A DNA stretch of 64,000 nucleotides from the NCBI RefSeq assembly GCF_003795145.1, contig NZ_CP027786.1, positions 372,001 to 436,000 on the forward strand, given 5' to 3'. Shown here one piece after another: positions 1-64,000 of this stretch (position 1 is its first letter; every line of letters begins with the position of its first letter). A program made the translations under genes and the position numbers. Source of the stretch: Tetragenococcus koreensis. Its GTDB lineage: Bacteria; Bacillota; Bacilli; Lactobacillales; Enterococcaceae. The notes beneath the pieces were generated by a model. It saw nothing but the letters and a program-made list of their open reading frames with translations. It searched no databases and was not told where the DNA came from.

Positions 1-1
1 G

Positions 2-1081
2 GATACAACAGAAGAGGAGTCAAAACAAAAAAATAGCATTGGCCGCGATATCTATAACAACTTGATGAACGGCGTTTCGCATATGCTGCCGTTTGTGGTC
101 GCTGGTGGGATTTTAATGGCGATTTCTTTTGCTGTATGGGGTGTTTATTCCGCAGATCCAGACAGTTCGCAGTATAATTCTACCGCTGCCATGATCAAAG
201 GGATTGGCGATATGTCAATGGGGTTAATGGTTCCAGTGTTGTCCGCTTATATTGCTGAAGGAATCGCGCAACGACCAGGTTTAGCTGTTGGTTTTGTGGG
301 TGGGTTGATTGCTGATGATGGCGGAACCGGATTTTTAGGCGGAATTTTGTCTGGTTTTCTAGCAGGTTATTTTATTCTTGCTTTGAAAAAATTATTAGAA
401 AAAATGCCGAAGTCATTAGATGGCTTAAAAGCAATCTTTCTCTACCCCGTAATCGGTGTTTCCGTTGTTGGTGTGATCATGTGGCTATTAAGTGGTCCTA
501 TGGAATCAATCAACCAAGCAATGATGGATTTTCTAGTTAATTTTGAAGGGTCAAATCCGTTAATATTAGGCATCATTATTGGCTGTATGTCGGCTTTTGA
601 TATGGGTGGACCGCTTAATAAAGCAGCTTATGTTACCGGGACATTCTTATTAGCTCAAGGTAATACCACCTTTATGGCGGGTGTTTCGGCTGCCTGTATA
701 GCGCCACCGCTGATTACTGGATTTGCTGCTTTGTTTTTTGGAAAATACTTTGATAAAAATGATCGGAATGCCGGATTTGTTAACTTCATTTTAGGTTCAA
801 CTCATATTACAGAAGGAGCGATTCCTTTTGCAGCTAAAGATCCATTACGGAATATCCCCATTTTCATGCTAGGTTCTTCCATTGCTGCTGTATTGACCTA
901 TATGTTTAACGTACAAGTTCCAGCTCCACATGGTGGATTCTTAGTTTTACCAGTTGTTACCGGAAAAGCCGCTTGGGTATTTTCCATTTTATTAGGCTCA
1001 GTTATTGCTGGTTTATTATTCGGCTTGAAACAAAAAAGAATGGCAATGAAAAAGAATACAAATGAAAGTGAGGCAGCATAA
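2..1081 (+). CDS. PTS fructose-family EIIC component (5' end outside window)
   Basis: The reading frame is open from the window edge, so the start and any fused EIIB domain lie upstream; 359 codons are visible. It is a membrane sugar permease that moves sugar and presents it for phosphorylation by EIIB. The segment GRDIYNNLMNGVSHMLPF is the usual entry to a fructose EIIC domain, and FDMGGPLNKAAY and THITEGAIPFA are family signatures. About nine hydrophobic segments follow, ending in a basic then acidic tail. Its stop codon overlaps by one base the start of a broken EIIA gene, and lacD follows, so this is the 3' part of a PTS-aldolase operon. The true substrate (fructose, tagatose or another ketose) cannot be read from the sequence. 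Confidence 0.9.
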   Translation, partial: DTTEEESKQKNSIGRDIYNNLMNGVSHMLPFVVAGGILMAISFAVWGVYSADPDSSQYNSTAAMIKGIGDMSMGLMVPVLSAYIAEGIAQRPGLAVGFVGGLIADDGGTGFLGGILSGFLAGYFILALKKLLEKMPKSLDGLKAIFLYPVIGVSVVGVIMWLLSGPMESINQAMMDFLVNFEGSNPLILGIIIGCMSAFDMGGPLNKAAYVTGTFLLAQGNTTFMAGVSAACIAPPLITGFAALFFGKYFDKNDRNAGFVNFILGSTHITEGAIPFAAKDPLRNIPIFMLGSSIAAVLTYMFNVQVPAPHGGFLVLPVVTGKAAWVFSILLGSVIAGLLFGLKQKRMAMKKNTNESEAA

Positions 1082-1536
1082 TGCAATCGATTAAAGAAGA
1101 AAATATTTTTCTAAATCAAGATTTAACAACACAAGATGAAGTATTTGAATTTTTAGCAAAGTAAGCAGTAAACATAGGGATTGCAACGGATGAAAAAGCA
1201 GTCTATCAAAAATTCAATGAACGAGAAAAGGAAAGTACTACTGGCATGATGGATGGGTTTGCGATCCCTCATGCTAAGGATGAATCGATCAAAGAGGCTG
1301 GAGTCATCATTGTTTATCCGAATAACGGAATTGAATGGAATAGTATGGATGACAGACTTACAAAATACGTTATTGCTTTGTTTGTACCAGATACTGAAGC
1401 AGGAACCACACACTTGACCATTTTATCAACGTTAGCGCGGTTATTAATGAAAGCAGAAGTTACGGAACAGTTGAAAAAGGCCACTTCGGCTTCTGAAATC
1501 GCTGAAGTATTGAATACAAATATTGCTGAATTTTAA
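1081..1536 (+). pseudogene. PTS fructose-family EIIA, interrupted by an in-frame stop
   Basis: Reading from ATG 1081 gives a normal EIIA-Fru start for 27 codons, then TAA at 1162-1164, after which the same frame continues without a shift to the natural stop at 1534-1536. Read through the stop, the product would be about 150 residues, a normal EIIA-Fru length, with the phosphorylatable histidine in GFAIPHAK retained. Translation could restart at ATG 1246, but that 96-residue product lacks the N-terminal part of the fold. Without a functional EIIA the neighbouring EIIC would need one from elsewhere. A sequencing error is possible, since one base change would restore the gene. Confidence 0.85.
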
Positions 1537-1553
1537 AAAAAGGATGGGTACGA

Positions 1554-2507
1554 ATGAATAAACAAGAACACTTACAAAAACTTATGAATGAAAATGGCGT
1601 CATCAGTGCTTTGGCGATTGATCAAAGAGGGGCGATGAAAAAGATGATTGCGCCTTACAAAGAACCAGAAGCCGATGACATTATTGATTTTAAAAGCCTT
1701 GTTTCAACTGAGTTGACGCCTTATACTTCTTCTATTTTATTAGACCCTGAATATGGATTACCCGCAGCAGGCAAGAAAGCTGGGACCAGCGGACTATTGC
1801 TCGCTTATGAAAAATCAGGTTATGATTCAACTGCACCAGGCCGATTGCCAGATTTGTTAGACATTTGGTCTGTGCATCGTTTAAAAGAGGCGGGCGCAGA
1901 TGCTTGTAAATTTTTACTTTATTATGATGTGGATGAAGACGAAGCGATCAATAATCAAAAGCACGCCTTTATTGAACGAATTGGCGCCGAATGTATTGCA
2001 GAAGATTTACCTTTCTTTTTAGAACTTGTTTCTTATGACACTTCTGGTATAGATGTGAAAAGCACTGAATACGCAAAAGTTAAACCACATAAAGTCAATG
2101 AAATGATGAAAGAATTCTCGGCAGAAAAATATCATGTGGATGTATTAAAAGTAGAAGTTCCAGCCAATATGGCATTTGTCGCAGGTTATAGTGATGATGA
2201 AGTTGTTTATAGCAAAGAAGAAGCAGCAAACTATTTTGTCGAACAAACAGACGCAACGCATTTACCGTTTATCTTCTTGAGTGCCGGAGTTTCTGCTGAA
2301 TTATTCCGCGATACTTTACGCTTTGCCAAAGAAGCTGGCTCAACCTTTAATGGCGTACTTTGTGGCCGAGCAACCTGGGCAGATGGCGTTTCCGTCTTTG
2401 TGCAAAATGGCGAACAAGCCGCTATTGAATGGCTACAAACTCAAGGCAAGCAAAATATTGATGAACTAAATGAAGTATTACAAGAAACTGCTACACCGAT
2501 TCAATAA
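1554..2507 (+). CDS. lacD: Tagatose 1,6-bisphosphate aldolase
   Basis: The 317-residue product matches the LacD class I aldolase family, which cleaves tagatose 1,6-bisphosphate to dihydroxyacetone phosphate and glyceraldehyde 3-phosphate in the cytoplasm. The opening [20 protein letters not shown] is characteristic, and the LKVEVP segment near residue 200 carries the likely Schiff-base lysine. The start follows AAAGGA with normal spacing. It lies 17 bp behind the broken EIIA gene and is closed by a strong terminator, so it is the last gene of the operon. The usual lacABC genes are absent here, so the aldolase may serve a tagatose-phosphate or fructose-phosphate route fed by the adjacent PTS. 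Confidence 0.9.
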
Positions 2508-2552
2508 AAAAGTTGGTTACTATGATTAAAATTCATAGTGGCCAACTTTTTA
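2508..2552 (+). terminator. Rho-independent terminator after lacD
   Basis: AAAGTTGG-TTACTATGA pairs with TCATAGTGGCCAACTTT, with one or two mismatches, around a TTAAAAT loop, and ends in a T run. It starts right at the lacD stop. Confidence 0.85.
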
Positions 2553-2559
2553 ATAAGAT

Positions 2560-2860
2560 AAGTTAAATTAGCTCACTACTTTTTAAAACTAACGCGCTTA
2601 AAATGAACTAGCCTCATTACTTTTCAAAACTACTGTGCTTAATTGCAAATAGCCCCATTATTTTTATATTCTTATGTGCTTAATCAGCAAAAAATCTCAG
2701 TTTTTGTGATAAAAAGTGCAATTAACCCCACTACTTTTCAAAACTAACGTGCTTAAAACAAATTAGCCACACTACTTTTCAAAACTACTGTTTTTAATTG
2801 TAAATAGCCTCATTGTTTTTGTATTGTGGTGTGCTTAGCAGCACCAAAATTTTGAGTTTG
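2560..2860. repeat. Intergenic dispersed repeat, TAAGCAC family (inverted orientation)
   Basis: This gene-free stretch holds several copies of a short element whose plus-strand form is CCCACTACTTTTCAAAACTA followed by A-CGTGCTTA. Its reverse complement is the TAAGCACGTAAGAA...AGTGGGGTTA unit found at 26330-26770 and 42047-42280. Units are about 35-80 bp and diverged. No open frame or promoter is evident inside. Confidence 0.7.
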
Positions 2861-2966
2861 TCGAATAAATTCAAAATCAGTTGCTTTAAAGAAACAAGGA
2901 TGATCTAAAAAGGAAAAATTTTTAATGGGGAAATGTGGGTAAGAAGAACTAAAGACTATAAAACTA

Positions 2967-3012
2967 AAAGGCTGGAACAAAACCAATAACTCAAAGTTTT
3001 GTTCCAGCCTTT
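2967..3012 (-). terminator. Terminator of the toxin-antitoxin operon
   Basis: A perfect 17-bp stem (AAAGGCTGGAACAAAAC with its complement) surrounds a 12-base loop. It overlaps the toxin stop codon. The stem is symmetric enough to work in both directions. Confidence 0.85.
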
Positions 3013-3298
3013 ATGATTTTGGCATATTCTTTTCATAATGTGACCATGCTGCAAAAATCGTAACTTCTTTATCTTTCTTATTAATAGAATATACAACTCT
3101 ATGTTTATTGTTTATTCTCATAGAATAAAGCCCTCTACTTTTTGGACTTAATTTTTCCTGTCTTCTGATGTTAGCAAAAGGATTTTCTTTTAATGCCTCA
3201 ACAATTTCATCAAAGTCTTTCTTTAAACCTGCTTTCTCAAGTAATGGAATATGTTCTTTTCTGATAACTCTATGGGCTCTAACTTTCCAAACACTCAT
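3011..3298 (-). CDS. Txe/YoeB-family toxin (RelE-like mRNA interferase)
   Basis: The 95-residue basic protein fits the YoeB/Txe family of ribosome-dependent mRNA endonucleases. Residues matching the catalytic set are visible: E48 in RRQEKLSP, the arginines of RINNKHRVVY (61 and 67) and the C-terminal H87-Y88 in SHYEK. The length is normal (84-95). Its start overlaps the antitoxin stop by four bases, so the pair is translationally coupled. It cleaves mRNA at the ribosomal A site when not held by its antitoxin. The partner type (Phd/YefM) supports Txe/YoeB over other RelE subfamilies. Confidence 0.88.
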   Translation of the reverse strand: MSVWKVRAHRVIRKEHIPLLEKAGLKKDFDEIVEALKENPFANIRRQEKLSPKSRGLYSMRINNKHRVVYSINKKDKEVTIFAAWSHYEKNMPKS

Positions 3299-3543
3299 AG
3301 TTCTTCAAAATCATCTTCTGATGAATTATCCATTAAGTCAAAGGCATAATCCAAAGTGCCAGTTTCCCGTAAATAAAGCTCTTCTTGCATTCTTTCATAT
3401 TCTCTTTTAGAAAGCATAATCACACCTTCATTTGTACCTTCATTACTGTTAATTGTAATTTCCAACGGAGTATTCTCTTTGTTTACTTTATCAATCGTTT
3501 TAAATAAATCTTTTCTGAGATTTGTTCTTGTCATTGAATCCAT
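3295..3543 (-). CDS. Phd/YefM-family antitoxin
   Basis: The 82-residue protein is of the YefM/Axe type: an N-terminal DNA-binding and dimerising part (TRTNLRKDLFKTIDKVN) and an acidic, probably flexible C-terminus that would wrap the toxin (ending SSEDDFEEL). ATG 3543 was chosen because AAGGAG lies 10 bases upstream; a GTG nine bases further up sits almost on top of that site. The gene precedes and overlaps the toxin. It should repress its own operon through the TGTACA site overlapping the promoter. No other phage or plasmid genes surround it. Confidence 0.87.
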   Translation of the reverse strand: MDSMTRTNLRKDLFKTIDKVNKENTPLEITINSNEGTNEGVIMLSKREYERMQEELYLRETGTLDYAFDLMDNSSEDDFEEL

Positions 3544-3562
3544 TTTCAGCACGCTCCTTACA

Positions 3563-3596
3563 TGTACATTATATAGTACGTTCTCAGATGTGTCAA
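3563..3596 (-). promoter_or_regulatory. Sigma-A promoter and TGTACA operator of the toxin-antitoxin pair
   Basis: On the minus strand, TTGACA (3591-3596) and TATAAT (3568-3573) are both perfect with a 17-base spacer. TGTACA at 3563-3568 touches the -10 box; this hexamer is the known core of YefM-YoeB operators, which suggests autorepression. Confidence 0.85.
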
Positions 3597-3654
3597 TTTG
3601 TTACTTTTCCTACTACCGATTAAATTACGTTTTATTGATGAGCAAAAAACCTCG

Positions 3655-3711
3655 TTTCACTATATATAGTGAAATAACGATCGTTGAAAACGATTTATTA
3701 GCTTTTATAAT
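3655..3711 (+). promoter_or_regulatory. Promoter of mannose-type PTS operon with perfect palindrome
   Basis: TTGAAA (3684-3689), a 16-base spacer and TATAAT (3706-3711) form a good sigma-A promoter. Just upstream is a perfect 20-bp palindrome, TTTCACTATA/TATAGTGAAA (3655-3674), and a 10-bp one, AACGATCGTT (3676-3685), overlapping the -35. They are candidate regulator sites. No sigma-54 site is seen here, unlike the second mannose operon. Confidence 0.7.
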
Positions 3712-3943
3712 CAATTTATAGCAAATAATTATTTAAGCAAGTGAAACATTAGTGAAAAATGGAAGGAGAAAGTGAAATGGAAGAAACAATTGGAATTGTT
3801 GTCATGACACATGGTGATTTTGGTAAAGCAGCAATGGAAAGTGTACAACTAATTGTAGGGCAACAGGATAATTATGATACTGTTAGCGTTTTTGTTGTTG
3901 ATGAGGTAGGAAAATTAAAACAAGAATTATTTGATAAAGTGAG

Positions 3944-3950
3944 TCATTTA
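3944..3950 (+). repeat. Target site duplication, left copy
   Basis: TCATTTA lies directly before the left inverted repeat and recurs at 5472-5478. Seven bases agrees with some IS4-family subgroups. Confidence 0.88.
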
Positions 3951-4047
3951 CTCAAGTTTCGCATACCCAAAATGATGATGTCCCTTTGATAGAACAACGC
4001 TGATAGTAAAATAATGGTTCGCTTGACTTTTGTTCAAAGGATACAAA

Positions 4048-4105
4048 AAGAACTCCTTTTGTTTTATAATGGATTTAACGACAAATCTAAAAACAAGGAG
4101 TTCTT
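4048..4105 (+). promoter_or_regulatory. RBS-sequestering inverted repeat and internal promoter of the IS
   Basis: AAGAACTCCTT (4048-4058) pairs perfectly with AAGGAGTTCTT (4095-4105), which contains the transposase ribosome binding site. A TATAAT box lies between the arms (4065-4070), so transcripts started there lack the left arm, while read-through transcripts carry both. Confidence 0.7.
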
Positions 4106-4111
4106 GCTCTT

Positions 4112-5470
4112 ATGATACACTTAAAAAACATCAAAAATCAATTACCAAATGAAATGAACGCAATTTTTTCTGAACTGAACGTCCTGAAATTTTTACGACA
4201 AACCTCTATTTGTAAGCAAAAAGGCTATTCTCCCGCCATTATTTTTACTTTTCTTTTCAGTTTAGTGTTTAAGGGCAAGACCTTGAACCAAGTCCTCAGC
4301 GGACGTGAAGCAGATCAATATATGAAGAAAGATACCGTTTACCGTTTGATGAACGATCCGCACAATAATTGGCGTAGCTTTCTGCTTCGTTTTAGTGCTT
4401 CTGTGATCGAAAAGATCCATCGATTAACAGATCCAAGTACCCATCTACGTACGCTTGTTTTGGATGACTCAACGTTCTATCGAAATCGAAGTCAGAAAGT
4501 GCCTGGTTTGGCGCGCCTTTGGGATCATGCTTTACAAAAAGGTTATAAAGGCTATCGCATGCTAACTTTAGGCTTTTCTGATGGGTACTCTTTTATTCCT
4601 ATTGATTTTGGATTGCTTTCAGGCAAAAACCAAGTCAATCAAAAACAAGCGGAAAGTGATCAAAGAACGAGTGGGGCAAAACGCTTCAAAGAAGCCCAAC
4701 GATCTATGCCTGATGTGGCCATTGAGATGGTGCAAAGAGCCCTTGATCAAGGCGTTTACGCCAGTCATGTGTTAATGGATAAATGGTTTACCTCTCCTAA
4801 AATGATCGATCGTTTGCATGATTTAGGCATCCATACCCTAGGTATGGCAAAAAATGGCAAAACCCAATATTTTTATCAAAGACGTTTATATAAATTAAGC
4901 GAACTCTACCAAAAGTCAATAAAGGAATACTGTCAAGAAGCCATCATTTCCTCTATTATTGTTCAGCCAAGCAGCGGGAAGACCCCCGTCAAAATCGTTT
5001 TTGTCAAAAATCGGAATAACCAAAGTGCTTGGTTAGCCCTTATGACAGATGACCTGACTTTGTCATCCCAAGAAATCGTGAAGACGTACTCGGTTCGCTG
5101 GGACATAGAAACGTTCTTTAAAGTTTCCAAATCTCTCCTTCATTTGTCACAAGAAACCCAAACGCGCAATTATCAAGCCTTGATTTGTCATACCACCATT
5201 GTGTTCACGCGCTACATCTTATTAAGTTGGCAACAACGCTGTGCCAATGACGAGCGGACCTTAGGCGGCTTATTTTATGAACTTGCTGACCAAATAAAAG
5301 AACTTGACTGGTCGGTGGCTTTATTAGAACTAATGGACATTTTGCAAGCAGTCAGTGAAAAAGCGAGTCATAAACTACAAGACTTCATTGAAAGTCAACT
5401 GCAGCTCTGGATCGATACGCTGCCCAATTATATCAAGGCTTATCTACCGAATTTGGTGTGCGAAACTTGA
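4112..5470 (+). CDS. IS4-family DDE transposase
   Basis: The 452-residue protein is full length for an IS4-family transposase. DDE residues can be placed at the aspartate of TLVLDDSTFYR (near 118), the aspartate of SHVLMDKWFTS (near 225) and the glutamate of the signature Y-x2-R-x3-E-x6-K, seen as YSVRWDIETFFKVSK near 329-343. It catalyses cut-and-paste movement of the surrounding element. Codon usage and GC are slightly higher than in flanking genes, as expected for a mobile gene. Its ribosome binding site lies in a long inverted repeat (4048-4105) that could silence read-through transcripts. Confidence 0.95.
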   Translation: MIHLKNIKNQLPNEMNAIFSELNVLKFLRQTSICKQKGYSPAIIFTFLFSLVFKGKTLNQVLSGREADQYMKKDTVYRLMNDPHNNWRSFLLRFSASVIEKIHRLTDPSTHLRTLVLDDSTFYRNRSQKVPGLARLWDHALQKGYKGYRMLTLGFSDGYSFIPIDFGLLSGKNQVNQKQAESDQRTSGAKRFKEAQRSMPDVAIEMVQRALDQGVYASHVLMDKWFTSPKMIDRLHDLGIHTLGMAKNGKTQYFYQRRLYKLSELYQKSIKEYCQEAIISSIIVQPSSGKTPVKIVFVKNRNNQSAWLALMTDDLTLSSQEIVKTYSVRWDIETFFKVSKSLLHLSQETQTRNYQALICHTTIVFTRYILLSWQQRCANDERTLGGLFYELADQIKELDWSVALLELMDILQAVSEKASHKLQDFIESQLQLWIDTLPNYIKAYLPNLVCET

Positions 5471-5471
5471 G

Positions 5472-5478
5472 TCATTTA
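5472..5478 (+). repeat. Target site duplication, right copy
   Basis: TCATTTA follows the right inverted repeat and matches 3944-3950; deleting the IS plus one copy restores the EIIA frame. Confidence 0.88.
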
Positions 5479-5719
5479 GATACAAGTAAGGGACTAATTG
5501 TATTTACTGATATCGTAGGAGGTACGCCAACGAATTTGGCTAGCGAATTACTGACTCGAGAAGATGTGCTAGTGGTGGCTGGAGTAAACTTACCTGTTTT
5601 ACTAGAAGTTTTCACGAATCGTACAAAAGATATCCACACACTTAAAGAAATAATAACTAATGCTTATGGACAAGGTTTAACCATACGAACAAATGAAGAT
5701 TTAGAAGGAGAAGATGACG

Positions 5720-6193
5720 ATGAGTATAGTCTTTAGTAGAATAGATGATCGCTTGATTCATGGACAAGTTGTAACAACGTGGGCAAATATGCATAGAATT
5801 GAACAGATTATTATTTTAAATGACAAGGTTGCAGGGGATAAAACGCAAAAAAATATTTTAAAAATGTCAGCGCCTCAAGGGATTAAGGTTCAAGCATTTC
5901 CGGTAGAAAAATTTGGAGAAATTATCAAAAGCAACCCAATCACTCGACGGACCATGCTTTTATTTACTACCAGTACTGATGTAGTAAGAGCGTTGCAAGT
6001 TGGCGTTCCGATTGATGAACTTAATATCGGCGGCATGCGGTTTCAAGAAGGCAGACAACGTTTGTCAAAAGCACTTGCAGTGACAGAAGAAGAAAAACAA
6101 GCTTTCAAAGATTTACTTGATAAAGATTTAAATATCACAATTCAGATGGTACCAAATGATGAAAAAGTCAATTTAGAGGAGGTTATCCAATGA
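5720..6193 (+). CDS. PTS mannose/sorbose-family EIIB
   Basis: The 157-residue cytoplasmic EIIB takes phosphate from EIIA on a histidine and passes it to the sugar in EIIC-EIID. The hallmark RIDDRLIHGQVV is at residues 7-18 with the phosphorylated histidine at 14. ATG 5720 is preferred over ATG 5714 because GAAGGAG ends nine bases before it. The gene overlaps the EIIA end by 17 bases and the EIIC start by four. Its phosphate donor in this operon is destroyed by the IS, so it would need an EIIA from another mannose-type system, for instance the one at 62697. Confidence 0.93.
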   Translation: MSIVFSRIDDRLIHGQVVTTWANMHRIEQIIILNDKVAGDKTQKNILKMSAPQGIKVQAFPVEKFGEIIKSNPITRRTMLLFTTSTDVVRALQVGVPIDELNIGGMRFQEGRQRLSKALAVTEEEKQAFKDLLDKDLNITIQMVPNDEKVNLEEVIQ

Positions 6194-6972
6194 TTTCTGC
6201 ATTATTAATTGCTTGTTGGGCAGGCATTTGTGCGATTGATGATATTGGAACACAAATACTACGTAGACCATTATTGATTGCTCCAGTTGTTGGATTAATT
6301 ATGGGGGATCTACAAACTTCTTTATATATTGGTGCAACGCTAGAAGTTATGTGGATGGGAATTGGAAATGTCGGCGCATATTCTGCTCCAGATATTATTT
6401 CTGGAACAGCCATTGGAACAGCCTTAGGAATAGCTTCTGGTGGAGCAGCGACCGCCGTAGCATTAGCTGTTCCTACGTCATTGTTAGCACAACAATTACT
6501 GATTCTCTATCGTTCGACAATTACTTATTTAAATCCAATTGCTGATAAAATTGCTGAAAGTAGAGATTTTTCTAAAGTTTTTCGTATCAATTATATTCCA
6601 ATGCTTATTGCTTTTTTAGTTCGGGCCGTTCCAACTTTTCTAGCAGTTTATTTCGGAGCCGGTGCCATAAACACAGCTGTTGAAGCATTACCTGATGCGA
6701 TTATGGACGGCTTGAGTGTTGCGGGTGCAATTATTCCTTCCGTCGGGATTGGCTTATTGATGCTAATGATGATCAAAAAAGGAGAGCTTTGGATGTTTTT
6801 GGTAGCGGGCTTTACGTTAGCTGTCTATTTGGATTTGGACGTGTTACCAATCACTTTAATTGCTTTACCGATTGCCTTTATTTATGACTTGGCGGTAAAA
6901 CAAGCACCACAATCATCAGAGCAAAGTACAACTATGGATTCATCTGATGAAGAGGAGGAATACGATCTATGA
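6190..6972 (+). CDS. PTS mannose/sorbose-family EIIC
   Basis: The 260-residue membrane protein belongs to the EII-Sor family of mannose-type permeases, with about seven hydrophobic segments and the family stretch YIGATLEVMWMGIGNVGA near residues 38-55. With EIID it forms the transmembrane channel. It overlaps EIIB and EIID by four bases each, so the three are coupled. The C-terminal tail after residue 240 is strikingly acidic (SSDEEEEYDL), a trait repeated in other proteins of this window. Substrate is not deducible. Confidence 0.93.
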   Translation: MISALLIACWAGICAIDDIGTQILRRPLLIAPVVGLIMGDLQTSLYIGATLEVMWMGIGNVGAYSAPDIISGTAIGTALGIASGGAATAVALAVPTSLLAQQLLILYRSTITYLNPIADKIAESRDFSKVFRINYIPMLIAFLVRAVPTFLAVYFGAGAINTAVEALPDAIMDGLSVAGAIIPSVGIGLLMLMMIKKGELWMFLVAGFTLAVYLDLDVLPITLIALPIAFIYDLAVKQAPQSSEQSTTMDSSDEEEEYDL

Positions 6973-7787
6973 GTACTGAAGAAATGAAAATTACTAAGCA
7001 TGATTTGAATCGCGTCTTTTGGCGGATGCAGTTACTAAATGTAACCAATAATTTTCAGTCATTGCAGGCAATTGGCTTTTTATCCAGTTTTGTTCCTGTG
7101 TTAGAGCGTTTATATGAAGATCAGCCAAAAGAATTAAAGACCAAGGCTATGAAACGACACTTAGAATTTTTTAATAGTCATGTAAACTCTGATGCTTTGA
7201 TTTTGGGTATCGCAGCTGCTATTGAAGAAACGACAGATGAAGAAGAAAAACAAACAGTTACTGATGTAAAGACGGGGCTTATGGGTCCTTTAGCCGGAAT
7301 TGGTGACAGTATTTTAAAATTTACTTGGCTGCCTATTTGTGGTAGTATTGGCGCCTCCTTAGCGCTAAATGGCAGTATCTTAGGACCAATTGTTATGTTT
7401 TTACTCTATAATGTGGTCAATGTGTCTATTAAATATTATGGGATTCATTTAGGCTATACCAAAGGAATGGAAATGATCGAAGGCACAGGTGGAAATATTT
7501 TACAACGTCTCTCCAATATCGCCAATATTGTAGGGCTAATGGTTGTTGGTGCACTTATTGCGTCTGTCGTAGATGTAAATGTTGTCGCTGAAATTTCAGC
7601 TGGTGATAATGTTATTGAATTTCAAGAGATGTTTGATCAAGTGATGCCAGGCTTATTTAGTCTACTGATTACTTTTGCCGTGTATAAAATTTTAAAAAAG
7701 ACCAACGGAAAGCACGCTCCTCTATTAATACTTGCTATCATGGTGCTATCGATTCTTTTGACGGCACTAGGTGTTTTAGGAGAATAA
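6969..7787 (+). CDS. PTS mannose-family EIID
   Basis: The 272-residue protein is EIID of a mannose-type permease. The N-terminal KHDLNRVFWRMQLLNVTNNF, the central GLMGPLAGIGDSILKF and a hydrophobic C-terminal helix are family features. It partners EIIC in sugar transport. It overlaps EIIC by four bases and lies two bases before the phosphatase-like gene, so all are one transcript. Length is normal. Confidence 0.94.
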   Translation: MSTEEMKITKHDLNRVFWRMQLLNVTNNFQSLQAIGFLSSFVPVLERLYEDQPKELKTKAMKRHLEFFNSHVNSDALILGIAAAIEETTDEEEKQTVTDVKTGLMGPLAGIGDSILKFTWLPICGSIGASLALNGSILGPIVMFLLYNVVNVSIKYYGIHLGYTKGMEMIEGTGGNILQRLSNIANIVGLMVVGALIASVVDVNVVAEISAGDNVIEFQEMFDQVMPGLFSLLITFAVYKILKKTNGKHAPLLILAIMVLSILLTALGVLGE

Positions 7788-7788
7788 T

Positions 7789-8835
7789 ATGAAAAATAGA
7801 TATAAAGTAGAACAGACCAAGGAAAATTATTTTCATTTTTACTTACCTATTTCTGCGGAGGAGCAAGAAATAAAAGTATTTTTAATGAAAAATTTGCACG
7901 ATACTCAGCCAGAATTTTTATTAAGCACGGAAAAAGAAAATTTCGATATTGAGCTAAAGGAACTTTCTTATCGTCCTTATTTTTTGATTAAAACTAACGA
8001 TAGTCAATATATTACAGCAGAACGGACACTACCTGTTGAAGGTATGAATAACTTTAGAGATATGGGTGGCTATGAAACTCAATCAGGAGAAACAGTAAAA
8101 TGGGGCAAACTTTATCGTTCAGATCATATTTATAATGCTACAGAAAATGGGATTGCCTATTTACAAACGTTAAATATCCACACCATTCTCGATTATCGTA
8201 GTAACGTAGAGACAAAAAAATATCCTAACAAGCGAATTGGCGATCAAGTAAAGACCTATCAAATCGATCCTTCCGCGCACGCAGCTGAGCTGGCAGCTCA
8301 ATTTCAGTCTTCCAAAGAAGATGAAGATGCAAATTTAATTAATGAAATTATTGAGCAAAAAGAAAAGGGAACCTTAGTAGATCATAGTAACGTTGTCTTA
8401 ACGCAATATCGTACTTTTGTTAATAAAAAAGAATCGAAGGAAGCTTTTTCTAAAATGTTGCATGTCGTCGCTGATCCTAATGCTCCTGCTGTGGTGCAAC
8501 ATTGTAGGGGAGGAAAAGATCGGACAGGCTTTGGTTCAATGTTAGTTTTAGGAACACTGGGAGTAAAAAAAGAAGATTTAGTGGAAGACTATCTCTTAAC
8601 GGCAAAAAATCGTATCGAACGAAATCGGGCCAAAATGGAAGGTTATAAAAAACTAACGAGCGATCCTGTGGTATTGGATCAATTATATTCTTTTATTGAT
8701 ACCAAACCGGAATTTATAGAAGAATCAATTGATACCATTATCGGCCAGTATGGTACCATTGAAAATTATGCTAAAGAAGAATTACAATTAACAGAACAAA
8801 TGGTTCAGCAAATGAAAAAAATGTATCTAGAATAG
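7789..8835 (+). CDS. Tyrosine-phosphatase-like protein linked to a PTS
   Basis: The 348-residue protein fits the Y_phosphatase3 family (protein tyrosine/serine phosphatases). The P-loop CX5R is at C239-R245 in HCRGGKDRTGFG, and RDMGGYET near residue 90 is the usual N-terminal motif of this group (NFRDxGG). The first 75 residues are an additional, probably beta-rich domain. No signal peptide is seen. It sits two bases after EIID, and a paralogue of the same layout ends the cellobiose-type PTS operon at 55570. The family acts on phosphotyrosine, phosphoserine or small phosphate esters; association with two PTS operons suggests a sugar phosphate or PTS-related target, which is inference. Confidence 0.85.
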   Translation: MKNRYKVEQTKENYFHFYLPISAEEQEIKVFLMKNLHDTQPEFLLSTEKENFDIELKELSYRPYFLIKTNDSQYITAERTLPVEGMNNFRDMGGYETQSGETVKWGKLYRSDHIYNATENGIAYLQTLNIHTILDYRSNVETKKYPNKRIGDQVKTYQIDPSAHAAELAAQFQSSKEDEDANLINEIIEQKEKGTLVDHSNVVLTQYRTFVNKKESKEAFSKMLHVVADPNAPAVVQHCRGGKDRTGFGSMLVLGTLGVKKEDLVEDYLLTAKNRIERNRAKMEGYKKLTSDPVVLDQLYSFIDTKPEFIEESIDTIIGQYGTIENYAKEELQLTEQMVQQMKKMYLE

Positions 8836-8850
8836 TACGGAGGAAAAATA

Positions 8851-10749
8851 GTGAGTTTTGAAAGTACAGATGAACTTCGTATTTTAGCAGATGAACCTAG
8901 GCTGCAATCTCTGTTCCTTCTTTTATTTCGTCATGAAGGTTATTTTACCAGTATGCGATTAGCAGAAGAACTAGGTGTAACTTCTCGAACAATTAAGTCT
9001 GATATTTTACTATTAAAACAAATATTTCATACAGAAGATATATTTATTGCTTCTAAGCCTTCCAAAGGCTATAAGTTAGAAGTTACGGATAAAGGAACTG
9101 AAAATAAGATTAAACAATTTTTTCAAATTTTTCCTTCGATTTCAAGTGAAAGTGAATTTGATCATCGGGTTCGCTATGTTATTCGGCGTTTGTTATCTGC
9201 CGATGAACCGGTAAAAATGGAAGACATTCAAGCGGAACTTTCAGTTAGTTTTTCTTTAAATCACGAAATGCAAGAAGTTAAGAAGATGCTTGCCAAATAT
9301 GATCTACATTTAAAATCGCGCCCACATTATGGGATGTATATTGAAGGCGCATTGTTTAAAAAGATTATGGTGACTGTACGAATGTATCGTTACTTTGATA
9401 AAAGTATCAATAATGATTTTGGTATTACAGCTTATAATCAATTATTTTCTTGCGATGAGCTCGAAAAAACAGCGATAAGAGGAACTTTTTACGAAACGAT
9501 TATCCACTCACGTATTGTTTTTTCAGATATTAATGCAGAACGTTTCATTATCTATTTGCTGTATTTTCGTAACCAAGTATTACAAGAACGTTCGCTTCAG
9601 TTATCTTTACCGACAATCGATTTTGATTATCGCGCAACAGATGAACATGGGTTGGTTGTAGAACTCATTCAAAAATTGAAAATAAAATTTGTTGGCTTTG
9701 ATTTTTCTGATGAGGTTGTTCAGTTTTTAACTTATATTGCGATTTTTAGTACCGATTTATATCGCTTTGTTGATTGCAGCAAAGAAAACTATAATACATT
9801 GGTTTCACTAGCAGAAGAAATAAGAAATTTTATTTTAAAAGGCGTCTCACAATATTTGCAAATCGACATTTTTGATGACTATACTTGTTTAAAAGACTTG
9901 TTAAAAATAATGATTCCTATTAGCTTAAAAATAAAATTAGGGGTTTCTGATAGTATTGATCTTCGTTATAAAGATTTCAAAAACGAAGGGACACAGTCGT
10001 TAATTCGTTACTATAGTTCATTAATTTATCAGAATTTCTTTAGTACTTATGGTTATTCTTTTTCAGAAAGAGAAAAACAACTTATTTTTTCCACTATTTC
10101 GGGCGTGATTAATCGAATTAGCTTAAGCCATCGTAAGTTACGTTTAGCAATCATTGCTATTGATGGGCGTTTGGCCACGCAACCTTTAAAGTTCAATTTA
10201 CAACATTATTTTTCTGAGTTTATTGAACGGATCGAAACGAAAGTTTTGTATGAATTAGAAACACTAGAAAATCAAAAATTTGATTATTATTTGTGTTCAG
10301 ATTATGGGAAAAAATTAAACATTACGTGCGAGCCGATTTTTTATATTGAAGAAGAAATGGATGAATTTGCGTATACCGATTCGTTGAAGCATATATTCTT
10401 TCAAGCTTATGATTATGATAAAAAACTTCCTGACATTTTATTAAAAAATATCAGCTCAGTTGATAAAAAAGCATTTAACAAGGTAACAACAGAAACTTTT
10501 ATCCAAAATGAAGCGGTGCAAGTTCATTTTGATTTAAACGCTAAAGAAGAAGAATTTACGATTTTTCGTGTAGTTGAAAGTGTTGATGAGAAAAAATATT
10601 ATATCAACATCAAAACACAAATTGCTGGAGAAAAACAAAAATTAAAAATGTTAGTGAATATTATCGATCGGATAATGGCAGCTCCATTAAAGTTAGATAC
10701 GGTTAATAGTGAGCAGACAATAAGTTATAGCCATTTCTTAATTGATTAG
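8851..10749 (+). CDS. BglG/MtlR-like PRD transcriptional regulator
   Basis: The 632-residue cytoplasmic regulator starts at GTG behind ACGGAGG. An HTH of the DeoR/HTH_11 type is at about residues 15-65 (MRLAEELGVTSRTIKSDILL), a second winged-helix-like part follows, then two PRD-like helical regions (about 190-300 and 305-410), and the C-terminus resembles a worn EIIB/EIIA-like region. Unlike typical PRDs, neither shows the conserved histidine (IYLLYFRNQVL and LLKIMIPISLKIKLG stand where it would be), so PTS phosphorylation may not control it in the usual way. It probably regulates the operon it ends. It has no AAA+ domain, so it is not a LevR-type sigma-54 activator. Confidence 0.8.
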   Translation: MSFESTDELRILADEPRLQSLFLLLFRHEGYFTSMRLAEELGVTSRTIKSDILLLKQIFHTEDIFIASKPSKGYKLEVTDKGTENKIKQFFQIFPSISSESEFDHRVRYVIRRLLSADEPVKMEDIQAELSVSFSLNHEMQEVKKMLAKYDLHLKSRPHYGMYIEGALFKKIMVTVRMYRYFDKSINNDFGITAYNQLFSCDELEKTAIRGTFYETIIHSRIVFSDINAERFIIYLLYFRNQVLQERSLQLSLPTIDFDYRATDEHGLVVELIQKLKIKFVGFDFSDEVVQFLTYIAIFSTDLYRFVDCSKENYNTLVSLAEEIRNFILKGVSQYLQIDIFDDYTCLKDLLKIMIPISLKIKLGVSDSIDLRYKDFKNEGTQSLIRYYSSLIYQNFFSTYGYSFSEREKQLIFSTISGVINRISLSHRKLRLAIIAIDGRLATQPLKFNLQHYFSEFIERIETKVLYELETLENQKFDYYLCSDYGKKLNITCEPIFYIEEEMDEFAYTDSLKHIFFQAYDYDKKLPDILLKNISSVDKKAFNKVTTETFIQNEAVQVHFDLNAKEEEFTIFRVVESVDEKKYYINIKTQIAGEKQKLKMLVNIIDRIMAAPLKLDTVNSEQTISYSHFLID

Positions 10750-10768
10750 TAAGTTCATTTCATAAAAC

Positions 10769-10814
10769 CAAAAATCGTTCCACTTGTAAAAAAAGGCGGA
10801 GCGATTTTTTATTT
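10769..10814 (+). terminator. Terminator after the PRD regulator
   Basis: AAAAATCG-TTCC pairs with GGAGCGATTTTTT (one bulge), followed by a T-rich tail. It ends the mannose-type operon. Confidence 0.75.
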
Positions 10815-10903
10815 TACTAAAAAAAGATATAGATAGTTTTTCTTCCTCTCGTGGGAAATCAGGGGAGTGTGTACGCCGCTCTAGAGCTTTAAAAGTATCA
10901 TTT

Positions 10904-11986
10904 TTAATCATTTGTTTTATCGGCTAACTGAAAATCCAACCAAACAGGGTTATGGTCAGAATTGATAAACTCCTCATCCTCAACTTCGACCGCTTCAACA
11001 GTAAGGTTATCTGAAAGAATAAAACCATCTAGCAGTGATACATAAGAACTTCCTTTTTCATAAGGGGTATCCAACTTGCGAGTAGAAGGTACCTTTTCTT
11101 CCGCTAAGTTATCCTTTGGAATATGAAAATTTTCTGGTAAACTCTCTTCTGGAAAGGGCTGGTCCCAACTATGCCGGTTTTCGGTAGTTGCAAAAATTTC
11201 AGGACTATTTCCCAATAAATCATGATTGTAGTCACCGCCAACTATGACATAGTTATCTTTTTGATACTCTGTTTCCATGATGTCAAAAAGTTTTTGCATC
11301 TGTTGTTCTTGTACTACAGGATCTTTGGTATAAGCAGATAGATGAACATTAATTGCCAATAATTCTTTTTGATTTTCTACTGGAATACGACTGACAGTAA
11401 ATGCACGATCTAGGTCGAAAAACTTATTAAAATTCGTTTCGATTGGAAGCGAGTAACGGGTTGCTTGCAAAATGTTGCTTTGACTCAACGTAACTAATCC
11501 AGAAGTGGCTTGTCCAATTGGTTCTAAGAAAGGATAAAATAAATAGGACGAATCATAATTTTGACCATAAACACTACTTTTTTGAGCAAAACTTTTTTGT
11601 AAAAAGTCAACTTCGTCTACATGTTGCGAACGATCGCCATCTTGATCGACTTCCTGGAAAAAAGCAATGGTTGGATCAATATTTTCTGTTGTTTCCACAA
11701 TTCCTTCCATGTTTTCTAAAACTGTTTTACGATCTTTTGCTCGCGCACTTTCACCGCCATCCATAAAAAAAGTGTAGTCAGAAGTGTAAGCACCGTAACC
11801 AATGTTAAAAGTCATCGCACGCAAAGTTTGCTCAGTCGGTAGTTTTTCTTTACTATTTTGTTTTGGCTCAAGCGCAATGTTATCCGGCAAACGATCGTAA
11901 TCAACATATAAATAGACAATATAACCCAAAAGTAGCAATAAAATAAAACCTAGAATAGTTCCCACTGTATAAAATATTTTTTTCAA
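10904..11986 (-). CDS. Membrane-anchored endonuclease/exonuclease/phosphatase (EEP) family protein
   Basis: The 360-residue product starts at TTG behind AAGGAGG. Residues 7-28 form one transmembrane segment with a basic N-terminus, so the rest is extracellular. EEP motifs are visible: MTFNIGYG near 58, FFQEVDQD near 110, VGGDYNHD near 249 and the terminal NSDHNPVWLDF. The fold includes Mg-dependent nucleases, sphingomyelinases and lipid or sugar phosphatases; which activity applies is not clear. It is transcribed alone, opposite to its neighbours. Confidence 0.83.
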   Translation of the reverse strand: MKKIFYTVGTILGFILLLLLGYIVYLYVDYDRLPDNIALEPKQNSKEKLPTEQTLRAMTFNIGYGAYTSDYTFFMDGGESARAKDRKTVLENMEGIVETTENIDPTIAFFQEVDQDGDRSQHVDEVDFLQKSFAQKSSVYGQNYDSSYLFYPFLEPIGQATSGLVTLSQSNILQATRYSLPIETNFNKFFDLDRAFTVSRIPVENQKELLAINVHLSAYTKDPVVQEQQMQKLFDIMETEYQKDNYVIVGGDYNHDLLGNSPEIFATTENRHSWDQPFPEESLPENFHIPKDNLAEEKVPSTRKLDTPYEKGSSYVSLLDGFILSDNLTVEAVEVEDEEFINSDHNPVWLDFQLADKTND

Positions 11987-12301
11987 TATTTTACCTCCTT
12001 GTTTTATTAAATCATACCAGAAGTTGTGGGAAAAATACTATTCTTTTATGAAGTGAGGTAAATTGATAAGTTCCATGAAAAATTCATGTTTTGTCTGTCA
12101 TTAGTAAAAGTAATTAATTGATTTTCTTTGATTAAAAAATATTTTTAGTTGAATTCGAAGACAATGCTATGTTCTTTACAAGTGAACAGAACTAGTAGGA
12201 ACACGAAAGAACTTAATAGGCATGTAATTATTATTTCTAACCCTTTAATTTATTGATGTTAAATGGATAGAAAGTGTCTATTTTCACATTATATAGTTAG
12301 A

Positions 12302-12364
12302 AAGAAAGCGATTGCACACTGTGATCTACTGTGCTATACTTTTTCCAGTGGTATAGGCCTATAC
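12302..12364 (+). promoter_or_regulatory. Promoter, cre and GntR-type operator of the EIIC-DUF operon
   Basis: TTGCAC (12312-12317), 17 bases, TATACT (12335-12340) is a strong sigma-A promoter. AAGAAAGCGATTGCA (12302-12316) matches the CcpA cre consensus at 14 of 15 positions and overlaps the -35. GTATAGGCCTATAC (12351-12364) is a perfect 14-bp palindrome at the expected transcript start and resembles GntR/HutC operators. The rest of the 475-bp gap (11987-12461) shows nothing else clear. Confidence 0.75.
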
Positions 12365-12461
12365 TTTTAATAATAAATTTCTTTGCTTTTTAATTAAGGT
12401 AAGAACTTTTTAACTCTTATTGTTATTATTGATTTCTTACTAAGAAAGAAGGAACAACTAT

Positions 12462-13799
12462 ATGCAAAAAAATAACAATTCCGATGAAGGTTTTGTCGAA
12501 AAACATTTAATGCCAATTGCTGTGAAGTTGAGTACTTTTAAGCCATTAATTGCAATACGTGATGGTATTACTCTCGCTATGCCACTAATTATTATTGGTT
12601 CAGTATTTTTGATTTTAGGAAGTTTTCCAATTACAGCTTGGACAGATTGGATCGCAAATACTATATTTAATGGTGTGTCTATTGCTGATATTTTCACTAA
12701 AATCACCAACGGTTCTTTTGGTATTTTAGGATTAATTGGTTGTTTTGGAATAGCATCCAGTTATTCAGAACAACATAAAACAGATGGTAAAGCTGCTGGC
12801 GTGATTGCAGTAGCGGCTTATTTCGTTGTTACGCCCAGTATTTTGACCGGCGATGATACACCTTTAGAAGGAATACCTTACGAATATTTGGGAAGCCAAG
12901 GTTTATTTATTGCGATTATTATAGGGCTTATTTCAGGTGGGTTGTTTCAATGGTTTATTAATCATGATATTCAAATCAAAATGCCAGAAGCCGTTCCACC
13001 TGCAGTAGCATCCAGTTTCAGTGCATTAATCCCTGGAGCTGTGATTATTACCCTTTTTGGTGCGGTATACGCCGTTTTTGCTTGGGCCGATTTGGGAAAC
13101 ATACATGATTTAATTTTGAATGTATTGTCTGGTCCATTAGGTTTATTAGGAGATACTCTCGTCGGTACGATTATTGCAGTCATGCTTAATAGCCTTTTTT
13201 GGTTTGTTGGAATTCACGGTGCCAACGTTGTTAATAATATTATTTCTCCCATTTGGTTAATGAATACGGACGCTAACCGACAATTATTTACTGAGGGAAT
13301 TTTAGATCTAGAACATCAGGGGCATATCATTACGCAGCCGTTTATTGATAATTTCGTATTTATGGGAGGAGGGGGAGCTACTTTAGGGCTTGTAATCGCA
13401 ATAACTATATTAGTAGCAATGAGAAAAGCCAGTAAACAAATGAAAACGTTAGCGCCATTGACGCTAACGCCGGGAATATTCAATATTAATGAACCAACTA
13501 TGTTCGGTATGCCAATTGTTTTAAATATGAGCTTAGTTATACCGTTTATTCTTGCGCCAGTAGTTAATGCTATAACAACTTATACAGCTATGTCATTAGA
13601 ATTAGTTCCACTTAGTACTGGAGCAGTAGTTCCGTGGACAATGCCACCGATTCTTTCGGGTTTTTTAGCAACAAATAGTATTGCAGGTTCGGTTTTACAA
13701 GGTGTTAATTTGATTATTAATATACTAATTTATCTACCGTTTGTTTCAACATTTAATAAACAATTACGTTTAGAAGAAGCAGGAAAACTTACGGAATAA
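12462..13799 (+). CDS. PTS lactose/cellobiose-family EIIC
   Basis: The 445-residue membrane protein belongs to the CelB-like EIIC family: N-terminal amphipathic stretch, entry motif AIRDGITLAMPLIIIGS at about 28-44, KMPEAVPPAVASSFSALIPG at about 170, and the loop motif GIFNINEPTMFGMPIVLNM near 340. It transports a beta-glycoside or chitobiose-like disaccharide together with EIIA and EIIB supplied by other genes. No EIIA, EIIB or glycosidase lies next to it; only the DUF7916-like gene follows 21 bases later. A strong cre and a palindromic operator precede it. Confidence 0.92.
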   Translation: MQKNNNSDEGFVEKHLMPIAVKLSTFKPLIAIRDGITLAMPLIIIGSVFLILGSFPITAWTDWIANTIFNGVSIADIFTKITNGSFGILGLIGCFGIASSYSEQHKTDGKAAGVIAVAAYFVVTPSILTGDDTPLEGIPYEYLGSQGLFIAIIIGLISGGLFQWFINHDIQIKMPEAVPPAVASSFSALIPGAVIITLFGAVYAVFAWADLGNIHDLILNVLSGPLGLLGDTLVGTIIAVMLNSLFWFVGIHGANVVNNIISPIWLMNTDANRQLFTEGILDLEHQGHIITQPFIDNFVFMGGGGATLGLVIAITILVAMRKASKQMKTLAPLTLTPGIFNINEPTMFGMPIVLNMSLVIPFILAPVVNAITTYTAMSLELVPLSTGAVVPWTMPPILSGFLATNSIAGSVLQGVNLIINILIYLPFVSTFNKQLRLEEAGKLTE

Positions 13800-13820
13800 A
13801 AAATATGGAGGAAAAAATAA

Positions 13821-14750
13821 ATGGCAAAAAGGTTAATTAGCGCAGATACTAGTGATGTCATGCAAATGAATGGTGCTGAGTTAAAGCAGAGTATAAAAGC
13901 CAGTGAAGGACGTGTAATTGTTAGTGAGAATGTGGTTGTTCATGAAGCAATTGACGGTTTGACAACTTCAGAACTTGCGGCAGCGTTTGGTGCTGATCTG
14001 ATTTTATTGAATGCTTTAGACGTACTTAATCCTGTAATATTAGGACTATATCCAGGGGAAGAAACGTTGGCTACAGCGAAACCACATCATGACAAAAAAA
14101 GTATTCGACGGCTGCAAGAATTAGTAGGACGCCCGATTGGAGTCAATCTTGAACCGGTCGATCCGGATGCTAAAATGGCAGAAGATCGTTTGGAAATTCC
14201 ACAAGGGCGCAGAGCAAGTGCCGAAACTTTAAAAGAAGCTGAACAATTAGGGCTCAATTTTATCGTTTTAACAGGAAATCCTGGCACCGGGGTAACTAAT
14301 GCGCAGATTGCTGAAAATGTTGCAATTGCTAAAGAAAATTTTAGCGGAATGGTTATTGCTGGCAAGATGCACGGTGCCGGAGTAGACGAGTCAGTGGTTA
14401 GTAAAGAAGCAGCAGCAGAATTTTTAGACGCAGGTGCTGATGTACTTCTCGTTCCTGCCATAGGTACAGTGCCAGGATTAGATGAAGCAGAACTAAAGGG
14501 CATCGTGGAACTAGCTCATAGCCGTAATGGGTTAGTGATGAGTACAATTGGGACAAGCCAAGAAGGCAGCGGATCTGGTTTTCTTGAAAATATTGCTATT
14601 CGCAATAAGATATGTGGCGTTGATATTCAACATATTGGCGATGCTGCCTGGGGCATTCAATCTCCATTTGAAAACATTTATCCTTTGAGTAAAGCAATTC
14701 GTGGAGAAAGACATACAATTCAACGAATGGCACGTTCTATTAATCGTTAA
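13821..14750 (+). CDS. DUF7916-like TIM-barrel protein, PTS-associated
   Basis: The 309-residue soluble protein resembles a family, recalled as DUF7916, commonly encoded beside cellobiose-type EIICs and sometimes mislabelled as a haloacid dehalogenase. Visible features are the N-terminal MNGAELKQSIKASEGRVIV, ELAAAFGADLILLNALDVLN near 52-71, LNFIVLTGNPGTGVT near 145, AGKMHGAG near 175 and the glycine-rich MSTIGTSQEGSGSG near 235-248. The alternating beta/alpha pattern and C-terminal-edge glycine loops suggest a TIM barrel. It is probably a sugar-phosphate aldolase, epimerase or isomerase, but no activity can be assigned. It shares a transcript with the EIIC and is closed by a terminator. Confidence 0.7.
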   Translation: MAKRLISADTSDVMQMNGAELKQSIKASEGRVIVSENVVVHEAIDGLTTSELAAAFGADLILLNALDVLNPVILGLYPGEETLATAKPHHDKKSIRRLQELVGRPIGVNLEPVDPDAKMAEDRLEIPQGRRASAETLKEAEQLGLNFIVLTGNPGTGVTNAQIAENVAIAKENFSGMVIAGKMHGAGVDESVVSKEAAAEFLDAGADVLLVPAIGTVPGLDEAELKGIVELAHSRNGLVMSTIGTSQEGSGSGFLENIAIRNKICGVDIQHIGDAAWGIQSPFENIYPLSKAIRGERHTIQRMARSINR

Positions 14751-14752
14751 GT

Positions 14753-14803
14753 AAATAAACATCGCAAATTGGTTAATTTTCCAATTGCGATGTTTATTTT
14801 TTT
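14753..14803 (+). terminator. Terminator after the DUF7916-like gene
   Basis: AAATAAACATCGCAAATTGG pairs with CCAATTGCGATGTTTATTT (one unpaired base) around TTAATTTT and runs into T8. Confidence 0.9.
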
Positions 14804-14859
14804 GGAATTATAGCTAAAATTCTTAAATACTCATACGATATTGCGAATCGTAACTTATT

Positions 14860-14888
14860 TTGTTAGTATACAGTATTGTTTATATAAT
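14860..14888 (+). promoter_or_regulatory. Sigma-A promoter of the broken EIIBC gene
   Basis: TTGTTA (14860-14865), 17 bases, TATAAT (14883-14888). No antiterminator-type (RAT) sequence or terminator hairpin is seen between it and the gene. Confidence 0.6.
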
Positions 14889-14967
14889 TTTTCAGAATAT
14901 TCCGAACGAAAGACTTGCAACTTGTTTTGGAAATGTAGTAGTTATTAAAAAGTAGAGGATGGAAGCG

Positions 14968-16333
14968 ATGGACTATAAGAATGTAGCAAGGGAGATCTTA
15001 GAAAATGTTGGTGGAGCAGAAAATGTAGAACACTTGACTAATTGTGCAACTAGATTGCGTTTTACCTTATATGATAATGATTTAATCAATACAGAACAGT
15101 TAAACAAAATTGACGGCGTGATCAATGTGGTAAAAAGTGGGATGCAGTATCAAATTATTATAGGACCTAATGTTGGGAATGTCATGATGGAAATAGAAAA
15201 CATGGGCATTAGTGTAAAAGGGGTTGAACAAAAGAAAGCAGCAAAACATTCTAGGCTTGATCGATTTTTTGATGTTATTTCAGGGATATTTACTCCGATC
15301 ATCCCGGCTTTAACAGCTGCTGGTATGTTAAAAGCAGTATTGGTTTTACTCGATTTTTTTAATTTATTGGGAGCAACTTCTTCTACTTATCTGTTTTTTG
15401 AGTTTGTTTCAGATTCAGCTTTTTATTTCTTACCGATATTTGTTGCTATTTCAACAGCAATGAAATTTAAAACGAATTTATTTATTGCAGGAATTCTGGG
15501 AGCGGCTCTGATCCATCCAACCTTTGTTGAATATGTAGCCAAAGGAGACTCGGTTTCTCTATTTGGTTTAGATGTACCACTTGTGTCTTATATTTCTGGG
15601 GTCATCCCTTCAATTTTAGCAGTATGGTTCATGAGCTATGTTGAAAGATTTGCTGATCATGTATCCACCTAAAGCGGTCAAGTTTTTGCTTAAGCCACTT
15701 CTAACTGTTTTAATTGTTACCCCAATTACTTTTTTTGCTTTTGGGCCCATAGGCGCATATATTGGAGACATTTTAGCTTCTTCCTTTGATAGTTTAAATC
15801 AAGTTGCTCCTTGGTTAGTTGCTACTTTAATGGGTGCTTTTTTCCCGCTTTTAGTCATGACAGGAATGCATTGGAGTTTTGTCCCTGTTGTTGTGGTTCA
15901 ATCTTATGCTACTTACAGCTATGAAGCGATTATGGGCCCTGGTAGTTTTGTGTCTAACATTTGTCAGGGGGCGAGCGCATTAGCTGTTGGAATAAAAAGT
16001 AAAAATACGAAACTGAAGCAACTTGCTTCTTCTGCGGGTATTACTGCGTTATTAGGTATTACAGAACCAGCAATGTTTGGTGTAACGTTAAAAGTTAAAA
16101 ACGTTTTATACTGTGTAATGGCTGGGGGAGCAGCAGGCGGGCTTTATTCTGGATTACAAGGCGTAGTTCGTTATACTTCAGGAACGCCAGGTTTAGCTAG
16201 TTTTGCTGTATTTATTGGAAAAAATCCAATGAACATTGTCCATGCTTTTATTTCAGTTGGAATTGGTTTTTTAGTAACGTTTGTTTTGACTTGGTTTTTT
16301 GCCGACGTAAAAAAAGCAGACGCAGAGGAATAG
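14968..16333 (+). pseudogene. PTS glucoside/sucrose/trehalose-family EIIBC, frameshifted
   Basis: The 5' part encodes an EIIB domain (phosphocysteine C26 in LTNCATRLRF) and the first half of EIIC. After SYVERFAD near 15655 the frame ends at TAA 15670-15672, but homologous sequence continues in the next frame as YPPKAVKFLLKPLL to 16333. One extra base around 15655-15662 explains this. Corrected, the product is about 454 residues, a normal EIIBC without EIIA. ATG 14968 is preferred to ATG 14959 because GAGG lies at 14954-14957. It probably makes no working permease, unless the shift is a sequencing error. No glycosidase is adjacent. Confidence 0.88.
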
Positions 16334-16411
16334 GACGTATTTTTTATCATAGTATTACAAGCTCAACCATGGTATACTCCTATTTAAAAATAACTGAAAG
16401 AAGGAATGGCG

Positions 16412-16687
16412 ATGAATTTAGAAGAAGCAAGAAAACTGATTGATCAAGCAGATAAAGAGTTGGTGCCTTTGATTGAACAACGGATGAATGCGGTAGTGGA
16501 AGTGGGCAAATACAAAAAAGAACACAATTTACCCGTTTTAGATGAGAGCCGTGAAAAGGCTGTGTTGGACAAAATTGGTAGCTATACAGAAAATAAAGAC
16601 TTTGAAGATTCAGTTCGTAAAATTTTTCAAGCGATTATGGATACGACAAAAGAGTATCAACAAGAAAAAATTATTGATAAAGAATAG
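16412..16687 (+). CDS. Chorismate mutase, AroQ class (monofunctional)
   Basis: The 91-residue all-helical protein fits the CM_2 (AroQ) fold. It carries the usual EEARKLIDQADKELVPLIEQR first helix, VVEVGKYKKEHNLPVLDESR with the active-site lysine and arginine, and a third helix around FEDSVRKIFQAIMD. It converts chorismate to prephenate for phenylalanine and tyrosine synthesis. ATG 16412 fits AAGGA at six bases; ATG 16406 would sit on it. It stands alone, far from other shikimate genes, as is common in lactic acid bacteria. Confidence 0.85.
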   Translation: MNLEEARKLIDQADKELVPLIEQRMNAVVEVGKYKKEHNLPVLDESREKAVLDKIGSYTENKDFEDSVRKIFQAIMDTTKEYQQEKIIDKE

Positions 16688-16750
16688 TTTTTTGAGTGGT
16701 CATTAGCGAATTTTAGTGTCGTAATATAGTTGAAAGAAGTTGGAAATTTT

Positions 16751-18196
16751 ATGAAAAATAGGAAAACGCCAATTATGGTTTTCGCTTTACTTGCGATTTT
16801 CTTATTCCGTTTTGTTCCGGCGCCAGCAGGGTTAAGCTCGGATGGTATGCAGGTTGTCGGAATCTTTTTAGGAACATTGTTACTATGGATTTTTGTTGGA
16901 ATTGATTGGCCGAGTTTGTTATGTTTGGCAGCATTAACGCTGGTTCCAACGTTGGATCCAGCACAAGTTTTTGCCTCATCTTTTGGAAATGAAACATTTA
17001 CCTTTTTACTTTTTACCTTCATGTTGACTTATGCATTATCGCAGACAACTATCATTAAGCGCATTGCATTAACTTTTATTACAAGTAACTGGGCACAAAA
17101 GGGTGCTTGGCAGCTGGCGCTATTATTTTTGTTATCGGTATTGTTGATGGGGCTATTTATTTCACCAACGGTTTTATTTTTTATTATGCTGCCGATTTTA
17201 GAAGAAATCTATGAAATTTTAAGCCTTAAAAAAGGGAGCTCTTTTGCTTCTATGCTAATGATTGGTTTAGTGGTTTCTTGTTCCTTATCGTCGGGTATGA
17301 CACCGATTGCCCATGTTTTTCCGGTAATTGCATTAGGCGTTTTTGAATCAATTGCTAATGTGACAATAAGCTATGCAGGTTATATGGCTTTTGCGATCCC
17401 AGCAGGGTTATTGATCTTTTTGTTCATGTTATTACTTTTCCGTTTTGTTTTAAAACCTGATATGACACAATTTAAACAATTAAATAAAGCGGATTTTAAA
17501 CAAACAGTATCTGACCCAATTACTAAACGCGAAAAAATCATCTTGTTCGTTTTTACTGTTGTTATTTTATTATGGGTGGCACCAGGCATTATCGCACCGA
17601 TTCTACCAGGTGTAGCGGAGCTAATTGAAAGTTTTGGGACAGCAATACCGCCACTTGCTGGAGTTGTTGTTTTAGCAATGGTACGTTTAGAAGGTAAACC
17701 ATTACTAGTTATTAATGAAGCCATCACTAAAGGAGTTTCTTGGCCAAGCTTGATTATGGCTGCTTCAACTTTAGCTATCGGCAGTGCGCTAACTAATGAA
17801 AAAATTGGTTTGATTGCTTATGTATCAAACGTTATGGCGCCCATTGCACAAGGGCTTGCACCGTTGTTGATTGTTGCACTGTTCATTACTTGGGCAACGT
17901 TTGAATCCAATATCGGATCGCACATGGTTACGGCTCAAGTTGTCACTTCTGTGGCTGTGCCTATTGCACTTTCTTCCAATGCGATCGAAGCAGCATCGTT
18001 GGCCGCAGTAATTGGTTTGGTAGCATCGATCGGCTCAGCAACACCGCCTTCGATGCCATATGTCGCTATCGCTGGGTCATCAGGCTGGACCAACACGGTG
18101 CAGATGCTGAAATATGGCATGTTAATCGCTGTAGGTACGATCTTTATTGCGTTACTGATCGCCTATCCGTTAGCGAATGTATTTATTAATGTATAG
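16751..18196 (+). CDS. DASS/SLC13-family anion symporter
   Basis: The 481-residue membrane protein has about 11-12 hydrophobic segments and belongs to the divalent anion:Na+ symporter group (dicarboxylates, citrate, sulfate). Diagnostic are LFISPTVLFFIMLPIL near 135, where the first SNT-like substrate loop falls, and the C-terminal counterpart TFESNIGSHMVTAQVV near 390. ATG 16751 has the better spacing from AAGAAG than TTG 16730. It is followed by a terminator. The substrate, likely malate, citrate or another dicarboxylate, is not determined by the sequence. Confidence 0.82.
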   Translation: MKNRKTPIMVFALLAIFLFRFVPAPAGLSSDGMQVVGIFLGTLLLWIFVGIDWPSLLCLAALTLVPTLDPAQVFASSFGNETFTFLLFTFMLTYALSQTTIIKRIALTFITSNWAQKGAWQLALLFLLSVLLMGLFISPTVLFFIMLPILEEIYEILSLKKGSSFASMLMIGLVVSCSLSSGMTPIAHVFPVIALGVFESIANVTISYAGYMAFAIPAGLLIFLFMLLLFRFVLKPDMTQFKQLNKADFKQTVSDPITKREKIILFVFTVVILLWVAPGIIAPILPGVAELIESFGTAIPPLAGVVVLAMVRLEGKPLLVINEAITKGVSWPSLIMAASTLAIGSALTNEKIGLIAYVSNVMAPIAQGLAPLLIVALFITWATFESNIGSHMVTAQVVTSVAVPIALSSNAIEAASLAAVIGLVASIGSATPPSMPYVAIAGSSGWTNTVQMLKYGMLIAVGTIFIALLIAYPLANVFINV

Positions 18197-18199
18197 TTT

Positions 18200-18240
18200 A
18201 AAACATCCAATAAGCTATTATAGCTTTTTGGATGTTTTTA
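18200..18240 (+). terminator. Terminator after the DASS carrier
   Basis: AAAACATCCAA pairs with TTGGATGTTTT, with an inner AGCT/AGCT pairing, followed by T residues. It may also serve the converging ECF operon. Confidence 0.85.
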
Positions 18241-18251
18241 TTTAGCTAAAA

Positions 18252-19667
18252 TCAAAGATTATTAAAATTGATAATCTCATCGCACCATTCGGAGGATAGC
18301 TCGACATCATGGGTAATGATCGCTATGATCGCCTCTGTTTCTTTCAACATATTTAATAATTCACCAAAACGTTGCATATTAACATAGTCTAAGCCGCTGG
18401 TAGGCTCATCAAAAATGATCAATTTTTTTCCCGATAACATGGCAGATGCGATGGCAACTCGTTGTTTTTGACCGCCGGATAAACTCATAGGATGGCGTTC
18501 TTCTACGTCCAACAGATTAAATTTTTCTAATACATGATTTTTTTGTTCAGGGTATTTCGCATTTAGTAAAACTTCTTCCGAAACGGACTCACTAAATAAT
18601 TGGTAATTGGTGTCTTGCATAACTAAAAAACTTTTTTTCACTAATTCTTTGGAGGAGATTGATTGACCTTGCCATAAAATTTTTCCCGCTAAAGGTTTTA
18701 ACAATCCCGTTAACGTATTCGCCAAGGTTGTTTTTCCTACACCGTTGGGGCCAATGAACCCTATAATTTTGTTTTGGCTCATTCCAATAGTAATCTTTGA
18801 TAAGATGGGTGAATTTTTTTCATAACCAACACTTAAATCTTTTGTTTGTAGTAAATAGGAACCTTGGGAGACTGTAGAAAGCTGTTCTTTTTCTGCTAGC
18901 GTTTGACGTTTTTTTGACAAATCCATGGCTCGAAGGCCCATTTGTCCTAATTCGTCATTTGTCAGTTGATTAAACGCATCACTTTCCCATTTTTGGACTA
19001 GCTCGCCTTCTTCAAATAGCACATAGCGGTCAACTAAATCCTTGGTCCAAGCCAAGCGGTGCTCTGTAAGAATAATTGTGACGCCTTCCTCTTTTTTTTT
19101 CTTTATGATGGCTTTTATTTGTTCTACTGCATGGTGATCTAAATTACTCGTCACTTCATCTAGTACAAGCACTTTAGGTTGAAGTGTATTGGCAGAACCC
19201 ATAGCAATTTGCTGCTTTTCGCCACCAGATAGTTTGAATATATCACGGTCAAGCAAGTATTCAATATCCAGTTCTTTAGCTGTTTCATCAATACGCTTGG
19301 CAATTTGCTCGGAAGGCTTACCAACATTTTCAAGAGGAAAAGCCAGTTCATAGGTTGTATTCTCAGTGAAATGTTGCGTTTTTGGGTTTTGAAAAACACT
19401 TCCAACCACCGGAACATATTCCTCAATGGCAGCTTCTCCTGCAACTAATCCGCACGTTTCAACATGACCGGTCAATTCACCTTCAATATAGTTGGGGCTG
19501 ATGCCATTTAACAAGCGGCTAAAAGTCGTTTTGCCACTACCACTTTTTCCACAAATAAGCACACACTCACCTGGAGTGACTTTTAGATCAATCGTTTTTA
19601 AAAATGGCTCGTCGGCATGCAGAAAACGAAAGGAGCTGTTTTCACTATTGATGACAAGTTGTTTCAA
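18252..19667 (-). CDS. ECF transporter ATPase with two fused ABC domains
   Basis: The 471-residue protein holds two ABC ATPase modules. Module 1 has Walker A CGKSGSGKTTF near 40 and signature LSGGEKQQIAMG near 147; module 2 has GFIGPNGVGKTT near 305 and LSGGQKQRVAIAS near 400. It powers uptake with the EcfT and S proteins encoded upstream. It starts at TTG behind AGGAGG and overlaps EcfT by four bases. Fused EcfA-EcfA' ATPases typify dedicated group I ECF transporters. The transported vitamin, metal or precursor is unknown. Confidence 0.9.
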   Translation of the reverse strand: MKQLVINSENSSFRFLHADEPFLKTIDLKVTPGECVLICGKSGSGKTTFSRLLNGISPNYIEGELTGHVETCGLVAGEAAIEEYVPVVGSVFQNPKTQHFTENTTYELAFPLENVGKPSEQIAKRIDETAKELDIEYLLDRDIFKLSGGEKQQIAMGSANTLQPKVLVLDEVTSNLDHHAVEQIKAIIKKKKEEGVTIILTEHRLAWTKDLVDRYVLFEEGELVQKWESDAFNQLTNDELGQMGLRAMDLSKKRQTLAEKEQLSTVSQGSYLLQTKDLSVGYEKNSPILSKITIGMSQNKIIGFIGPNGVGKTTLANTLTGLLKPLAGKILWQGQSISSKELVKKSFLVMQDTNYQLFSESVSEEVLLNAKYPEQKNHVLEKFNLLDVEERHPMSLSGGQKQRVAIASAMLSGKKLIIFDEPTSGLDYVNMQRFGELLNMLKETEAIIAIITHDVELSSEWCDEIINFNNL

Positions 19668-20359
19668 AATATTCCTCCTAGATAAATGATAATGGGAACT
19701 AGTGCAATAACCATGTAGATAAAATCAACTTTAGTCATACGAAGATTGATAATGGATGTTTGTTTCCCCGGAATACTCAATCCTTTCGTTAAAGCAGAAA
19801 TGGTTAAATCTTGAGCCACTTGGCTTGCATTCATTAGCAGGGGGATTAATATAAATTCAAAGGTTTGGATCGGTTGTTTAACAAAAGCAACTGGACCTCT
19901 TTCAATTCCTCGAAATGCCATTGCGTTTCTGATTTGACGATAGTCTTCGCGTGCTGTTGGGAAAAAACGAAAGATAACGGAGAAGGGCACAATAAAAAAT
20001 TTAGGAAAATGCCATTTCTTAAATAAACTGATCCATTCTCCTGAATGTGTTAGTTTTATTGCATAAATTCCCACGATCATCCCAGGAATTAATTCACGAA
20101 ATCCATTGGCAACCATTGAAAGTGGATAAAGTAACACAGCGTTATTGATATTGGGCAAAATAATAAAAGCGATAAACAATTGCAAACTATACACAATGCC
20201 AATTCTTAGGCCCCATTTAAACTGCTTACTTATAAAAAAAGGAACGACTAGAATAATAACTGTGATTACTTCGATAAAAATGCTGATATCTAAAAATAAA
20301 ATGATTTGAGATATCAGTAATAAATAAAGGATTGTTCGCGGATCAAAATGAAAAGCCAT
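19664..20359 (-). CDS. ECF transporter transmembrane component (EcfT/CbiQ family)
   Basis: The 231-residue membrane protein has about five hydrophobic segments and the EcfT coupling region with ARG-type motifs, seen as NAMAFRGIERGP near 145 and a second charged helix later. It links the ATPase to the substrate-binding S protein. It overlaps the S gene by one base and the ATPase by four, so the three are one operon. Confidence 0.87.
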   Translation of the reverse strand: MAFHFDPRTILYLLLISQIILFLDISIFIEVITVIILVVPFFISKQFKWGLRIGIVYSLQLFIAFIILPNINNAVLLYPLSMVANGFRELIPGMIVGIYAIKLTHSGEWISLFKKWHFPKFFIVPFSVIFRFFPTAREDYRQIRNAMAFRGIERGPVAFVKQPIQTFEFILIPLLMNASQVAQDLTISALTKGLSIPGKQTSIINLRMTKVDFIYMVIALVPIIIYLGGIF

Positions 20360-20964
20360 TAGACAATTCCTGCTTTTTCGAAATGCTTTTTCATCATTCG
20401 TTGACCAAATAAGCCACCAATAATTGCTGCAATAATAAGCAACACAAAAACTACGATTCCTGTATAATCAGCAATGCTTGCAAAAACATTTTCAATATAA
20501 GCTGCATCTTTGCCGCGCTCCTTAAGATTTGTTACATAGCTATCTGTACTAAATAACAATTGAACTACCGGACCTACAGTGTTAAAGGAAAACACAATAT
20601 AACTAAGTAATAACCCCATTTTACTTTTATATTTGAAAACATAGGCAATAATATCTGCAAGCAAGGCAGAAATAACGCCTGGAATTAAGGCGGAAGGGAA
20701 TAGCCCACTTAAGAAGAAAAATATGCCTAAAACACTGCCCATAATCGTAATGGCACCAAATTTAGGAACCTTTGCCGCCATTAACATAAAGATTGTTCCA
20801 GTAAGCAAAGCTGCTAGAACAGGGGAGTAAGAATAGGAATAGCCCGGAATAAGCAGGACCACCAGCATTTCAGCAATCCCAACTAATACAAAATATAATG
20901 CTGAATAAATTCCTATAGAAATTAAATCTGTTGTACGTATTGTTTTACTTTTATTTTTACTCAT
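20359..20964 (-). CDS. ECF transporter S component, MptD/Trep_Strep type
   Basis: The 201-residue integral membrane protein has about five to six helices and matches the Trep_Strep/MptD group of putative S components, the substrate-binding subunit of ECF transporters. ATG 20964 follows GGAGG at five bases; a TTG 12 bases upstream overlaps that site. It is first in the operon. The ligand is not known for this group, so none is proposed. Confidence 0.8.
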   Translation of the reverse strand: MSKNKSKTIRTTDLISIGIYSALYFVLVGIAEMLVVLLIPGYSYSYSPVLAALLTGTIFMLMAAKVPKFGAITIMGSVLGIFFFLSGLFPSALIPGVISALLADIIAYVFKYKSKMGLLLSYIVFSFNTVGPVVQLLFSTDSYVTNLKERGKDAAYIENVFASIADYTGIVVFVLLIIAAIIGGLFGQRMMKKHFEKAGIV

Positions 20965-21184
20965 AGTTACCTCCAAATGAATCTTTTACGTATTTCATCC
21001 GTTTATTATACGCCAGTTATCGGTTAAATTACAGGAGGTTAGCGTTCATTTTAAATTTTTAATGATAGAACAATGAATTCCTGAGTTATTTATGTTTTTA
21101 TGAAATAATGTTTCAATTTTATGTGATTTATTCAATCGATAATTTTCTTTTTGGGAATAACATTTCAAAAAAACCGCAAAATGA

Positions 21185-21213
21185 TTGAAAGTGTATTTTG
21201 TAAACGCTATAAT
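21185..21213 (+). promoter_or_regulatory. Sigma-A promoter overlapped by a cre
   Basis: TTGAAA (21185-21190), 17 bases, TATAAT (21208-21213). TTGTAAACGCTATAA (21198-21212) fits the cre consensus at 14 of 15 positions and covers the -10, implying CcpA repression of the following two genes. Confidence 0.8.
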
Positions 21214-21234
21214 AAAAATGAGAGGAGGGAGAAG

Positions 21235-21540
21235 ATGAAACCAGAAGAACAACCACTGCGAATTCCTAGACTTTCGATTAAAAGTAGTTTTTTAGTATTA
21301 GCTTCTTTACTATTAGGCGGAATAATTATCCCTTATTTACTGACATTATTAGGGATTGGTTTTAAAACAGGAGTCATGATTATATTACCTGTTAGTCTAG
21401 CATTTTCATTAGTGTATAGCCATTATTATTTAGAAACAAAGCAAGGTTTTTGTAAGCGTTTTATTGTAGCTTTAGTTGTAGCAACGGTCGCTTTGGAACT
21501 AATGTCATATGTCTGGTTAGTAGAAGGGTTTATCTTCTAA
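21235..21540 (+). CDS. Small membrane protein in a PTS operon, unknown function
   Basis: The 101-residue protein has three predicted membrane segments (about 18-38, 43-61 and 75-95) and a charged N-terminus. ATG 21235 lies behind GAGGAGGGAG; longer readings upstream cross the promoter. It is 22 bases before an EIIC gene under the same promoter and cre. I do not recognise the family. A role in helping the permease fold or function is possible but unproven. Confidence 0.7.
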   Translation: MKPEEQPLRIPRLSIKSSFLVLASLLLGGIIIPYLLTLLGIGFKTGVMIILPVSLAFSLVYSHYYLETKQGFCKRFIVALVVATVALELMSYVWLVEGFIF

Positions 21541-21562
21541 AACAAAAGAAAAGAGGGGAAAT

Positions 21563-22858
21563 ATGTTAGACAAATTTACCCAGTGGATTGAAAAATATCT
21601 GGGAGGGCCAATGGCTAGTATTGCCAACCAACGTCACTTACGTGCGGTTCGTGACGGGATTATTGCCGCATTACCCTTAATTATTGTAGGATCGTTTTTC
21701 ATGATTGTTGCTTTTCCGCCACTCCCTGAATCCTGGGGAATTACACAATTCTTGACCGCAAACGCGGAAACGATTTTACTTCCTTATCGTATGTCAATGT
21801 ATATTATGGCGCTATATGCCACATTTGGAATTGGCGCGAGTTTATCGAAAAGCTACGATCTCGACCAAGTAGCTGGAGGGATTTTAGCAGTCACTGCTTT
21901 TCTATTAACACTGGTTCCTGTATCCATTCCTGAAGAAGCCACTGAAATTGCTGGTGTTGAGGGATTTGTACTGCCCATTGCAAACCTTGGTGGAGAAGGA
22001 ATGTTTGTTGGAATTGTTACCTCGATTATTGCTGTGGAAATCTACCGTTTGACAGATAAATCAAATTTCAAGATCACAATGCCTGAACAAGTGCCTCCTG
22101 CAGTTGCCCGTTCTTTTGAAGCATTGACACCTACGTTAATTGTTATTTTACTGATTGGTTCTATTACTTATTATATAGGTTTTGATTGGCATGCATTTAT
22201 AGGAAACTTAATTAGTCCATTAATCAGTGCAGCAGATTCATTACCATCTGTTCTCTTATTAGTTTTATTGACAACGTTTTTCTGGTTCTTTGGTATTCAC
22301 GGATTAGCGGTAATCGGTTCGATTGCACGTCCGCTTTGGTTACAATTATTAGAGCAGAACTCTTCTGCACTAGCTGCTGGAGAATCATTACCTACTATTG
22401 GAGCAGAGCCGTTCTATCAATGGTTTATCTGGATTGGTGGTGCAGGAGCGACGATTGGATTAGCTATTTTACTGGCTTTCCGTTCGAAATCTCAATACGG
22501 TTCGAAACTAGGAAAAACTATCCTTGCGCCAGCGATTTTTAATATCAATGAGCCTGTTATTTTTGGGGTGCCTATCGTGTTAAATCCTATTTTAATGATC
22601 CCATTCATTGGTGCACCTGTTGTACTAGCAACGATTGCCTGGTTTGCTACAAGTCTCGGTTTTGTAAACGCAGTAACTGTTACTGCTCCTTGGACATTGC
22701 CAGGACCCATTGGCGCCTTTTTGGCAACCAATGGTGATTGGCGAGCCGCTGTTTTAAATGTTGTGTTAATTATTATTGCTATTTTGATATACTATCCATT
22801 TTTCAAAGTTTATGATAAAAATGAACTTGCTAAAGAACAAGGGTCGGCTGAAAATTAA
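21563..22858 (+). CDS. PTS lactose/cellobiose-family EIIC
   Basis: The 431-residue CelB-like permease shows AVRDGIIAALPLIIVGSFF near 28-46, TMPEQVPPAVARSFEALTP near 173 and AIFNINEPVIFGVPIVLNP near 325-343. It imports a beta-linked disaccharide with phosphorylation. It is a second EIIC in the window with no EIIA or EIIB beside it; its partner is a small membrane protein. The promoter region at 21185 with its cre points to catabolite repression. A terminator follows. Confidence 0.92.
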   Translation: MLDKFTQWIEKYLGGPMASIANQRHLRAVRDGIIAALPLIIVGSFFMIVAFPPLPESWGITQFLTANAETILLPYRMSMYIMALYATFGIGASLSKSYDLDQVAGGILAVTAFLLTLVPVSIPEEATEIAGVEGFVLPIANLGGEGMFVGIVTSIIAVEIYRLTDKSNFKITMPEQVPPAVARSFEALTPTLIVILLIGSITYYIGFDWHAFIGNLISPLISAADSLPSVLLLVLLTTFFWFFGIHGLAVIGSIARPLWLQLLEQNSSALAAGESLPTIGAEPFYQWFIWIGGAGATIGLAILLAFRSKSQYGSKLGKTILAPAIFNINEPVIFGVPIVLNPILMIPFIGAPVVLATIAWFATSLGFVNAVTVTAPWTLPGPIGAFLATNGDWRAAVLNVVLIIIAILIYYPFFKVYDKNELAKEQGSAEN

Positions 22859-22869
22859 TATAGGAAATT

Positions 22870-22897
22870 CGGGTTGTTTAGTTGCAGCCCGTTTTTT
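22870..22897 (+). terminator. Terminator after EIIC
   Basis: CGGGTTG pairs with CAGCCCG (one G-U) around TTTAGTTG, followed by six T. Confidence 0.75.
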
Positions 22898-23012
22898 AGA
22901 TCCAAGACTAAGTGCAAAGTTTATTGAGACAAGACTTTATAGTAATAGGAGTATAGTTTTCTTAGCTGGAAAAGTGATTCGTTTTTCATAGGTTCCACCA
23001 TTATCCATAACT

Positions 23013-23384
23013 ATTGGAGGCACATCAAGAAAGATGCCACCAATAAATTATCGATTGGTGGTACATCAAGAGAGTTGCCACCAATAAATTATCGATTGGT
23101 GGTACATCAAGAAAGATGCCACCAATAAATTACCGATTGGAGGCACATCAAGAGAGTTGCCACCAATAAATTACCGATTGGAGGCACATCAAGAGAGTTG
23201 CCACCAATAAATTACCGATTGGAGGCACATCAAGAAAGATGCCACCAATAAATTACCGATTGGTGGTACATCAAGAAAGATGCCACCAATAAATTATCGA
23301 TTGGAGGCACATCATTTAATGTCCCACCAATATGTTTGCAGATTGGAGCCACATTGACTGATATCCCATCAATAGCGCTGCGAT
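23013..23384. repeat. 41-bp tandem repeat array, hairpin-forming units
   Basis: Units begin with ATTGG at 23013, 23054, 23095, 23136, 23177, 23218, 23259 and 23300, all exactly 41 bp apart, and a ninth, degenerate one starts at 23342. Each has the form ATTGG(A/T)GG(C/T)A, a 12-base loop, TGCCACCAAT, then a 9-base linker, so each can form a 9-10 bp stem. Units differ at a few fixed positions (A/T, C/T, AA/GA). As 41 is not a multiple of three, it does not encode a repeated peptide. The rest of the 22859-23545 gap holds a terminator and a T-rich leader. Confidence 0.93.
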
Positions 23385-23545
23385 TGAAAGTTAAACTGCT
23401 TTTTTTTCAAATATTGAGAGCCAATTTTCACTTTTATTTATACGAAACTATGCAAGCAGTTCTTTTTTTCAAAAAAATTGTTTATGTTATAGTAAGAAGA
23501 GTAAGAACGCTTACATATGTATTTAAATAAAGGAGATTATTATTG

Positions 23546-24877
23546 ATGGAAATTAAGCAAACGGTACCAGATGAATTATTGACTTCAAACGCACATGAGC
23601 TTGAGCCTGGCCAAGCGGAATTGATTGGTTATGCGAAAAGTACGGAAGATGTCAGTGAGTTTATGAAAAAAGCGAACGACGCAGGTAAAAAAGTGATCAC
23701 GATTGGAGCACATACCGGATTAACTGGTGCAACCTATCCTCATAAAGATGAATGGTTTTTAAGCCTTGCCGAAATGGATCAGATTGTATCTTTGGATAAA
23801 GATACATTGACTCTTAATGTGCAAGCGGGTGTGACGCTGGCACAAATTCGTGATTATTTAGCAGATACGCCTTATTTTTATGCGCCAGATCCTGGAGAAA
23901 AGTCTGCCACAATTGGCGGTACGGTCGGTACGAACGCGGGTGGCATGCGAGCTATTAAATATGGTGTGACCCGTGATAACATCCGTGGTTATGATGTTGT
24001 CTTAGCAAATGGCGATATTATTCACGCGGGGAGTTTAAATCAAAAAAATAGTTCCGGTTATGATTTAAAAGATCTTTTCATTGGTTCAGAAGGGACGCTG
24101 GGTGTTATTACTGAACTGCAATTAAAGCTGATTCCTAGACCACGACATGAAAGTTCGATGTTAGTTGGTTTTGAGAAGTTGGAAGATTTAGCTCCCACGG
24201 TTTATGAAATTTTGAATTCACCCGTAGAACCGGTGGCATTGGAATTATTAGAGAAAAATTCGGTCGGCTATGCTGAAGATTATTTACAAGTGGAAATGCC
24301 AAAACAAGAAGGAGCCGCCTTCTTACTTTTGACCTTAAATTCTAATGATGAAAAAGCGCTGACACGCGAGCTGGAAGAGGTACGTTCGATTGTTAATTCA
24401 GCGGGTGCTTTAAATATACGTGATATCGATGAAAAAGAAGCGCAGTTAGTTTGGAACATTCGCGATCATATTTTAACCGGGATTTATGCTGCAGCGACTA
24501 CCAAAATGTATGATCCAGTTGTTCCAACACGTTACGTTCCAGATTTAATTATTAAATCAAAAAAATATGCAGATGAAATGGCAATTTCCAGTGCGTTTTT
24601 TGGTCATGCTGGAGATGGCAACATTCATATTTGTGTCTTACAAGAAGACTATGACGACCTTAAATGGAAAGACATGTTGGTAGAATACGAAGAGAAACTT
24701 TATCCTTTAATTGCTGAATTGGGTGGTTTGCCTTCAGCTGAGCACGGGATTGGTTTAGAAAAGAAAGAATACTTACCATATTTCTATACGGAAGAATATA
24801 TGAATACGCTGAAGGCGGTTAAAAAAGCACTAGATCCGAAAAATGTGTTAAATCCAGGACGAATTTTTGATTTGTAA
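23546..24877 (+). CDS. FAD-linked D-2-hydroxyacid dehydrogenase (GlcD/D-lactate dehydrogenase type)
   Basis: The 443-residue enzyme belongs to the FAD_binding_4/GlcD family, oxidising D-lactate, glycolate or a related 2-hydroxyacid. The FAD-binding half shows TIGAHTGLTGATYPH near 50, GGTVGTNAGGMRAIKYGV near 130 and GSEGTLGVITEL near 180; the C-terminal cap has FFGHAGDGNIHICV near 353 and SAEHGIGLEKKEYL near 395. ATG 23546 lies 10 bases after AAGGAG; TTG 23543 is also possible. It is monocistronic, preceded by a dyad GTAAGAACGCTTAC at 23501-23514. D-lactate use is plausible in a lactic acid bacterium, but the substrate is not proven. Confidence 0.85.
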   Translation: MEIKQTVPDELLTSNAHELEPGQAELIGYAKSTEDVSEFMKKANDAGKKVITIGAHTGLTGATYPHKDEWFLSLAEMDQIVSLDKDTLTLNVQAGVTLAQIRDYLADTPYFYAPDPGEKSATIGGTVGTNAGGMRAIKYGVTRDNIRGYDVVLANGDIIHAGSLNQKNSSGYDLKDLFIGSEGTLGVITELQLKLIPRPRHESSMLVGFEKLEDLAPTVYEILNSPVEPVALELLEKNSVGYAEDYLQVEMPKQEGAAFLLLTLNSNDEKALTRELEEVRSIVNSAGALNIRDIDEKEAQLVWNIRDHILTGIYAAATTKMYDPVVPTRYVPDLIIKSKKYADEMAISSAFFGHAGDGNIHICVLQEDYDDLKWKDMLVEYEEKLYPLIAELGGLPSAEHGIGLEKKEYLPYFYTEEYMNTLKAVKKALDPKNVLNPGRIFDL

Positions 24878-24884
24878 AAAAGGG

Positions 24885-24913
24885 TTGACCTGTTATTTCG
24901 AATCAGGTATGAT
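24885..24913 (+). promoter_or_regulatory. Sigma-A promoter of the trp leader
   Basis: TTGACC, 17 bases, TATGAT, starting only eight bases after the preceding gene's stop. Confidence 0.8.
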
Positions 24914-24946
24914 AATCACAATTATTAAACAAGGAGGAGAGCCATT

Positions 24947-25012
24947 ATGCAAATATCTTACGCAAACAATGTTGTACAATCTTGGCAAAACTGGCGTAGT
25001 ATGTTGTATTGA
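24947..25012 (+). CDS. Trp-rich leader peptide of an attenuator
   Basis: An ATG behind AAGGAGGAG starts a 21-codon peptide ending at TGA 25010-25012. Codons 13 and 16 are both TGG (24983-24985 and 24992-24994), in the segment SWQNWRS. Tryptophan is otherwise rare in short random peptides. The strong ribosome binding site, tight link to the promoter, and mutually exclusive hairpins downstream mark it as the sensing peptide of a ribosome-mediated attenuator for trpX. The peptide itself probably has no other role. Confidence 0.85.
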   Translation: MQISYANNVVQSWQNWRSMLY

Positions 25013-25133
25013 TGGATCTCATTTATCCATAGATACAACGATTTAGACGAGCACTCTAAAACTTTGTATCTATGCCGGACAAAATCAATCTTATGGCCGC
25101 ATAGATCAGTCATCTATGCGGTTTTTGTTTTTT
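25003..25133 (+). promoter_or_regulatory. Ribosome-mediated tryptophan attenuator
   Basis: Five pairing segments can be traced. Segment 0 (25003-25017) pairs with 25025-25039: GTTGTAT/ATACAAC and ATGGAT/ATCCAT. Segment 1 (25028-25038, CATAGATACAA) pairs perfectly with segment 2 (25064-25074). Segment 2 (25068-25075, ATCTATGC) pairs with segment 3 (25099-25106). Segment 3 with flank (25097-25106) pairs with segment 4 (25112-25121) to make the terminator. A ribosome stalled at the Trp codons would leave segment 0 free, tying up segment 1 and letting 2:3 form (read-through); one reaching the stop would cover segment 0, letting 1:2 and then 3:4 form (termination). Confidence 0.8.
25097..25133 (+). 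terminator. Attenuator terminator
   Basis: CCGCATAGAT pairs perfectly with ATCTATGCGG around CAGTC and is followed by TTTTTGTTTTTT. A weaker hairpin with a T run follows at 25134-25160. Confidence 0.9.
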
Positions 25134-25243
25134 AGCAATGATCGCAGGATTGTTGCTTTTTTTGTATAGTGAAAATAAGCAAGCAAAGCGATCGTAGTGC
25201 CTTTCATTTCTAGTTTTTTAAATAAAGAAAGTGAGGAATAAGG

Positions 25244-26248
25244 ATGAAAAACAAAGGGTTGATATTAAGTGTTGGCGTCGTACTTATGATACTAGTTGGT
25301 AGTGTATTTGCTTTTGAGTTAGGAAAAAGAAATACAGGGAGTGCGCAAACAGAAGAAATGCAAACGGTAGGTATTTTACAATACGTTAGTCATCCTTCAT
25401 TAGATGATATACGCCAAGGCGTGGAAGATGGCCTGGCACGGTCAGGTTACAAAGAAGGCGAGAATATTGAGATTGAATTTCAAAATGCGCAAGGAGATCA
25501 AAGTAAACTAGCAACGATGAGTCAACAATTGATCGACGGCTCCCCAGATATCTTGGTGGGAATTGCAACACCAGCTGTTCAAAGCTTGGCAAATGAAACC
25601 AGCGACATCTCTATAATGTTAGGTGCTATTGCAGATCCAGTTGGTAACGGTTTGGTTGATTCGATGGAAGAACCAGGAGGAAATATGACCGGCGTTTCTA
25701 ATCAGGTGCCGATCGATCAGCAATTAGAGTTAGCTAAAAAACTTTTACCTGAAGCAAAACAAATGGGGATCCTTTACTCTTCTTCTGAAGATAATGCGAA
25801 ACCACAAGTTGCAGAAGCCGAAAAAGAAGCCAAAGAACAAAACTTTACGACAGAAAAATATGCCGTACCTTCATCAAATGAAATTCAACAAACGATCCAA
25901 GCAATGGACAATGTCGATTTTATATATATTCCCAATGATAATACAATGGCCAATGCGATGTCGACGATTGTTAATGAAGCAGATAAAAAAGATATCCCAA
26001 TCATCCCATCAGTTGATATTATGGTTGAAGAAGGCGGCGTCGCTACGGTGGGGATTGATCAACATGAATTAGGCGTAAAAACGGGCGAAATGACCGCTGA
26101 TATTCTTGATGGAGCAGATCCCGCTGAAACACCTGTCTATGTTTACAATGAAGGTGAAACCTATGTCAACCGAGAACAAATAGAAAAATACGACATTGAT
26201 TTACCTGAAACAATTGAAGAAGAGGCAGAATTTGTGGATGAGGAGTAG
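25244..26248 (+). CDS. trpX: Tryptophan ABC transporter substrate-binding protein
   Basis: The 334-residue protein belongs to the ABC_sub_bind (PF04392-like) family that includes TrpX. Residues 7-26 form an uncleaved or signal-type hydrophobic segment without a lipobox cysteine; ILQYVSHPSLDDIRQGVEDG near 45-64 and GVSNQVPIDQQLELAKKLLP near 153 are family stretches. It captures the ligand outside the cell. The Trp-codon attenuator upstream supports tryptophan as the ligand. The permease (trpY) and ATPase (trpZ) that normally follow are missing: a repeat region comes next. Either they lie elsewhere or have been lost. The C-terminus is very acidic. Confidence 0.85.
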   Translation: MKNKGLILSVGVVLMILVGSVFAFELGKRNTGSAQTEEMQTVGILQYVSHPSLDDIRQGVEDGLARSGYKEGENIEIEFQNAQGDQSKLATMSQQLIDGSPDILVGIATPAVQSLANETSDISIMLGAIADPVGNGLVDSMEEPGGNMTGVSNQVPIDQQLELAKKLLPEAKQMGILYSSSEDNAKPQVAEAEKEAKEQNFTTEKYAVPSSNEIQQTIQAMDNVDFIYIPNDNTMANAMSTIVNEADKKDIPIIPSVDIMVEEGGVATVGIDQHELGVKTGEMTADILDGADPAETPVYVYNEGETYVNREQIEKYDIDLPETIEEEAEFVDEE

Positions 26249-26329
26249 AGGAAATATTTGTGTTACAGCTTCCGAGGTTATTTAGATGGAAACTTATTAC
26301 TGAAAATTGTTACGTGGACAGGCTAGACG

Positions 26330-26770
26330 AAAGTGAAGCGCATAAGAGTGACAAAACTATGTGCTAAAAAGAAAATAAGCACGTAAGAACGGTAAACTAG
26401 TGGGGTTAACCGAAGCTAAGCACGTAAGAATGGCAAAGCTATGAGCTTAAATGAAGAAAAGGAACGAAAAAAGTTGATTTAAGCTAAATTAAGCACGTAA
26501 GAAGGTAAAAATAGTGTGCTAAAAAAGAAACAAGCTCATAAGAACCACAAAACAGTGGGGTTAAATTAAGCTAAGCACGTTAAATTAGCAAAGCTATGAG
26601 CTTAAATGAAGAAAAGGAACGAAAAAAGTTGATTTAAGCTAGATTAAGCGCATAAGAATGCCAAAACAGTGTGGAAAAAAAGAAATAAGCTCATAAAAAT
26701 GACAAATTAGTGAGGTTAAATCAGGCTAGGCACGTTATTTTGTCAAAATTATGAGCTTAATTGGAGATAA
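26330..26770. repeat. Dispersed TAAGCAC-family repeat cluster
   Basis: This gene-free region has a composite unit of about 155 bp: TAAGCACGTAAGAATGGCAA at 26418 recurs, diverged, at 26573, each followed by the same TATGAGCTTAAATGAAGAAA stretch; a partial unit precedes them. Short elements alternate between TAAGCAC...GTGCTTA and TAAGCTC...GAGCTTA forms, which keep pairing ability. The family recurs at 42047-42280 and, inverted, at 2560-2860. No coding or promoter signal is evident in 26249-26881. Confidence 0.85.
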
Positions 26771-26881
26771 GAAACAGTTAAAGTTCCATTGAAATGCTAA
26801 TAAGTTATTTGCGAATAAGATGTTTCGAAATTCCTTACTGTGCAAACATTTGACAGTTATAATTTCCCCCGAAATCTGATA

Positions 26882-27877
26882 TTATTTTGAAATATTTGCG
26901 TTCTTCCAATTTTTTCTTTCAGCTAAACGTTCGAAATATTCTTTCTTCTCAGCAAACCAATAGTCAAATATTATACCTTCGTTTTTATAACCTGATCGAG
27001 AATTTGGGCTACCCAAACGTTCGAAGTATTTTTCTAGCACGTATTCTAAGTAACGTTCATTTAAATCTTGACCAAAGAATATTCTTAGCTGCGATCGTTT
27101 CAAGTTTTGATTATGAAAAATTACGCCATATTCACAAATTGTGCGAATAAAGGCGATCACTTTTGCTTCGCTATACCCACAAGGACAGCTTACGGTATGT
27201 CTATTTTCGTTCATGTTAAATTGATGACAATTTGGACAACAGATTCCTTTTTGTAAAGTATCCATTTTTTCAAGTGGGAAAATCTCTTTTGTTCGATAAG
27301 GAGCGATTTCATAGTTTCGTATAGCAGATTTCCAGTCTTGTAATTGTTTATTAGTAGTATTTTGCTTTAATTGAAGTAGCCAAGTTGAAATATCAGTAAA
27401 GTTTAAGACTGTTTCCTTTAAATTATCTTCTACAGTTAGGCTAGATTCTGGGTTCATAAACGCTAAAACGCCTTGGACCTTCAATGGAATTTGATGATCA
27501 TATAAAACGTTTTGGATAATGCGTACTGCGCGACGTAGCTGTTCAAAGTTGTTATTTGCTAAAATTTTTTCGCCAAGGTACCATTCACCGTTTTTGAAAA
27601 TATAATGGCCTCGATAAAATTTCATATCGATCAAATAGATAATAGAGCCAATGATTAAAAGTTTATCAATTTGGACGACGCTACCTTGATATTCCAAGGT
27701 TATATCATCTAAGCAATCAACTTCTGCGCCCAATATAGATTCTACTAATAGGTCCATGTTTTCTTCGCCTATAACCCCGCGCTGTAATTTTTGTAAAAGC
27801 GCCTGCTGCTCGGGATTTAGTTTCTTTCTTGTGGCTAATGTTTCTAGAAATTGTAATTTATGCGGCTTTCTTCTCAT
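26882..27877 (-). CDS. NERD-domain protein
   Basis: The 331-residue protein has a nuclease-related (NERD) domain in its first half: RGVIGEENMDLLVESIL near 30, then VVQIDKLLIIGSIIYLIDMK near 68-87, matching the D...E/D-x-K core of restriction-like folds (here IDMK). Residues around 210-235 hold four cysteines (CCPNCHQF...CPCGY), a likely zinc ribbon. ATG 27877 follows AAGGAGG at five bases. Function in DNA processing is suspected for the family but unproven. It is transcribed alone. Confidence 0.75.
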   Translation of the reverse strand: MRRKPHKLQFLETLATRKKLNPEQQALLQKLQRGVIGEENMDLLVESILGAEVDCLDDITLEYQGSVVQIDKLLIIGSIIYLIDMKFYRGHYIFKNGEWYLGEKILANNNFEQLRRAVRIIQNVLYDHQIPLKVQGVLAFMNPESSLTVEDNLKETVLNFTDISTWLLQLKQNTTNKQLQDWKSAIRNYEIAPYRTKEIFPLEKMDTLQKGICCPNCHQFNMNENRHTVSCPCGYSEAKVIAFIRTICEYGVIFHNQNLKRSQLRIFFGQDLNERYLEYVLEKYFERLGSPNSRSGYKNEGIIFDYWFAEKKEYFERLAERKNWKNANISK

Positions 27878-27938
27878 AATGACCTCCTTAATTTTACTTT
27901 CATTAATAAATACGCAAAAAAAGGAGATTTCCATTAAA

Positions 27939-27975
27939 AAAGTTTCTCGTAAAGTAAATTTTTACGAGAAACTTT
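27939..27975 (-). terminator. Terminator after the PTS_IIC_2 gene
   Basis: AAAGTTTCTCGTAAA pairs perfectly with TTTACGAGAAACTTT; the T run lies on the minus strand. Confidence 0.85.
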
Positions 27976-27983
27976 GATTAAAG

Positions 27984-29033
27984 CTAAATATTCAAATAAT
28001 AATCCTCTTCTTTAAGTATTGGTTTGACTTTTGTAAAAAGATATTTAAAGAGGAAACTAAAGCCGATCGGAGCAGCGGCAAAGGCAATAACAGATTTCAG
28101 TAAAGTAGAAAATGTCCAACCGTTTTCTGATAAGTTCATATAATTAATGGGTCCGATTAAACCACTAAAACCAAAACCGGCTGACATTGGTGAGCCTTGG
28201 ATATTCCACAAAGCAGCTAAGACGCCACAACATGCAGCTGTACAAATGATCGGTAACAAAATTAATGGTTTTTTTAGAGCATTGGCCATCGACATTTTAG
28301 GTGATCCGAGAAAATGGGCAAAACTAGTCCCTTTTGTATTGACATGCCAACCCATAATAGCAAAACCAAAACCAGTAGCACAAATCCCAATATTAGCAGC
28401 TCCTGAACCAATGCCGCTAAGTGAGATTGCCAAAGCAATCCCAACGGTAGTAATAGGTGAAACGATCAAAACCGAGAAAATAACAGCTAATAAAATACTC
28501 ATAACAATAGGTTGCAAGTCCAACAATTGTGCAATGCCTTGGCCGATCCATTCAGTAATTTTTAATATGTAAGGCAGGATTAATCGCCCAATAATTCCAG
28601 GAATAATCAAGGAAAGAGCAGGAATAACTAAGATTGTATATGCTTTTAACTTATTTCCTAAAAATAAAAGCATACCACAAACCATAGCTGCCGTTAGCCC
28701 CATATTAATAATGTCGCCGGTACCTTCTAACAGCATCCCATCTGGCGTAAAATGAACTGCTCCCGAGGCAAACATGGTAGCAAGCCCTACAGCGGCAGAT
28801 TGGATAGGTGGAAACCGAAAGTTGATACCAATTAAAATACCGATAACAATACCCATCATCGAATTGGAAAGATTTACTGCATTAAGAACGTTCACTAAAA
28901 ATGGGAAGGTAGGTAAGAGTGCCTTACAAAGTTCGGATAACAAAGCACTTGGAATTAAAACAATGACTGTACCAATAGCTAAGCCATTTAAAATGTTCAT
29001 GATAAATTCTCTTGGGGTTACTTTTTGAGTCAT
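27984..29033 (-). CDS. PTS_IIC_2-family membrane protein
   Basis: The 349-residue protein has about ten hydrophobic segments and matches the PTS_IIC_2 family (PF13303-like). The N-terminal TPREFIMNILNGLAIGTVIV and the central GWHVNTKGTSFAHFLGSPKM near 240 are typical. These proteins resemble PTS permeases but usually stand alone without EIIA or EIIB, as here, so a PTS role is uncertain. It is a single-gene unit with its own terminator; the 240-bp upstream gap shows no clear operator. Confidence 0.78.
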   Translation of the reverse strand: MTQKVTPREFIMNILNGLAIGTVIVLIPSALLSELCKALLPTFPFLVNVLNAVNLSNSMMGIVIGILIGINFRFPPIQSAAVGLATMFASGAVHFTPDGMLLEGTGDIINMGLTAAMVCGMLLFLGNKLKAYTILVIPALSLIIPGIIGRLILPYILKITEWIGQGIAQLLDLQPIVMSILLAVIFSVLIVSPITTVGIALAISLSGIGSGAANIGICATGFGFAIMGWHVNTKGTSFAHFLGSPKMSMANALKKPLILLPIICTAACCGVLAALWNIQGSPMSAGFGFSGLIGPINYMNLSENGWTFSTLLKSVIAFAAAPIGFSFLFKYLFTKVKPILKEEDYYLNI

Positions 29034-29201
29034 AGGAGACTTCCTCTCTGAAAATGAAATTAGATTACAAAAAATATTAGTGACTGGAGTAGTTATTTTT
29101 TAATTGGTAAATAAAAGAATAGCATCTTTTTCTGAATTTTGAAACATTTATTTGATTAAATAATAACGTTCATGTCAAAAGCGAACAGAAATTCTTATTT
29201 A

Positions 29202-29230
29202 TTGTTTTCCTTACTATAAAAACTTATACT
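29202..29230 (+). promoter_or_regulatory. Sigma-A promoter of the RibD-like gene
   Basis: TTGTTT, 17 bases, TATACT, 43 bases before the start codon. Confidence 0.65.
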
Positions 29231-29273
29231 TACAGTAAGAATAAACGCATTTTTATAAAAGGAGTGAGCAAGA

Positions 29274-29798
29274 GTGAGGAAGGTTGTTTTTTACGGTGCA
29301 ATTAGTTTGGATGGATTTTTGGCAGATGAAAAAGATCGGTTAGACTGGTTATTTGATACAGATTTGGCTGGAGAATCAACATATGAATCGTTTGAAGATA
29401 AAGTTGATACAGTTGTTATGGGGCGTATTACTTATCAAGAAGCAAAAAAAATGATGGGCGATGAACTATTTTATCCTGGAAAAGAGAAAATAATTTTTTC
29501 TCAAACGCAAAAAGGGACAATTGAAGAAGGACAGTTTGTTTCTGGCGATGTCACTGAAATATTAAGATCTCTGAGAGAACAGTCAGGGGAAATGATTTGG
29601 ATTGTTGGTGGCGGAAACTTACTAAAACCGCTTTTGGAAGAAAATTTAATTGATGAATACTGGATTCAAATTGCGCCTGTCCTTTTAGGCAAAGGAAAGC
29701 GACTATTCGAAGAAGGAAACTACAATTATCGCTTAGAATTTGTAGAAACAACACAAATGGGTGAGTTGACTGAACTGCATTTTAGGAAAAAAGATTGA
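29274..29798 (+). CDS. Dihydrofolate reductase / RibD C-terminal-like protein
   Basis: The 174-residue protein fits the RibD_C/DHFR-like family: VVFYGAISLDGFLAD at the start, TVVMGRITYQEA near 45 and WIVGGGNLLKPLLEENLIDE near 103-122, a pattern for NADPH binding. It starts at GTG after AAGGAG. Members are often of unknown substrate; it is not a classical FolA. It is monocistronic. Confidence 0.83.
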   Translation: MRKVVFYGAISLDGFLADEKDRLDWLFDTDLAGESTYESFEDKVDTVVMGRITYQEAKKMMGDELFYPGKEKIIFSQTQKGTIEEGQFVSGDVTEILRSLREQSGEMIWIVGGGNLLKPLLEENLIDEYWIQIAPVLLGKGKRLFEEGNYNYRLEFVETTQMGELTELHFRKKD

Positions 29799-30000
29799 AA
29801 ATTACTGAATTGATTTATAGTAAAAAGATTTTTCGATTTAAGAAATTATCGGATTGTGAGCTAGTCAGGTGTAAAAAGACTAACTCAATCTAAAAAATGA
29901 ATCACACAAGTTAATAGCTATTTCTCTTCTCGTTGCTTTCTTAGCCAAAAAAATTTATACTTATTGAAACAATAATTTCTTTAAAGTAAGGAGGTTAAGA

Positions 30001-30984
30001 ATGTCGTTAACAATCAAAGATGTCGCTGAAAAAGCCGGTGTTTCAGTGACAACAGTTTCTCGAGTGTTGAATGATCGGGGCTATATCAGTGCCAAAACGC
30101 GTAAAAAAGTGATGACAACTATGGAAGAATTAAATTATACGCCTAATGAAATGGCACGATCTTTTTTGTCGAATAAGACACGATTTATTGCTCTGATTGT
30201 GCCAACAACTGAGAACCCTTTTTTTGGTGAATTAACCTTTCATATCGAAAAAGAGCTTGCCCAAAAAGGTTATAATCTGTTCATTTGCAACAGTCTAAAC
30301 GATGTCGATAATGAAAAAAAATACCTACGGTTACTACAAGAAAAACGTGTGGATGGTGTTATCGTAGGGTCACACAACATAAACATCAACGAATATGAAT
30401 ATTTTGAAAATAAAATCGTAAGTATCGAACGAGAATTAACAGCACATATCCCTATTATCCAGAGTGATAATTATTTAGGAGGAAAACTCGCTGCTCAAGA
30501 GTTGGTCGATAAAGGCTGCAAAAGAATATTATGTATTCGTGGAGATCAACACATCAAAACGCCAGCAAATGACCGTGCTACTGCCTATAAAGATGTAATG
30601 GAAGAGAATGGCTTAAATTATAGCTTTAAAGAAGTTCCCTTTCAATTTCAAGATCAAGAAAAAGAGGCGTTAATTGACCAGATATTTGCAGGAGAAGTTG
30701 TATATGATGGTATTTTTGCCGGTGATGATATTATCGCGAAAATGTGCATTAATAGCGCAATAGCACATGGAAAATCAGTTCCGGAAGAATTAAAAGTCAT
30801 CGGATTTGATGGTACCAAAATTGTTCGTCAGTTAAATCCAGAATTAAGTACCATTATTCAGCCAATTGAAAAGTTGGCACAAAAATCAGTAAAAATTTTA
30901 TTAGCCGTATTAAATGAGGAAAAAGTTAACCAAGTGACTAAATTGTCTGTAAAACTTCTAGCTTCGAATTCAACTAAAAGATAA
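30001..30984 (+). CDS. LacI-family regulator of the fructo-oligosaccharide locus
   Basis: The 327-residue repressor has the LacI HTH at residues 1-48 (TIKDVAEKAGVSVTTVSRVL, hinge near 50-60) and a periplasmic-binding-like ligand domain. Start is ATG behind AAGGAGG. It lies directly upstream of the ABC importer and GH32 gene and most likely controls them through TAAAACGGTTACA (31091-31103), an imperfect dyad near the operon promoter. The inducer is probably sucrose, kestose or a related sugar. Confidence 0.87.
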   Translation: MSLTIKDVAEKAGVSVTTVSRVLNDRGYISAKTRKKVMTTMEELNYTPNEMARSFLSNKTRFIALIVPTTENPFFGELTFHIEKELAQKGYNLFICNSLNDVDNEKKYLRLLQEKRVDGVIVGSHNININEYEYFENKIVSIERELTAHIPIIQSDNYLGGKLAAQELVDKGCKRILCIRGDQHIKTPANDRATAYKDVMEENGLNYSFKEVPFQFQDQEKEALIDQIFAGEVVYDGIFAGDDIIAKMCINSAIAHGKSVPEELKVIGFDGTKIVRQLNPELSTIIQPIEKLAQKSVKILLAVLNEEKVNQVTKLSVKLLASNSTKR

Positions 30985-30990
30985 TTTTTA

Positions 30991-31030
30991 GAACACACTC
31001 ACAACTGAAAACGTTGAGAGTGTTTTTTTA
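30991..31030 (+). terminator. Terminator after the LacI gene
   Basis: GAACACACTC-ACAAC pairs imperfectly with GTTGAGAGTGTTT, followed by seven T. Confidence 0.65.
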
Positions 31031-31049
31031 AATAAAATATGTCAAAGGA

Positions 31050-31103
31050 TTGACATATGGTAACGATTGACATATACTTATTTCAGTTAATAAAACGGTT
31101 ACA
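31050..31103 (+). promoter_or_regulatory. Promoter and candidate LacI operator of the ABC-GH32 operon
   Basis: TTGACA (31050-31055), 17 bases, TATACT (31073-31078). TAAAACGGTTACA (31091-31103) is a LacI-like imperfect dyad just downstream; GGTAACG at 31059 is a possible second half site. Confidence 0.75.
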
Positions 31104-31123
31104 TAAATCAAGGAGGAGTTGAA

Positions 31124-32419
31124 GTGAAATTAAAAAAAGTAATAGCTGTTTTGGGCATTTTTATCGTGTTTCTTGTTGGTTGTGGTAATAATGATGATTC
31201 TGAAAATGCAGCTAATGATCAGACAATATCAGTTTGGGTTCATGTTTCTCGTGAAGAACCAGAAGGTCAAGCAATGGAAGAATCAATCGAAAGATTCAAC
31301 GAAAGCCAAGATGATTATACGGCAGAAATTCAATTTATTCCACGTTCTGGCTCTGGAGGAGGGTATGAGGATGTAATCAATGCGGCGCTCACGACAGATA
31401 CATTGCCTGACGTTTTAACTGTAGACGGTCCAAATACTGCTGCTTATGCTCAATCAGAGATCTTACAACCTATTGATCAGTACGTTTCTGATAAGGATGA
31501 CGTTTTACCTAGTATTATTGAACAAGGTATGTACGATGATCAATTGTATTCGATGGGGTATTCTGAATCTGGTATTGGTTTCTATTATAACATCGATATG
31601 TTGGAACAAGCTGGAATAGATACAGATGCTCTACCAACTGTTGACGAACCTTGGGATTGGGACGAGTTCAATCATATGCTGGAAACGTTACATGATCATT
31701 ATAAAAAACCCATTTTAGATATGGGATTTGATGATCAATCAGAATTTTTGTTATATGCTTACACGCCATTTTTGTGGTCAAATGGAGGGGAAATAACTAA
31801 TGAAGAGCAAACAGAAGCAGTTGGTTATTTTAATTCAGAAGAATCACATGAAACATTCTCATTTATCCGTCAGCTTGTTGAAAACGACTATTCGACTATT
31901 TCTCCAGTTGAATATGGATTTCATACAGGAGAATATGCATTGCTGATGAGCGGTTCTTGGACTATGCAAGAACTAGATGAAGAATATCAAGATATTAACT
32001 ATGGGATTATGCCTTATCCGGTCTCTTCAAACACGCATGAGCTAGTCAGTCCTACTGGAAGTTGGGCATATGGTATGTCTGGTACTACAAGTAATCCAGA
32101 GGGAGCAGGAGCGGTAATTGACTTTTTGACACAAGAAGAACAAATGTATCAAGTCAGTATGGCTAATAGCGTATTGCCTGCTAGATATTCAGTTGCAGAA
32201 CGTATGGTAGAAGAGGTTAGCGAACCGATGCAATTATTAATTGAGCAAAACACTAAAACTGGTCGCGCTCGTCCATCTATTGTGAACTATCCGCAAGTTA
32301 GCCGAGCCTTCCAAGAAACGGTTACAGAAACCACTTATTATGATTATAGTCCTGATTTACAAGAGATACTTGATACTAAAGCCCAAGAAATCGAAGTGTA
32401 TTTAAATCAAGAAAATTGA
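31124..32419 (+). CDS. Sugar ABC transporter substrate-binding lipoprotein
   Basis: The 431-residue protein starts at GTG behind AAGGAGGAG and has a lipoprotein signal with lipobox FLVGC (Cys 20). The mature part fits the extracellular solute-binding family 1 (carbohydrate), with GIGFYYNIDML near 150 and GEYALLMSGSW near 270. It binds the oligosaccharide outside the membrane. It is first in an operon with two permeases and GH32. The mature protein is highly acidic. The GH32 gene suggests fructo-oligosaccharides or sucrose as ligand. Confidence 0.9.
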   Translation: MKLKKVIAVLGIFIVFLVGCGNNDDSENAANDQTISVWVHVSREEPEGQAMEESIERFNESQDDYTAEIQFIPRSGSGGGYEDVINAALTTDTLPDVLTVDGPNTAAYAQSEILQPIDQYVSDKDDVLPSIIEQGMYDDQLYSMGYSESGIGFYYNIDMLEQAGIDTDALPTVDEPWDWDEFNHMLETLHDHYKKPILDMGFDDQSEFLLYAYTPFLWSNGGEITNEEQTEAVGYFNSEESHETFSFIRQLVENDYSTISPVEYGFHTGEYALLMSGSWTMQELDEEYQDINYGIMPYPVSSNTHELVSPTGSWAYGMSGTTSNPEGAGAVIDFLTQEEQMYQVSMANSVLPARYSVAERMVEEVSEPMQLLIEQNTKTGRARPSIVNYPQVSRAFQETVTETTYYDYSPDLQEILDTKAQEIEVYLNQEN

Positions 32420-32435
32420 TAAAAGGAGGTAAAAC

Positions 32436-33353
32436 ATGAATACTGTGAAACAATTATTTGTAAGAAAAAAAGTACCGCATATAAACGTCAAAGACAATTT
32501 AACAGCTTACTTGTTTTTAGCACCATCATTAATTATTTTAGGGCTATTCTTATTTTATCCTGCATTAATGTCGCTTTATTACTCACTTACAGATTACTAT
32601 TTATTAACGCCTCAGTTAACTGAATTTATCGGTTTAGATAATTTTAAAAATCTTTTATCTGACCCGCTGATGCGAAAATCGCTAATGAATATTTTTAAAT
32701 TTGTGATCTTAATTTTACCTATTCAAGTAGGAACAGCTCTGGGGTTAGCTTTACTAGTAAATAACCAACGAAAGAGCACTATTATTTATAAGGTAGCTTA
32801 TTTTTCTCCAGTTGTTATGTCATTAGCCGTTATTTCTATTTTATGGCTCTATTTGTTAAATCCTTCTAGTGGTTTAATTAATGAAGTACTATCTAATTTT
32901 GGCATTTCAGCTCAACCTTTTTTGACTAGCCCAACACAGGCTATGTATGTGATCGTTGTAATTTCTGCTTGGCAAGGCGCGGGGAATCAGATGTTAATTT
33001 TTTTAGCTGGATTACAGAATATTCCCTCTTCAATTTACGAAGCTGCGCGGATTGATGGAGCCGGCCGTGGGAGACAGTTTTGGAATGTCACTTTACCCAT
33101 GTTAAAGCCAACGTCTTTAATGATTTTAACGACAACGTTGATCGATGCCTTTAAATTAATTATTCAACCTATGGTAATGACTCAAGGTGGTCCATTAAAT
33201 TCAACAATGACACCTGTCTACTACATTTATCGGACTGGTTTTACTGATCGTCAGCTTGGTTTTGCTAGTGCAATGACGGTATTATATGGTGGTTTAATAA
33301 TTGTATTTACTGTTCTTCAACGTAAATTTGTTGGAGGTGATACAAATGAATAG
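32436..33353 (+). CDS. Sugar ABC transporter permease (MalF-like)
   Basis: The 305-residue permease has six membrane segments and the EAA loop IYEAARIDGAGRGRQFWNVTLP near 200-221, which docks the ATPase. It forms a heterodimer with the next gene's product. The gene follows the binding protein by 16 bases. No ATPase gene is in the operon, so a shared MsmK-type ATPase from elsewhere is expected. Confidence 0.92.
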   Translation: MNTVKQLFVRKKVPHINVKDNLTAYLFLAPSLIILGLFLFYPALMSLYYSLTDYYLLTPQLTEFIGLDNFKNLLSDPLMRKSLMNIFKFVILILPIQVGTALGLALLVNNQRKSTIIYKVAYFSPVVMSLAVISILWLYLLNPSSGLINEVLSNFGISAQPFLTSPTQAMYVIVVISAWQGAGNQMLIFLAGLQNIPSSIYEAARIDGAGRGRQFWNVTLPMLKPTSLMILTTTLIDAFKLIIQPMVMTQGGPLNSTMTPVYYIYRTGFTDRQLGFASAMTVLYGGLIIVFTVLQRKFVGGDTNE

Positions 33354-34191
33354 TAATAAAACAACACGAGTGCTTTTCCATATTTTAAGTATCTTATTAG
33401 TGATATTATTTATTTTTCCTTTGATATGGATGATTGTATCTTCCTTAAAACCTGAAGCAGAGGTTTATGATAATATGGGGTCATTGCAAGCATTTTTACC
33501 AAGCAATCATATTAGTGAATGGTTTGGAGCTTATGAAAGTGTTTTTTCACGTTTTTCCATTTTCCGCTATATTTTAAATAGCGTCTTTTACGCGTTTAGT
33601 GTCACGATAGGTTCAATCATTGTTAATTCGCTTGCAGGATATGCATTTGCCGTTTTAAACTTTCGTTTCAAAAAATTGTTATTTGGTTTAATGATTGGTC
33701 TATTAGCGATCCCTGGTGAAACCATTCTGATTACGAAATTTGTGGTTACCCAAAAACTTGGGATACTCGATACGCCGTTGGCTGTTATTTTACCTTTAAT
33801 GGCAACACCGCTATACATTTATATGTTCACGATTTTCTTTCGAGCGATTTCCACTGAGTTGCAAGAATCGGCGGTTTTAGATGGGGCTAATAAATTTCAA
33901 ATTTATTGGAAAATTATGTTACCTATGTCAAAACCTGCCGTTGCCACAGTAGGGACGTTATCATTTATTATGAGTTGGAATGATTACATTTGGCCACTTA
34001 TGGTCCTTACGAATGCTGATCGTTACCCATTACAAGTAGCTATAACCAATATCAATAACACGGAACCGGTCTACATTAATCAAGTGATGGCCATTCTAAC
34101 TTTATCGACTATACCATTAATTTTAATTTATGTGTTTTTCCAAAAATATCTGGTGCAAGGTTTAGGCGCATCTGGAACAGGAGAGAAGTAA
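33346..34191 (+). CDS. Sugar ABC transporter permease (MalG-like)
   Basis: The 281-residue permease has six membrane segments and an EAA loop LQESAVLDGANKFQIYWKIM near 172-191. ATG 33346 was chosen because it lies behind GGAGG and overlaps the preceding gene by only eight bases; an upstream start would overlap by over 50. It pairs with the MalF-like subunit and is followed four bases later by GH32. Confidence 0.92.
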   Translation: MNSNKTTRVLFHILSILLVILFIFPLIWMIVSSLKPEAEVYDNMGSLQAFLPSNHISEWFGAYESVFSRFSIFRYILNSVFYAFSVTIGSIIVNSLAGYAFAVLNFRFKKLLFGLMIGLLAIPGETILITKFVVTQKLGILDTPLAVILPLMATPLYIYMFTIFFRAISTELQESAVLDGANKFQIYWKIMLPMSKPAVATVGTLSFIMSWNDYIWPLMVLTNADRYPLQVAITNINNTEPVYINQVMAILTLSTIPLILIYVFFQKYLVQGLGASGTGEK

Positions 34192-34194
34192 TTT

Positions 34195-35655
34195 ATGTAT
34201 TCAATTGAAAAAGCAAATCAATTTATCCAGGATAATAAGCAAGCAGTCAATCAGCAGTTTTATCCAAACTATCATTTTGCGCCACCTATTGGCTGGGTCA
34301 ACGATCCAAATGGGGTAACTATTTTCAATAATGAACTTCATTTGTTTTATCAACATTACCCTTATGAAGCAGAACATGGTCGCATGCATTGGGGTCACGC
34401 TAAAAGCCGAGATGGTTTGCATTGGGAGCATTTGCCGGTAGCATTGGCGCCAGATCAATCTTATGACCAAGGCGGAGTTTTTTCCGGGAGTGCCATTGAA
34501 AAAGATGGCAAATTGTATGTCATGTATACGGGACATCTACCAGATGCTACTGATAACACGAAAACGAGACAAAATCAGAATATCGCCATTTCAGAAGATG
34601 GTATTACCTTTAAAAAATATAAAGGAAACCCAGTATTAGCGGAAAAAGATGTACCAAAAGGTTCGTCAATTATCGACTTCCGTGACCCAAAGATCTTTGA
34701 AAGAGAAGGGATATATTATTGCGTTATTGGTTCTAAAACGGTAGATGATAAAGGGCAAGTTTTACTATACTGCTCGAATGATCTATTAACATGGGAGTAT
34801 GTTTCAGTCATTTTCCCTTATAATCATTATCTTGGGACCATGGTGGAGTGCCCAGATCTGTTATTATTTGAAGATAAAGCAGTTTTTATTTTAAGTGCGA
34901 TGGATTATGTGGATGAAGCAGGTAAAACGCATTCTCACATTTCTTGGTTGATTGAAGGGGAGATGGATTGGGAGAAATTCGAATTTCAACAGTCTTCCAT
35001 TAAGGAAATGGATAAAGGATTAGATTTTTATGCACCACAAACAGTAAAGTTGGTAGAAGGCGGCTATTTAGCTATTGCTTGGATGCAAAACTGGCAAGCC
35101 AATAGACCAACTTATGAATTGGGACATAAATGGTTTGGACAAATGACACTGCCAAGAGTGATTGATTATCAAAAAGGACAACTGCAGCAAAAAGTTCCTT
35201 TGGAAATTATGGATTTGATCGATATTAAAGAAGAAAAGGATAACGTGGGAGTAACAAATGAAGAAATTTCAATAGAGGAAATAAATTATGTTGCTTTTAA
35301 GATAGCAGCAAATGAGGTAAAATCTTTTGAGTTATTTTTTACAAATGAGAAAAACGAGTTTGTACAACTTCGTTACTTATCAGAGAAACAAGAATTGATT
35401 TGTTCGCGGGAGAATACTGCTTATCAAATGAAAGACGAAGCCGGCAAACCACTGGATGAATCAAATGGAGTTTCAATCGATCCAAGTAAGGAGCTGTTTG
35501 TTCAAATTTTTCTTGATCGTTCTTCCATTGAAGTTTTTATCAATGAAGAAGAATCGATCACCAATACTTTCTACGTCCAAAGCGCTCTTACAGCATTACA
35601 AGTGGGAACTGAGCATAAAATTACCTTCGAAAATGTAAAATTGGGGAAAATATAG
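34195..35655 (+). CDS. GH32 beta-fructosidase, intracellular
   Basis: The 486-residue enzyme belongs to glycoside hydrolase family 32. The nucleophile is D37 in GWVNDPNG, the transition-state aspartate is in FRDPK (162-166) and the acid/base is E218 in VECPD; a beta-sandwich domain follows from about 330. There is no signal peptide, so it acts on imported sugar. Linkage to an ABC importer rather than a PTS suggests unphosphorylated substrates such as fructo-oligosaccharides or sucrose. It differs from the second GH32 at 56775, which belongs to the sucrose PTS locus. Confidence 0.92.
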   Translation: MYSIEKANQFIQDNKQAVNQQFYPNYHFAPPIGWVNDPNGVTIFNNELHLFYQHYPYEAEHGRMHWGHAKSRDGLHWEHLPVALAPDQSYDQGGVFSGSAIEKDGKLYVMYTGHLPDATDNTKTRQNQNIAISEDGITFKKYKGNPVLAEKDVPKGSSIIDFRDPKIFEREGIYYCVIGSKTVDDKGQVLLYCSNDLLTWEYVSVIFPYNHYLGTMVECPDLLLFEDKAVFILSAMDYVDEAGKTHSHISWLIEGEMDWEKFEFQQSSIKEMDKGLDFYAPQTVKLVEGGYLAIAWMQNWQANRPTYELGHKWFGQMTLPRVIDYQKGQLQQKVPLEIMDLIDIKEEKDNVGVTNEEISIEEINYVAFKIAANEVKSFELFFTNEKNEFVQLRYLSEKQELICSRENTAYQMKDEAGKPLDESNGVSIDPSKELFVQIFLDRSSIEVFINEEESITNTFYVQSALTALQVGTEHKITFENVKLGKI

Positions 35656-35667
35656 GAAGTAAACCTT

Positions 35668-35706
35668 AAAACGACTGCACTTAATAGGTGTTTAGTCGTT
35701 TTTTCT
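35668..35706 (+). terminator. Terminator after GH32
   Basis: AAAACGACT pairs with AGTCGTTTT, with T residues after it. It closes the ABC-GH32 operon. Confidence 0.85.
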
Positions 35707-35783
35707 CCCAATTTTCTAAGTATTGTATTGATTACTTAATCCATATTCTGCGGCTTAATAAGCACATGTTGCTATTTTGTAAT

Positions 35784-35819
35784 AGAGATCGCTGAACTAC
35801 TTTAAAGCGATCTCTTTTT
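35784..35819 (+). terminator. Second hairpin with T run
   Basis: AGAGATCGCT pairs perfectly with AGCGATCTCT, followed by TTTTTG. It is 80 bases beyond the first terminator, with no gene between; it is either a backup or the end of an unseen small transcript. Confidence 0.7.
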
Positions 35820-35877
35820 GTTCTCTAAAAACTTTTCGCTACATTATTCGTTTGTTATACTACATATTTTTGTTGTT

Positions 35878-36567
35878 TCATGAAGGCAGACAACTTCTAC
35901 GTAAATTTTCTCGATACCAATGTAATAAATAACTTTCCCAGTTCCTTTTTGACAGGTTATCAGCTGAATCAAGGCTGATCGGGGCGAAATTTTCGCATGG
36001 TAAGATCATATCGGTAATAAATTTTTTATCTGTAGGTACTAATAGTGATAAAAAGGGAGATCGAGTCTCTTTAATGCTGGTTAATAATAAATCATCGCGA
36101 TCGACTACATGAAACTTTTGTTTTGTTTTTATATCTTCAAAATAGACGTTACCTTTTACAATTTCTGGATAAAAGAGACTTAACGCAAAATCATTGGGCC
36201 AATTAAGGAATATATATTTTTTATTTTTTGCTGGAAACCAATTTAACATTTTGTGAAAGATTTTTTTACCATGCTGATTCGTTAATAAATAATAAACACG
36301 AATGAGTTCACAGTAAACTTCATAAGGCTCGCGGAAATTTTCACAATGTCGAATTTCTTCAACTTCCTCTAGGGGAAAATAATAATCTCCAATGAATTTT
36401 GGTGACTGTCTTGCCCAATCATCTTCATAACGTAACATTTCTTTTATTGTTGCTAAAAACATCAGGTGTTCATCTATATTTGGATCATGTTCGAGAACAT
36501 CTATAATCTCCTGCTGGATATAATCAAAATTAAATTGTGGGCGCTTGCTATTAACTATTTTTTTCAT
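35878..36567 (-). CDS. Unknown protein, paralogue of the 39052-40170 product
   Basis: The 229-residue acidic soluble protein is not recognised. It aligns clearly with the first 230 residues of the larger product at 39052: both share YYLLTN-x-HGKKIF-like text, a W-x-P segment, a LSLF-x-P segment, LLVPTDKKFI, an NLSKRNWES stretch and WYRENL. It stops seven residues after WYRENL, whereas the paralogue runs about 130 more, so this copy is either a short form or C-terminally truncated. No signal peptide or membrane segment is seen. Its neighbours are the manganese catalase and small HTH genes. No function is proposed. Confidence 0.75.
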   Translation of the reverse strand: MKKIVNSKRPQFNFDYIQQEIIDVLEHDPNIDEHLMFLATIKEMLRYEDDWARQSPKFIGDYYFPLEEVEEIRHCENFREPYEVYCELIRVYYLLTNQHGKKIFHKMLNWFPAKNKKYIFLNWPNDFALSLFYPEIVKGNVYFEDIKTKQKFHVVDRDDLLLTSIKETRSPFLSLLVPTDKKFITDMILPCENFAPISLDSADNLSKRNWESYLLHWYRENLRRSCLPS

Positions 36568-36721
36568 TGTACTTTCCTCCTTGGCTTTTGGCTTATTCTA
36601 ACATGGCGGCAAGGAAAGCTTTCTAATACAGAAGGTCAATTTTTGGCTTTTTATTTGATGTAAACAGAAACAAGATCTAAACGTTTATGTAAAAATGATG
36701 AGTGTTTTTGTTATATCATAT

Positions 36722-36757
36722 AAAAAGCCCTCGAACTTTAAACAGTCCGAGAGCTTT
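36722..36757 (-). terminator. Terminator after manganese catalase
   Basis: AAAGC-CTCG-ACT pairs with AGT-CGAG-GCTTT (three mismatches), with a T run on the minus strand. Confidence 0.75.
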
Positions 36758-36763
36758 CTAATA

Positions 36764-37636
36764 TTACTTCATATCCTTTTGGCTTTCGATGATTTTTCTT
36801 CCTTCTTCGACGGTTTTTTCTTTATCCTCTTGAGTATTTCTCATTTCTTCAGGGCCAGGTTTCATGTCCGCTTTGCCGCCTTGAGCGGTTGGGTTACTTT
36901 CATATTCAAAAGGTTTCCCGTCTTTTGCGGTTTTGCCTTCTACGAGCTCTTTAGATTCTTCGCCTTCAGAAAAGTTCATAAGAGTATGGCTGAATTCTGT
37001 ATGTTGTAAGTCTTGGGTACCGTGTGGAACCACGACGCCATATTTTTCTTCTAATTCTTCTTGTGCTTGGATAAATTGCAGTTGATGTTGTGTTTCTCGA
37101 GCCATTAGATAACTTAACATATCACGTATACCTTTATCTTTTGTCATATGGTATAAGCGAGTGACCTGCAAGCGTCCCATAGATTCACGCGTAACATTGT
37201 AGCGCATATCTGCTAACAAGTTCCCGCTTGATGCCGTGTATCCAGCATTCCATGGCGTACCATTAGGATTATTAAGGCTAGCATTTAATCCACTTACGAC
37301 AGCTTGGTTTGGATCCATGCCACTCATAACTGCAGCGAGTGCAGGATCTCCGCTTTGGTAAACATTTTCTTGGATATTTACCGGCGCATCTTCAAGCAAG
37401 TGCCCGATCATAGTAGCAAGCATTTCTACGTGACCGATTTCTTCTGTACCGGTATCTAGTAGTAGATCTCTATATTTTTCGTTACCTACCGTACTCCATC
37501 CTTGTGTCAAATAGGACATCATGCCTGTCATTTCTCCCCATTGCCCACCTAAAGATTCTTGCAAACGACGTGCCATCAACGGATCTGGTGCTTCAGGTTT
37601 TGCGTTATATTGCAATTCCTTTGTGTGCTTAAACAT
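36764..37636 (-). CDS. Manganese catalase
   Basis: The 290-residue enzyme is a non-haem dimanganese catalase that breaks down hydrogen peroxide. All metal ligands expected from the Lactobacillus plantarum enzyme can be placed: E35 (WGEMTG), E66 and H69 (TEEIGH), E151 (TRESMG) and H184 (ETQHQL). ATG 37636 begins MFKHTKELQYNAK, the conserved start; longer reading is not supported. The C-terminal tail (from 220) is charged and variable. It is transcribed alone from a near-consensus promoter overlapped by a cre. Confidence 0.95.
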   Translation of the reverse strand: MFKHTKELQYNAKPEAPDPLMARRLQESLGGQWGEMTGMMSYLTQGWSTVGNEKYRDLLLDTGTEEIGHVEMLATMIGHLLEDAPVNIQENVYQSGDPALAAVMSGMDPNQAVVSGLNASLNNPNGTPWNAGYTASSGNLLADMRYNVTRESMGRLQVTRLYHMTKDKGIRDMLSYLMARETQHQLQFIQAQEELEEKYGVVVPHGTQDLQHTEFSHTLMNFSEGEESKELVEGKTAKDGKPFEYESNPTAQGGKADMKPGPEEMRNTQEDKEKTVEEGRKIIESQKDMK

Positions 37637-37700
37637 CGTTTTCCCTTCTTTCTCATTATTGTGATTAAACGATGGGGCTGCTAAACACAACCTCAACTAA

Positions 37701-37729
37701 AATATAACACTTGTAAAAAACGCTTTCAA
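37701..37729 (-). promoter_or_regulatory. Manganese catalase promoter with cre
   Basis: On the minus strand, TTGAAA (37724-37729), 17 bases, TATATT (37701-37706). TTGAAAGCGTTTTTT (37715-37729) matches cre at 14 of 15 positions and covers the -35, so glucose repression is likely. Confidence 0.78.
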
Positions 37730-37817
37730 AAAATTCGAATCGAAATTAAACTTTTTTATTTTAACTTTTTAGTAGAAGGTGGTTAAAAGGAATTAGTAAA
37801 ATTTTTTAATAAAAGGT

Positions 37818-37860
37818 AAAAAAAGTGACAAAAACAAGAAGAATGATTTTGCCACTTTTT
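37818..37860 (-). terminator. Terminator after the first HTH gene
   Basis: AAAAAGTGACAAAA pairs with TTTTGCCACTTTTT (one mismatch); the hairpin follows the HTH stop on the minus strand. Confidence 0.75.
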
Positions 37861-37877
37861 ACTGTTTAATAGATATT

Positions 37878-38117
37878 TTAATTCGTTTCTTCATCATTTA
37901 CTCGTTCAATTGAAACAATTTCATTCAGGTCATCGATATCTAACGTTTCAGCAATTTTTATCAGGTAGTCGATATATAAAGATTCACGTTTTCCATTAGC
38001 TAACCGGCTTAATTTCGATTTATCAATATCTGCTTCAAGCGCAAGTTTTGATAACGACCAGTCTTTCTTTTTTAGCAGTTCATGTATATGCACGACCAAT
38101 TTTCTTTCCGTATACAA
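37878..38117 (-). CDS. Small Xre-type HTH regulator
   Basis: The 79-residue protein is a single Cro/C1-type HTH (WSLSKLALEADIDKSKLSRL near 26-45) with a short acidic tail. TTG 38117 was chosen because AAAGGG is nine bases upstream and the position aligns with the start of the paralogue at 38657. It diverges from the stand-alone CAT gene at 38250 with 132 bases between them. The region holds TGTTG-N10-CAACA (38183-38202), a likely operator. It may regulate itself and the CAT gene. A decayed copy of this pair is at 51947-52327. Confidence 0.8.
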   Translation of the reverse strand: MYTERKLVVHIHELLKKKDWSLSKLALEADIDKSKLSRLANGKRESLYIDYLIKIAETLDIDDLNEIVSIERVNDEETN

Positions 38118-38249
38118 ATAATCAGACCCTTTCAAAAGGTTGTTGCGTATATAAGTAGCATAGGTTATAATAAAAGCGAAAGTGTTGCTCGTACGGTCAA
38201 CAAAAAGTAAATTGTTAGCGTTTTTTTAAATAACAGAAAGGAGTCTTCA

Positions 38250-38432
38250 ATGAAGATCCTGCAAGTATTCAGTCATAATGCATTAGTTGCGAAAAATGAG
38301 GATAACGAGTCAGTGGTTTTAGTTGGAAGGGGAATTGGATTTAATAAGAAGAAAGGGGATCGTATAAATGAAAACGCTGCCTCTCAAGTATTTGTGGAAG
38401 CCAAGAGACAGCAGCTAGATGAAACGAGCTAA
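38250..38432 (+). CDS. Stand-alone CAT RNA-binding domain (BglG/LicT antiterminator type)
   Basis: The 60-residue protein matches the co-antiterminator domain that forms the first 55 residues of LicT, SacY and BglG: MKILQVFSHNALVAKN with the conserved asparagine at 10, SVVLVGRGIGF, then KKKGD and a VF near 48. It starts behind AAGGAG at six bases and ends with its own stop, with no PRD domains after it; the next gene is on the other strand. A free CAT domain would bind RAT RNA hairpins without PTS control, since isolated CAT domains of SacY and LicT dimerise and are active. It might instead be a remnant, but a decayed copy with the same end argues for a genuine small gene. Confidence 0.78.
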   Translation: MKILQVFSHNALVAKNEDNESVVLVGRGIGFNKKKGDRINENAASQVFVEAKRQQLDETS

Positions 38433-38438
38433 AATAAC

Positions 38439-38657
38439 TTATTTATCTTCGAGGGTAAGAATCTCACGAATATCACTGATATTTAGCGCCTCGGCAATTC
38501 GTACAATGTAGTCGATATTGACGCGTTGCCGTTTGCCGCTCGCAAGTTCACTTAGTCTGGCGATATCAATATCAGCTTGTCTTGCAAGTTCACGTAATGA
38601 TATATTGCGTTCTTGTGTAAGCTCTCGGATATGAATCGCTAATTTCTTTTCATTCAT
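38439..38657 (-). CDS. Small Xre-type HTH regulator (paralogue)
   Basis: The 72-residue protein is a Cro/C1-type HTH (ISLRELARQADIDIARLSEL near 20-39), similar to the 37878 product in length, order and ending. ATG 38657 (MNEKKLAIHIREL) is used because homology begins there, although AAAGGA is 12 bases away. It converges with the CAT gene, ending six bases beyond its stop. Its upstream region shares GTTGCT...GGT-AACA and CTATG-TACTTATATAC motifs with that of the first HTH gene, so both likely answer to the same regulator. Confidence 0.78.
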   Translation of the reverse strand: MNEKKLAIHIRELTQERNISLRELARQADIDIARLSELASGKRQRVNIDYIVRIAEALNISDIREILTLEDK

Positions 38658-38956
38658 TAAAATACTCAATCCTTTCCTGATTGCTATGTATATAAGTATC
38701 ATAGAAGAGAACAGAGTAAAAAGCGTTGCTTGTTTAGGTAACAATGCGATTATTGCCATTTGAATGATGGAAAGGTAACAGATAGGAATATATCATTTAG
38801 CACAAATTTTCTTTGCACAGTTGTGGTGGAAGAAAATTTGCGCTTTTTTTAATATTTTTTATATACTTAAGCCATAGCGGGAAATGAAATAGTTTAGATG
38901 TTGAAAAATTTCTTGATAAAATTGTATTCATGTAATAGCAAAATAACTCCGATCAA

Positions 38957-38994
38957 TAAAAAAGACAGCTAGACATTTAAAATGTCCAGCTGCC
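38957..38994 (-). terminator. Terminator after the 373-residue unknown gene
   Basis: GACAGCT-GACATTT pairs with AAATGTC-AGCTG, with a minus-strand T run. Confidence 0.8.
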
Positions 38995-39051
38995 GGATTT
39001 TCTTTGTTTTATCTTTTCTTTACCAATACTAATTAACAAAGTGTCTTTATT

Positions 39052-40170
39052 TTACAAAGGTAAGTCTAGATTGTCATCTTCATCCCAATATTCGGAGTCT
39101 ACTTTGAATTTTTCTGTCTTTTTAACTTCTTCCGGTAGGTACTCAAAAATCAATAATAGCCAAAAGTGTGAAAGGGTATCGCCTAAATAACGATCGTTTT
39201 CAGGTTCAATTTCTATGTCGCTAAAAATCACTTTGAGTGTTTCAAGCAACGGCAACACATTGGCTCGAGCAATAAATAGTTGCGGAAATGTTTGGATAAC
39301 TTTAACCAGTAGTTGCTTTACTTCCTGTATATGAGGAAAATCATAAAGCATAGGATCTTGTTTTAATAAACGATCTGCAAAGTCAGTATCACTTTCGTTA
39401 ACAAAACGTTCTGCTGAATAATAATCCGGAACAAAGTCGTCGTTAAACAGATCAGACATTGTCTCATTGAGTTCAGTTGATAGATTTTCGCGATACCAAA
39501 GAAAGAGTTGACTTTCCCATTCTGTTTTAGAAAGATTTTTGTCTAAAATTTCATTTAGATTATCATAATTCTGGCATTCCACTACAGGACTGACGATGTA
39601 TTTCCCGTCTGTAGGTAATAGTAAGGCTAAAAAGATGGGCCGATTTTCTTGGATAGTATTCATTACCTCGTTGTCGTCTACGTAGATCTCATAACTTGTT
39701 TCGTCCTTCAAATTTTGAAAATAAAGAGCATCCGCTGTGATTAATGGCTGAAATAAACTAATGATATAATTATCTGGCCAACTCATTAGTCTCTCTACTT
39801 GTTCATTTTCTGTGGGAAGCCATTGTACAATTTTTTTGAATTCTTTTTTCCCATTTGTAGTTGTGAATAGATAATAATATTGTACGATTTGAAGATAATT
39901 ATCAAAAGCATTCTTCAGTTCAGAATGGTACATAATTTCATCTAAATCGAGCAAGTCTAGATAATAGTTATCCATAAATTGCGTCACTTTCGGTTTCAAT
40001 TCTTCAATGTGCGTATACTCGAATCTTTCCATGATTGAAGAAGCAAAAACCATATAAGGATTTTGGTGTAATTTTAACGTCATTTCGGTTCCTTTTTTTA
40101 AGGTTGTAAGATAACCTTCTTCAGACTGACTTGCTAACAGCTTTTTCTTCTCTTTCTTACTTTTTTTCAT
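39052..40170 (-). CDS. Unknown protein, long paralogue of the 35878-36567 product
   Basis: The 372-residue protein is soluble and acidic apart from a lysine-rich N-terminus. Residues 30-230 resemble the shorter neighbour's product (GKKEFKKIVQWLP, MSWPDNYIISLFQP, LLLPTDGKYIV, NLSKTEWES, LWYRENL). The extra C-terminal half is helical, with tryptophan-rich DTLSHFWLLLIFEYLP near 340. ATG 40170 lies six bases after AAGGAGG. I do not recognise the family and propose no function. The paralogues flank the HTH/CAT genes and catalase. Confidence 0.75.
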   Translation of the reverse strand: MKKSKKEKKKLLASQSEEGYLTTLKKGTEMTLKLHQNPYMVFASSIMERFEYTHIEELKPKVTQFMDNYYLDLLDLDEIMYHSELKNAFDNYLQIVQYYYLFTTTNGKKEFKKIVQWLPTENEQVERLMSWPDNYIISLFQPLITADALYFQNLKDETSYEIYVDDNEVMNTIQENRPIFLALLLPTDGKYIVSPVVECQNYDNLNEILDKNLSKTEWESQLFLWYRENLSTELNETMSDLFNDDFVPDYYSAERFVNESDTDFADRLLKQDPMLYDFPHIQEVKQLLVKVIQTFPQLFIARANVLPLLETLKVIFSDIEIEPENDRYLGDTLSHFWLLLIFEYLPEEVKKTEKFKVDSEYWDEDDNLDLPL

Positions 40171-40420
40171 TTTCATCCTCCTTGTTCAAGTTAACTCATC
40201 TAGAGCAGCAGTAAAATTTCGTTTACGTCTACGCATTTTACGATATTTTTGGATCATTATTGCACGAGCATTTGTGACCCTATATTTTCTTCAGACTCAC
40301 CCAATGTCACAATGAATATCTTTTTATCTATAGTTTAGCACGATAGACAACGAATAAAAATAAGCAGACATAATCTTATAAGATGAAATAATCTCCGCAA
40401 ACGGGTTATTGACTTTCTTT

Positions 40421-40488
40421 CGCTGACTTAATGAAGGTACATCAACGAAATTAGCACCAAAAGAAAAATTATTGGAGGCAAGTCAGCG
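40421..40488. repeat. Degenerate solitary copy of the 41-bp repeat inside a 9-bp inverted repeat
   Basis: GGTACATCAACGAAATTAGC followed by ACCAA and, after an A-rich linker, ATTGGAGGCA resembles the 23013 array unit. It is enclosed by CGCTGACTT (40421-40429) and AAGTCAGCG (40480-40488), a perfect 9-bp inverted repeat. The remainder of the 40171-40732 gap shows no gene or clear promoter. Confidence 0.55.
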
Positions 40489-40732
40489 TAATTTGACGGA
40501 TTTTACTTAAAAATATGAATAAACAAAATTATAGACGTTTAAAGAAAATACTTTTAATCCTTGCATTGACAACTGTTACAAATGGGATTACTTTTAGGTT
40601 GTTTGAAAGAGTTAACCGATTAAAATGAATACTATGTATAATTCAGCGAGAGCTCCATAATCAAAAGGTAAATGTAAATTGAAATAATGGGTACTGGGTT
40701 ATGAATAATAAGATTTTAGGATGAGGGATAAC

Positions 40733-41884
40733 ATGGAGAAAGAAAAACAAATTGAAATTTTAGCAAATTTGATTGCAATAGATTCGGTGAATGATAATGA
40801 GGCAAAAGTTGCGGACTATATTACTTCTTTATTTGAGCCTTATAAAGATCGTGAGGATGTAGATATCAAGCGAGTAACTTATGCTCCAAACAGAGACAAT
40901 TTAGTTGTTACAATCGGTAAAGGTAAAAAGGTTTTAGGATTTTCAGGTCATGAAGATGTTGTATCTCCAGGTGAATTATCTGCATGGGACAGCGATCCAT
41001 TTAAAGCTGAAATAAAGGATGGCAAGTTATTTGGGCGAGGAGCTACCGATATGAAAGGTGGTTTAGCCGCTTTAGTGATTACTATGCTTGATTTTCTTGT
41101 GGCAGATAAAATTCCTGGAAAAATCCGATTATTTGCGACCGTTGGTGAAGAAACTGGGGAATATGGAGCAGCACAGCTGACTAAAGCGGGATATGCCGAT
41201 GGTTTAGCTGGCTTAATTATCGCTGAACCTAGTAATGAAATGAAAGAAGTTGGTATAGCGTCTAAAGGGGTCATCGATTATGCTGTAACATCAATGGGCA
41301 AAGGGGCTCACAGCTCTAAACCAGAGGAAGGGATAAATGCGATTGATCATTTAATTGATTTTGCCAATGAAGTGAAACTATTAATGGAAAAGTTCGATGA
41401 AGTCGATCCGTTCTTAGGCAAACTGACGCATGTTCAAAGTGTCTTTCAAGGTGGAGAACAAATTAATAGCGTTCCTGCAAAAGCATTGATGAAGGGGAAT
41501 ATAAGGACCATCCCTACTTATTCAAACCAAGCTGTTTTTGCTGCATTAAATGGTTTGATTGATAAATTGAATCAGAAACCAGGCTACGACTTAAGTATTG
41601 AATACATTTTTCCAGAAGAAGCGATGTCTGGTGATGCCAATGCCGAACTGGTACAGTTAGTTAGAAGCGTACATGATGAAATGTATTCTGATCCAATGAA
41701 AGTAGTTGGAAACACTGGTGCTAGTGATGGCTCAGAATTTTTACATGCCAAAGGTAATTTTAGTATTGTGCAAGTTGGACCAGGAAATGATTCGGAGCAC
41801 CAGAGTAATGAAAACATAGACATTGATGTTTTTAGTCAATCCGTTGAATTTTATAAGAAATTAGCAGTAGCGTTTTTTAACTGA
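40733..41884 (+). CDS. M20-family metallopeptidase (ArgE/DapE type)
   Basis: The 383-residue enzyme belongs to the M20 family of dizinc deacylases and peptidases. Metal-binding motifs are FSGHEDVV near 80, GRGATDMKGG near 105 and the catalytic EE in TVGEETGEYGA near 139; a dimerisation lid domain spans about 175-285. ATG 40733 lies six bases after GAGGG. It could deacylate an N-acyl amino acid or succinyl-diaminopimelate; no neighbour clarifies this. It is a single-gene unit ended by a terminator. Confidence 0.87.
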   Translation: MEKEKQIEILANLIAIDSVNDNEAKVADYITSLFEPYKDREDVDIKRVTYAPNRDNLVVTIGKGKKVLGFSGHEDVVSPGELSAWDSDPFKAEIKDGKLFGRGATDMKGGLAALVITMLDFLVADKIPGKIRLFATVGEETGEYGAAQLTKAGYADGLAGLIIAEPSNEMKEVGIASKGVIDYAVTSMGKGAHSSKPEEGINAIDHLIDFANEVKLLMEKFDEVDPFLGKLTHVQSVFQGGEQINSVPAKALMKGNIRTIPTYSNQAVFAALNGLIDKLNQKPGYDLSIEYIFPEEAMSGDANAELVQLVRSVHDEMYSDPMKVVGNTGASDGSEFLHAKGNFSIVQVGPGNDSEHQSNENIDIDVFSQSVEFYKKLAVAFFN

Positions 41885-41926
41885 ATTCATTCAGTTTGGT
41901 GTTAACAAATGAAATTGAAAAAATAG

Positions 41927-41973
41927 TTGAGCCACAAAAGTAGATGTCCTCCTTTTGTGACTCAATTTTTTTA
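41927..41973 (+). terminator. Terminator after the M20 peptidase
   Basis: TTGAG-CACAAAAG pairs with CTTTTGTG-CTCAA, followed by seven T. Confidence 0.88.
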
Positions 41974-42046
41974 TTGTTATTCAAGGACGATACTTAGTTA
42001 CAGAAAATTTATTCTATGAAAACCGCAAACTAAGTATATTAAACAG

Positions 42047-42280
42047 AAAATAAGCACGTAAGAATATGAATCTAGTGGGGTTAACCCAGGCTAAGCACGT
42101 AGGAATGGCAAAGTTATGAGCTTAATTGAAGAAAAGAAGCAAATAAAGTCAATTTAAGATGGAATAAGCTCATAAGAAGTTAAAAACAGTGTGCTAAAGA
42201 GCAAATAAGCACGTAAGAATGACAAACTAATGGGGTTAATCAAAGTTAAGCACGTAAGAATGACAGAGTTATGTGCTTAG
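42047..42280. repeat. Dispersed TAAGCAC-family repeat cluster
   Basis: At least three TAAGCACGTAAGAAT copies and the associated AGTGGGGTTAA and TATGAGCTTAATTGAAGAAA segments match the cluster at 26330-26770. The last unit folds as TAAGCAC-N19-GTGCTTA. No gene is evident in 41885-42369. Confidence 0.85.
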
Positions 42281-42369
42281 CTTTACATTCACGATAGTAG
42301 TATGACAAATTCAAATAAATTTTTTACTGGCCGAACATCTGCCAGTTGAAAGTTATTAAAACATTGCCT

Positions 42370-43107
42370 TTATAACGAGAGTCGATCACTATTCATATGA
42401 ACATCTAAAATAAATTTGCTTTGACTACTTTTAAAGACGGATTTAGAAAATTCAAAGGCACGACCTTTTTGGTCATAAGCGACTTGCTCAATCACCAGAA
42501 CGGGACTGCCTTTTGCTATTTCTAATGCTTTGCTAGCTTCTTCTGAGGCTTCTTCAGCATAAATCGTGCGATGTGCGTCGGTTAATTGTAATTTTGCCTT
42601 TGTCCCCAAATAATCGTAAACAGAACTTTGTAATATTTTTTTATTAAGCGGAGCAATATATACCGGCATTATAGCATGTTCGTAGCTGTATAATTGTTTG
42701 TTGATGCTGCGCACACGTTTAAATTCATACACTGGACTACTTGCTTCAATTCCTAAATTTTCTTGTTCTATTTTTTCAGGCAAGCGAGCATCAAAGTGTA
42801 AAATATTGCTGGTAATTTTTTGGTCGCGATGGGAATAAGTTGTGCCAATGGGTAAGTCCAAAGGTAAAAGGTCGCTTGAGTCATTTTCAATTTGTTTACG
42901 GACGTAGGTACCAGATCCTTGCTTGCTAAAAATTAAACCTTCATTTTCTAAGAGATTAAGTGCTTTTTTTAATGTAATTCTTGAAACATCATATTTTTTA
43001 GCAAAAAAATCTTGTGTAGGTAATAAAGTGCCGGCACGATAATGATTTGTTAAGATATCTCGTTTAATATCAGAATAAATATCATGGTATTTATACAACT
43101 TGTCCAC
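42370..43107 (-). CDS. GntR/HutC-family regulator with UTRA domain
   Basis: The 245-residue protein has a GntR winged HTH at about 5-70 (LPTQDFFAKKYDVSRITLKK) and a UTRA sugar-phosphate-sensing domain at about 90-235, like NagR and TreR. It diverges from the EIIC-glycosidase operon at 43258 and is the obvious candidate regulator, probably sensing an imported amino-sugar or mannose-type phosphate. The dyad GTATATACCTATTATAC (43124-43140) in front of it could be its operator; a related perfect palindrome lies at 12351. Confidence 0.88.
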   Translation of the reverse strand: MDKLYKYHDIYSDIKRDILTNHYRAGTLLPTQDFFAKKYDVSRITLKKALNLLENEGLIFSKQGSGTYVRKQIENDSSDLLPLDLPIGTTYSHRDQKITSNILHFDARLPEKIEQENLGIEASSPVYEFKRVRSINKQLYSYEHAIMPVYIAPLNKKILQSSVYDYLGTKAKLQLTDAHRTIYAEEASEEASKALEIAKGSPVLVIEQVAYDQKGRAFEFSKSVFKSSQSKFILDVHMNSDRLSL

Positions 43108-43123
43108 CCCATAATCTAAATTT

Positions 43124-43231
43124 GTATATACCTATTATACATAATATATAAAAATTGTAAATATAAATTATAAAAGAAGTGTTTACAAATAATAAAAGTT
43201 ATATATAATAGTTTATATAGAAGCGCTTTCT
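43124..43231 (+). promoter_or_regulatory. Control region of the N-glycan locus: GntR dyad, promoter, cre
   Basis: GTATATACCTATTATAC (43124-43140) is a near-palindrome. TTTACA (43182-43187), 16 bases, TATAAT (43204-43209) is the promoter. ATAGAAGCGCTTTCT (43217-43231) matches cre at 14 of 15 positions just downstream, so CcpA would act as a roadblock. Confidence 0.72.
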
Positions 43232-43257
43232 AAAAATTGACTTAAAGGAGAAAAGAA

Positions 43258-44595
43258 ATGAAGTTTAATGTTGAAAAATTACAAGAACCTTTGCTAAAAG
43301 TGTCTTCCTGGGTTGAAAGTAATACAATTTTACAAGCGATTAAAAACGCATTTGTCCGTATAATTCCTTTTACAGTTGTGGGTTCTTTTTCTAATTTGAT
43401 TCAAATGCAATTGGATGCATTAATTGGCAATCAAAACATTACGAATCCGATTGTAATCGGTATCAGCGAACTTTTCGGCTATTTAGGGAATGCGACCTTA
43501 GGCATTGTCGCTTTAATTGTCGTTTTTTCTTCGGCCTATTCTTATGCGACCGAATTAAAAAGGAAAGAAAAGAATAATAATTTAAATCCAGTTATTGCTA
43601 CTCTTTTAGCTTTTGCCTCTTATTTTGTGATGGTACCTAATAATGTGAACTTTGATGACCCTAGTGCGGAAGTGATTGAAGGTTTTGCGAATTCGTTCTT
43701 TAGTTACGAAGGGATGTTTACAGGACTTATTGTTGGTATGTTATCTGTGGCTTTATTTGCTAAATTTGCACGCAGTAAATTTACGATTAAAATGCCTGGA
43801 AGCGTTCCACCAAACGTTTTTGATTCTTTTTTCTCTTTGATTCCAATCAGTGAAGTGTTATTAATTTTTGGCGTTATTCGAATTGCCATTCAATCGATGG
43901 GCTATGTTTCATTACTACAAATGATTTCAGAAATATTAATTGAACCATTGTTAACTGTAGGAACTGGTTTACCAGCAATTTTAATTGTTATTTTATTACA
44001 ACAAATTTTATGGTTCTTAGGACTTCATGGTTTCAACATTGTTTGGGGTGTGATTTCAGCTTTCTGGTTACCGATTTATTTAGAAGTTATTGCACAATTT
44101 GCTGAAACACAAAGTTTTGCAGGGATTGAAATTGCACCAAATACCATGACGAACGTTTATGCTATGATTGGTGGTTCAGGTTCGACCTTTGGTTTGATTA
44201 TTGCCATGTGGATGTTTGCTAAAAAAGGCGAGAAAGAACGTGAAGTAGCTAAATTGTCGATTATTCCAGGACTTTTTGGTATAAATGAGCCCGTGATTTT
44301 CGGATTACCGATTGTTTTAAATCCCATTATGTTTATTCCATGGGTTCTAGTTCCTATGACGAATGCCATTATTGCTTATATAGTAACAAGTCTTGGTTGG
44401 GTTGTGCCGTTAGTTGTTTTAAATTCAGGAAATGAACCGCTCTTTATTAGTACATGGGTTTTAGGCGCCTTCCATTTAAGTCCAGTTGTTTTAACAGCAG
44501 TACTCATTGTATTAGATATCTTTCTTTATGCACCATTTGTTATTCTTAACCAAAGAAGTCAACGCAGTCAAAATGCTGAAATGACTGAATCGTAA
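43258..44595 (+). CDS. PTS lactose/cellobiose-family EIIC of the N-glycan locus
   Basis: The 445-residue CelB-like permease has a slightly divergent entry (AIKNAFVRIIPFTVVGSF), KMPGSVPPNVFDSFFSLIP near 180 and GLFGINEPVIFGLPIVLNP near 340. It heads an operon of glycan-cleaving enzymes, so it probably imports a GlcNAc- or mannose-containing disaccharide released outside the cell. EIIA and EIIB are not adjacent; the pair at 53648-54258 is the nearest source. The start follows AAAGGAG. Confidence 0.9.
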   Translation: MKFNVEKLQEPLLKVSSWVESNTILQAIKNAFVRIIPFTVVGSFSNLIQMQLDALIGNQNITNPIVIGISELFGYLGNATLGIVALIVVFSSAYSYATELKRKEKNNNLNPVIATLLAFASYFVMVPNNVNFDDPSAEVIEGFANSFFSYEGMFTGLIVGMLSVALFAKFARSKFTIKMPGSVPPNVFDSFFSLIPISEVLLIFGVIRIAIQSMGYVSLLQMISEILIEPLLTVGTGLPAILIVILLQQILWFLGLHGFNIVWGVISAFWLPIYLEVIAQFAETQSFAGIEIAPNTMTNVYAMIGGSGSTFGLIIAMWMFAKKGEKEREVAKLSIIPGLFGINEPVIFGLPIVLNPIMFIPWVLVPMTNAIIAYIVTSLGWVVPLVVLNSGNEPLFISTWVLGAFHLSPVVLTAVLIVLDIFLYAPFVILNQRSQRSQNAEMTES

Positions 44596-44613
44596 AATAA
44601 AGGGGTTAAAACC

Positions 44614-46587
44614 ATGTCAAAAAGAATGCTAGCCATAGTATCTGTAATTATAGTAGGATTTTTAATCATTGTAGGTGGTATTTACTTTTTTAGAGACTCT
44701 TCTGGCGACTCTGTCAATAATATGGCAGGAAGTACAGCTACTGCAAGTAAGGAATACAATATCTACCCGAATCCTCATGCAGTAGAATATGGAGAGCAAG
44801 AATTAACACTTAATCAAGCGACGCAAGTTGTATATGATGATACGATCGATGATGTGACAAAAGATAAAGCAACAAGTATTTTTGCCGACCATCATTTGCC
44901 AGAGCCTAAAGTTACGGACGAGCCTTCGAACCAAGCCATTAATATCTATATCGGGACGAAAGGTTCTGATGGTCCAGCTGAACAACAGGCTCAAGATATT
45001 TTATCAGGCGGCGAACAAGTTTTTGACAATAATGACGCTTATCAGTTAGTAATCAATGAAGATTCGATTGCTATTCTTGGAAAAGATACGGATGCAGCTT
45101 TTTATGGACTGGCAACGCTAGATATGATTTTGGATCAAACACAGGATAATGCTATACGCCAAGTTCAAATTGAAGATTATGCAAATACAGCAATACGAGG
45201 ATTCATTGAAGGCTATTATGGCATCCCTTGGTCAAATGAAGACCGTAAATCTTTGATGGAATTTGGCGGAAAATTTAAAACGACTTCTTATATATTTGCG
45301 CCAAAAGATGACCCTTATCATCGGGAAAAATGGGATGATCTTTATCCTGAAGAAGAATTGGATGAAATTAGTGATATGGTTGCTGTCGGAAAACAAAATA
45401 AGACAGACTTTGTCTGGTCGATTTCTCCTTTGGGTGAGGTAGCAGAAATTGCCCAAGATGAAGGAGAGGAAGCAGCCATGGATTTAGTAGATGAAAACAA
45501 CGAGAAACTGCTAGCCAAATTTGACCAACTCTATGATGCAGGTGTTAGAGAATTTGGGATTTTAGGTGATGATGTAGGGGCTTTGCCGCTTGATTATGTG
45601 GTAGAGCAAATGAACGCTGTTTCCAAGTGGGCAGATGAAAAAGGCGATGTGAAAGACACCATCTACACTCCAGCTGCTTATAACTCTGATTGGGCCTGGG
45701 ATGATGGCGAAGAATTGAATGTATTGGAAGAAAACTTTGCTGATGATGTTCAAATTCTTTGGACCGGAGAAACGACAGTAGCGCCTGTGACACAGGATAC
45801 CATCGATGATTTTAAAAATCTTGATAACGAAGGAAATAAGCGCAGGGATCCTTTGTTCTGGTTGAATTGGCCGGTAAATGATGTGGATATGGAGCGTGTT
45901 TTCTTAGGTAAAGGGGATATGCTCGAGTCTAATGTAGAAGGGCTTTCCGGTGTGGTGACCAACCCGATGCAAGAAGCCGAAGCCTCGAAAATTGCGATCT
46001 TTGCTATTGCTGATTATGTCTGGAACAATGAGGATTTTGATGCACAACAAAGTTGGGAAAATAGTATGCAATATGTTGAGCCGAATGCAACTGCGGCATT
46101 TTCTATTCTTGCGCAACATATGACACACGCTGATCCTGGAGAAGGGCTGGAGGCAGATGAAAGTGAAAAACTCAAAGGCTTGCTTGATGGTACACTTGAG
46201 CATATCGAAAATGGAGAATCCATCGAGGACACAGCTCCTGAATTAATCAACGAATTAGAATATATTGCAAACGCAGGAGAAATTTTCTTAGACGAAGCTG
46301 ACAATGAAAACCTAAAAGAGGAGCTGACACCTTTTGTGAATGCCTTACACGACATGGTACTAGCAGACGTTGAGTACCTAAAAGCACAAGAGGCAATCGA
46401 TGATGACGATAGGAATAGTGCACAACAACATTATGAAGAAGGTCAAAAATTAAGAGAAGAAAGCTTAGATTATGATCGGCCAATGTTAGAAGGCGAAGAA
46501 CCGGAAAAAGCCAAACCTGCGGGCAAAAGATTACAACCTTTTACTGATGAATTAGAAGACGCAGTCAAAGGAAATTTAGGTGAGTAG
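44614..46587 (+). CDS. GH84 beta-N-acetylglucosaminidase, membrane-anchored
   Basis: The 657-residue protein has an N-terminal hydrophobic segment (6-26) without a clear cleavage site, then a GH84-type N-terminal domain (about 45-190) and a catalytic barrel starting RGFIEGYYGIPWS (195-207). The paired catalytic aspartates are D319-D320 in ILGDDVG. A helical region follows from about 500. It should remove beta-GlcNAc from glycans at the cell surface by substrate-assisted catalysis. Surface composition is strongly acidic, as in salt-adapted enzymes. It is 18 bases behind the EIIC gene. Confidence 0.88.
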   Translation: MSKRMLAIVSVIIVGFLIIVGGIYFFRDSSGDSVNNMAGSTATASKEYNIYPNPHAVEYGEQELTLNQATQVVYDDTIDDVTKDKATSIFADHHLPEPKVTDEPSNQAINIYIGTKGSDGPAEQQAQDILSGGEQVFDNNDAYQLVINEDSIAILGKDTDAAFYGLATLDMILDQTQDNAIRQVQIEDYANTAIRGFIEGYYGIPWSNEDRKSLMEFGGKFKTTSYIFAPKDDPYHREKWDDLYPEEELDEISDMVAVGKQNKTDFVWSISPLGEVAEIAQDEGEEAAMDLVDENNEKLLAKFDQLYDAGVREFGILGDDVGALPLDYVVEQMNAVSKWADEKGDVKDTIYTPAAYNSDWAWDDGEELNVLEENFADDVQILWTGETTVAPVTQDTIDDFKNLDNEGNKRRDPLFWLNWPVNDVDMERVFLGKGDMLESNVEGLSGVVTNPMQEAEASKIAIFAIADYVWNNEDFDAQQSWENSMQYVEPNATAAFSILAQHMTHADPGEGLEADESEKLKGLLDGTLEHIENGESIEDTAPELINELEYIANAGEIFLDEADNENLKEELTPFVNALHDMVLADVEYLKAQEAIDDDDRNSAQQHYEEGQKLREESLDYDRPMLEGEEPEKAKPAGKRLQPFTDELEDAVKGNLGE

Positions 46588-46601
46588 TGTCAGTGTGTTA
46601 T

Positions 46602-46649
46602 AAACTTCCCTGATTTATGGATATCTTATCTGTAAATCAGGAGTTTATT
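46602..46649 (+). terminator. Possible weak intercistronic terminator
   Basis: AAACTTCCCTGATTT pairs with AAATCAGGAGTTT, followed by TTTATTT only. It may lower expression of the downstream mannosidase genes rather than end the transcript. Confidence 0.5.
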
Positions 46650-46708
46650 TAAGGAACACTTGATAAAAGAATAAATAGTTGTAAATAATGATTGAAGGAG
46701 TGTCGTTT

Positions 46709-49330
46709 TTGAAGAAAGTACATGTTGTTGCCCATACACACTGGGATTTTGAGTGGTATTTTACCAGACAAGAAGCAAAAGTTCAGTTTGCCTTTCATAT
46801 GGATGAAGTTTTTGCTGCTTTAGAAAAAAATCAATTAGACTATTATATTTTGGATGGGCAAATGTCGATTTTAGACGATTACTTAGCTGACTTTCCAGCA
46901 AAAAAAACTTTGGTTCAAACTTATGTTACTGCCGGGCGTTTATTTATTGGCCCTTGGTATACCCAAATTGATGAGATGGTAACCAGCGGAGAAGCAGTCG
47001 TGCGTAACTTGCGACTAGGGATGAAAGCCGCTGACGCATTTGGTTCAGCTATGGATGTGGGCTATTTGCCGGATTCCTTTGGTCAATCGCAAGATATGCC
47101 TAAAATTTATAATGGAGTAGGAATTAAACGTGCCTTGTTTTGGCGGGGGACACCTAAAGAAGTGGATGCTAGATACTTTTATTGGACGAGTAATGATGGT
47201 TCACAAGTGGTTACTGCCAATATCAAAAATGGGTATTTTGCTGGGGTGGACTTGGTCGAAAGGAACCAATTTAAGAGCTTAGTGGAGAATATAACCACAG
47301 AAACTACCAACGAACCTGCTTTATTGCCGGTAGGTGGGGATCAACGCCCCGTTGATTTCAATTTAAAAAAACGTGTTTCTAAAGCAAATGATGCTACCGA
47401 TGAAAAGACGTTGTTTGTCGAAAGTAATTACACAGAATTTTTTGACCAATTGGAAAAAGAAGAACTCCCATCGGTCTCAGGAGAGTTTATCGATCCTTCC
47501 CTTTCCAAGATTCATCGCGGAATTTATTCTTCACGAGCGGACTTAAAACAATTATATGACCGTTTGGAACGCATGATGATTTATCAAGTCGAACCTCTAT
47601 CTGCAGTGGCTAACCACAAAGGATTGGAACTTAAACAAGGACTGATCGATGATATTTGGAAGACGATTGCTCGTGGGCAAGCTCATGACAGTTCTGGTGG
47701 TTGTAACAGTGACAAGACCAATCGAGATATTAAGCAACGTGGACTGGATGCTTTGCAGATGGCTGGATCTTTGCGTGATTATTTATTGCGAAAAATGAGT
47801 ATTTCAGTAGAAAATAGTGCATCCAATGATTTATTCATCTGGAATCCTTTACCTGTTGTAAATCAGCAAGTTCGTGAATTTAGTGTATCCACCAAACAGC
47901 CGAATTTTGCTTTATTCGATCAAAAAGGACAAACCATAACCTTTGATGTTTTGGACCAGCAAAAAGAAAATGCAGCCGTTTTGCGACGTGAACCTAAAGA
48001 AATGGCGGATAATTTTTATTATCTAACTAAAATTGCTTTTCCAGTAGCTGTTCCGGCAATGGACTTTCTCCAATACCATATTGAAGAAAATGAAATATCC
48101 ATGTCAGAACTAGATGTTACGCCTGACTCTATTGAAAATGAACATTATAAACTAACTTTTAATGGCGACGGTATTGATTTGTATAATAAAAATAATAAAA
48201 AAGAATATCCCAACTTTTTAACCTTTGAAGATGGAGGAGACGAAGGGGATAATTATGATTACTCGCCTGCTTTTGCTGACTGGCTGCTTTCATTGGACTT
48301 TTCTGTTGCCCAAGGTAAAGCCGCACAAGGTACTTTTGTTAGTACTTTGCAGTTAAAAGGGAAATGGTCATTGCCATATAACCTAGCTGCTAGAAAAGAG
48401 CAAGTACGTAACGGTGAAATTTCTTATAATCTATGCCTGAAATTAACCAAAGACACCCAAGCTATCGATGTTTCCTTACACATTGATAATCAAATCCTGG
48501 ATCACCGTTTACGTTTGCTTCTAGCCACGGATGTCAAAGCAAATTATTCTTATGCAGATACTCCTTTTGGCGTGATCGCGCGTCCAGTAGAAGATAAGCA
48601 CTTAAAAGATTGGCAAGAGATCGGTTATAAAGAAGAACCCACTAGCATGCGACCAATGATCCATTTTGCCAATACCCACAACGATGTTTCAAGTTGGTCC
48701 TTTGTTAGCAAAGGAGCGAAAGATTTTCAACTCATTGGGGAAGACTTTCAACAATTAGCGGTGACTGTTTTAAGAGGTGTAGGTTATTTAGGTAGACCCG
48801 ATTTACTCCGTCGCCCCGGCGATGCTTCCGGACTGCAAACGACTGTCGTGCCTACGCCAGATAGTCAATTACTAGGAGACTTTGAATTTTCTGGTAGGTT
48901 GCTTATTGAAGAAAATTATGTTCCAGTAACACTTGAAAATCATTACGTTCAGTTGACCCAAGAAAATCTTTATTATCAAAACCAAACGTTAAACCAGTTT
49001 ACAACGCCTATTGAGTATTTTTCAATTAATCAATTGAATCATTCAATTGAACATCAAGCATTATTCGAATTAGAAGAGTTACAAGTTGTCTTCAGCAGCC
49101 TGCAAGCTACCACTGATCAAACAGGTTATGAAGTACGCATGTACAATCCAAGTGAGAAAGAAATTCCAGCTCCAGGATCTATTAACTGTAAAACATTAAG
49201 CACGATTGCCCAACTAAACCTGCGTGGACAACACTTGCAACATCTTACTGAGACAAAGAATCGTTATCAAATGGCTTCTTTTAAACCAGGAGAAATTCGA
49301 ACTTACGGCATTTATCCGCAAAAAGGTTAG
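46709..49330 (+). CDS. GH38 alpha-mannosidase
   Basis: The 873-residue cytoplasmic enzyme belongs to glycoside hydrolase family 38. The zinc site starts HTHWDFEWYF (residues 9-18), and the nucleophile aspartate is in GYLPDSFGQSQDMP near 120-133; a central helical domain and C-terminal beta domains follow. TTG 46709 is preferred because GAAGGAG lies eight bases before it; ATG 46688 would place that site inside the gene. It cleaves alpha-1,3- or alpha-1,6-mannose; mannosylglycerate hydrolases (MngB) are close relatives. Adjacent GH125 and GH18 favour N-glycan mannose removal. Confidence 0.9.
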   Translation: MKKVHVVAHTHWDFEWYFTRQEAKVQFAFHMDEVFAALEKNQLDYYILDGQMSILDDYLADFPAKKTLVQTYVTAGRLFIGPWYTQIDEMVTSGEAVVRNLRLGMKAADAFGSAMDVGYLPDSFGQSQDMPKIYNGVGIKRALFWRGTPKEVDARYFYWTSNDGSQVVTANIKNGYFAGVDLVERNQFKSLVENITTETTNEPALLPVGGDQRPVDFNLKKRVSKANDATDEKTLFVESNYTEFFDQLEKEELPSVSGEFIDPSLSKIHRGIYSSRADLKQLYDRLERMMIYQVEPLSAVANHKGLELKQGLIDDIWKTIARGQAHDSSGGCNSDKTNRDIKQRGLDALQMAGSLRDYLLRKMSISVENSASNDLFIWNPLPVVNQQVREFSVSTKQPNFALFDQKGQTITFDVLDQQKENAAVLRREPKEMADNFYYLTKIAFPVAVPAMDFLQYHIEENEISMSELDVTPDSIENEHYKLTFNGDGIDLYNKNNKKEYPNFLTFEDGGDEGDNYDYSPAFADWLLSLDFSVAQGKAAQGTFVSTLQLKGKWSLPYNLAARKEQVRNGEISYNLCLKLTKDTQAIDVSLHIDNQILDHRLRLLLATDVKANYSYADTPFGVIARPVEDKHLKDWQEIGYKEEPTSMRPMIHFANTHNDVSSWSFVSKGAKDFQLIGEDFQQLAVTVLRGVGYLGRPDLLRRPGDASGLQTTVVPTPDSQLLGDFEFSGRLLIEENYVPVTLENHYVQLTQENLYYQNQTLNQFTTPIEYFSINQLNHSIEHQALFELEELQVVFSSLQATTDQTGYEVRMYNPSEKEIPAPGSINCKTLSTIAQLNLRGQHLQHLTETKNRYQMASFKPGEIRTYGIYPQKG

Positions 49331-49344
49331 AAAAGAGGGATGAG

Positions 49345-50637
49345 ATGATCGATCAGCAACAATTGATTACTAAAATCAGCATTTATGCTGATTCAATAAC
49401 TTTATATTCTAAAAAAGTAACGGAGCTATTTCGTCACGCGCTTGTTGACACGATTACCAATACCGTTTCGGTGCAGCCTGATGGGAAAATCTTTGTTGCA
49501 ACAGGGGATATTCCAGCTATGTGGCTACGAGACTCAACCTTTCAAGTATTGCCGTACCTTCAACTAACTGAAAATATCCCGGAAATAAAAGCATTGTTGC
49601 ATGGCGTGATTAGCCAACAACTGGCTTTTATACAGCATGATCCTTACGCAAACGCCTTTAATAAAAGGGCTACTGGTGCACATTTCAGTGAAGACCATTC
49701 GAACATTCCAATTTCTGATTTAGTATGGGAACGCAAATTTGAAATTGACTCTTTATGTGCTCCTTTATACCTGTCTTTTCTATTATATGAAAAGACAGGA
49801 TACAAAGAACATTTAACGGAATATTTTTGGCAAACGGTTGATCAAATTCTGGATGTTTTCATTGTCGAACAACATCATGAAACTTCACCTTACTATTTTA
49901 AAAGAACGGATTGTCCACCTTCGGATACCTTGCAAAATGATGGACGCGGTTCACCTGTAAATTATACTGGGATGGTGTGGAGTGGCTTTCGCCCAAGTGA
50001 TGATGCGTGTGTTTACGGCTATTTCATTGCCGGCAATTTATTTATTATTTCAGTTTTAAAACAACTTTTACCAATTTTACCCAAAAGTTATGTAGAAATG
50101 AAGCATAAAATGACTACTTTACTTGCCGAAATCGAAAAAGGAGTGCAAGAATTTGGACTGATGACAGTTGGGGATGACGAGGTTTACGCCTATGAAGTAG
50201 ATGGATTGGGAAATCAACTGTTTATGGATGATGCCAATGTTCCAAGTTTGTTGTCATTGCCATTTCTACGCTATTGTGCTTCGGATGAGCCCTTGTATAG
50301 AAGCACTCGCAAGCACTGTTTAAGTAAAAATAATCCTTTTTACTACGCGGGAAATTATCTAGCAGGAATTGGGAGTCCGCACACTCCTGAAAATTATGCG
50401 TGGCCAATAGCGCTTGCTATGGAAGGATTAACGACAGAAAATACAGCTGAAATAAAAGCCAAAATTGACTTAATTTGCGCAACAGATGCCGGAACTAACC
50501 AATGTCATGAAGGGATATTTGTTGATGAACCCACGCAATACACAAGAGAATGGTTTTCCTGGTCAAATATGACATTTTGTCAGTTGGTATTTCATTATAG
50601 AACACTTTGCCTCAAAGAAAATGGAGGAAAAAGATGA
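49345..50637 (+). CDS. GH125 exo-alpha-1,6-mannosidase
   Basis: The 430-residue cytoplasmic protein matches GH125 (formerly DUF1237), an inverting exo-alpha-1,6-mannosidase with an (alpha/alpha)6 fold. The opening PDGKIFVATGDIPAMWLRDS near 45-64 is the hallmark, and GRGSPVNYTGMVWSGFRPSD near 202-221 and the C-terminal FSWSNMTFCQLV are conserved. It lies 14 bases after GH38 and overlaps the GH18 gene by four bases. With GH38 it would strip alpha-mannose from imported glycan. Confidence 0.93.
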   Translation: MIDQQQLITKISIYADSITLYSKKVTELFRHALVDTITNTVSVQPDGKIFVATGDIPAMWLRDSTFQVLPYLQLTENIPEIKALLHGVISQQLAFIQHDPYANAFNKRATGAHFSEDHSNIPISDLVWERKFEIDSLCAPLYLSFLLYEKTGYKEHLTEYFWQTVDQILDVFIVEQHHETSPYYFKRTDCPPSDTLQNDGRGSPVNYTGMVWSGFRPSDDACVYGYFIAGNLFIISVLKQLLPILPKSYVEMKHKMTTLLAEIEKGVQEFGLMTVGDDEVYAYEVDGLGNQLFMDDANVPSLLSLPFLRYCASDEPLYRSTRKHCLSKNNPFYYAGNYLAGIGSPHTPENYAWPIALAMEGLTTENTAEIKAKIDLICATDAGTNQCHEGIFVDEPTQYTREWFSWSNMTFCQLVFHYRTLCLKENGGKR

Positions 50638-51854
50638 GAAAAATTATCAAAATAGGCCTTGTCTTCTTATGTGGCTTGGTTGTTACGGCTTGTGGCAACA
50701 ACGGACAAGCAATACAAGCAACTTCGACTACAATAAGCTCAGAAGTTACCCAGGAACAAAAACAAAAACCGCAGTTTATGGCGTATTATCGAGCATGGCG
50801 GGATGAAACAATGCAGGGTGTGAATACTGAGTTGACGGATGAAAATCAGTTAAATATGAATGATATTCCTTATGGTATTGATATTGTTAATATTTTTAGT
50901 TTTGTTCCTGAAGGAGAAGAGGAGCAGGCCGAGCCTTTCTTTGAAAAATTAAAAAGTGAGTATGTGCTTAACCTGCACAAAAGAGGAGTTAAGTTAACAA
51001 AAGCAATTGACTATTCAGAATTACTGAAAATCAATTATCAAGACGATGTTCCGACTGAAGAAGAGTTTGATCAATTTGCTAAAGAGCTTTTGAATGAACA
51101 TGTTTATGAATACGGACTTGATGGGCTGGACATTGATATGGAAACCGCCCCATCTGAAGAAGAAGTTAAAATCTCTGACGGAGTGATTAAGGCATTAGCA
51201 CAATATATTGGACCTAAAGGTGAAGAAGGGACAGTTTTTGTTTATGATACGAATGCTTCTAATTTAGATCCATTTGAAAATGTGGCTGATTGTTTTACTT
51301 ATTTGGGTTATCAACAGTATGGTTCGGATACTGATCGAACGGAAAACGCAGTGGCGGATTATGAACACTTAATTGATAAGGATCAATTTATGCCAGGCTT
51401 GGCTTTTCCCGAAGAACAAGATGAAAATCGTTGGTATGATGCAAAAGAACCCTACGAAACAAGCCATATGAAAGAATTAGCACAATATGTACACAAACAT
51501 CAATTGTACGGGATGTTTGTCTATGCTTTAGATCGTGATGGTAGAACATATGAGGACGAAGATTTAAATCATATCAAAAAAACGAATTTTTTATGGACAA
51601 AGACAGCTATCTTAGAATCAAAAGGATATTCAGTTAAAGACGCGCAACAACTCGCCATTCATCACTGGCAACGAACCAGTGATTTAGAAGAAGACCAGCA
51701 AGACAAAGTAATCAAAAAAATTAAAGAAGCTGATTCAATTTATGCGGTTAATAAAATTCTTTTGGGGTCAAGTGATAGCTTTGAAGAAGATGGATTAAGT
51801 ATTGATTATGATCCCATTTATGAAGAACAATTGATGCAAGAAGAGAAAGAATGA
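50634..51854 (+). CDS. GH18 endo-beta-N-acetylglucosaminidase-like lipoprotein
   Basis: The 406-residue protein has a lipoprotein signal (lipobox VTAC, Cys 20) and a GH18 core with the DxxDxDxE motif as DGLDIDME, catalytic E170. The layout resembles bacterial endo-beta-N-acetylglucosaminidases of the EndoF/Endo18A group, which cut between the two core GlcNAc residues of N-glycans. ATG 50634 follows GGAGG. It would release glycans at the cell surface for the other enzymes. A chitinase-like role cannot be excluded but is less likely beside GH38 and GH125. Highly acidic. Confidence 0.82.
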   Translation: MRKIIKIGLVFLCGLVVTACGNNGQAIQATSTTISSEVTQEQKQKPQFMAYYRAWRDETMQGVNTELTDENQLNMNDIPYGIDIVNIFSFVPEGEEEQAEPFFEKLKSEYVLNLHKRGVKLTKAIDYSELLKINYQDDVPTEEEFDQFAKELLNEHVYEYGLDGLDIDMETAPSEEEVKISDGVIKALAQYIGPKGEEGTVFVYDTNASNLDPFENVADCFTYLGYQQYGSDTDRTENAVADYEHLIDKDQFMPGLAFPEEQDENRWYDAKEPYETSHMKELAQYVHKHQLYGMFVYALDRDGRTYEDEDLNHIKKTNFLWTKTAILESKGYSVKDAQQLAIHHWQRTSDLEEDQQDKVIKKIKEADSIYAVNKILLGSSDSFEEDGLSIDYDPIYEEQLMQEEKE

Positions 51855-51866
51855 AGAACATAAAAT

Positions 51867-51911
51867 AAAGCGATAAATTCAAGTTACTAGCTTTGAATTT
51901 ATCGCTTTTTG
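51867..51911 (+). terminator. Terminator of the N-glycan operon
   Basis: AAAGCGATAAATTCAA pairs perfectly with TTGAATTTATCGCTTT, with T residues after it. Confidence 0.92.
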
Positions 51912-51946
51912 TATAGGATAGAATTATATATTTTTACCTTTTCTAT

Positions 51947-52140
51947 CGAAATAATTTTTATCAGATAGTCGTTATATAAGTATTCACGATTTTTGTTTGT
52001 TAAGTGACAGAAATTAAATTTCTTTCTTCTCACAAATAAGTTGTTCCTTCTAAAAGTTTATTGCACATACAAATAGCATAGTTTATAATGTTTATTTAAA
52101 ATGTTGCCTTAAAAAACAACACTTCAGATATTTAACAACA
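51947..52140 (-). pseudogene. Relic of a small HTH gene and its promoter region
   Basis: TTTTTATCAGATAGTCGTTA continues with TATAAGTATTCACG and matches the antisense of the 37878 HTH gene (same order, scattered changes). After a deletion of roughly 100 bp, TTTCTTTCTTCTCACAAATAA and AAATAGCATAGTTTATAATG match that gene's start and upstream region. The HTH core is gone and no frame is open. Confidence 0.75.
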
Positions 52141-52154
52141 TTTTTCTAATTACT

Positions 52155-52327
52155 CAAAGGATTTCTGCAATTAGCTGATTAGGTTGTAGTAGTTGCTCAA
52201 AATTGTAAGAACATAGTGCTGGTTTTAATAGAATATAAGGCTAATTAAAAAGGGAGCGTATAAAATGAAAATGACATTTATTCAACTTTGCTGAAAAGAA
52301 CAAGCATGGTTAGATGAAACAAAATAA
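52155..52327 (+). pseudogene. Relic of a stand-alone CAT-domain gene
   Basis: CTGCAATTAG, AGTAGTTGCTCAAAAT, AGTGCTGGTTTTAATAGAA, AAAAGGGAGCGTATAAAATG and GGTTAGATGAAACAAAATAA follow in the same order as in the CAT gene at 38250-38432, including the shared end (TAGATGAAAC then stop). Start codon and frame are lost. It lies divergent to the HTH relic, as in the intact pair. Confidence 0.75.
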
Positions 52328-52659
52328 GGTAACTATTTGCCTTTCTTTGTAAGGGCTTTATAAATGACGTTGTTGTTTAATATTTCAATAATTTGCGTAA
52401 CTTCTATGTCTTTACCTTAAAGTAATCTAGGTTATTTCTTTGCATTGGTATATGATGAATGTAGGTTTTTATGGCTCTATAATAAGTGAATTTACTATGG
52501 AAAATTCTTCTGAACATTAATAAGTTGAATCTTTCACTTATATTAATTATAATACAACTTTTTAATGTCAGAAAAAAATAGTTGCACTGTCATTAAGAAT
52601 AAAAAATTTCTTGTTTTAATAAAGAACCTTAATAGCCACGGATAAGTAATAGCTTGGAA
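52328..52659. other. AT-rich gene-free stretch
   Basis: No open gene is seen. Weak similarity to the second HTH gene (for example AATATTTCAATAATTTGCG and TTATTTCTTTGCATT) hints that the relic may extend to about 52480, but this is uncertain. Confidence 0.4.
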
Positions 52660-52674
52660 AAGAAAACGCTAACA
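52660..52674 (+). promoter_or_regulatory. cre-like site before the RpiR gene
   Basis: AAGAAAACGCTAACA matches the cre consensus at 14 of 15 positions, 48 bases before the start codon. Confidence 0.6.
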
Positions 52675-52722
52675 ATGGATTGTTAAGCTGAGTTAATTAT
52701 TTTTAAGGGAGGACAATATTTT

Positions 52723-53463
52723 ATGAATTTTGAAGAGAGGGTAATTAACGAGTCTGCTCATTTTACAGATTTAGAAGACGAAATAATTGAATATTTTGAA
52801 AAAAATAAGCAAAATATAGAATTTATAAAAATTACTACTATAGCAGAAAAATTTTATACAGTGCCTAACACAGTTTCACGTTTATGCCATAAACTTGGTT
52901 ATTCTGGTTTTTCTGATTTAAAACATTCAGTTAAAAATGAGAATAATCATTTTCTTTATAATAGTGACACTGAACAACTTTTAACAAAAAACGTAGAGTT
53001 GATTAATGAATCAAAAAATCAAAAAATTATAGATAAACTAAAAAGTTCAAAAAGAATCAATTTTTACTCAATGGGACAAACTGCTTATGTTACACGTTTG
53101 ATTGTTGATAATTTTTATTCTATCGATTACAAGTCTTATTTTTGTAATTACCCCAATGAATTGCAACATCTTATTAGGCATGGCGAAAATGAGTTATTCT
53201 TTTTTATTAGTCTTTCTGGTGAAAAGAAACAAATGATAGAATTCGCTCAAGAAGCAAAAGACCAAAACCACCAAATAATTTCGTTAACACATTTGACAAA
53301 TAATACATTAGCCAGATTGTCAGATGAAAGGATGTTTTGTTATTCTCCTGAACAGAGGATAGACGAATATAATGTTACTGATAAAGCGCCAATATTATTA
53401 GTGATGAATAAATTATTTAAAAAATACGCGAAACAATTAAATAAAAAAATAACGTTGGTGTAA
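52723..53463 (+). CDS. RpiR-family regulator with SIS domain
   Basis: The 246-residue protein has an N-terminal RpiR HTH (about 1-75, TTIAEKFYTVPNTVSRLCHKLGYSGFSDLK region) and a SIS sugar-phosphate-binding domain (about 95-240, INFYSMGQTAYVTRLI). It sits 184 bases upstream of a complete cellobiose-type PTS and likely controls it, sensing the phosphorylated sugar. A cre lies in front of it and a terminator behind. Confidence 0.88.
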   Translation: MNFEERVINESAHFTDLEDEIIEYFEKNKQNIEFIKITTIAEKFYTVPNTVSRLCHKLGYSGFSDLKHSVKNENNHFLYNSDTEQLLTKNVELINESKNQKIIDKLKSSKRINFYSMGQTAYVTRLIVDNFYSIDYKSYFCNYPNELQHLIRHGENELFFFISLSGEKKQMIEFAQEAKDQNHQIISLTHLTNNTLARLSDERMFCYSPEQRIDEYNVTDKAPILLVMNKLFKKYAKQLNKKITLV

Positions 53464-53470
53464 TATTACA

Positions 53471-53511
53471 AATACACTTCTTTCTAGGGAATGAAAGAAG
53501 TGTATTTTTTC
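53471..53511 (+). terminator. Terminator after the RpiR gene
   Basis: AATACACTTCTTTC pairs perfectly with GAAAGAAGTGTATT, followed by T residues. Confidence 0.9.
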
Positions 53512-53531
53512 AAAATAAAACATCAATTAAA

Positions 53532-53548
53532 ATGTAAACGCTTATAAT
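53532..53548 (+). promoter_or_regulatory. cre overlapping the -10 of the PTS-phosphatase operon
   Basis: ATGTAAACGCTTATA (53532-53546) matches cre at 14 of 15 positions and overlaps TATAAT (53543-53548). The -35 is weak, which suits a promoter needing activation. Confidence 0.68.
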
Positions 53549-53647
53549 ATACGTAACATACATAGTTTAGGTGGATTATATTTTTATGGTATATAAAATT
53601 GTTCAAAATAATTTACCTATTCTAAATATTTTATGGGAGGTTAATCA

Positions 53648-53959
53648 ATGGAAGAGGAACAAATAATCATGCAGTTAATTTCAAATGGGGGAAATGCTCG
53701 AGCAAGCAGCATCAAAGCTGTTCAAAAAGCAAGACAAGGGGACTTTCCCCAGAGTGAGACATTATTAAAACAAGCAAAAGAGTCTTTGACGATTGCTCAC
53801 AATGTACAAACAGAGTTGATCCAACAAGAGATTAGAGAACAATCGGATAAAACTACCTTGTTAATGGTTCATGCCCAAGATCATTTAATGAACGCGATTA
53901 CTGTCAATGATTTAGCAAAAGAATTTATTGAATATATGAAAAAAGGATGGAGATATTGA
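53648..53959 (+). CDS. PTS lactose/cellobiose-family EIIA
   Basis: The 103-residue helical protein is EIIA of the lactose/cellobiose family, with the phosphorylated histidine at 75 in LMVHAQDHLM. It passes phosphate from HPr to EIIB. It starts behind GGGAGG and its stop overlaps the EIIB start by one base. As the only such EIIA in the window, it may also serve the orphan EIICs at 12462, 21563 and 43258. Confidence 0.95.
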   Translation: MEEEQIIMQLISNGGNARASSIKAVQKARQGDFPQSETLLKQAKESLTIAHNVQTELIQQEIREQSDKTTLLMVHAQDHLMNAITVNDLAKEFIEYMKKGWRY

Positions 53960-54258
53960 TGGCTTATAAAATTATGCTAGCATGTGCTGGTGGTTTTTCT
54001 ACTAGTATGTTAGTTACTCAAATGAACAAAGCAGCAGAAAAAAAAGGAATAGAAGTTGAAATAGACGCCGTATCAGAATCAGCATTAGATAACTATGAGG
54101 ATCTTGATATTATTCTGCTAGGGCCACAAGTTGGACATATCAAAGATGAACTGAAAAAGAGTTTTTCTATTCCCATTACCGTCATTAGTCAGATGGATTA
54201 TGGGATGATGAATGGGGAGAAAGTATTAAATGAAGCTCTAGAACTTTTAGAAAAATAA
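53959..54258 (+). CDS. PTS lactose/cellobiose-family EIIB
   Basis: The 99-residue protein has the EIIB P-loop with phosphocysteine C9 in MLACAGGFSTSMLV, and a Rossmann-like fold. ATG 53959 fits GGAG at normal spacing and overlaps the EIIA stop (TGATG). It phosphorylates the sugar in EIIC. EIIC follows 13 bases later. Confidence 0.95.
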   Translation: MAYKIMLACAGGFSTSMLVTQMNKAAEKKGIEVEIDAVSESALDNYEDLDIILLGPQVGHIKDELKKSFSIPITVISQMDYGMMNGEKVLNEALELLEK

Positions 54259-54271
54259 GGAGTCGCGAAAT

Positions 54272-55558
54272 ATGAGTGTATTAAATAAGGATAAGTTAAG
54301 GAACTTCCAAAATAAAGTTCAAAAATGGATGGGAAAATTTCAGCGAAATAAATATGTCTCAGCTGTTGCAGGCGGGATGATGTCAATTTTGCCAATTTTA
54401 ATGGTAGGTTCTTTTGCGGATGTATTGTTCAGCTTAAATATAGAAGCCTATCAAAATTTTCTTACTCAGACTGGAATAGGCGATGTTTTTAATATTATTT
54501 CTACTGTTACCATGGATTTGCTTTCTGTATATGTTGTTTTAGCATTATCAAATAGTTTAGCATCAGAATTAAAAGTGGATCGGTTTATGGCTATGATTTC
54601 TTCTGTAATGGCTTTTTTCTTAGTTACCCCATTAATTATTGAAGATGGTAGTTTTATTGGCTTAGATCTTACTTATACTGGATCAGGCGGAATGATTGTT
54701 GCCATGTTAGTATCATTAACAGCGACACGGTTGTTTTCAATCTTTTATAATAATAAGCACTTAACTATAAAATTACCGGATAGTGTTCCAGAATTTGTAT
54801 CGAGAACTTTTATTTCGATGTTACCGATTTTTTTAGTTGCTGGAATTTACGCAGTTGTTAATTTATTATTTACTTTTACGCCTTATGATAATATTCACGA
54901 CACAATCATAGAGCTGATCCAAATACCATTACAAGGTTTGGGTTCAAGCTTACCAGCAGCTTTAATCTTAGTTTTCTTCGCTGAGTTTCTCTGGTTTTTT
55001 GGCATTCATGGAACAATGGCCACAAATGCGATTTTATTTTCAATTTTTTATCCTTTTGACGTTGCTAACTTGCAGGCTTTTAGTGCCGGTACAGCTTTAC
55101 CTTATATTGTAACAATGACTTTTATAACAAATCAAAAGGGACCAAGAGCGCTGGCGTATGCTATCTTATGTATTCGCTGTAAGAGCGAACAATTGAAAAC
55201 TCTTGGAAAAGTTGGTTTTATTCCAGCCTTTTTTGGCATCAGTGAACCATTTAAATTTGGTATGCCGATGGTCTTAAATCCGATTGTATTTATTCCGCTA
55301 ACAATGGGAGGGACAATAAGTGTTGCTGTGACCTATTTCGCTACTTATATTGGACTTATAGCGCCTCCGAATGGGATTCCAGTACAAACGGCTGGTACTC
55401 CTGAAATTTTTAGAGCCTTTCTATTAGGCGGTTGGAGAATGATTATTATGCACATAATACAGCTAATTATTCTTCTCGCAGTTTGGTATCCTTTTATTAA
55501 AATGATGGATAAACAAAAGTATTCTGAAGAATTAGAAATTGCTAACCAAAACTCATAA
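54272..55558 (+). CDS. PTS lactose/cellobiose-family EIIC
   Basis: The 428-residue CelB-like permease shows AVAGGMMSILPILMVGSFAD near 31-50, KLPDSVPEFVSRTFISMLP near 168 and FFGISEPFKFGMPMVLNP near 318. With the two genes before it, it is the only complete lactose/cellobiose-type system in the window. The next gene, 11 bases on, is a phosphatase rather than a glycosidase, so the imported substance may not be a disaccharide to be hydrolysed. Confidence 0.93.
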   Translation: MSVLNKDKLRNFQNKVQKWMGKFQRNKYVSAVAGGMMSILPILMVGSFADVLFSLNIEAYQNFLTQTGIGDVFNIISTVTMDLLSVYVVLALSNSLASELKVDRFMAMISSVMAFFLVTPLIIEDGSFIGLDLTYTGSGGMIVAMLVSLTATRLFSIFYNNKHLTIKLPDSVPEFVSRTFISMLPIFLVAGIYAVVNLLFTFTPYDNIHDTIIELIQIPLQGLGSSLPAALILVFFAEFLWFFGIHGTMATNAILFSIFYPFDVANLQAFSAGTALPYIVTMTFITNQKGPRALAYAILCIRCKSEQLKTLGKVGFIPAFFGISEPFKFGMPMVLNPIVFIPLTMGGTISVAVTYFATYIGLIAPPNGIPVQTAGTPEIFRAFLLGGWRMIIMHIIQLIILLAVWYPFIKMMDKQKYSEELEIANQNS

Positions 55559-55569
55559 GGAGAAAACAA

Positions 55570-56595
55570 ATGATAAAAAGCGCTGAAGTAAAAAAGACGG
55601 GTAAAGGTATTTATACTATAACTTGGATGGGGGATACTGAAGTAAGCATATTTTTACTAGATAACCAAACTAAAGAAGCTGGAAAGTTACTACTAGCTAC
55701 AAAAGAACATGTGGTACAAGTCACAACGGTAGAATATTATCGTCCGTATTTCGTATTAAAGGACCATAATTCTCAAATAACTATAGCAACAAGGGTACTA
55801 CCTTTAGAAGGAGCAAATAATTTTCGTGATTTAGGTGGTTATATCACAAAGTCAAAACAAAGAATTAAATGGGGAAAACTATTCCGGTCAGACCATCTAC
55901 ATCGCTTAACAGAGTATGACCAACTTGTTCTAAACGAGATAGGGCTTCGGACCATTATTGATTACCGGAGAGCAGATGAATATAGTGATCAGCCAAATAA
56001 AAGTTGGGAAGCTTTAAAGAATACATTTCATATTATACCTGAAGCAGAAAGAGCTGTTTTAGCTGCTAAAGCAAGTAATACAAAGGAAAAAGTACAACAT
56101 TTGGTTAATCGTGAAGTAGATAGTGATGTAAAATTCGATAATTCGGGAAAAACGATGATTGAACAGGCAAAAGACTTTGTCCGGTTAGAAGAAAATAAGA
56201 AAAGTTTTAAAGAAATGCTTGGTATAGTCCTCGATGAAAAAAACGTTCCAATTGATCAACATTGCCGAGGGGGAAAGGATAGAACAGGGTATGGAGTTGC
56301 CTTAATATTATATCTTTTGGGTATTGACATGGAAACAATTATACAAGATTTTATGTTAACAAAAGAACTAAGAGAAACGAGAAATCAAAGAAGAATGGAT
56401 CAATATTCAAATGAAACTAATGATCAGAACATTTTAGGTTATTTGTACTCCATGTTAGATACAAGACCAGAATATTTAGAAGCTTCTTTTGATGAAATGA
56501 TTAAAGAATCTGGGAGCATTGACAATTATTTTAAGTCTGAATTAAATATCACAGAAGAAAATATCCGACAGTTGAGAGAAACATATTTAGAGTGA
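55570..56595 (+). CDS. Tyrosine-phosphatase-like protein linked to a PTS (paralogue)
   Basis: The 341-residue protein resembles the 7789-8835 product over its whole length: a beta-rich first 75 residues, LPLEGANNFRDLGGYIT near 78-94, and the CX5R P-loop C232-R238 in DQHCRGGKDRTGYG. It belongs to the Y_phosphatase3 group. It is the last gene of the cellobiose-type PTS operon, as its paralogue ends the mannose-type one. A sugar phosphate or PTS-linked target is suspected from context only. Confidence 0.85.
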   Translation: MIKSAEVKKTGKGIYTITWMGDTEVSIFLLDNQTKEAGKLLLATKEHVVQVTTVEYYRPYFVLKDHNSQITIATRVLPLEGANNFRDLGGYITKSKQRIKWGKLFRSDHLHRLTEYDQLVLNEIGLRTIIDYRRADEYSDQPNKSWEALKNTFHIIPEAERAVLAAKASNTKEKVQHLVNREVDSDVKFDNSGKTMIEQAKDFVRLEENKKSFKEMLGIVLDEKNVPIDQHCRGGKDRTGYGVALILYLLGIDMETIIQDFMLTKELRETRNQRRMDQYSNETNDQNILGYLYSMLDTRPEYLEASFDEMIKESGSIDNYFKSELNITEENIRQLRETYLE

Positions 56596-56630
56596 GAATT
56601 TAATTGCTATAAGGTAGCATTACTTAGTTT

Positions 56631-56672
56631 AAGAAGCTTTCTATACATAAAAGTTATAGAAAGCTTCTTTTC
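56631..56672 (+). terminator. Terminator after the PTS-phosphatase operon
   Basis: AAGAAGCTTTCTATA pairs perfectly with TATAGAAAGCTTCTT, with T residues following. Confidence 0.92.
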
Positions 56673-56774
56673 ATTAGTTACAATATATTGTACGATTATA
56701 GGAGTTTCATTTAGCAACTTGTTAGAAAATCAAATAGCTAAATGAATAAATATAAAAATAGAGGAGGTTCACAT

Positions 56775-58247
56775 ATGGAATGGTCAAGAGAAAAGCGTTA
56801 TCGTCGAATTGAAGATGTATCTTCTGAAGAATTGAATGCATTGGAAAAACAAGTGCAAGAATCACCATACAGACAAACGTTTCATATTCAACCTAAAACG
56901 GGTTTATTAAATGACCCTAATGGATTTAGTTTTTATAACGGTAAATTCCATTTATTTTATCAGTGGTTTCCTTTGGGTCCTGTTCATGGCTTAAAATATT
57001 GGTATCATGTTTCTTCAAAAGATTTAGTCTATTGGGAAGATGAAGGAATTGGCTTAAAGCCGGATACAAAATATGATAGTCATGGCGTATTTTCAGGATC
57101 AGGTTTTGTCCATGACGAGAAACTGTTTTTATTCTACACAGGAAACACGCGAACTCAACAATGGGAACGAATTCCTTATCAGTGTATTGCTACGATGGAC
57201 AAAGAAGGGAATATAGAAAAAACGGAACAACCTTTTATTTCTGGTTCTCCGCAAGGCTATACGGATAACTTTCGTGATCCTAAGGTCTTTGAAAAAGATG
57301 GGAAATACTTTTGTGTCATCGGCGCGCAAATACAAACAGATGAAGGGAAAATCGTCTATTATGAATCAACTAATTTGCTGGATTGGACATTAAAAGGTGA
57401 AATACAAACGAACTTCCTGCAAAATAACGGTTTTATGTGGGAATGTCCAGATTATTTTGAAATAAATGATAAGGCAGTTTTGATGTTTTGCCCGCAAGGA
57501 ATGGATGCACAAGGCGATGACTTTCGGAATATCTATCAGTCAGGCTATCTTTTAGGAGAACCTATTGATTTTCAAAATGATGGTAAATTTAACCATGGAA
57601 ATTTCAACGAATTTGATCATGGTTTTGAATTTTATGCGCCGCAAACAATGCTTGACCCGAGCGGAAGACGGATTATGATTGGCTGGTTTGGCTTGCCAGA
57701 TGTCGATAGTGTGACGGATGAATATGGTTGGGCGCACTGTTTAACATTACCGCGTGTTTTAGAGATAAAAGACGACAAAGTTATCCAAAAGCCTTTACCC
57801 GAATTAAAAGAACTACGCAAGGAAAAACATGCAACGAGTGTTTCTTTAGATCAGGAAACGGAAAAGTGGAGTGAAATAGCTTTTCGTACGTATGAATTAA
57901 AATTGACTATTGACGCTGCCAGTTATGGGAAAACAGGTTTAAAATTTAGAGTCGGAGCAGCAGAGGAAGTTCTTTTTTATTATGATGCAGATGAAAATAA
58001 ATTAGTTTTGGATCGCTCAAAAGGTGGAAAACTATCTACTAAAGAATATGGGACTACTCGAAAGTGTGATTTTGATATAACTAAGTTTGACTTACGGCTA
58101 TTTGTTGACGAATCTTCGGCTGAGATTTTTATTAATGATGGACAAGAAGTCTTTAGTACACGTTTGTTTAATGAAGAAATGAGTAATGGCATTGAATTTT
58201 TCTCTGAAGGACAAGCAAATATTGCGGCAACGACTTGGCGAATTTAA
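56775..58247 (+). CDS. scrB: GH32 sucrose-6-phosphate hydrolase
   Basis: The 490-residue intracellular enzyme belongs to GH32: nucleophile D47 in LLNDPNG, FRDPK at 166-170, acid/base E223 in WECPDYF, and a C-terminal beta-sandwich. ATG 56775 lies seven bases after GGAGG. It is next to a ScrR-type repressor and near a sucrose-type EIIBC, so it should split sucrose 6-phosphate to glucose 6-phosphate and fructose. It is clearly distinct in sequence from the GH32 at 34195. Confidence 0.88.
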   Translation: MEWSREKRYRRIEDVSSEELNALEKQVQESPYRQTFHIQPKTGLLNDPNGFSFYNGKFHLFYQWFPLGPVHGLKYWYHVSSKDLVYWEDEGIGLKPDTKYDSHGVFSGSGFVHDEKLFLFYTGNTRTQQWERIPYQCIATMDKEGNIEKTEQPFISGSPQGYTDNFRDPKVFEKDGKYFCVIGAQIQTDEGKIVYYESTNLLDWTLKGEIQTNFLQNNGFMWECPDYFEINDKAVLMFCPQGMDAQGDDFRNIYQSGYLLGEPIDFQNDGKFNHGNFNEFDHGFEFYAPQTMLDPSGRRIMIGWFGLPDVDSVTDEYGWAHCLTLPRVLEIKDDKVIQKPLPELKELRKEKHATSVSLDQETEKWSEIAFRTYELKLTIDAASYGKTGLKFRVGAAEEVLFYYDADENKLVLDRSKGGKLSTKEYGTTRKCDFDITKFDLRLFVDESSAEIFINDGQEVFSTRLFNEEMSNGIEFFSEGQANIAATTWRI

Positions 58248-58276
58248 TTGAAATTTTGGAAAAGTAAAATAACGTG

Positions 58277-58324
58277 TTGACAAAAACAAAGCGAAAGTAT
58301 ATAGTAAACCTGAAATCGATACCA
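58277..58324 (+). promoter_or_regulatory. scrR promoter and operator
   Basis: TTGACA (58277-58282), 17 bases, TATAGT (58300-58305). TGAAATCGATACCA (58311-58324) is a LacI-type operator that recurs, inverted, at 59374-59387 with 13 of 14 bases equal. Confidence 0.82.
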
Positions 58325-58340
58325 CAAAGGAGTTCTTTCT

Positions 58341-59339
58341 ATGGCAACCATCAAAGATGTAGCGAATAAGGCTAACTTATCTGTTGCGACGGTTTCTAGA
58401 TATTTAAACGATCATCCTTATATCTCAGAAGATAAGAAGCAAAGAATTAAAGCTGCCATGGAAGAGCTTGATTATACGCCAAGTTCGATTGCGACTCAAT
58501 TACGATCTAAAAAAGGAAACATGATTGGCATCCTCGTCTCAAGAATAACGAATCCATTTTTTTCTTATTTAGTCGATGCGATTGAAAAAGAAGCGAAGAA
58601 AAATCATTATAATGTACTTATTATGCAAACGTATGATGATAAAAAATCAGAAATGAATATGTTAGAACTATTGAAGCAGCAGGTAATTGCTGGTTTAATC
58701 ATGTGTTCAGTAGAGGGCAACCCTGAGACGATCGCAAGCTATCAAGAATTTGGCCCCATTGTATTGTGTAACGAACAAACAAGTGAGGCTTTGATTCCAA
58801 CAGTCGTTACCGACCAAAAGCAAGCCGTTTATGATGCCATGTTGTATTTAGCTGATAAAGGGTATCAAAAGATTGCTTATTGTACAGGTGGTACATTGGC
58901 AAATGAAGGGCATGGGAGGTCTCGTACGGAGGGGTTCGAACAAGCCTTATTAGAAAAACAGTTACCAATTAAAAGAAACTGGATTTTTCGCCAAGTTCAC
59001 ACGAGTCAAGATGGGACTGAGGTAGCCGATAAAATATTGCATCTACCACGATTAAATCGTCCGGATGCTGTGTTTACAAATAGTGATGAAGTAGCGATGG
59101 GAATTATGGAACGAATGCTGCAAAAAAAATATCAAGTTCCTAAAGATTTAGCGATTATGGGATTTGATAATCAACCATCGACATCGCTATTAACCGTGCC
59201 TTTAACTACAATTGCTCAACCTGTGGCTGCTTTAGGTAGTGAATCAACGAAATTATTACTAGCTAAAATCAAAGGGATGGCGTATGAAGCTGATCAAGCG
59301 CAATTAAAATTGACGTTAATCAAAAGAAAATCCGCATAA
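58341..59339 (+). CDS. scrR: LacI-family sucrose operon repressor
   Basis: The 332-residue repressor has the LacI HTH at 1-48 (TIKDVANKANLSVATVSRYL) and a ligand-binding domain. The start follows AAAGGAG. It lies between scrB and the GH13-EIIBC genes, and matching operators occur before itself and before GH13, so it likely represses both. Fructose or a sucrose phosphate derivative would be the inducer. Confidence 0.88.
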   Translation: MATIKDVANKANLSVATVSRYLNDHPYISEDKKQRIKAAMEELDYTPSSIATQLRSKKGNMIGILVSRITNPFFSYLVDAIEKEAKKNHYNVLIMQTYDDKKSEMNMLELLKQQVIAGLIMCSVEGNPETIASYQEFGPIVLCNEQTSEALIPTVVTDQKQAVYDAMLYLADKGYQKIAYCTGGTLANEGHGRSRTEGFEQALLEKQLPIKRNWIFRQVHTSQDGTEVADKILHLPRLNRPDAVFTNSDEVAMGIMERMLQKKYQVPKDLAIMGFDNQPSTSLLTVPLTTIAQPVAALGSESTKLLLAKIKGMAYEADQAQLKLTLIKRKSA

Positions 59340-59358
59340 TAAAGATCGGATTTTCTTG
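59326..59358 (+). terminator. Terminator overlapping the scrR end
   Basis: GAAAATCCG pairs with CGGATTTTC, followed by TTGTTTCTTT; the left arm lies in the last codons. Confidence 0.7.
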
Positions 59359-59373
59359 TTTCTTTAACAAATG

Positions 59374-59387
59374 TGGTATCGATATCA
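59374..59387 (+). promoter_or_regulatory. ScrR operator before GH13
   Basis: TGGTATCGATATCA is a near-palindrome matching the inverted scrR operator; it sits 23 bases before the GH13 start. The promoter itself is not clear. Confidence 0.75.
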
Positions 59388-59409
59388 TACAAGAAAAGGA
59401 GTAAAATTA

Positions 59410-61062
59410 ATGCAAGAATTAAAGAAAGACTGGTGGAAGGATGAGGTTATCTACCAAATTTATCCAAAAAGTTTTAACGATTCTAATGGGGATGGAATTG
59501 GCGATTTAAACGGTATTCGCCAAAAACTACCTTATTTGAAAGAACTGGGCGTCACCACGATATGGATTTGTCCTATCTTTAAGTCGCCTATGCATGATAA
59601 TGGATATGACATTGCTGATTATGAGGGAATTGACCCGCAATTTGGGACCATGGCTGATTTTGATTTATTATTAGAAGATGCGAATAAAATGGATATCAAA
59701 ATTATATTAGATCTAGTAGTGAATCACACCTCTGATGAGCACGAGTGGTTTCAAAAAGCCTTAGCAGATAAAAATAGTAAATATCGTGATTATTATATTT
59801 TTAAAGAAGGCAAAGAACGTCCAAATAATTGGCGCTCTCAATTTGGAGGCTCTGCTTGGGAAAAAGTCGAGGGAGAGGATGCTTACTACTTACACCTTTT
59901 TGGTAAAGAACAACCCGATTTAAATTGGGAAAATCCTGAACTAAGACAAGAAATCTACGCAATGATCAATCGCTGGCTAGAAAAAGGCGTTGCTGGATTC
60001 CGTATTGATTCTATTACTTTTATAAAAAAGGATCAAGATTTTGCTTCTTTACCAGCTGATGGCGCGGATGGTCTTGTCTCTTGTAAGAGTAAGACACGTA
60101 ACCGACCAGGCATTGGAGAATTTTTAAATGAATTAAAAAGAGAAACTTTTGAAAAATATAACTGCATAACTGTGGGTGAAGCCTCAGGTGTTGACTATCA
60201 AGATTATGAAGAATTTATTGGTAAAGATGGTTATTTCTCTATGATTTTTGACTTTCATTATGCTGATATTGATGTGGAGTCGGGCACCGATTGGTTTAAA
60301 CGTTCTCACTGGCAAGTCAAAGATTTTAAAGCCTTATTAGAACAATCACAAGAGACTATCCAAAAAGCGGGCTGGGCAGCAAATTTCATCGAAAATCATG
60401 ACCAACCTAGAGCATTGTCTAAACTAGTTCATAAAGATTATCAAAATACTAATTCTGCTTGCGGAATTGCAGCACTGTATTTCTTTTTACGTGGCACACC
60501 ATTTATTTATCAAGGACAAGAGTTAGGAATGCTTAATGCTGAAAGAACCCATATTGATGAATTTGATGATATTTCTAGCATTGATAATTTTTATCGGGGA
60601 ATGGCAGAAGGCTATTCAGAAAAAGAGGCATTGCATTTTGTTAATTTACGTAGTCGTGATAATACACGTACACCAATGCCATGGAATAATGAAAAATTTG
60701 GCGGTTTTTCTCAAAACCAACCTTGGTTAGAAATGACACAAGAGTATCCTAAAATTAATACACAAAATAGTATAGTTTTGGATTTCTATAAGAAAATGGT
60801 TGACTTAAGACAAACCTCCGAAATTAGTTCAATTTTAATCAATGGGACGATCGAATTTTTATCAAACGTACCGGAAAATGTGATTGCTTATGTTCGCGAG
60901 TACCAAAACGAACGTGTTTATTCCTTTACGAACCTTGGTACAAATGTAGAAGAAATTACTTGGCCCAAAGAAATAGAACAGCTTTTTGTAAATACCCACG
61001 AAAACGAGTCAGATAAAGCGAAAAATGTACTTTTGCCCTATCAAAGTGTTTTATTTAAATAG
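59410..61062 (+). CDS. GH13 alpha-glucosidase (oligo-1,6-glucosidase / sucrose-isomerase-like group)
   Basis: The 550-residue cytoplasmic enzyme is a GH13_31-type alpha-glucosidase: VIYQIYPKSFNDSNGDGIGD at the start, DLVVNHTSDEH near 101, nucleophile D200 in GFRIDS, acid E257 in VGEASG and D331 in ENHDQ. ATG 59410 follows AAGGAG. It shares control by ScrR with the following EIIBC, so it may handle sucrose isomers, isomaltose or their phosphates. Trehalose-6-phosphate hydrolase is a close relative and cannot be fully excluded. Confidence 0.87.
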   Translation: MQELKKDWWKDEVIYQIYPKSFNDSNGDGIGDLNGIRQKLPYLKELGVTTIWICPIFKSPMHDNGYDIADYEGIDPQFGTMADFDLLLEDANKMDIKIILDLVVNHTSDEHEWFQKALADKNSKYRDYYIFKEGKERPNNWRSQFGGSAWEKVEGEDAYYLHLFGKEQPDLNWENPELRQEIYAMINRWLEKGVAGFRIDSITFIKKDQDFASLPADGADGLVSCKSKTRNRPGIGEFLNELKRETFEKYNCITVGEASGVDYQDYEEFIGKDGYFSMIFDFHYADIDVESGTDWFKRSHWQVKDFKALLEQSQETIQKAGWAANFIENHDQPRALSKLVHKDYQNTNSACGIAALYFFLRGTPFIYQGQELGMLNAERTHIDEFDDISSIDNFYRGMAEGYSEKEALHFVNLRSRDNTRTPMPWNNEKFGGFSQNQPWLEMTQEYPKINTQNSIVLDFYKKMVDLRQTSEISSILINGTIEFLSNVPENVIAYVREYQNERVYSFTNLGTNVEEITWPKEIEQLFVNTHENESDKAKNVLLPYQSVLFK

Positions 61063-61077
61063 AGAAGAGGGAAAAAT

Positions 61078-62490
61078 ATGGCAACAGATTATAAAAAAAT
61101 AGCAAATGAAATTGTAAATGTTGTAGGAAAAGAAAATATTACTTCAATTACTCATTGTGCTACCCGTTTACGGCTCGAAGTAAACGACCGCAGTATGATT
61201 GATGATAAAGAAGTTGAAAATATTGATGAAGTGAAGGGCGTTTACTTTAATTCAGGTCAATATCAAATTATCCTAGGAAGCGGCACTGTAACTAAAGTAT
61301 ATAATGAAATAATGCAAGATAATGGTGATTTACAAGACAAAGAAACCAGTGTTGAATCAATTAAAAAAGAAGGAAACCCAATTCAACGCGGCGTTCGTAC
61401 GTTAGCAGATATTTTTACGCCGATTATACCTGGAATTGTTTCAACCGGGCTGTTTCTAGGGCTAAAAGGCGTCTTGCTAGATGACAATGTATTAAATTTC
61501 TTTGGTACTTCTGCTGATCACATTCCTGAATACATTATGGTCCTATTAAATGTTTTGACAGATACTGTTTTTGCGGTTTTACCGGCATTAATTTGCTGGT
61601 CCGCATTTAAAAAATTCGGTGGTACGCCAGTTCTTGGTTTTGTTATCGGGATGATGCTGGTTTCACCATCCTTGCCTAATGCTAATGATGTTGCCAATAT
61701 CCACAGCAATGTCGAGCCTATTATGGCTTTTGGTACTATTCCTATTATAGGTTATCAAGGAAGTGTGTTGACGGCTTTAGTCATTGGGATTTTAGGAGCT
61801 AAGTTAGAAAAAAGTGTGCGAAAAGGGATGCCCAATGCACTGGATTTAATGTTTACGCCTTTCGTAGTTATTTTTACGATGGTTTTACTGGGGCTGTTAG
61901 TATTAGGCCCGCTGTTGCATGTTGTTGAAAATGGCTTGGTATTCTTAGTAGAACATTTAATCCAAATACCGTTTGGTGTTGGCGGTTTATTGGTTGGTTT
62001 TATCTATCCTTTAGCTGTAATGACAGGCATGCATCATCTATTTATAATGATCGAAACCCAGTTACTAGCAGCAACAGGATTTAACCCATTGATTACGGTT
62101 TGTGCAATGTACGGATTTGCCAACGCTGCAGTCGCTTTTGCTGTTGGGATGCGAGCAAAAAATAATAAAGTAAAGGTCATTGGATCAAGTGCTGGAATTA
62201 CCCAACTACTAGGTGTAAGCGAACCGGCGCTATTTGGTATTACTGTTCGTTACGGAATGAAACCGTTAGCTGTAATGTTAGGTTGTTCAGCTGTTGGTGG
62301 GGGAATATTAGCAGCTCTTGGTATTCAAGCAAATTCTTATGGTTTGGCCGTTATTCTTTCACCGTTAATGTATATTTATGAACCCTATCAGTTAATTAGT
62401 TATATTTTAGTTGGAATCGCTACTTTTGTCGTTGCTTTCATACTAACTTACGTTTTTGCCGTTCCTAAAGAATTGTTAGCGGAAGAATAA
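61078..62490 (+). CDS. PTS sucrose/glucoside-family EIIBC
   Basis: The 470-residue protein has an N-terminal EIIB domain with phosphocysteine C27 (SITHCATRLRL) and an EIIC domain with about ten membrane segments (TLADIFTPIIPGIVSTGLF near 107, GMHHLFIMIETQ near 320, LGVSEPALFGIT near 378). It lacks EIIA, so it depends on the glucose-type EIIA. It is 15 bases behind GH13 and belongs to the ScrR locus; substrate is probably sucrose or a sucrose isomer, although trehalose-type permeases are similar. Confidence 0.9.
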   Translation: MATDYKKIANEIVNVVGKENITSITHCATRLRLEVNDRSMIDDKEVENIDEVKGVYFNSGQYQIILGSGTVTKVYNEIMQDNGDLQDKETSVESIKKEGNPIQRGVRTLADIFTPIIPGIVSTGLFLGLKGVLLDDNVLNFFGTSADHIPEYIMVLLNVLTDTVFAVLPALICWSAFKKFGGTPVLGFVIGMMLVSPSLPNANDVANIHSNVEPIMAFGTIPIIGYQGSVLTALVIGILGAKLEKSVRKGMPNALDLMFTPFVVIFTMVLLGLLVLGPLLHVVENGLVFLVEHLIQIPFGVGGLLVGFIYPLAVMTGMHHLFIMIETQLLAATGFNPLITVCAMYGFANAAVAFAVGMRAKNNKVKVIGSSAGITQLLGVSEPALFGITVRYGMKPLAVMLGCSAVGGGILAALGIQANSYGLAVILSPLMYIYEPYQLISYILVGIATFVVAFILTYVFAVPKELLAEE

Positions 62491-62571
62491 GTAGTTTAGT
62501 TTAACAGAAATAACGATTAAAAAACTAGCGAAATATTTTAGAATTATGCCAGCGGTAAACATTAAAATCAC

Positions 62572-62603
62572 CTGTTTAAGTTCAAATGAAATTGTTTAAA
62601 CAG
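62572..62603 (+). promoter_or_regulatory. Dyad upstream of a sigma-54 promoter, possible activator site
   Basis: CTGTTTAA (62572-62579) and TTTAAACAG (62595-62603) form an inverted repeat about 55 bases upstream of the -24/-12 element, a fitting place for a LevR/ManR-type enhancer-binding protein. Confidence 0.5.
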
Positions 62604-62610
62604 ATAAATT

Positions 62611-62657
62611 AAAGCTTGTAACCTTGAAATAATAAGGGTTATAGGCTTTTTATTTTT
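62611..62657 (+). terminator. Terminator after EIIBC
   Basis: AAAGC-T-TAACCTT pairs with AAGGGTTA-A-GCTTT (some mismatches), ending in TTTATTTTTT. Confidence 0.7.
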
Positions 62658-62673
62658 TGGCATGCTTATTGCT
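62658..62673 (+). promoter_or_regulatory. Sigma-54 (-24/-12) promoter of the second mannose-type PTS
   Basis: TGGCATGCTTATTGCT matches TGGCACG-N4-TTGCW at all but one fixed base, with the exact GG-N10-GC spacing. It is 24 bases before the EIIA start codon. Sigma-54 control through LevR/ManR is known for mannose-family PTS operons in Firmicutes. Confidence 0.85.
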
Positions 62674-62696
62674 TATATAAGGGTGAGGTGATGTTA

Positions 62697-63116
62697 ATGA
62701 AAAAAAGATATTTAGTGGCCACACACGGAGAGTTGGCCAAAGGGTTTCAGAGTTCTTTAAACATTTTGGCAGATAAAGGTAACAGTATTGAAATCATAAA
62801 CGCTTATGTAACTGATGAGGACTACACTTCTCAAATTGTCGAATTTATTCAAAGTGTCGAGCAAGATGAGCAAGCAATTATTTTTACCGATTTATTTGGT
62901 GGAAGTGTGAATCAGAGAGTACTGGCAGAAGTACTTACCCAAAAAAAAGAGAATATTTTTATTATATCTAATGCCAATTTAGCTATTCTATTGACATTAA
63001 TTGTAGGGAGTGAAGAAGAGAAATTAACAGATGCGTTGATTTCAGACGCAATTGAGGAAAGCCAAGTAAGGTTAGTACAAACAAGTATGCCAACAGAAGA
63101 CGAAACATTTTTTTAG
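62697..63116 (+). CDS. PTS mannose-family EIIA
   Basis: The 139-residue protein is a free EIIA-Man with the phosphorylated histidine at 10 (YLVATHGELAKGF) and the FTDLFGGSVNQRV motif near 64-76. ATG 62697 lies eight bases after GAGG; ATG 62691 is too close to it. It is first in an operon continuing with EIIB and EIIC. It is intact and could also supply phosphate to the EIIA-less operon at 5720. Confidence 0.9.
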   Translation: MKKRYLVATHGELAKGFQSSLNILADKGNSIEIINAYVTDEDYTSQIVEFIQSVEQDEQAIIFTDLFGGSVNQRVLAEVLTQKKENIFIISNANLAILLTLIVGSEEEKLTDALISDAIEESQVRLVQTSMPTEDETFF

Positions 63117-63127
63117 GAGGAGAAGGA

Positions 63128-63625
63128 ATGATAACACAAGTAAGAGTAGACGATCGATTGATTCACGGACAAGTAGCCGTTGTTTGGACAAAGGAATTAA
63201 ATGCCCCATTACTAGTCGTCGCAAATGATGAAGCAGCCAAAAATGAAGTGACTCAAATGACATTAAAAATGGCCGTACCTAATGGAGTGAAATTATTGAT
63301 CCGTTCGGTAGATGAGGCGATAGAAGTTTTCAATGATCCACGCGGTAAAGACCGTCGGATTTTTGTCATTGTCAATAGCGTCAGTGATGCAACAAAAATT
63401 GCGCAAAATGTAGAAGAAATCGAAGCCGTAAATGTAGCGAACACTGGCCGGTTTGATAAGTCAGATCCAAGCACAAAAACGATGTTATTTCCAAGTGTGC
63501 AATTGAATCCTGATGAGCTTGAAGCAGCAAAAGAACTAGCAAAAATTGAGCAGGTGGATAGTTATAACCAAGTCTTACCTACAAATTCCAGATACAATTT
63601 AAAAGATGCATTAAGTAAGCTATAA
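63128..63625 (+). CDS. PTS mannose/sorbose-family EIIB
   Basis: The 165-residue EIIB starts TQVRVDDRLIHGQVAVVW with the phosphohistidine at 13. It lies 11 bases after EIIA, behind AGGAGGAG, and is followed by EIIC. Length and motifs are normal. Confidence 0.94.
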   Translation: MITQVRVDDRLIHGQVAVVWTKELNAPLLVVANDEAAKNEVTQMTLKMAVPNGVKLLIRSVDEAIEVFNDPRGKDRRIFVIVNSVSDATKIAQNVEEIEAVNVANTGRFDKSDPSTKTMLFPSVQLNPDELEAAKELAKIEQVDSYNQVLPTNSRYNLKDALSKL

Positions 63626-63643
63626 AAGGAGGAATAAATAACT

Positions 63644-64000
63644 ATGTTGATAGAAGCAACATTAGCTGCTCTTGCAGTATTCATTTGTTTTGCCGGAAAC
63701 TATTTAACAGGACAAAGTATGATGGAGCGTCCCTTGGTTGTCGGTTTAGTTACAGGAATTTTAATGGGAGATATGAGAACCGGCGTTTTAATGGGAGCTT
63801 CATTAGAAGCGATCTTCTTAGGAAATGTCAATATAGGTGGTGTAATTGCTGCTGAACCGGTAACGGCAACGACACTTGCCACAACCTTTGCAATTATTTC
63901 TAATATTGAACAAAACGCTGCAATGACTTTAGCTGTTCCTATTGGAATGCTAGCTGCTTTTGTCGTAATGTTTTTGAAAAATGTGTTTATGAATATTTTT
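63644..64000 (+). CDS. PTS mannose/sorbose-family EIIC (3' end outside window)
   Basis: ATG 63644, behind AAAGGAGG, opens a frame that runs off the window after 119 codons. The hydrophobic text with RPLVVGLVTGILMGDMRTGV near 28-47 and GASLEAIFLGNVNIGG near 49-64 is typical of EII-Sor permeases. EIID presumably follows. With the sigma-54 promoter and the two genes before it, it forms a second mannose-type PTS. Confidence 0.92.
   Translation, partial: MLIEATLAALAVFICFAGNYLTGQSMMERPLVVGLVTGILMGDMRTGVLMGASLEAIFLGNVNIGGVIAAEPVTATTLATTFAIISNIEQNAAMTLAVPIGMLAAFVVMFLKNVFMNIF

Follow-up and report, generated by a model that had tools for sequence, protein, structure and literature searches.

Background

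The trp attenuator of Escherichia coli consists of four segments, and a ribosome at the stop codon of its leader peptide blocks segment 2 directly. T-boxes bind tRNA directly, without a ribosome. In Bacillus subtilis transcription is uncoupled, i.e., the ribosomes do not keep up with RNA polymerase. Going by its title, one paper (PMC5794164) deals with a leucine-rich attenuator peptide of Staphylococcus aureus, an amino-acid-rich leader in a Firmicute. For His genes in Firmicutes, leader-peptide attenuators are predicted in passages of Naville and Gautheret 2010 (PMC2965389) and likewise of Ashniev et al. 2022 (PMC9413887). Attenuation by leader peptides is thus in itself nothing new for Firmicutes, and the view of the original prediction, that this kind of control is typical of Proteobacteria, needs correcting.

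The closest described RNA is the trpB motif, which is already in Rfam as RF04312. According to the passages on this motif in Narunsky et al. 2024 (PMC11109978) it is a strong riboswitch candidate (SRC-39-1), has over 900 members across Firmicutes and Fusobacteria and mostly lies before an ABC transporter resembling those for amino acids, and the same passages allow a classic attenuator as a possibility. The phrase "leader peptide" is absent from the main text of that paper, and among open-licence PMC papers we found none that links the trpB motif to a leader peptide.

Here we report on the leader of trpX in a 64,000-nucleotide stretch of Tetragenococcus koreensis DNA (contig NZ_CP027786.1, positions 372,001 to 436,000; this whole stretch is referred to as the window). 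The leader is very probably a ribosome-mediated transcription attenuator that senses the supply of Trp-tRNA. We also consider it likely that RF04312 is not a riboswitch but forms the Trp branch of a superfamily of modular attenuators in Bacillota, a ribosome-read counterpart of the T-box, in which a six-segment chassis serves Trp, Tyr, Phe, His and Leu, segment 2 acts as an anti-sensor that co-evolves with the sensor codons, and the RNA would be ON only with a ribosome within an interval of approximately 15 nt and OFF if the ribosome is missing or fast. The literature passages cited mention neither a leader ORF for RF04312 nor segments 0 and A, nor a single scaffold that serves at least five amino acids.

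Methods

The trpX upstream regions of the family (taken to be Enterococcaceae) were complemented with a sample of 134 RF04312 matches beyond these regions. The loci read were among the matches listed (for the order, down to E 1.4e-4) and some of them are near-copies, e.g. L259 and L260 of one genome. A single-sequence scan of the genome contigs gave three loci, of which L005 and L006 were left out. Alignment and folding were done on 134 leaders from all groups, obtained by thinning a set of 228 by similarity. Each leader was folded up to segment 3 with the ribosome-covered RNA hidden, and 13 nt were assumed to be covered from the A-site.

The NCBIfam HMMs were run on 20 of the 121 genes behind the leaders, many of them partial and below the curated cut-offs, and the remaining genes were assigned through BLAST against TrpX or, by eye, from the start of the protein. 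For the Clostridia a model of our own was built from 38 leaders and run on 147 genomes of an order taken to be clostridial; the genes found there were named by sequence signature and six fragments by HMM, one of which gave no match.

Results and discussion

The leader of trpX and its six segments

The promoter, the ribosome binding site and the 21-codon ORF with its two TGG codons are present where the original prediction had placed them, and the gene that follows is trpX as judged by NF041285 (Table 1). The two TGG codons had been described as four positions apart; both are there, but the spacing is three codon positions. Promoter-like sites across the region as a whole are not above chance (16 versus 14.1 expected), and among relatives a promoter site with at least 9 of 12 matches precedes the leader in 104 of 107 cases, compared with 10% of shuffles, the median distance from the end of the -10 box to the leader start codon being 32 nt.

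Table 1. Features of the trpX leader locus; positions are those of the window
Feature	Position	Strand	Basis
Sigma-70-type promoter, TTGACC-17-TATGAT	24885-24913	+	10/12 consensus matches
Shine-Dalgarno sequence of the leader ORF, AAGGAGG	24931-24937	+	Sequence
Leader ORF, 21 codons, peptide MQISYANNVVQSWQNWRSMLY, stop TGA 25010-25012	24947-25012	+	W..W leader in relatives
Sensor codons TGG CAA AAC TGG	24983-24994	+	Trp codons 24983-24985 and 24992-24994 (codons 13 and 16)
Segment A, final codons of the leader ORF, possible partner segment 2 (25066-25078)	24991-25002	+	Duplex -14.8 kcal/mol
Segment 0, overlaps stop codon, predicted partner segment 1	25003-25017	+	Alignment and duplex energies
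Segment 1, predicted partner 0 (ON) or 2 (OFF)	25025-25039	+	Alignment and duplex energies
Segment 2, predicted partner 1, A or 3	25064-25078	+	Alignment and duplex energies
Segment 3, predicted partner 2 (antiterminator) or 4 (terminator)	25095-25106	+	Stem, alignment, duplex energies
Segment 4 and U-tract of intrinsic terminator	25112-25133	+	12-pair stem 25095-25123
Second, tandem terminator hairpin (25134-25157) with U-tract	25134-25164	+	
Match to Rfam RF04312 "trpB motif", under gathering score	25026-25133	+	53.5 bits, cut-off 59, E 6e-7
trpX, tryptophan ABC transporter substrate-binding protein, predicted regulated gene	25244-26248	+	NF041285, 440 bits, cut-off 390

By duplex energy the proposed pairings 0:1 (-16.1), 1:2 (-13.2), 2:3 (-13.2) and 3:4 (-17.7 kcal/mol) all form in the window, the last being the terminator, and segment 0 lies over the leader stop codon as had been claimed. 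Moreover, the leader is more stable on folding than 200 of 200 shuffles (z -5.1). The antiterminator 2:3 and the terminator 3:4 share segment 3 and are thus mutually exclusive, and a second terminator within 75 nt is found in 58 of 100 family leaders compared with 0.8 expected. The five-segment logic drawn up for this locus stands, but it overlooked a sixth segment, A, in which the last leader codons pair with segment 2; the role of A in the window itself is the part of the scheme of which we are least certain.

In common with the E. coli trp attenuator (summarised in PMC8546594) the leader carries Trp codons, a stalled ribosome would free the antiterminator, and a ribosome at the stop codon would lead to the terminator; the window segments A, 2, 3 and 4 correspond to the E. 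coli segments 1, 2, 3 and 4. The window differs in having the extra segments 0 and 1, and a ribosome at the stop codon covers 0 and not 2, with a mask that ends about 40 nt before segment 2. The number of segments is six rather than four, and an inserted 0/1 relay sets the leader apart from the textbook design, in keeping with the expectation that it would depart from E. coli.

Relationship to RF04312

At the standard threshold no Rfam family reaches its cut-off in the window. At relaxed thresholds RF04312 (the "trpB ncRNA motif") aligns to segments 1-4 with a score below the cut-off for membership (Table 1), and on account of the shared position, leader and alignment we refer to the window leader as homologous to RF04312 rather than as passing it. 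The first hairpin of the motif corresponds to 1:2 and its terminator to 3:4, while its antiterminator lies in the right arm of P1. Since the RF04312 model starts at segment 1, it is without the leader ORF, segment 0 and A:2. A T-box riboswitch was considered as well, and no Rfam T-box match at cut-off was found in the window.

With E 0.001 as limit, RF04312 was detected in at least 104 of 105 genomes of the family (over cut-off in at least 42 of 105) and in at least 160 of 295 genomes of the order. In the wider sets, 15 of 299 class genomes and 5 of 398 phylum genomes gave a match, two of the latter five looking false. Lactococcus lactis also has an RF04312 match, which scores under the cut-off.

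Conservation upstream of trpX in the family

TrpX matches are present in at least 103 of the 105 family genomes. The parts of the leader, their conservation and the fit between codons and genes are shown by sequence comparison. Of 111 trpX upstream regions, 107 contain a short ORF whose two TGG codons are spaced by three codon positions (W..W), and this number stays at 107 when a Shine-Dalgarno sequence is required. The corresponding control, 20 rounds of dinucleotide shuffling, gave on average 0.35 such ORFs (maximum 2), and the reverse strand gave one. The TGG codons, whose lack of conservation had been named at the outset as a refuting result, are conserved. No leader was found in four of the 111 regions (L112, L113, L009 and L089): both L112 and L113 represent a second trpX copy shortly after another one, and in L089 the stretch starts too late to include the ORF start and is partly masked. 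For L009 (G097:C1, approximately 227.6-229.3 kb), leader and trpX are separated by intervening DNA that may be a mobile element, and the RF04312 match is 1.7 kb upstream of trpX.

The first TGG of the window is positioned 20 nt before segment 0, with a range of 20-23 among 55 aligned Trp leaders of the family. Measured to segment 0, the median offset of the first sensor codon falls between 20 and 22 nt for each Trp group (range 18-24), whereas the stop codon drifts from -13 to +10 relative to segment 0; the distance that is kept is thus that between sensor codon and segment 0. A plain conserved terminator before trpX, accompanied by a chance or unrelated short ORF and with no Trp regulation, would account for the terminator, which is a strong element by itself. 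It is, however, at odds with the excess of W..W leaders over shuffles, with a sensor distance that is kept as the stop codon shifts, and with leader codons that fit the genes, and we give this reading practically no weight.

Most leader peptides outside Tetragenococcus end in W(Q/R)xWRR-stop. Following the second TGG, 95 of the 107 leaders use CGT and 88 use AGA, and this mixed choice of Arg codons speaks for a constraint at the RNA level; the A:2 pairing would explain why the CGT-AGA codons are nearly constant. The frequent WRR-stop in Enterococcaceae could also be taken to indicate an arrest peptide, modelled on the type represented by TnaC, in which nascent WxxWRR would act as a sensor of free Trp and keep the ribosome on the stop codon, with segment 0 covered and the gene off, and in our folding a ribosome held at the stop codon does yield OFF. 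Yet the codon-level constraint explained by A:2, N-terminal residues that vary, leaders of other families that end in WQSR, WQSQDR or RSLYR, and the existence of Tyr, Phe, His and Leu versions all argue against such a peptide, which we therefore regard as very improbable compared with attenuation through Trp-tRNA supply.

Pairing tests across leaders

Among the 134 aligned leaders the fraction of paired cells was 85% for A:2, 89% for 0:1, 98% for 1:2, 87% for 2:3 and 94% for 3:4. All five helices scored above each of the 200 controls with shuffled 3' letters, a shuffling that ignores relatedness, and were far above slid versions, the margin being small for 2:3 (86.8 versus at most 85.7). Within subsets the result differs by helix: A:2 and 2:3 were not above the best of 200 shuffles for the Enterococcaceae Trp leaders alone, nor were A:2 and 3:4 for the 17 Tyr/Phe/His leaders alone, and these helices are conserved rather than covarying within those subsets.

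We also exchanged partners between groups. For A:2 the mean energy was -15.1 with the leader's own partner, -11.1 with partners from other groups and -7.0 with shuffled partners, and a control stretch shifted upstream showed no partner preference (-6.8, -6.8 and -7.0). The own partner was better than the swap mean in 121 of 134 leaders for A:2, 113 of 134 for 1:2, 105 of 134 for 2:3, 121 of 125 for 0:1 and 128 of 132 for 3:4, where 125 and 132 are the numbers of leaders with available 0:1 and 3:4 energies. For Clostridia the A:2 values were -14.8 (own), -11.1 (swap) and -5.6 (shuffled), and the own partner was better in 44 of 49. Segment 2 varies with the sensor: it carries C(C/U)GG opposite the UGG codons in the family of the window, AUGGCUAA opposite Tyr/Phe codons, and AUGGUGG or AUGAUGG opposite His codons.

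Predicted effect of ribosome position

The ribosome-position logic is a computed one, with folding treated as an equilibrium and with kinetics, pausing and the RNA upstream of the ribosome ignored, and under these terms the share of segment 2 that is paired in 2:3 averaged, over the 134 leaders, 0.75 and 0.67 with the ribosome at the first and last sensor codon, compared with 0.21 both at the stop codon and without a ribosome. At the better of the stalled positions the 2:3 share exceeded that at the stop codon in 131 of 134 leaders, that without a ribosome in 130 and both in 127, which in computed folding makes the position of the ribosome decisive; seven of the 134 fail at least one of the two inequalities. 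Little 2:3 was predicted on stalling for a His leader (L148, 0.01) and a Tyr leader (L233, 0.18). The values for the window are 0.90 and 0.88 (first and last sensor codon), 0.03 (stop) and 0.06 (no ribosome).

Without a ribosome, segment 2 is held on average by segment 1 (0.38) and by A (0.21). In the window it is held by segment 1 (0.64) and not at all by A, while in the leader copy before trpXYZ of the same genome (L002) A holds it at 0.51. The A:2 state is thus populated in relatives and absent from the no-ribosome fold of the window, and it is clearest in the relatives.

When the position of the ribosome front was scanned in 45 leaders (one counted twice), 2:3 was high with the first free nucleotide at -12 to +3 from segment 0 (means 0.56-0.78), low on either side, and up again at +24 (mean 0.54), by which point segment 1 itself lies under the ribosome. 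If 13 nt are taken as covered from the A-site, the high range corresponds to A-site codons between -25 and -10; the TGG codons of the window, at -20 and -11 from segment 0, are within this range. In the scan of L002 the 2:3 share stays at 0.70-0.84 for fronts well upstream, and for the full leader without a ribosome it is 0.05.

These data suggest the following course of events, in which stalling, termination and the response to Trp in the cell are what we infer. When Trp is scarce, the ribosome would wait at the TGG codons, cover A and leave segment 0 free, 0:1 would form, and segment 2 would be released into the 2:3 antiterminator such that trpX is transcribed. When Trp is plentiful, a ribosome at the stop codon would cover segment 0, leading to 1:2 and the terminator 3:4. 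In a leader without a ribosome, 1:2 (and in some relatives also A:2) would hold segment 2 and again favour the terminator; the computed holder in the window is 1:2. Segments 0 and 1 may hence represent an inserted relay that carries the state of the stop-codon ribosome to segment 2, and the same scaffold could read other amino acids once the sensor codons and segment 2 change. The central proposal of the original prediction, that stalling at Trp codons frees segment 0 and gives read-through, is in this way supported by conservation, computed folding and the fit of codons to genes.

Leader codons and the genes that follow

A leader frame is present in 123 of the 134 further RF04312 matches, 101 of these being Trp, 21 Tyr/Phe and one His leaders (L228 was missed by the search pattern and added by eye), and wherever the next gene was recognised the codons of the 123 leaders fit it. 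The Trp leaders precede a TrpX-type binding protein (88) or trpB (10), and the remaining ones an intron-maturase-like ORF (one, by eye) or no called ORF (two). The number of TGG codons is at least two in groups f1, f3, f6 and f8, one in f2 and f9, and one to two in f4. An open W..W frame without an ATG, GTG or TTG start was noted in L193.

The Tyr/Phe leaders, e.g. QLNNYYFSYFR, stand before shikimate-pathway genes of the aroC/aroE/aroB type in Enterococcaceae (15), before substrate-binding proteins (five) and before a sodium-dependent (NSS) transporter (one), while the single His leader (HHHH, n=1) stands before hisZ. The 20 genes analysed with NCBIfam comprised aroC (2), aroE (4), aroB (3, weak), trpB (5), hisZ (1), a sodium-dependent transporter (1) and TrpX-type proteins (4). 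Three Enterococcaceae genes behind Tyr/Phe leaders (L239, L241 and L248) are aroB-like at 57-61 bits on partial sequences (cut-off 305) and would encode either a divergent dehydroquinate synthase or another enzyme. All four Tyr/Phe-leader binding proteins that were run fell below the TrpX cut-off, with 269 and 384 versus 390 for the two of full length. In a quick tree of binding proteins, one branch (support 96) splits the 98 Trp-leader rows from the five Tyr/Phe-leader rows.

Eleven RF04312 matches (L202, L251, L252, L254-L258, L154, L159 and L160) were judged likely to be false because they are without the AUAGAUAC/GUAUCUAU core (by reading) and without a fitting leader; they were kept in n=134 and excluded from the gene table, the alignment and the folding.

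Amino-acid variants in a clostridial family

Our own model gave 52 matches in 31 of the 147 genomes, and all 31 genomes belong to one family. One match is the already known L158 and the other 51 were read: a leader was called in 49 of these (13 Phe, 6 Tyr, 18 mixed Tyr/Phe, 8 Leu and 4 His) and none in the truncated matches L314 and L316. All eight Leu leaders precede one type of sodium-dependent (NSS) transporter, and the His leaders precede hisS (three) or hisZ (one). These and the other His members may overlap the published Firmicute attenuators with His-run leader peptides before his genes of Gram-positives, to which they are likened here by description (passages of PMC9413887 and PMC2965389).

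The 37 Phe/Tyr leaders are followed by NSS transporters (29), ABC permeases (five), BrnQ-like carriers (two) and an unassigned gene (one). In a quick tree of 37 NSS proteins, labelled by residue counts as 14 Tyr, 13 Phe, 8 Leu and 2 mixed, the leader labels require three changes, which is the minimum and was reached by none of 200 shuffles. A trpXYZ-like permease (by eye) is the first long ORF in L279, L290, L292, L295, L300 and L316; these permeases follow Phe-type leaders such as VVFNSQFR (L316 being without a called leader), and since the HMM search with an 86-residue permease fragment gave no family, "ABC permease" refers to TrpY likeness by eye. The BrnQ family is named for branched-chain amino acids; the two BrnQ-like carriers (L263 and L266) are behind the Tyr/Phe leaders YYFSYFS and YYFSYYS, which hints at an aromatic substrate. 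Behind the Tyr/Phe leader IYFEFSYFS (L285) no recognised gene was found in the stretch read.

Taken over the three sets, a short leader ORF with fitting codons was found in 107/111, 123/134 and 49/51 places, and this bears on a riboswitch, i.e., an RNA that binds free tryptophan or another ligand with no need of a ribosome. Its status as a published strong candidate (SRC-39-1, in passages of PMC11109978) and the strong hairpins, with terminator and antiterminator, speak in favour of a riboswitch. A riboswitch does not, however, account for the leader ORFs, nor for one RNA layout that serves Trp, Tyr, Phe, His and Leu genes with altered sensor codons and segment 2, and we infer that no separate aptamer domain is visible once the alternative stems are assigned; the chance that this reading is correct appears to us to be slight, and attenuation read by the ribosome is preferred.

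Implications for RF04312 and for transport

If ribosome-mediated attenuation is correct, the orphan motif RF04312, with its more than 900 published members (passages of PMC11109978), gains a mechanism, and the leader codons predict the signal of each member. The resemblance to T-boxes is considerable, i.e., one scaffold for many amino acids, specificity set by codons and the same kinds of genes in Firmicutes; the T-box differs in that it needs no ribosome, whereas the window leader would be read by one. Substrates are suggested for uncharacterised transporters, namely the Tyr/Phe clade of binding proteins next to TrpX and the Tyr, Phe and Leu clades of sodium-dependent transporters, on the basis of leaders and similarity. 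The findings also bear on the coupling of ribosome and RNA polymerase in Firmicutes: uncoupling would seem to disfavour such control, and yet this control appears to be common both across the order of the window and within a clostridial family.

trpX and its genomic setting

In the window trpX is alone, with neither trpY nor trpZ beside it and the next long ORFs on the opposite strand. The genome carries trpXYZ elsewhere (L002) with its own copy of the whole leader (peptide MQNVRVIKPTQTWQSWCKTLY), and the TrpX encoded there is 61% identical to that of the window; the lone trpX keeps an attenuator-like leader of its own. A third TrpX paralogue (40% identical, at C1:198946) is without a leader and groups with the Tyr/Phe-leader side in the quick tree of binding proteins. 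The T. halophilus subsp. flandriensis TrpX is 88% identical to that of the window, and the leader peptide there is MQITYANNTVQLWQNWRSMLY. Finally, imperfect direct repeats around aagcacgtaagaa and gaaaaggaacgaaaaaagttgatttaagct were seen by eye after trpX, at 26300-26780.
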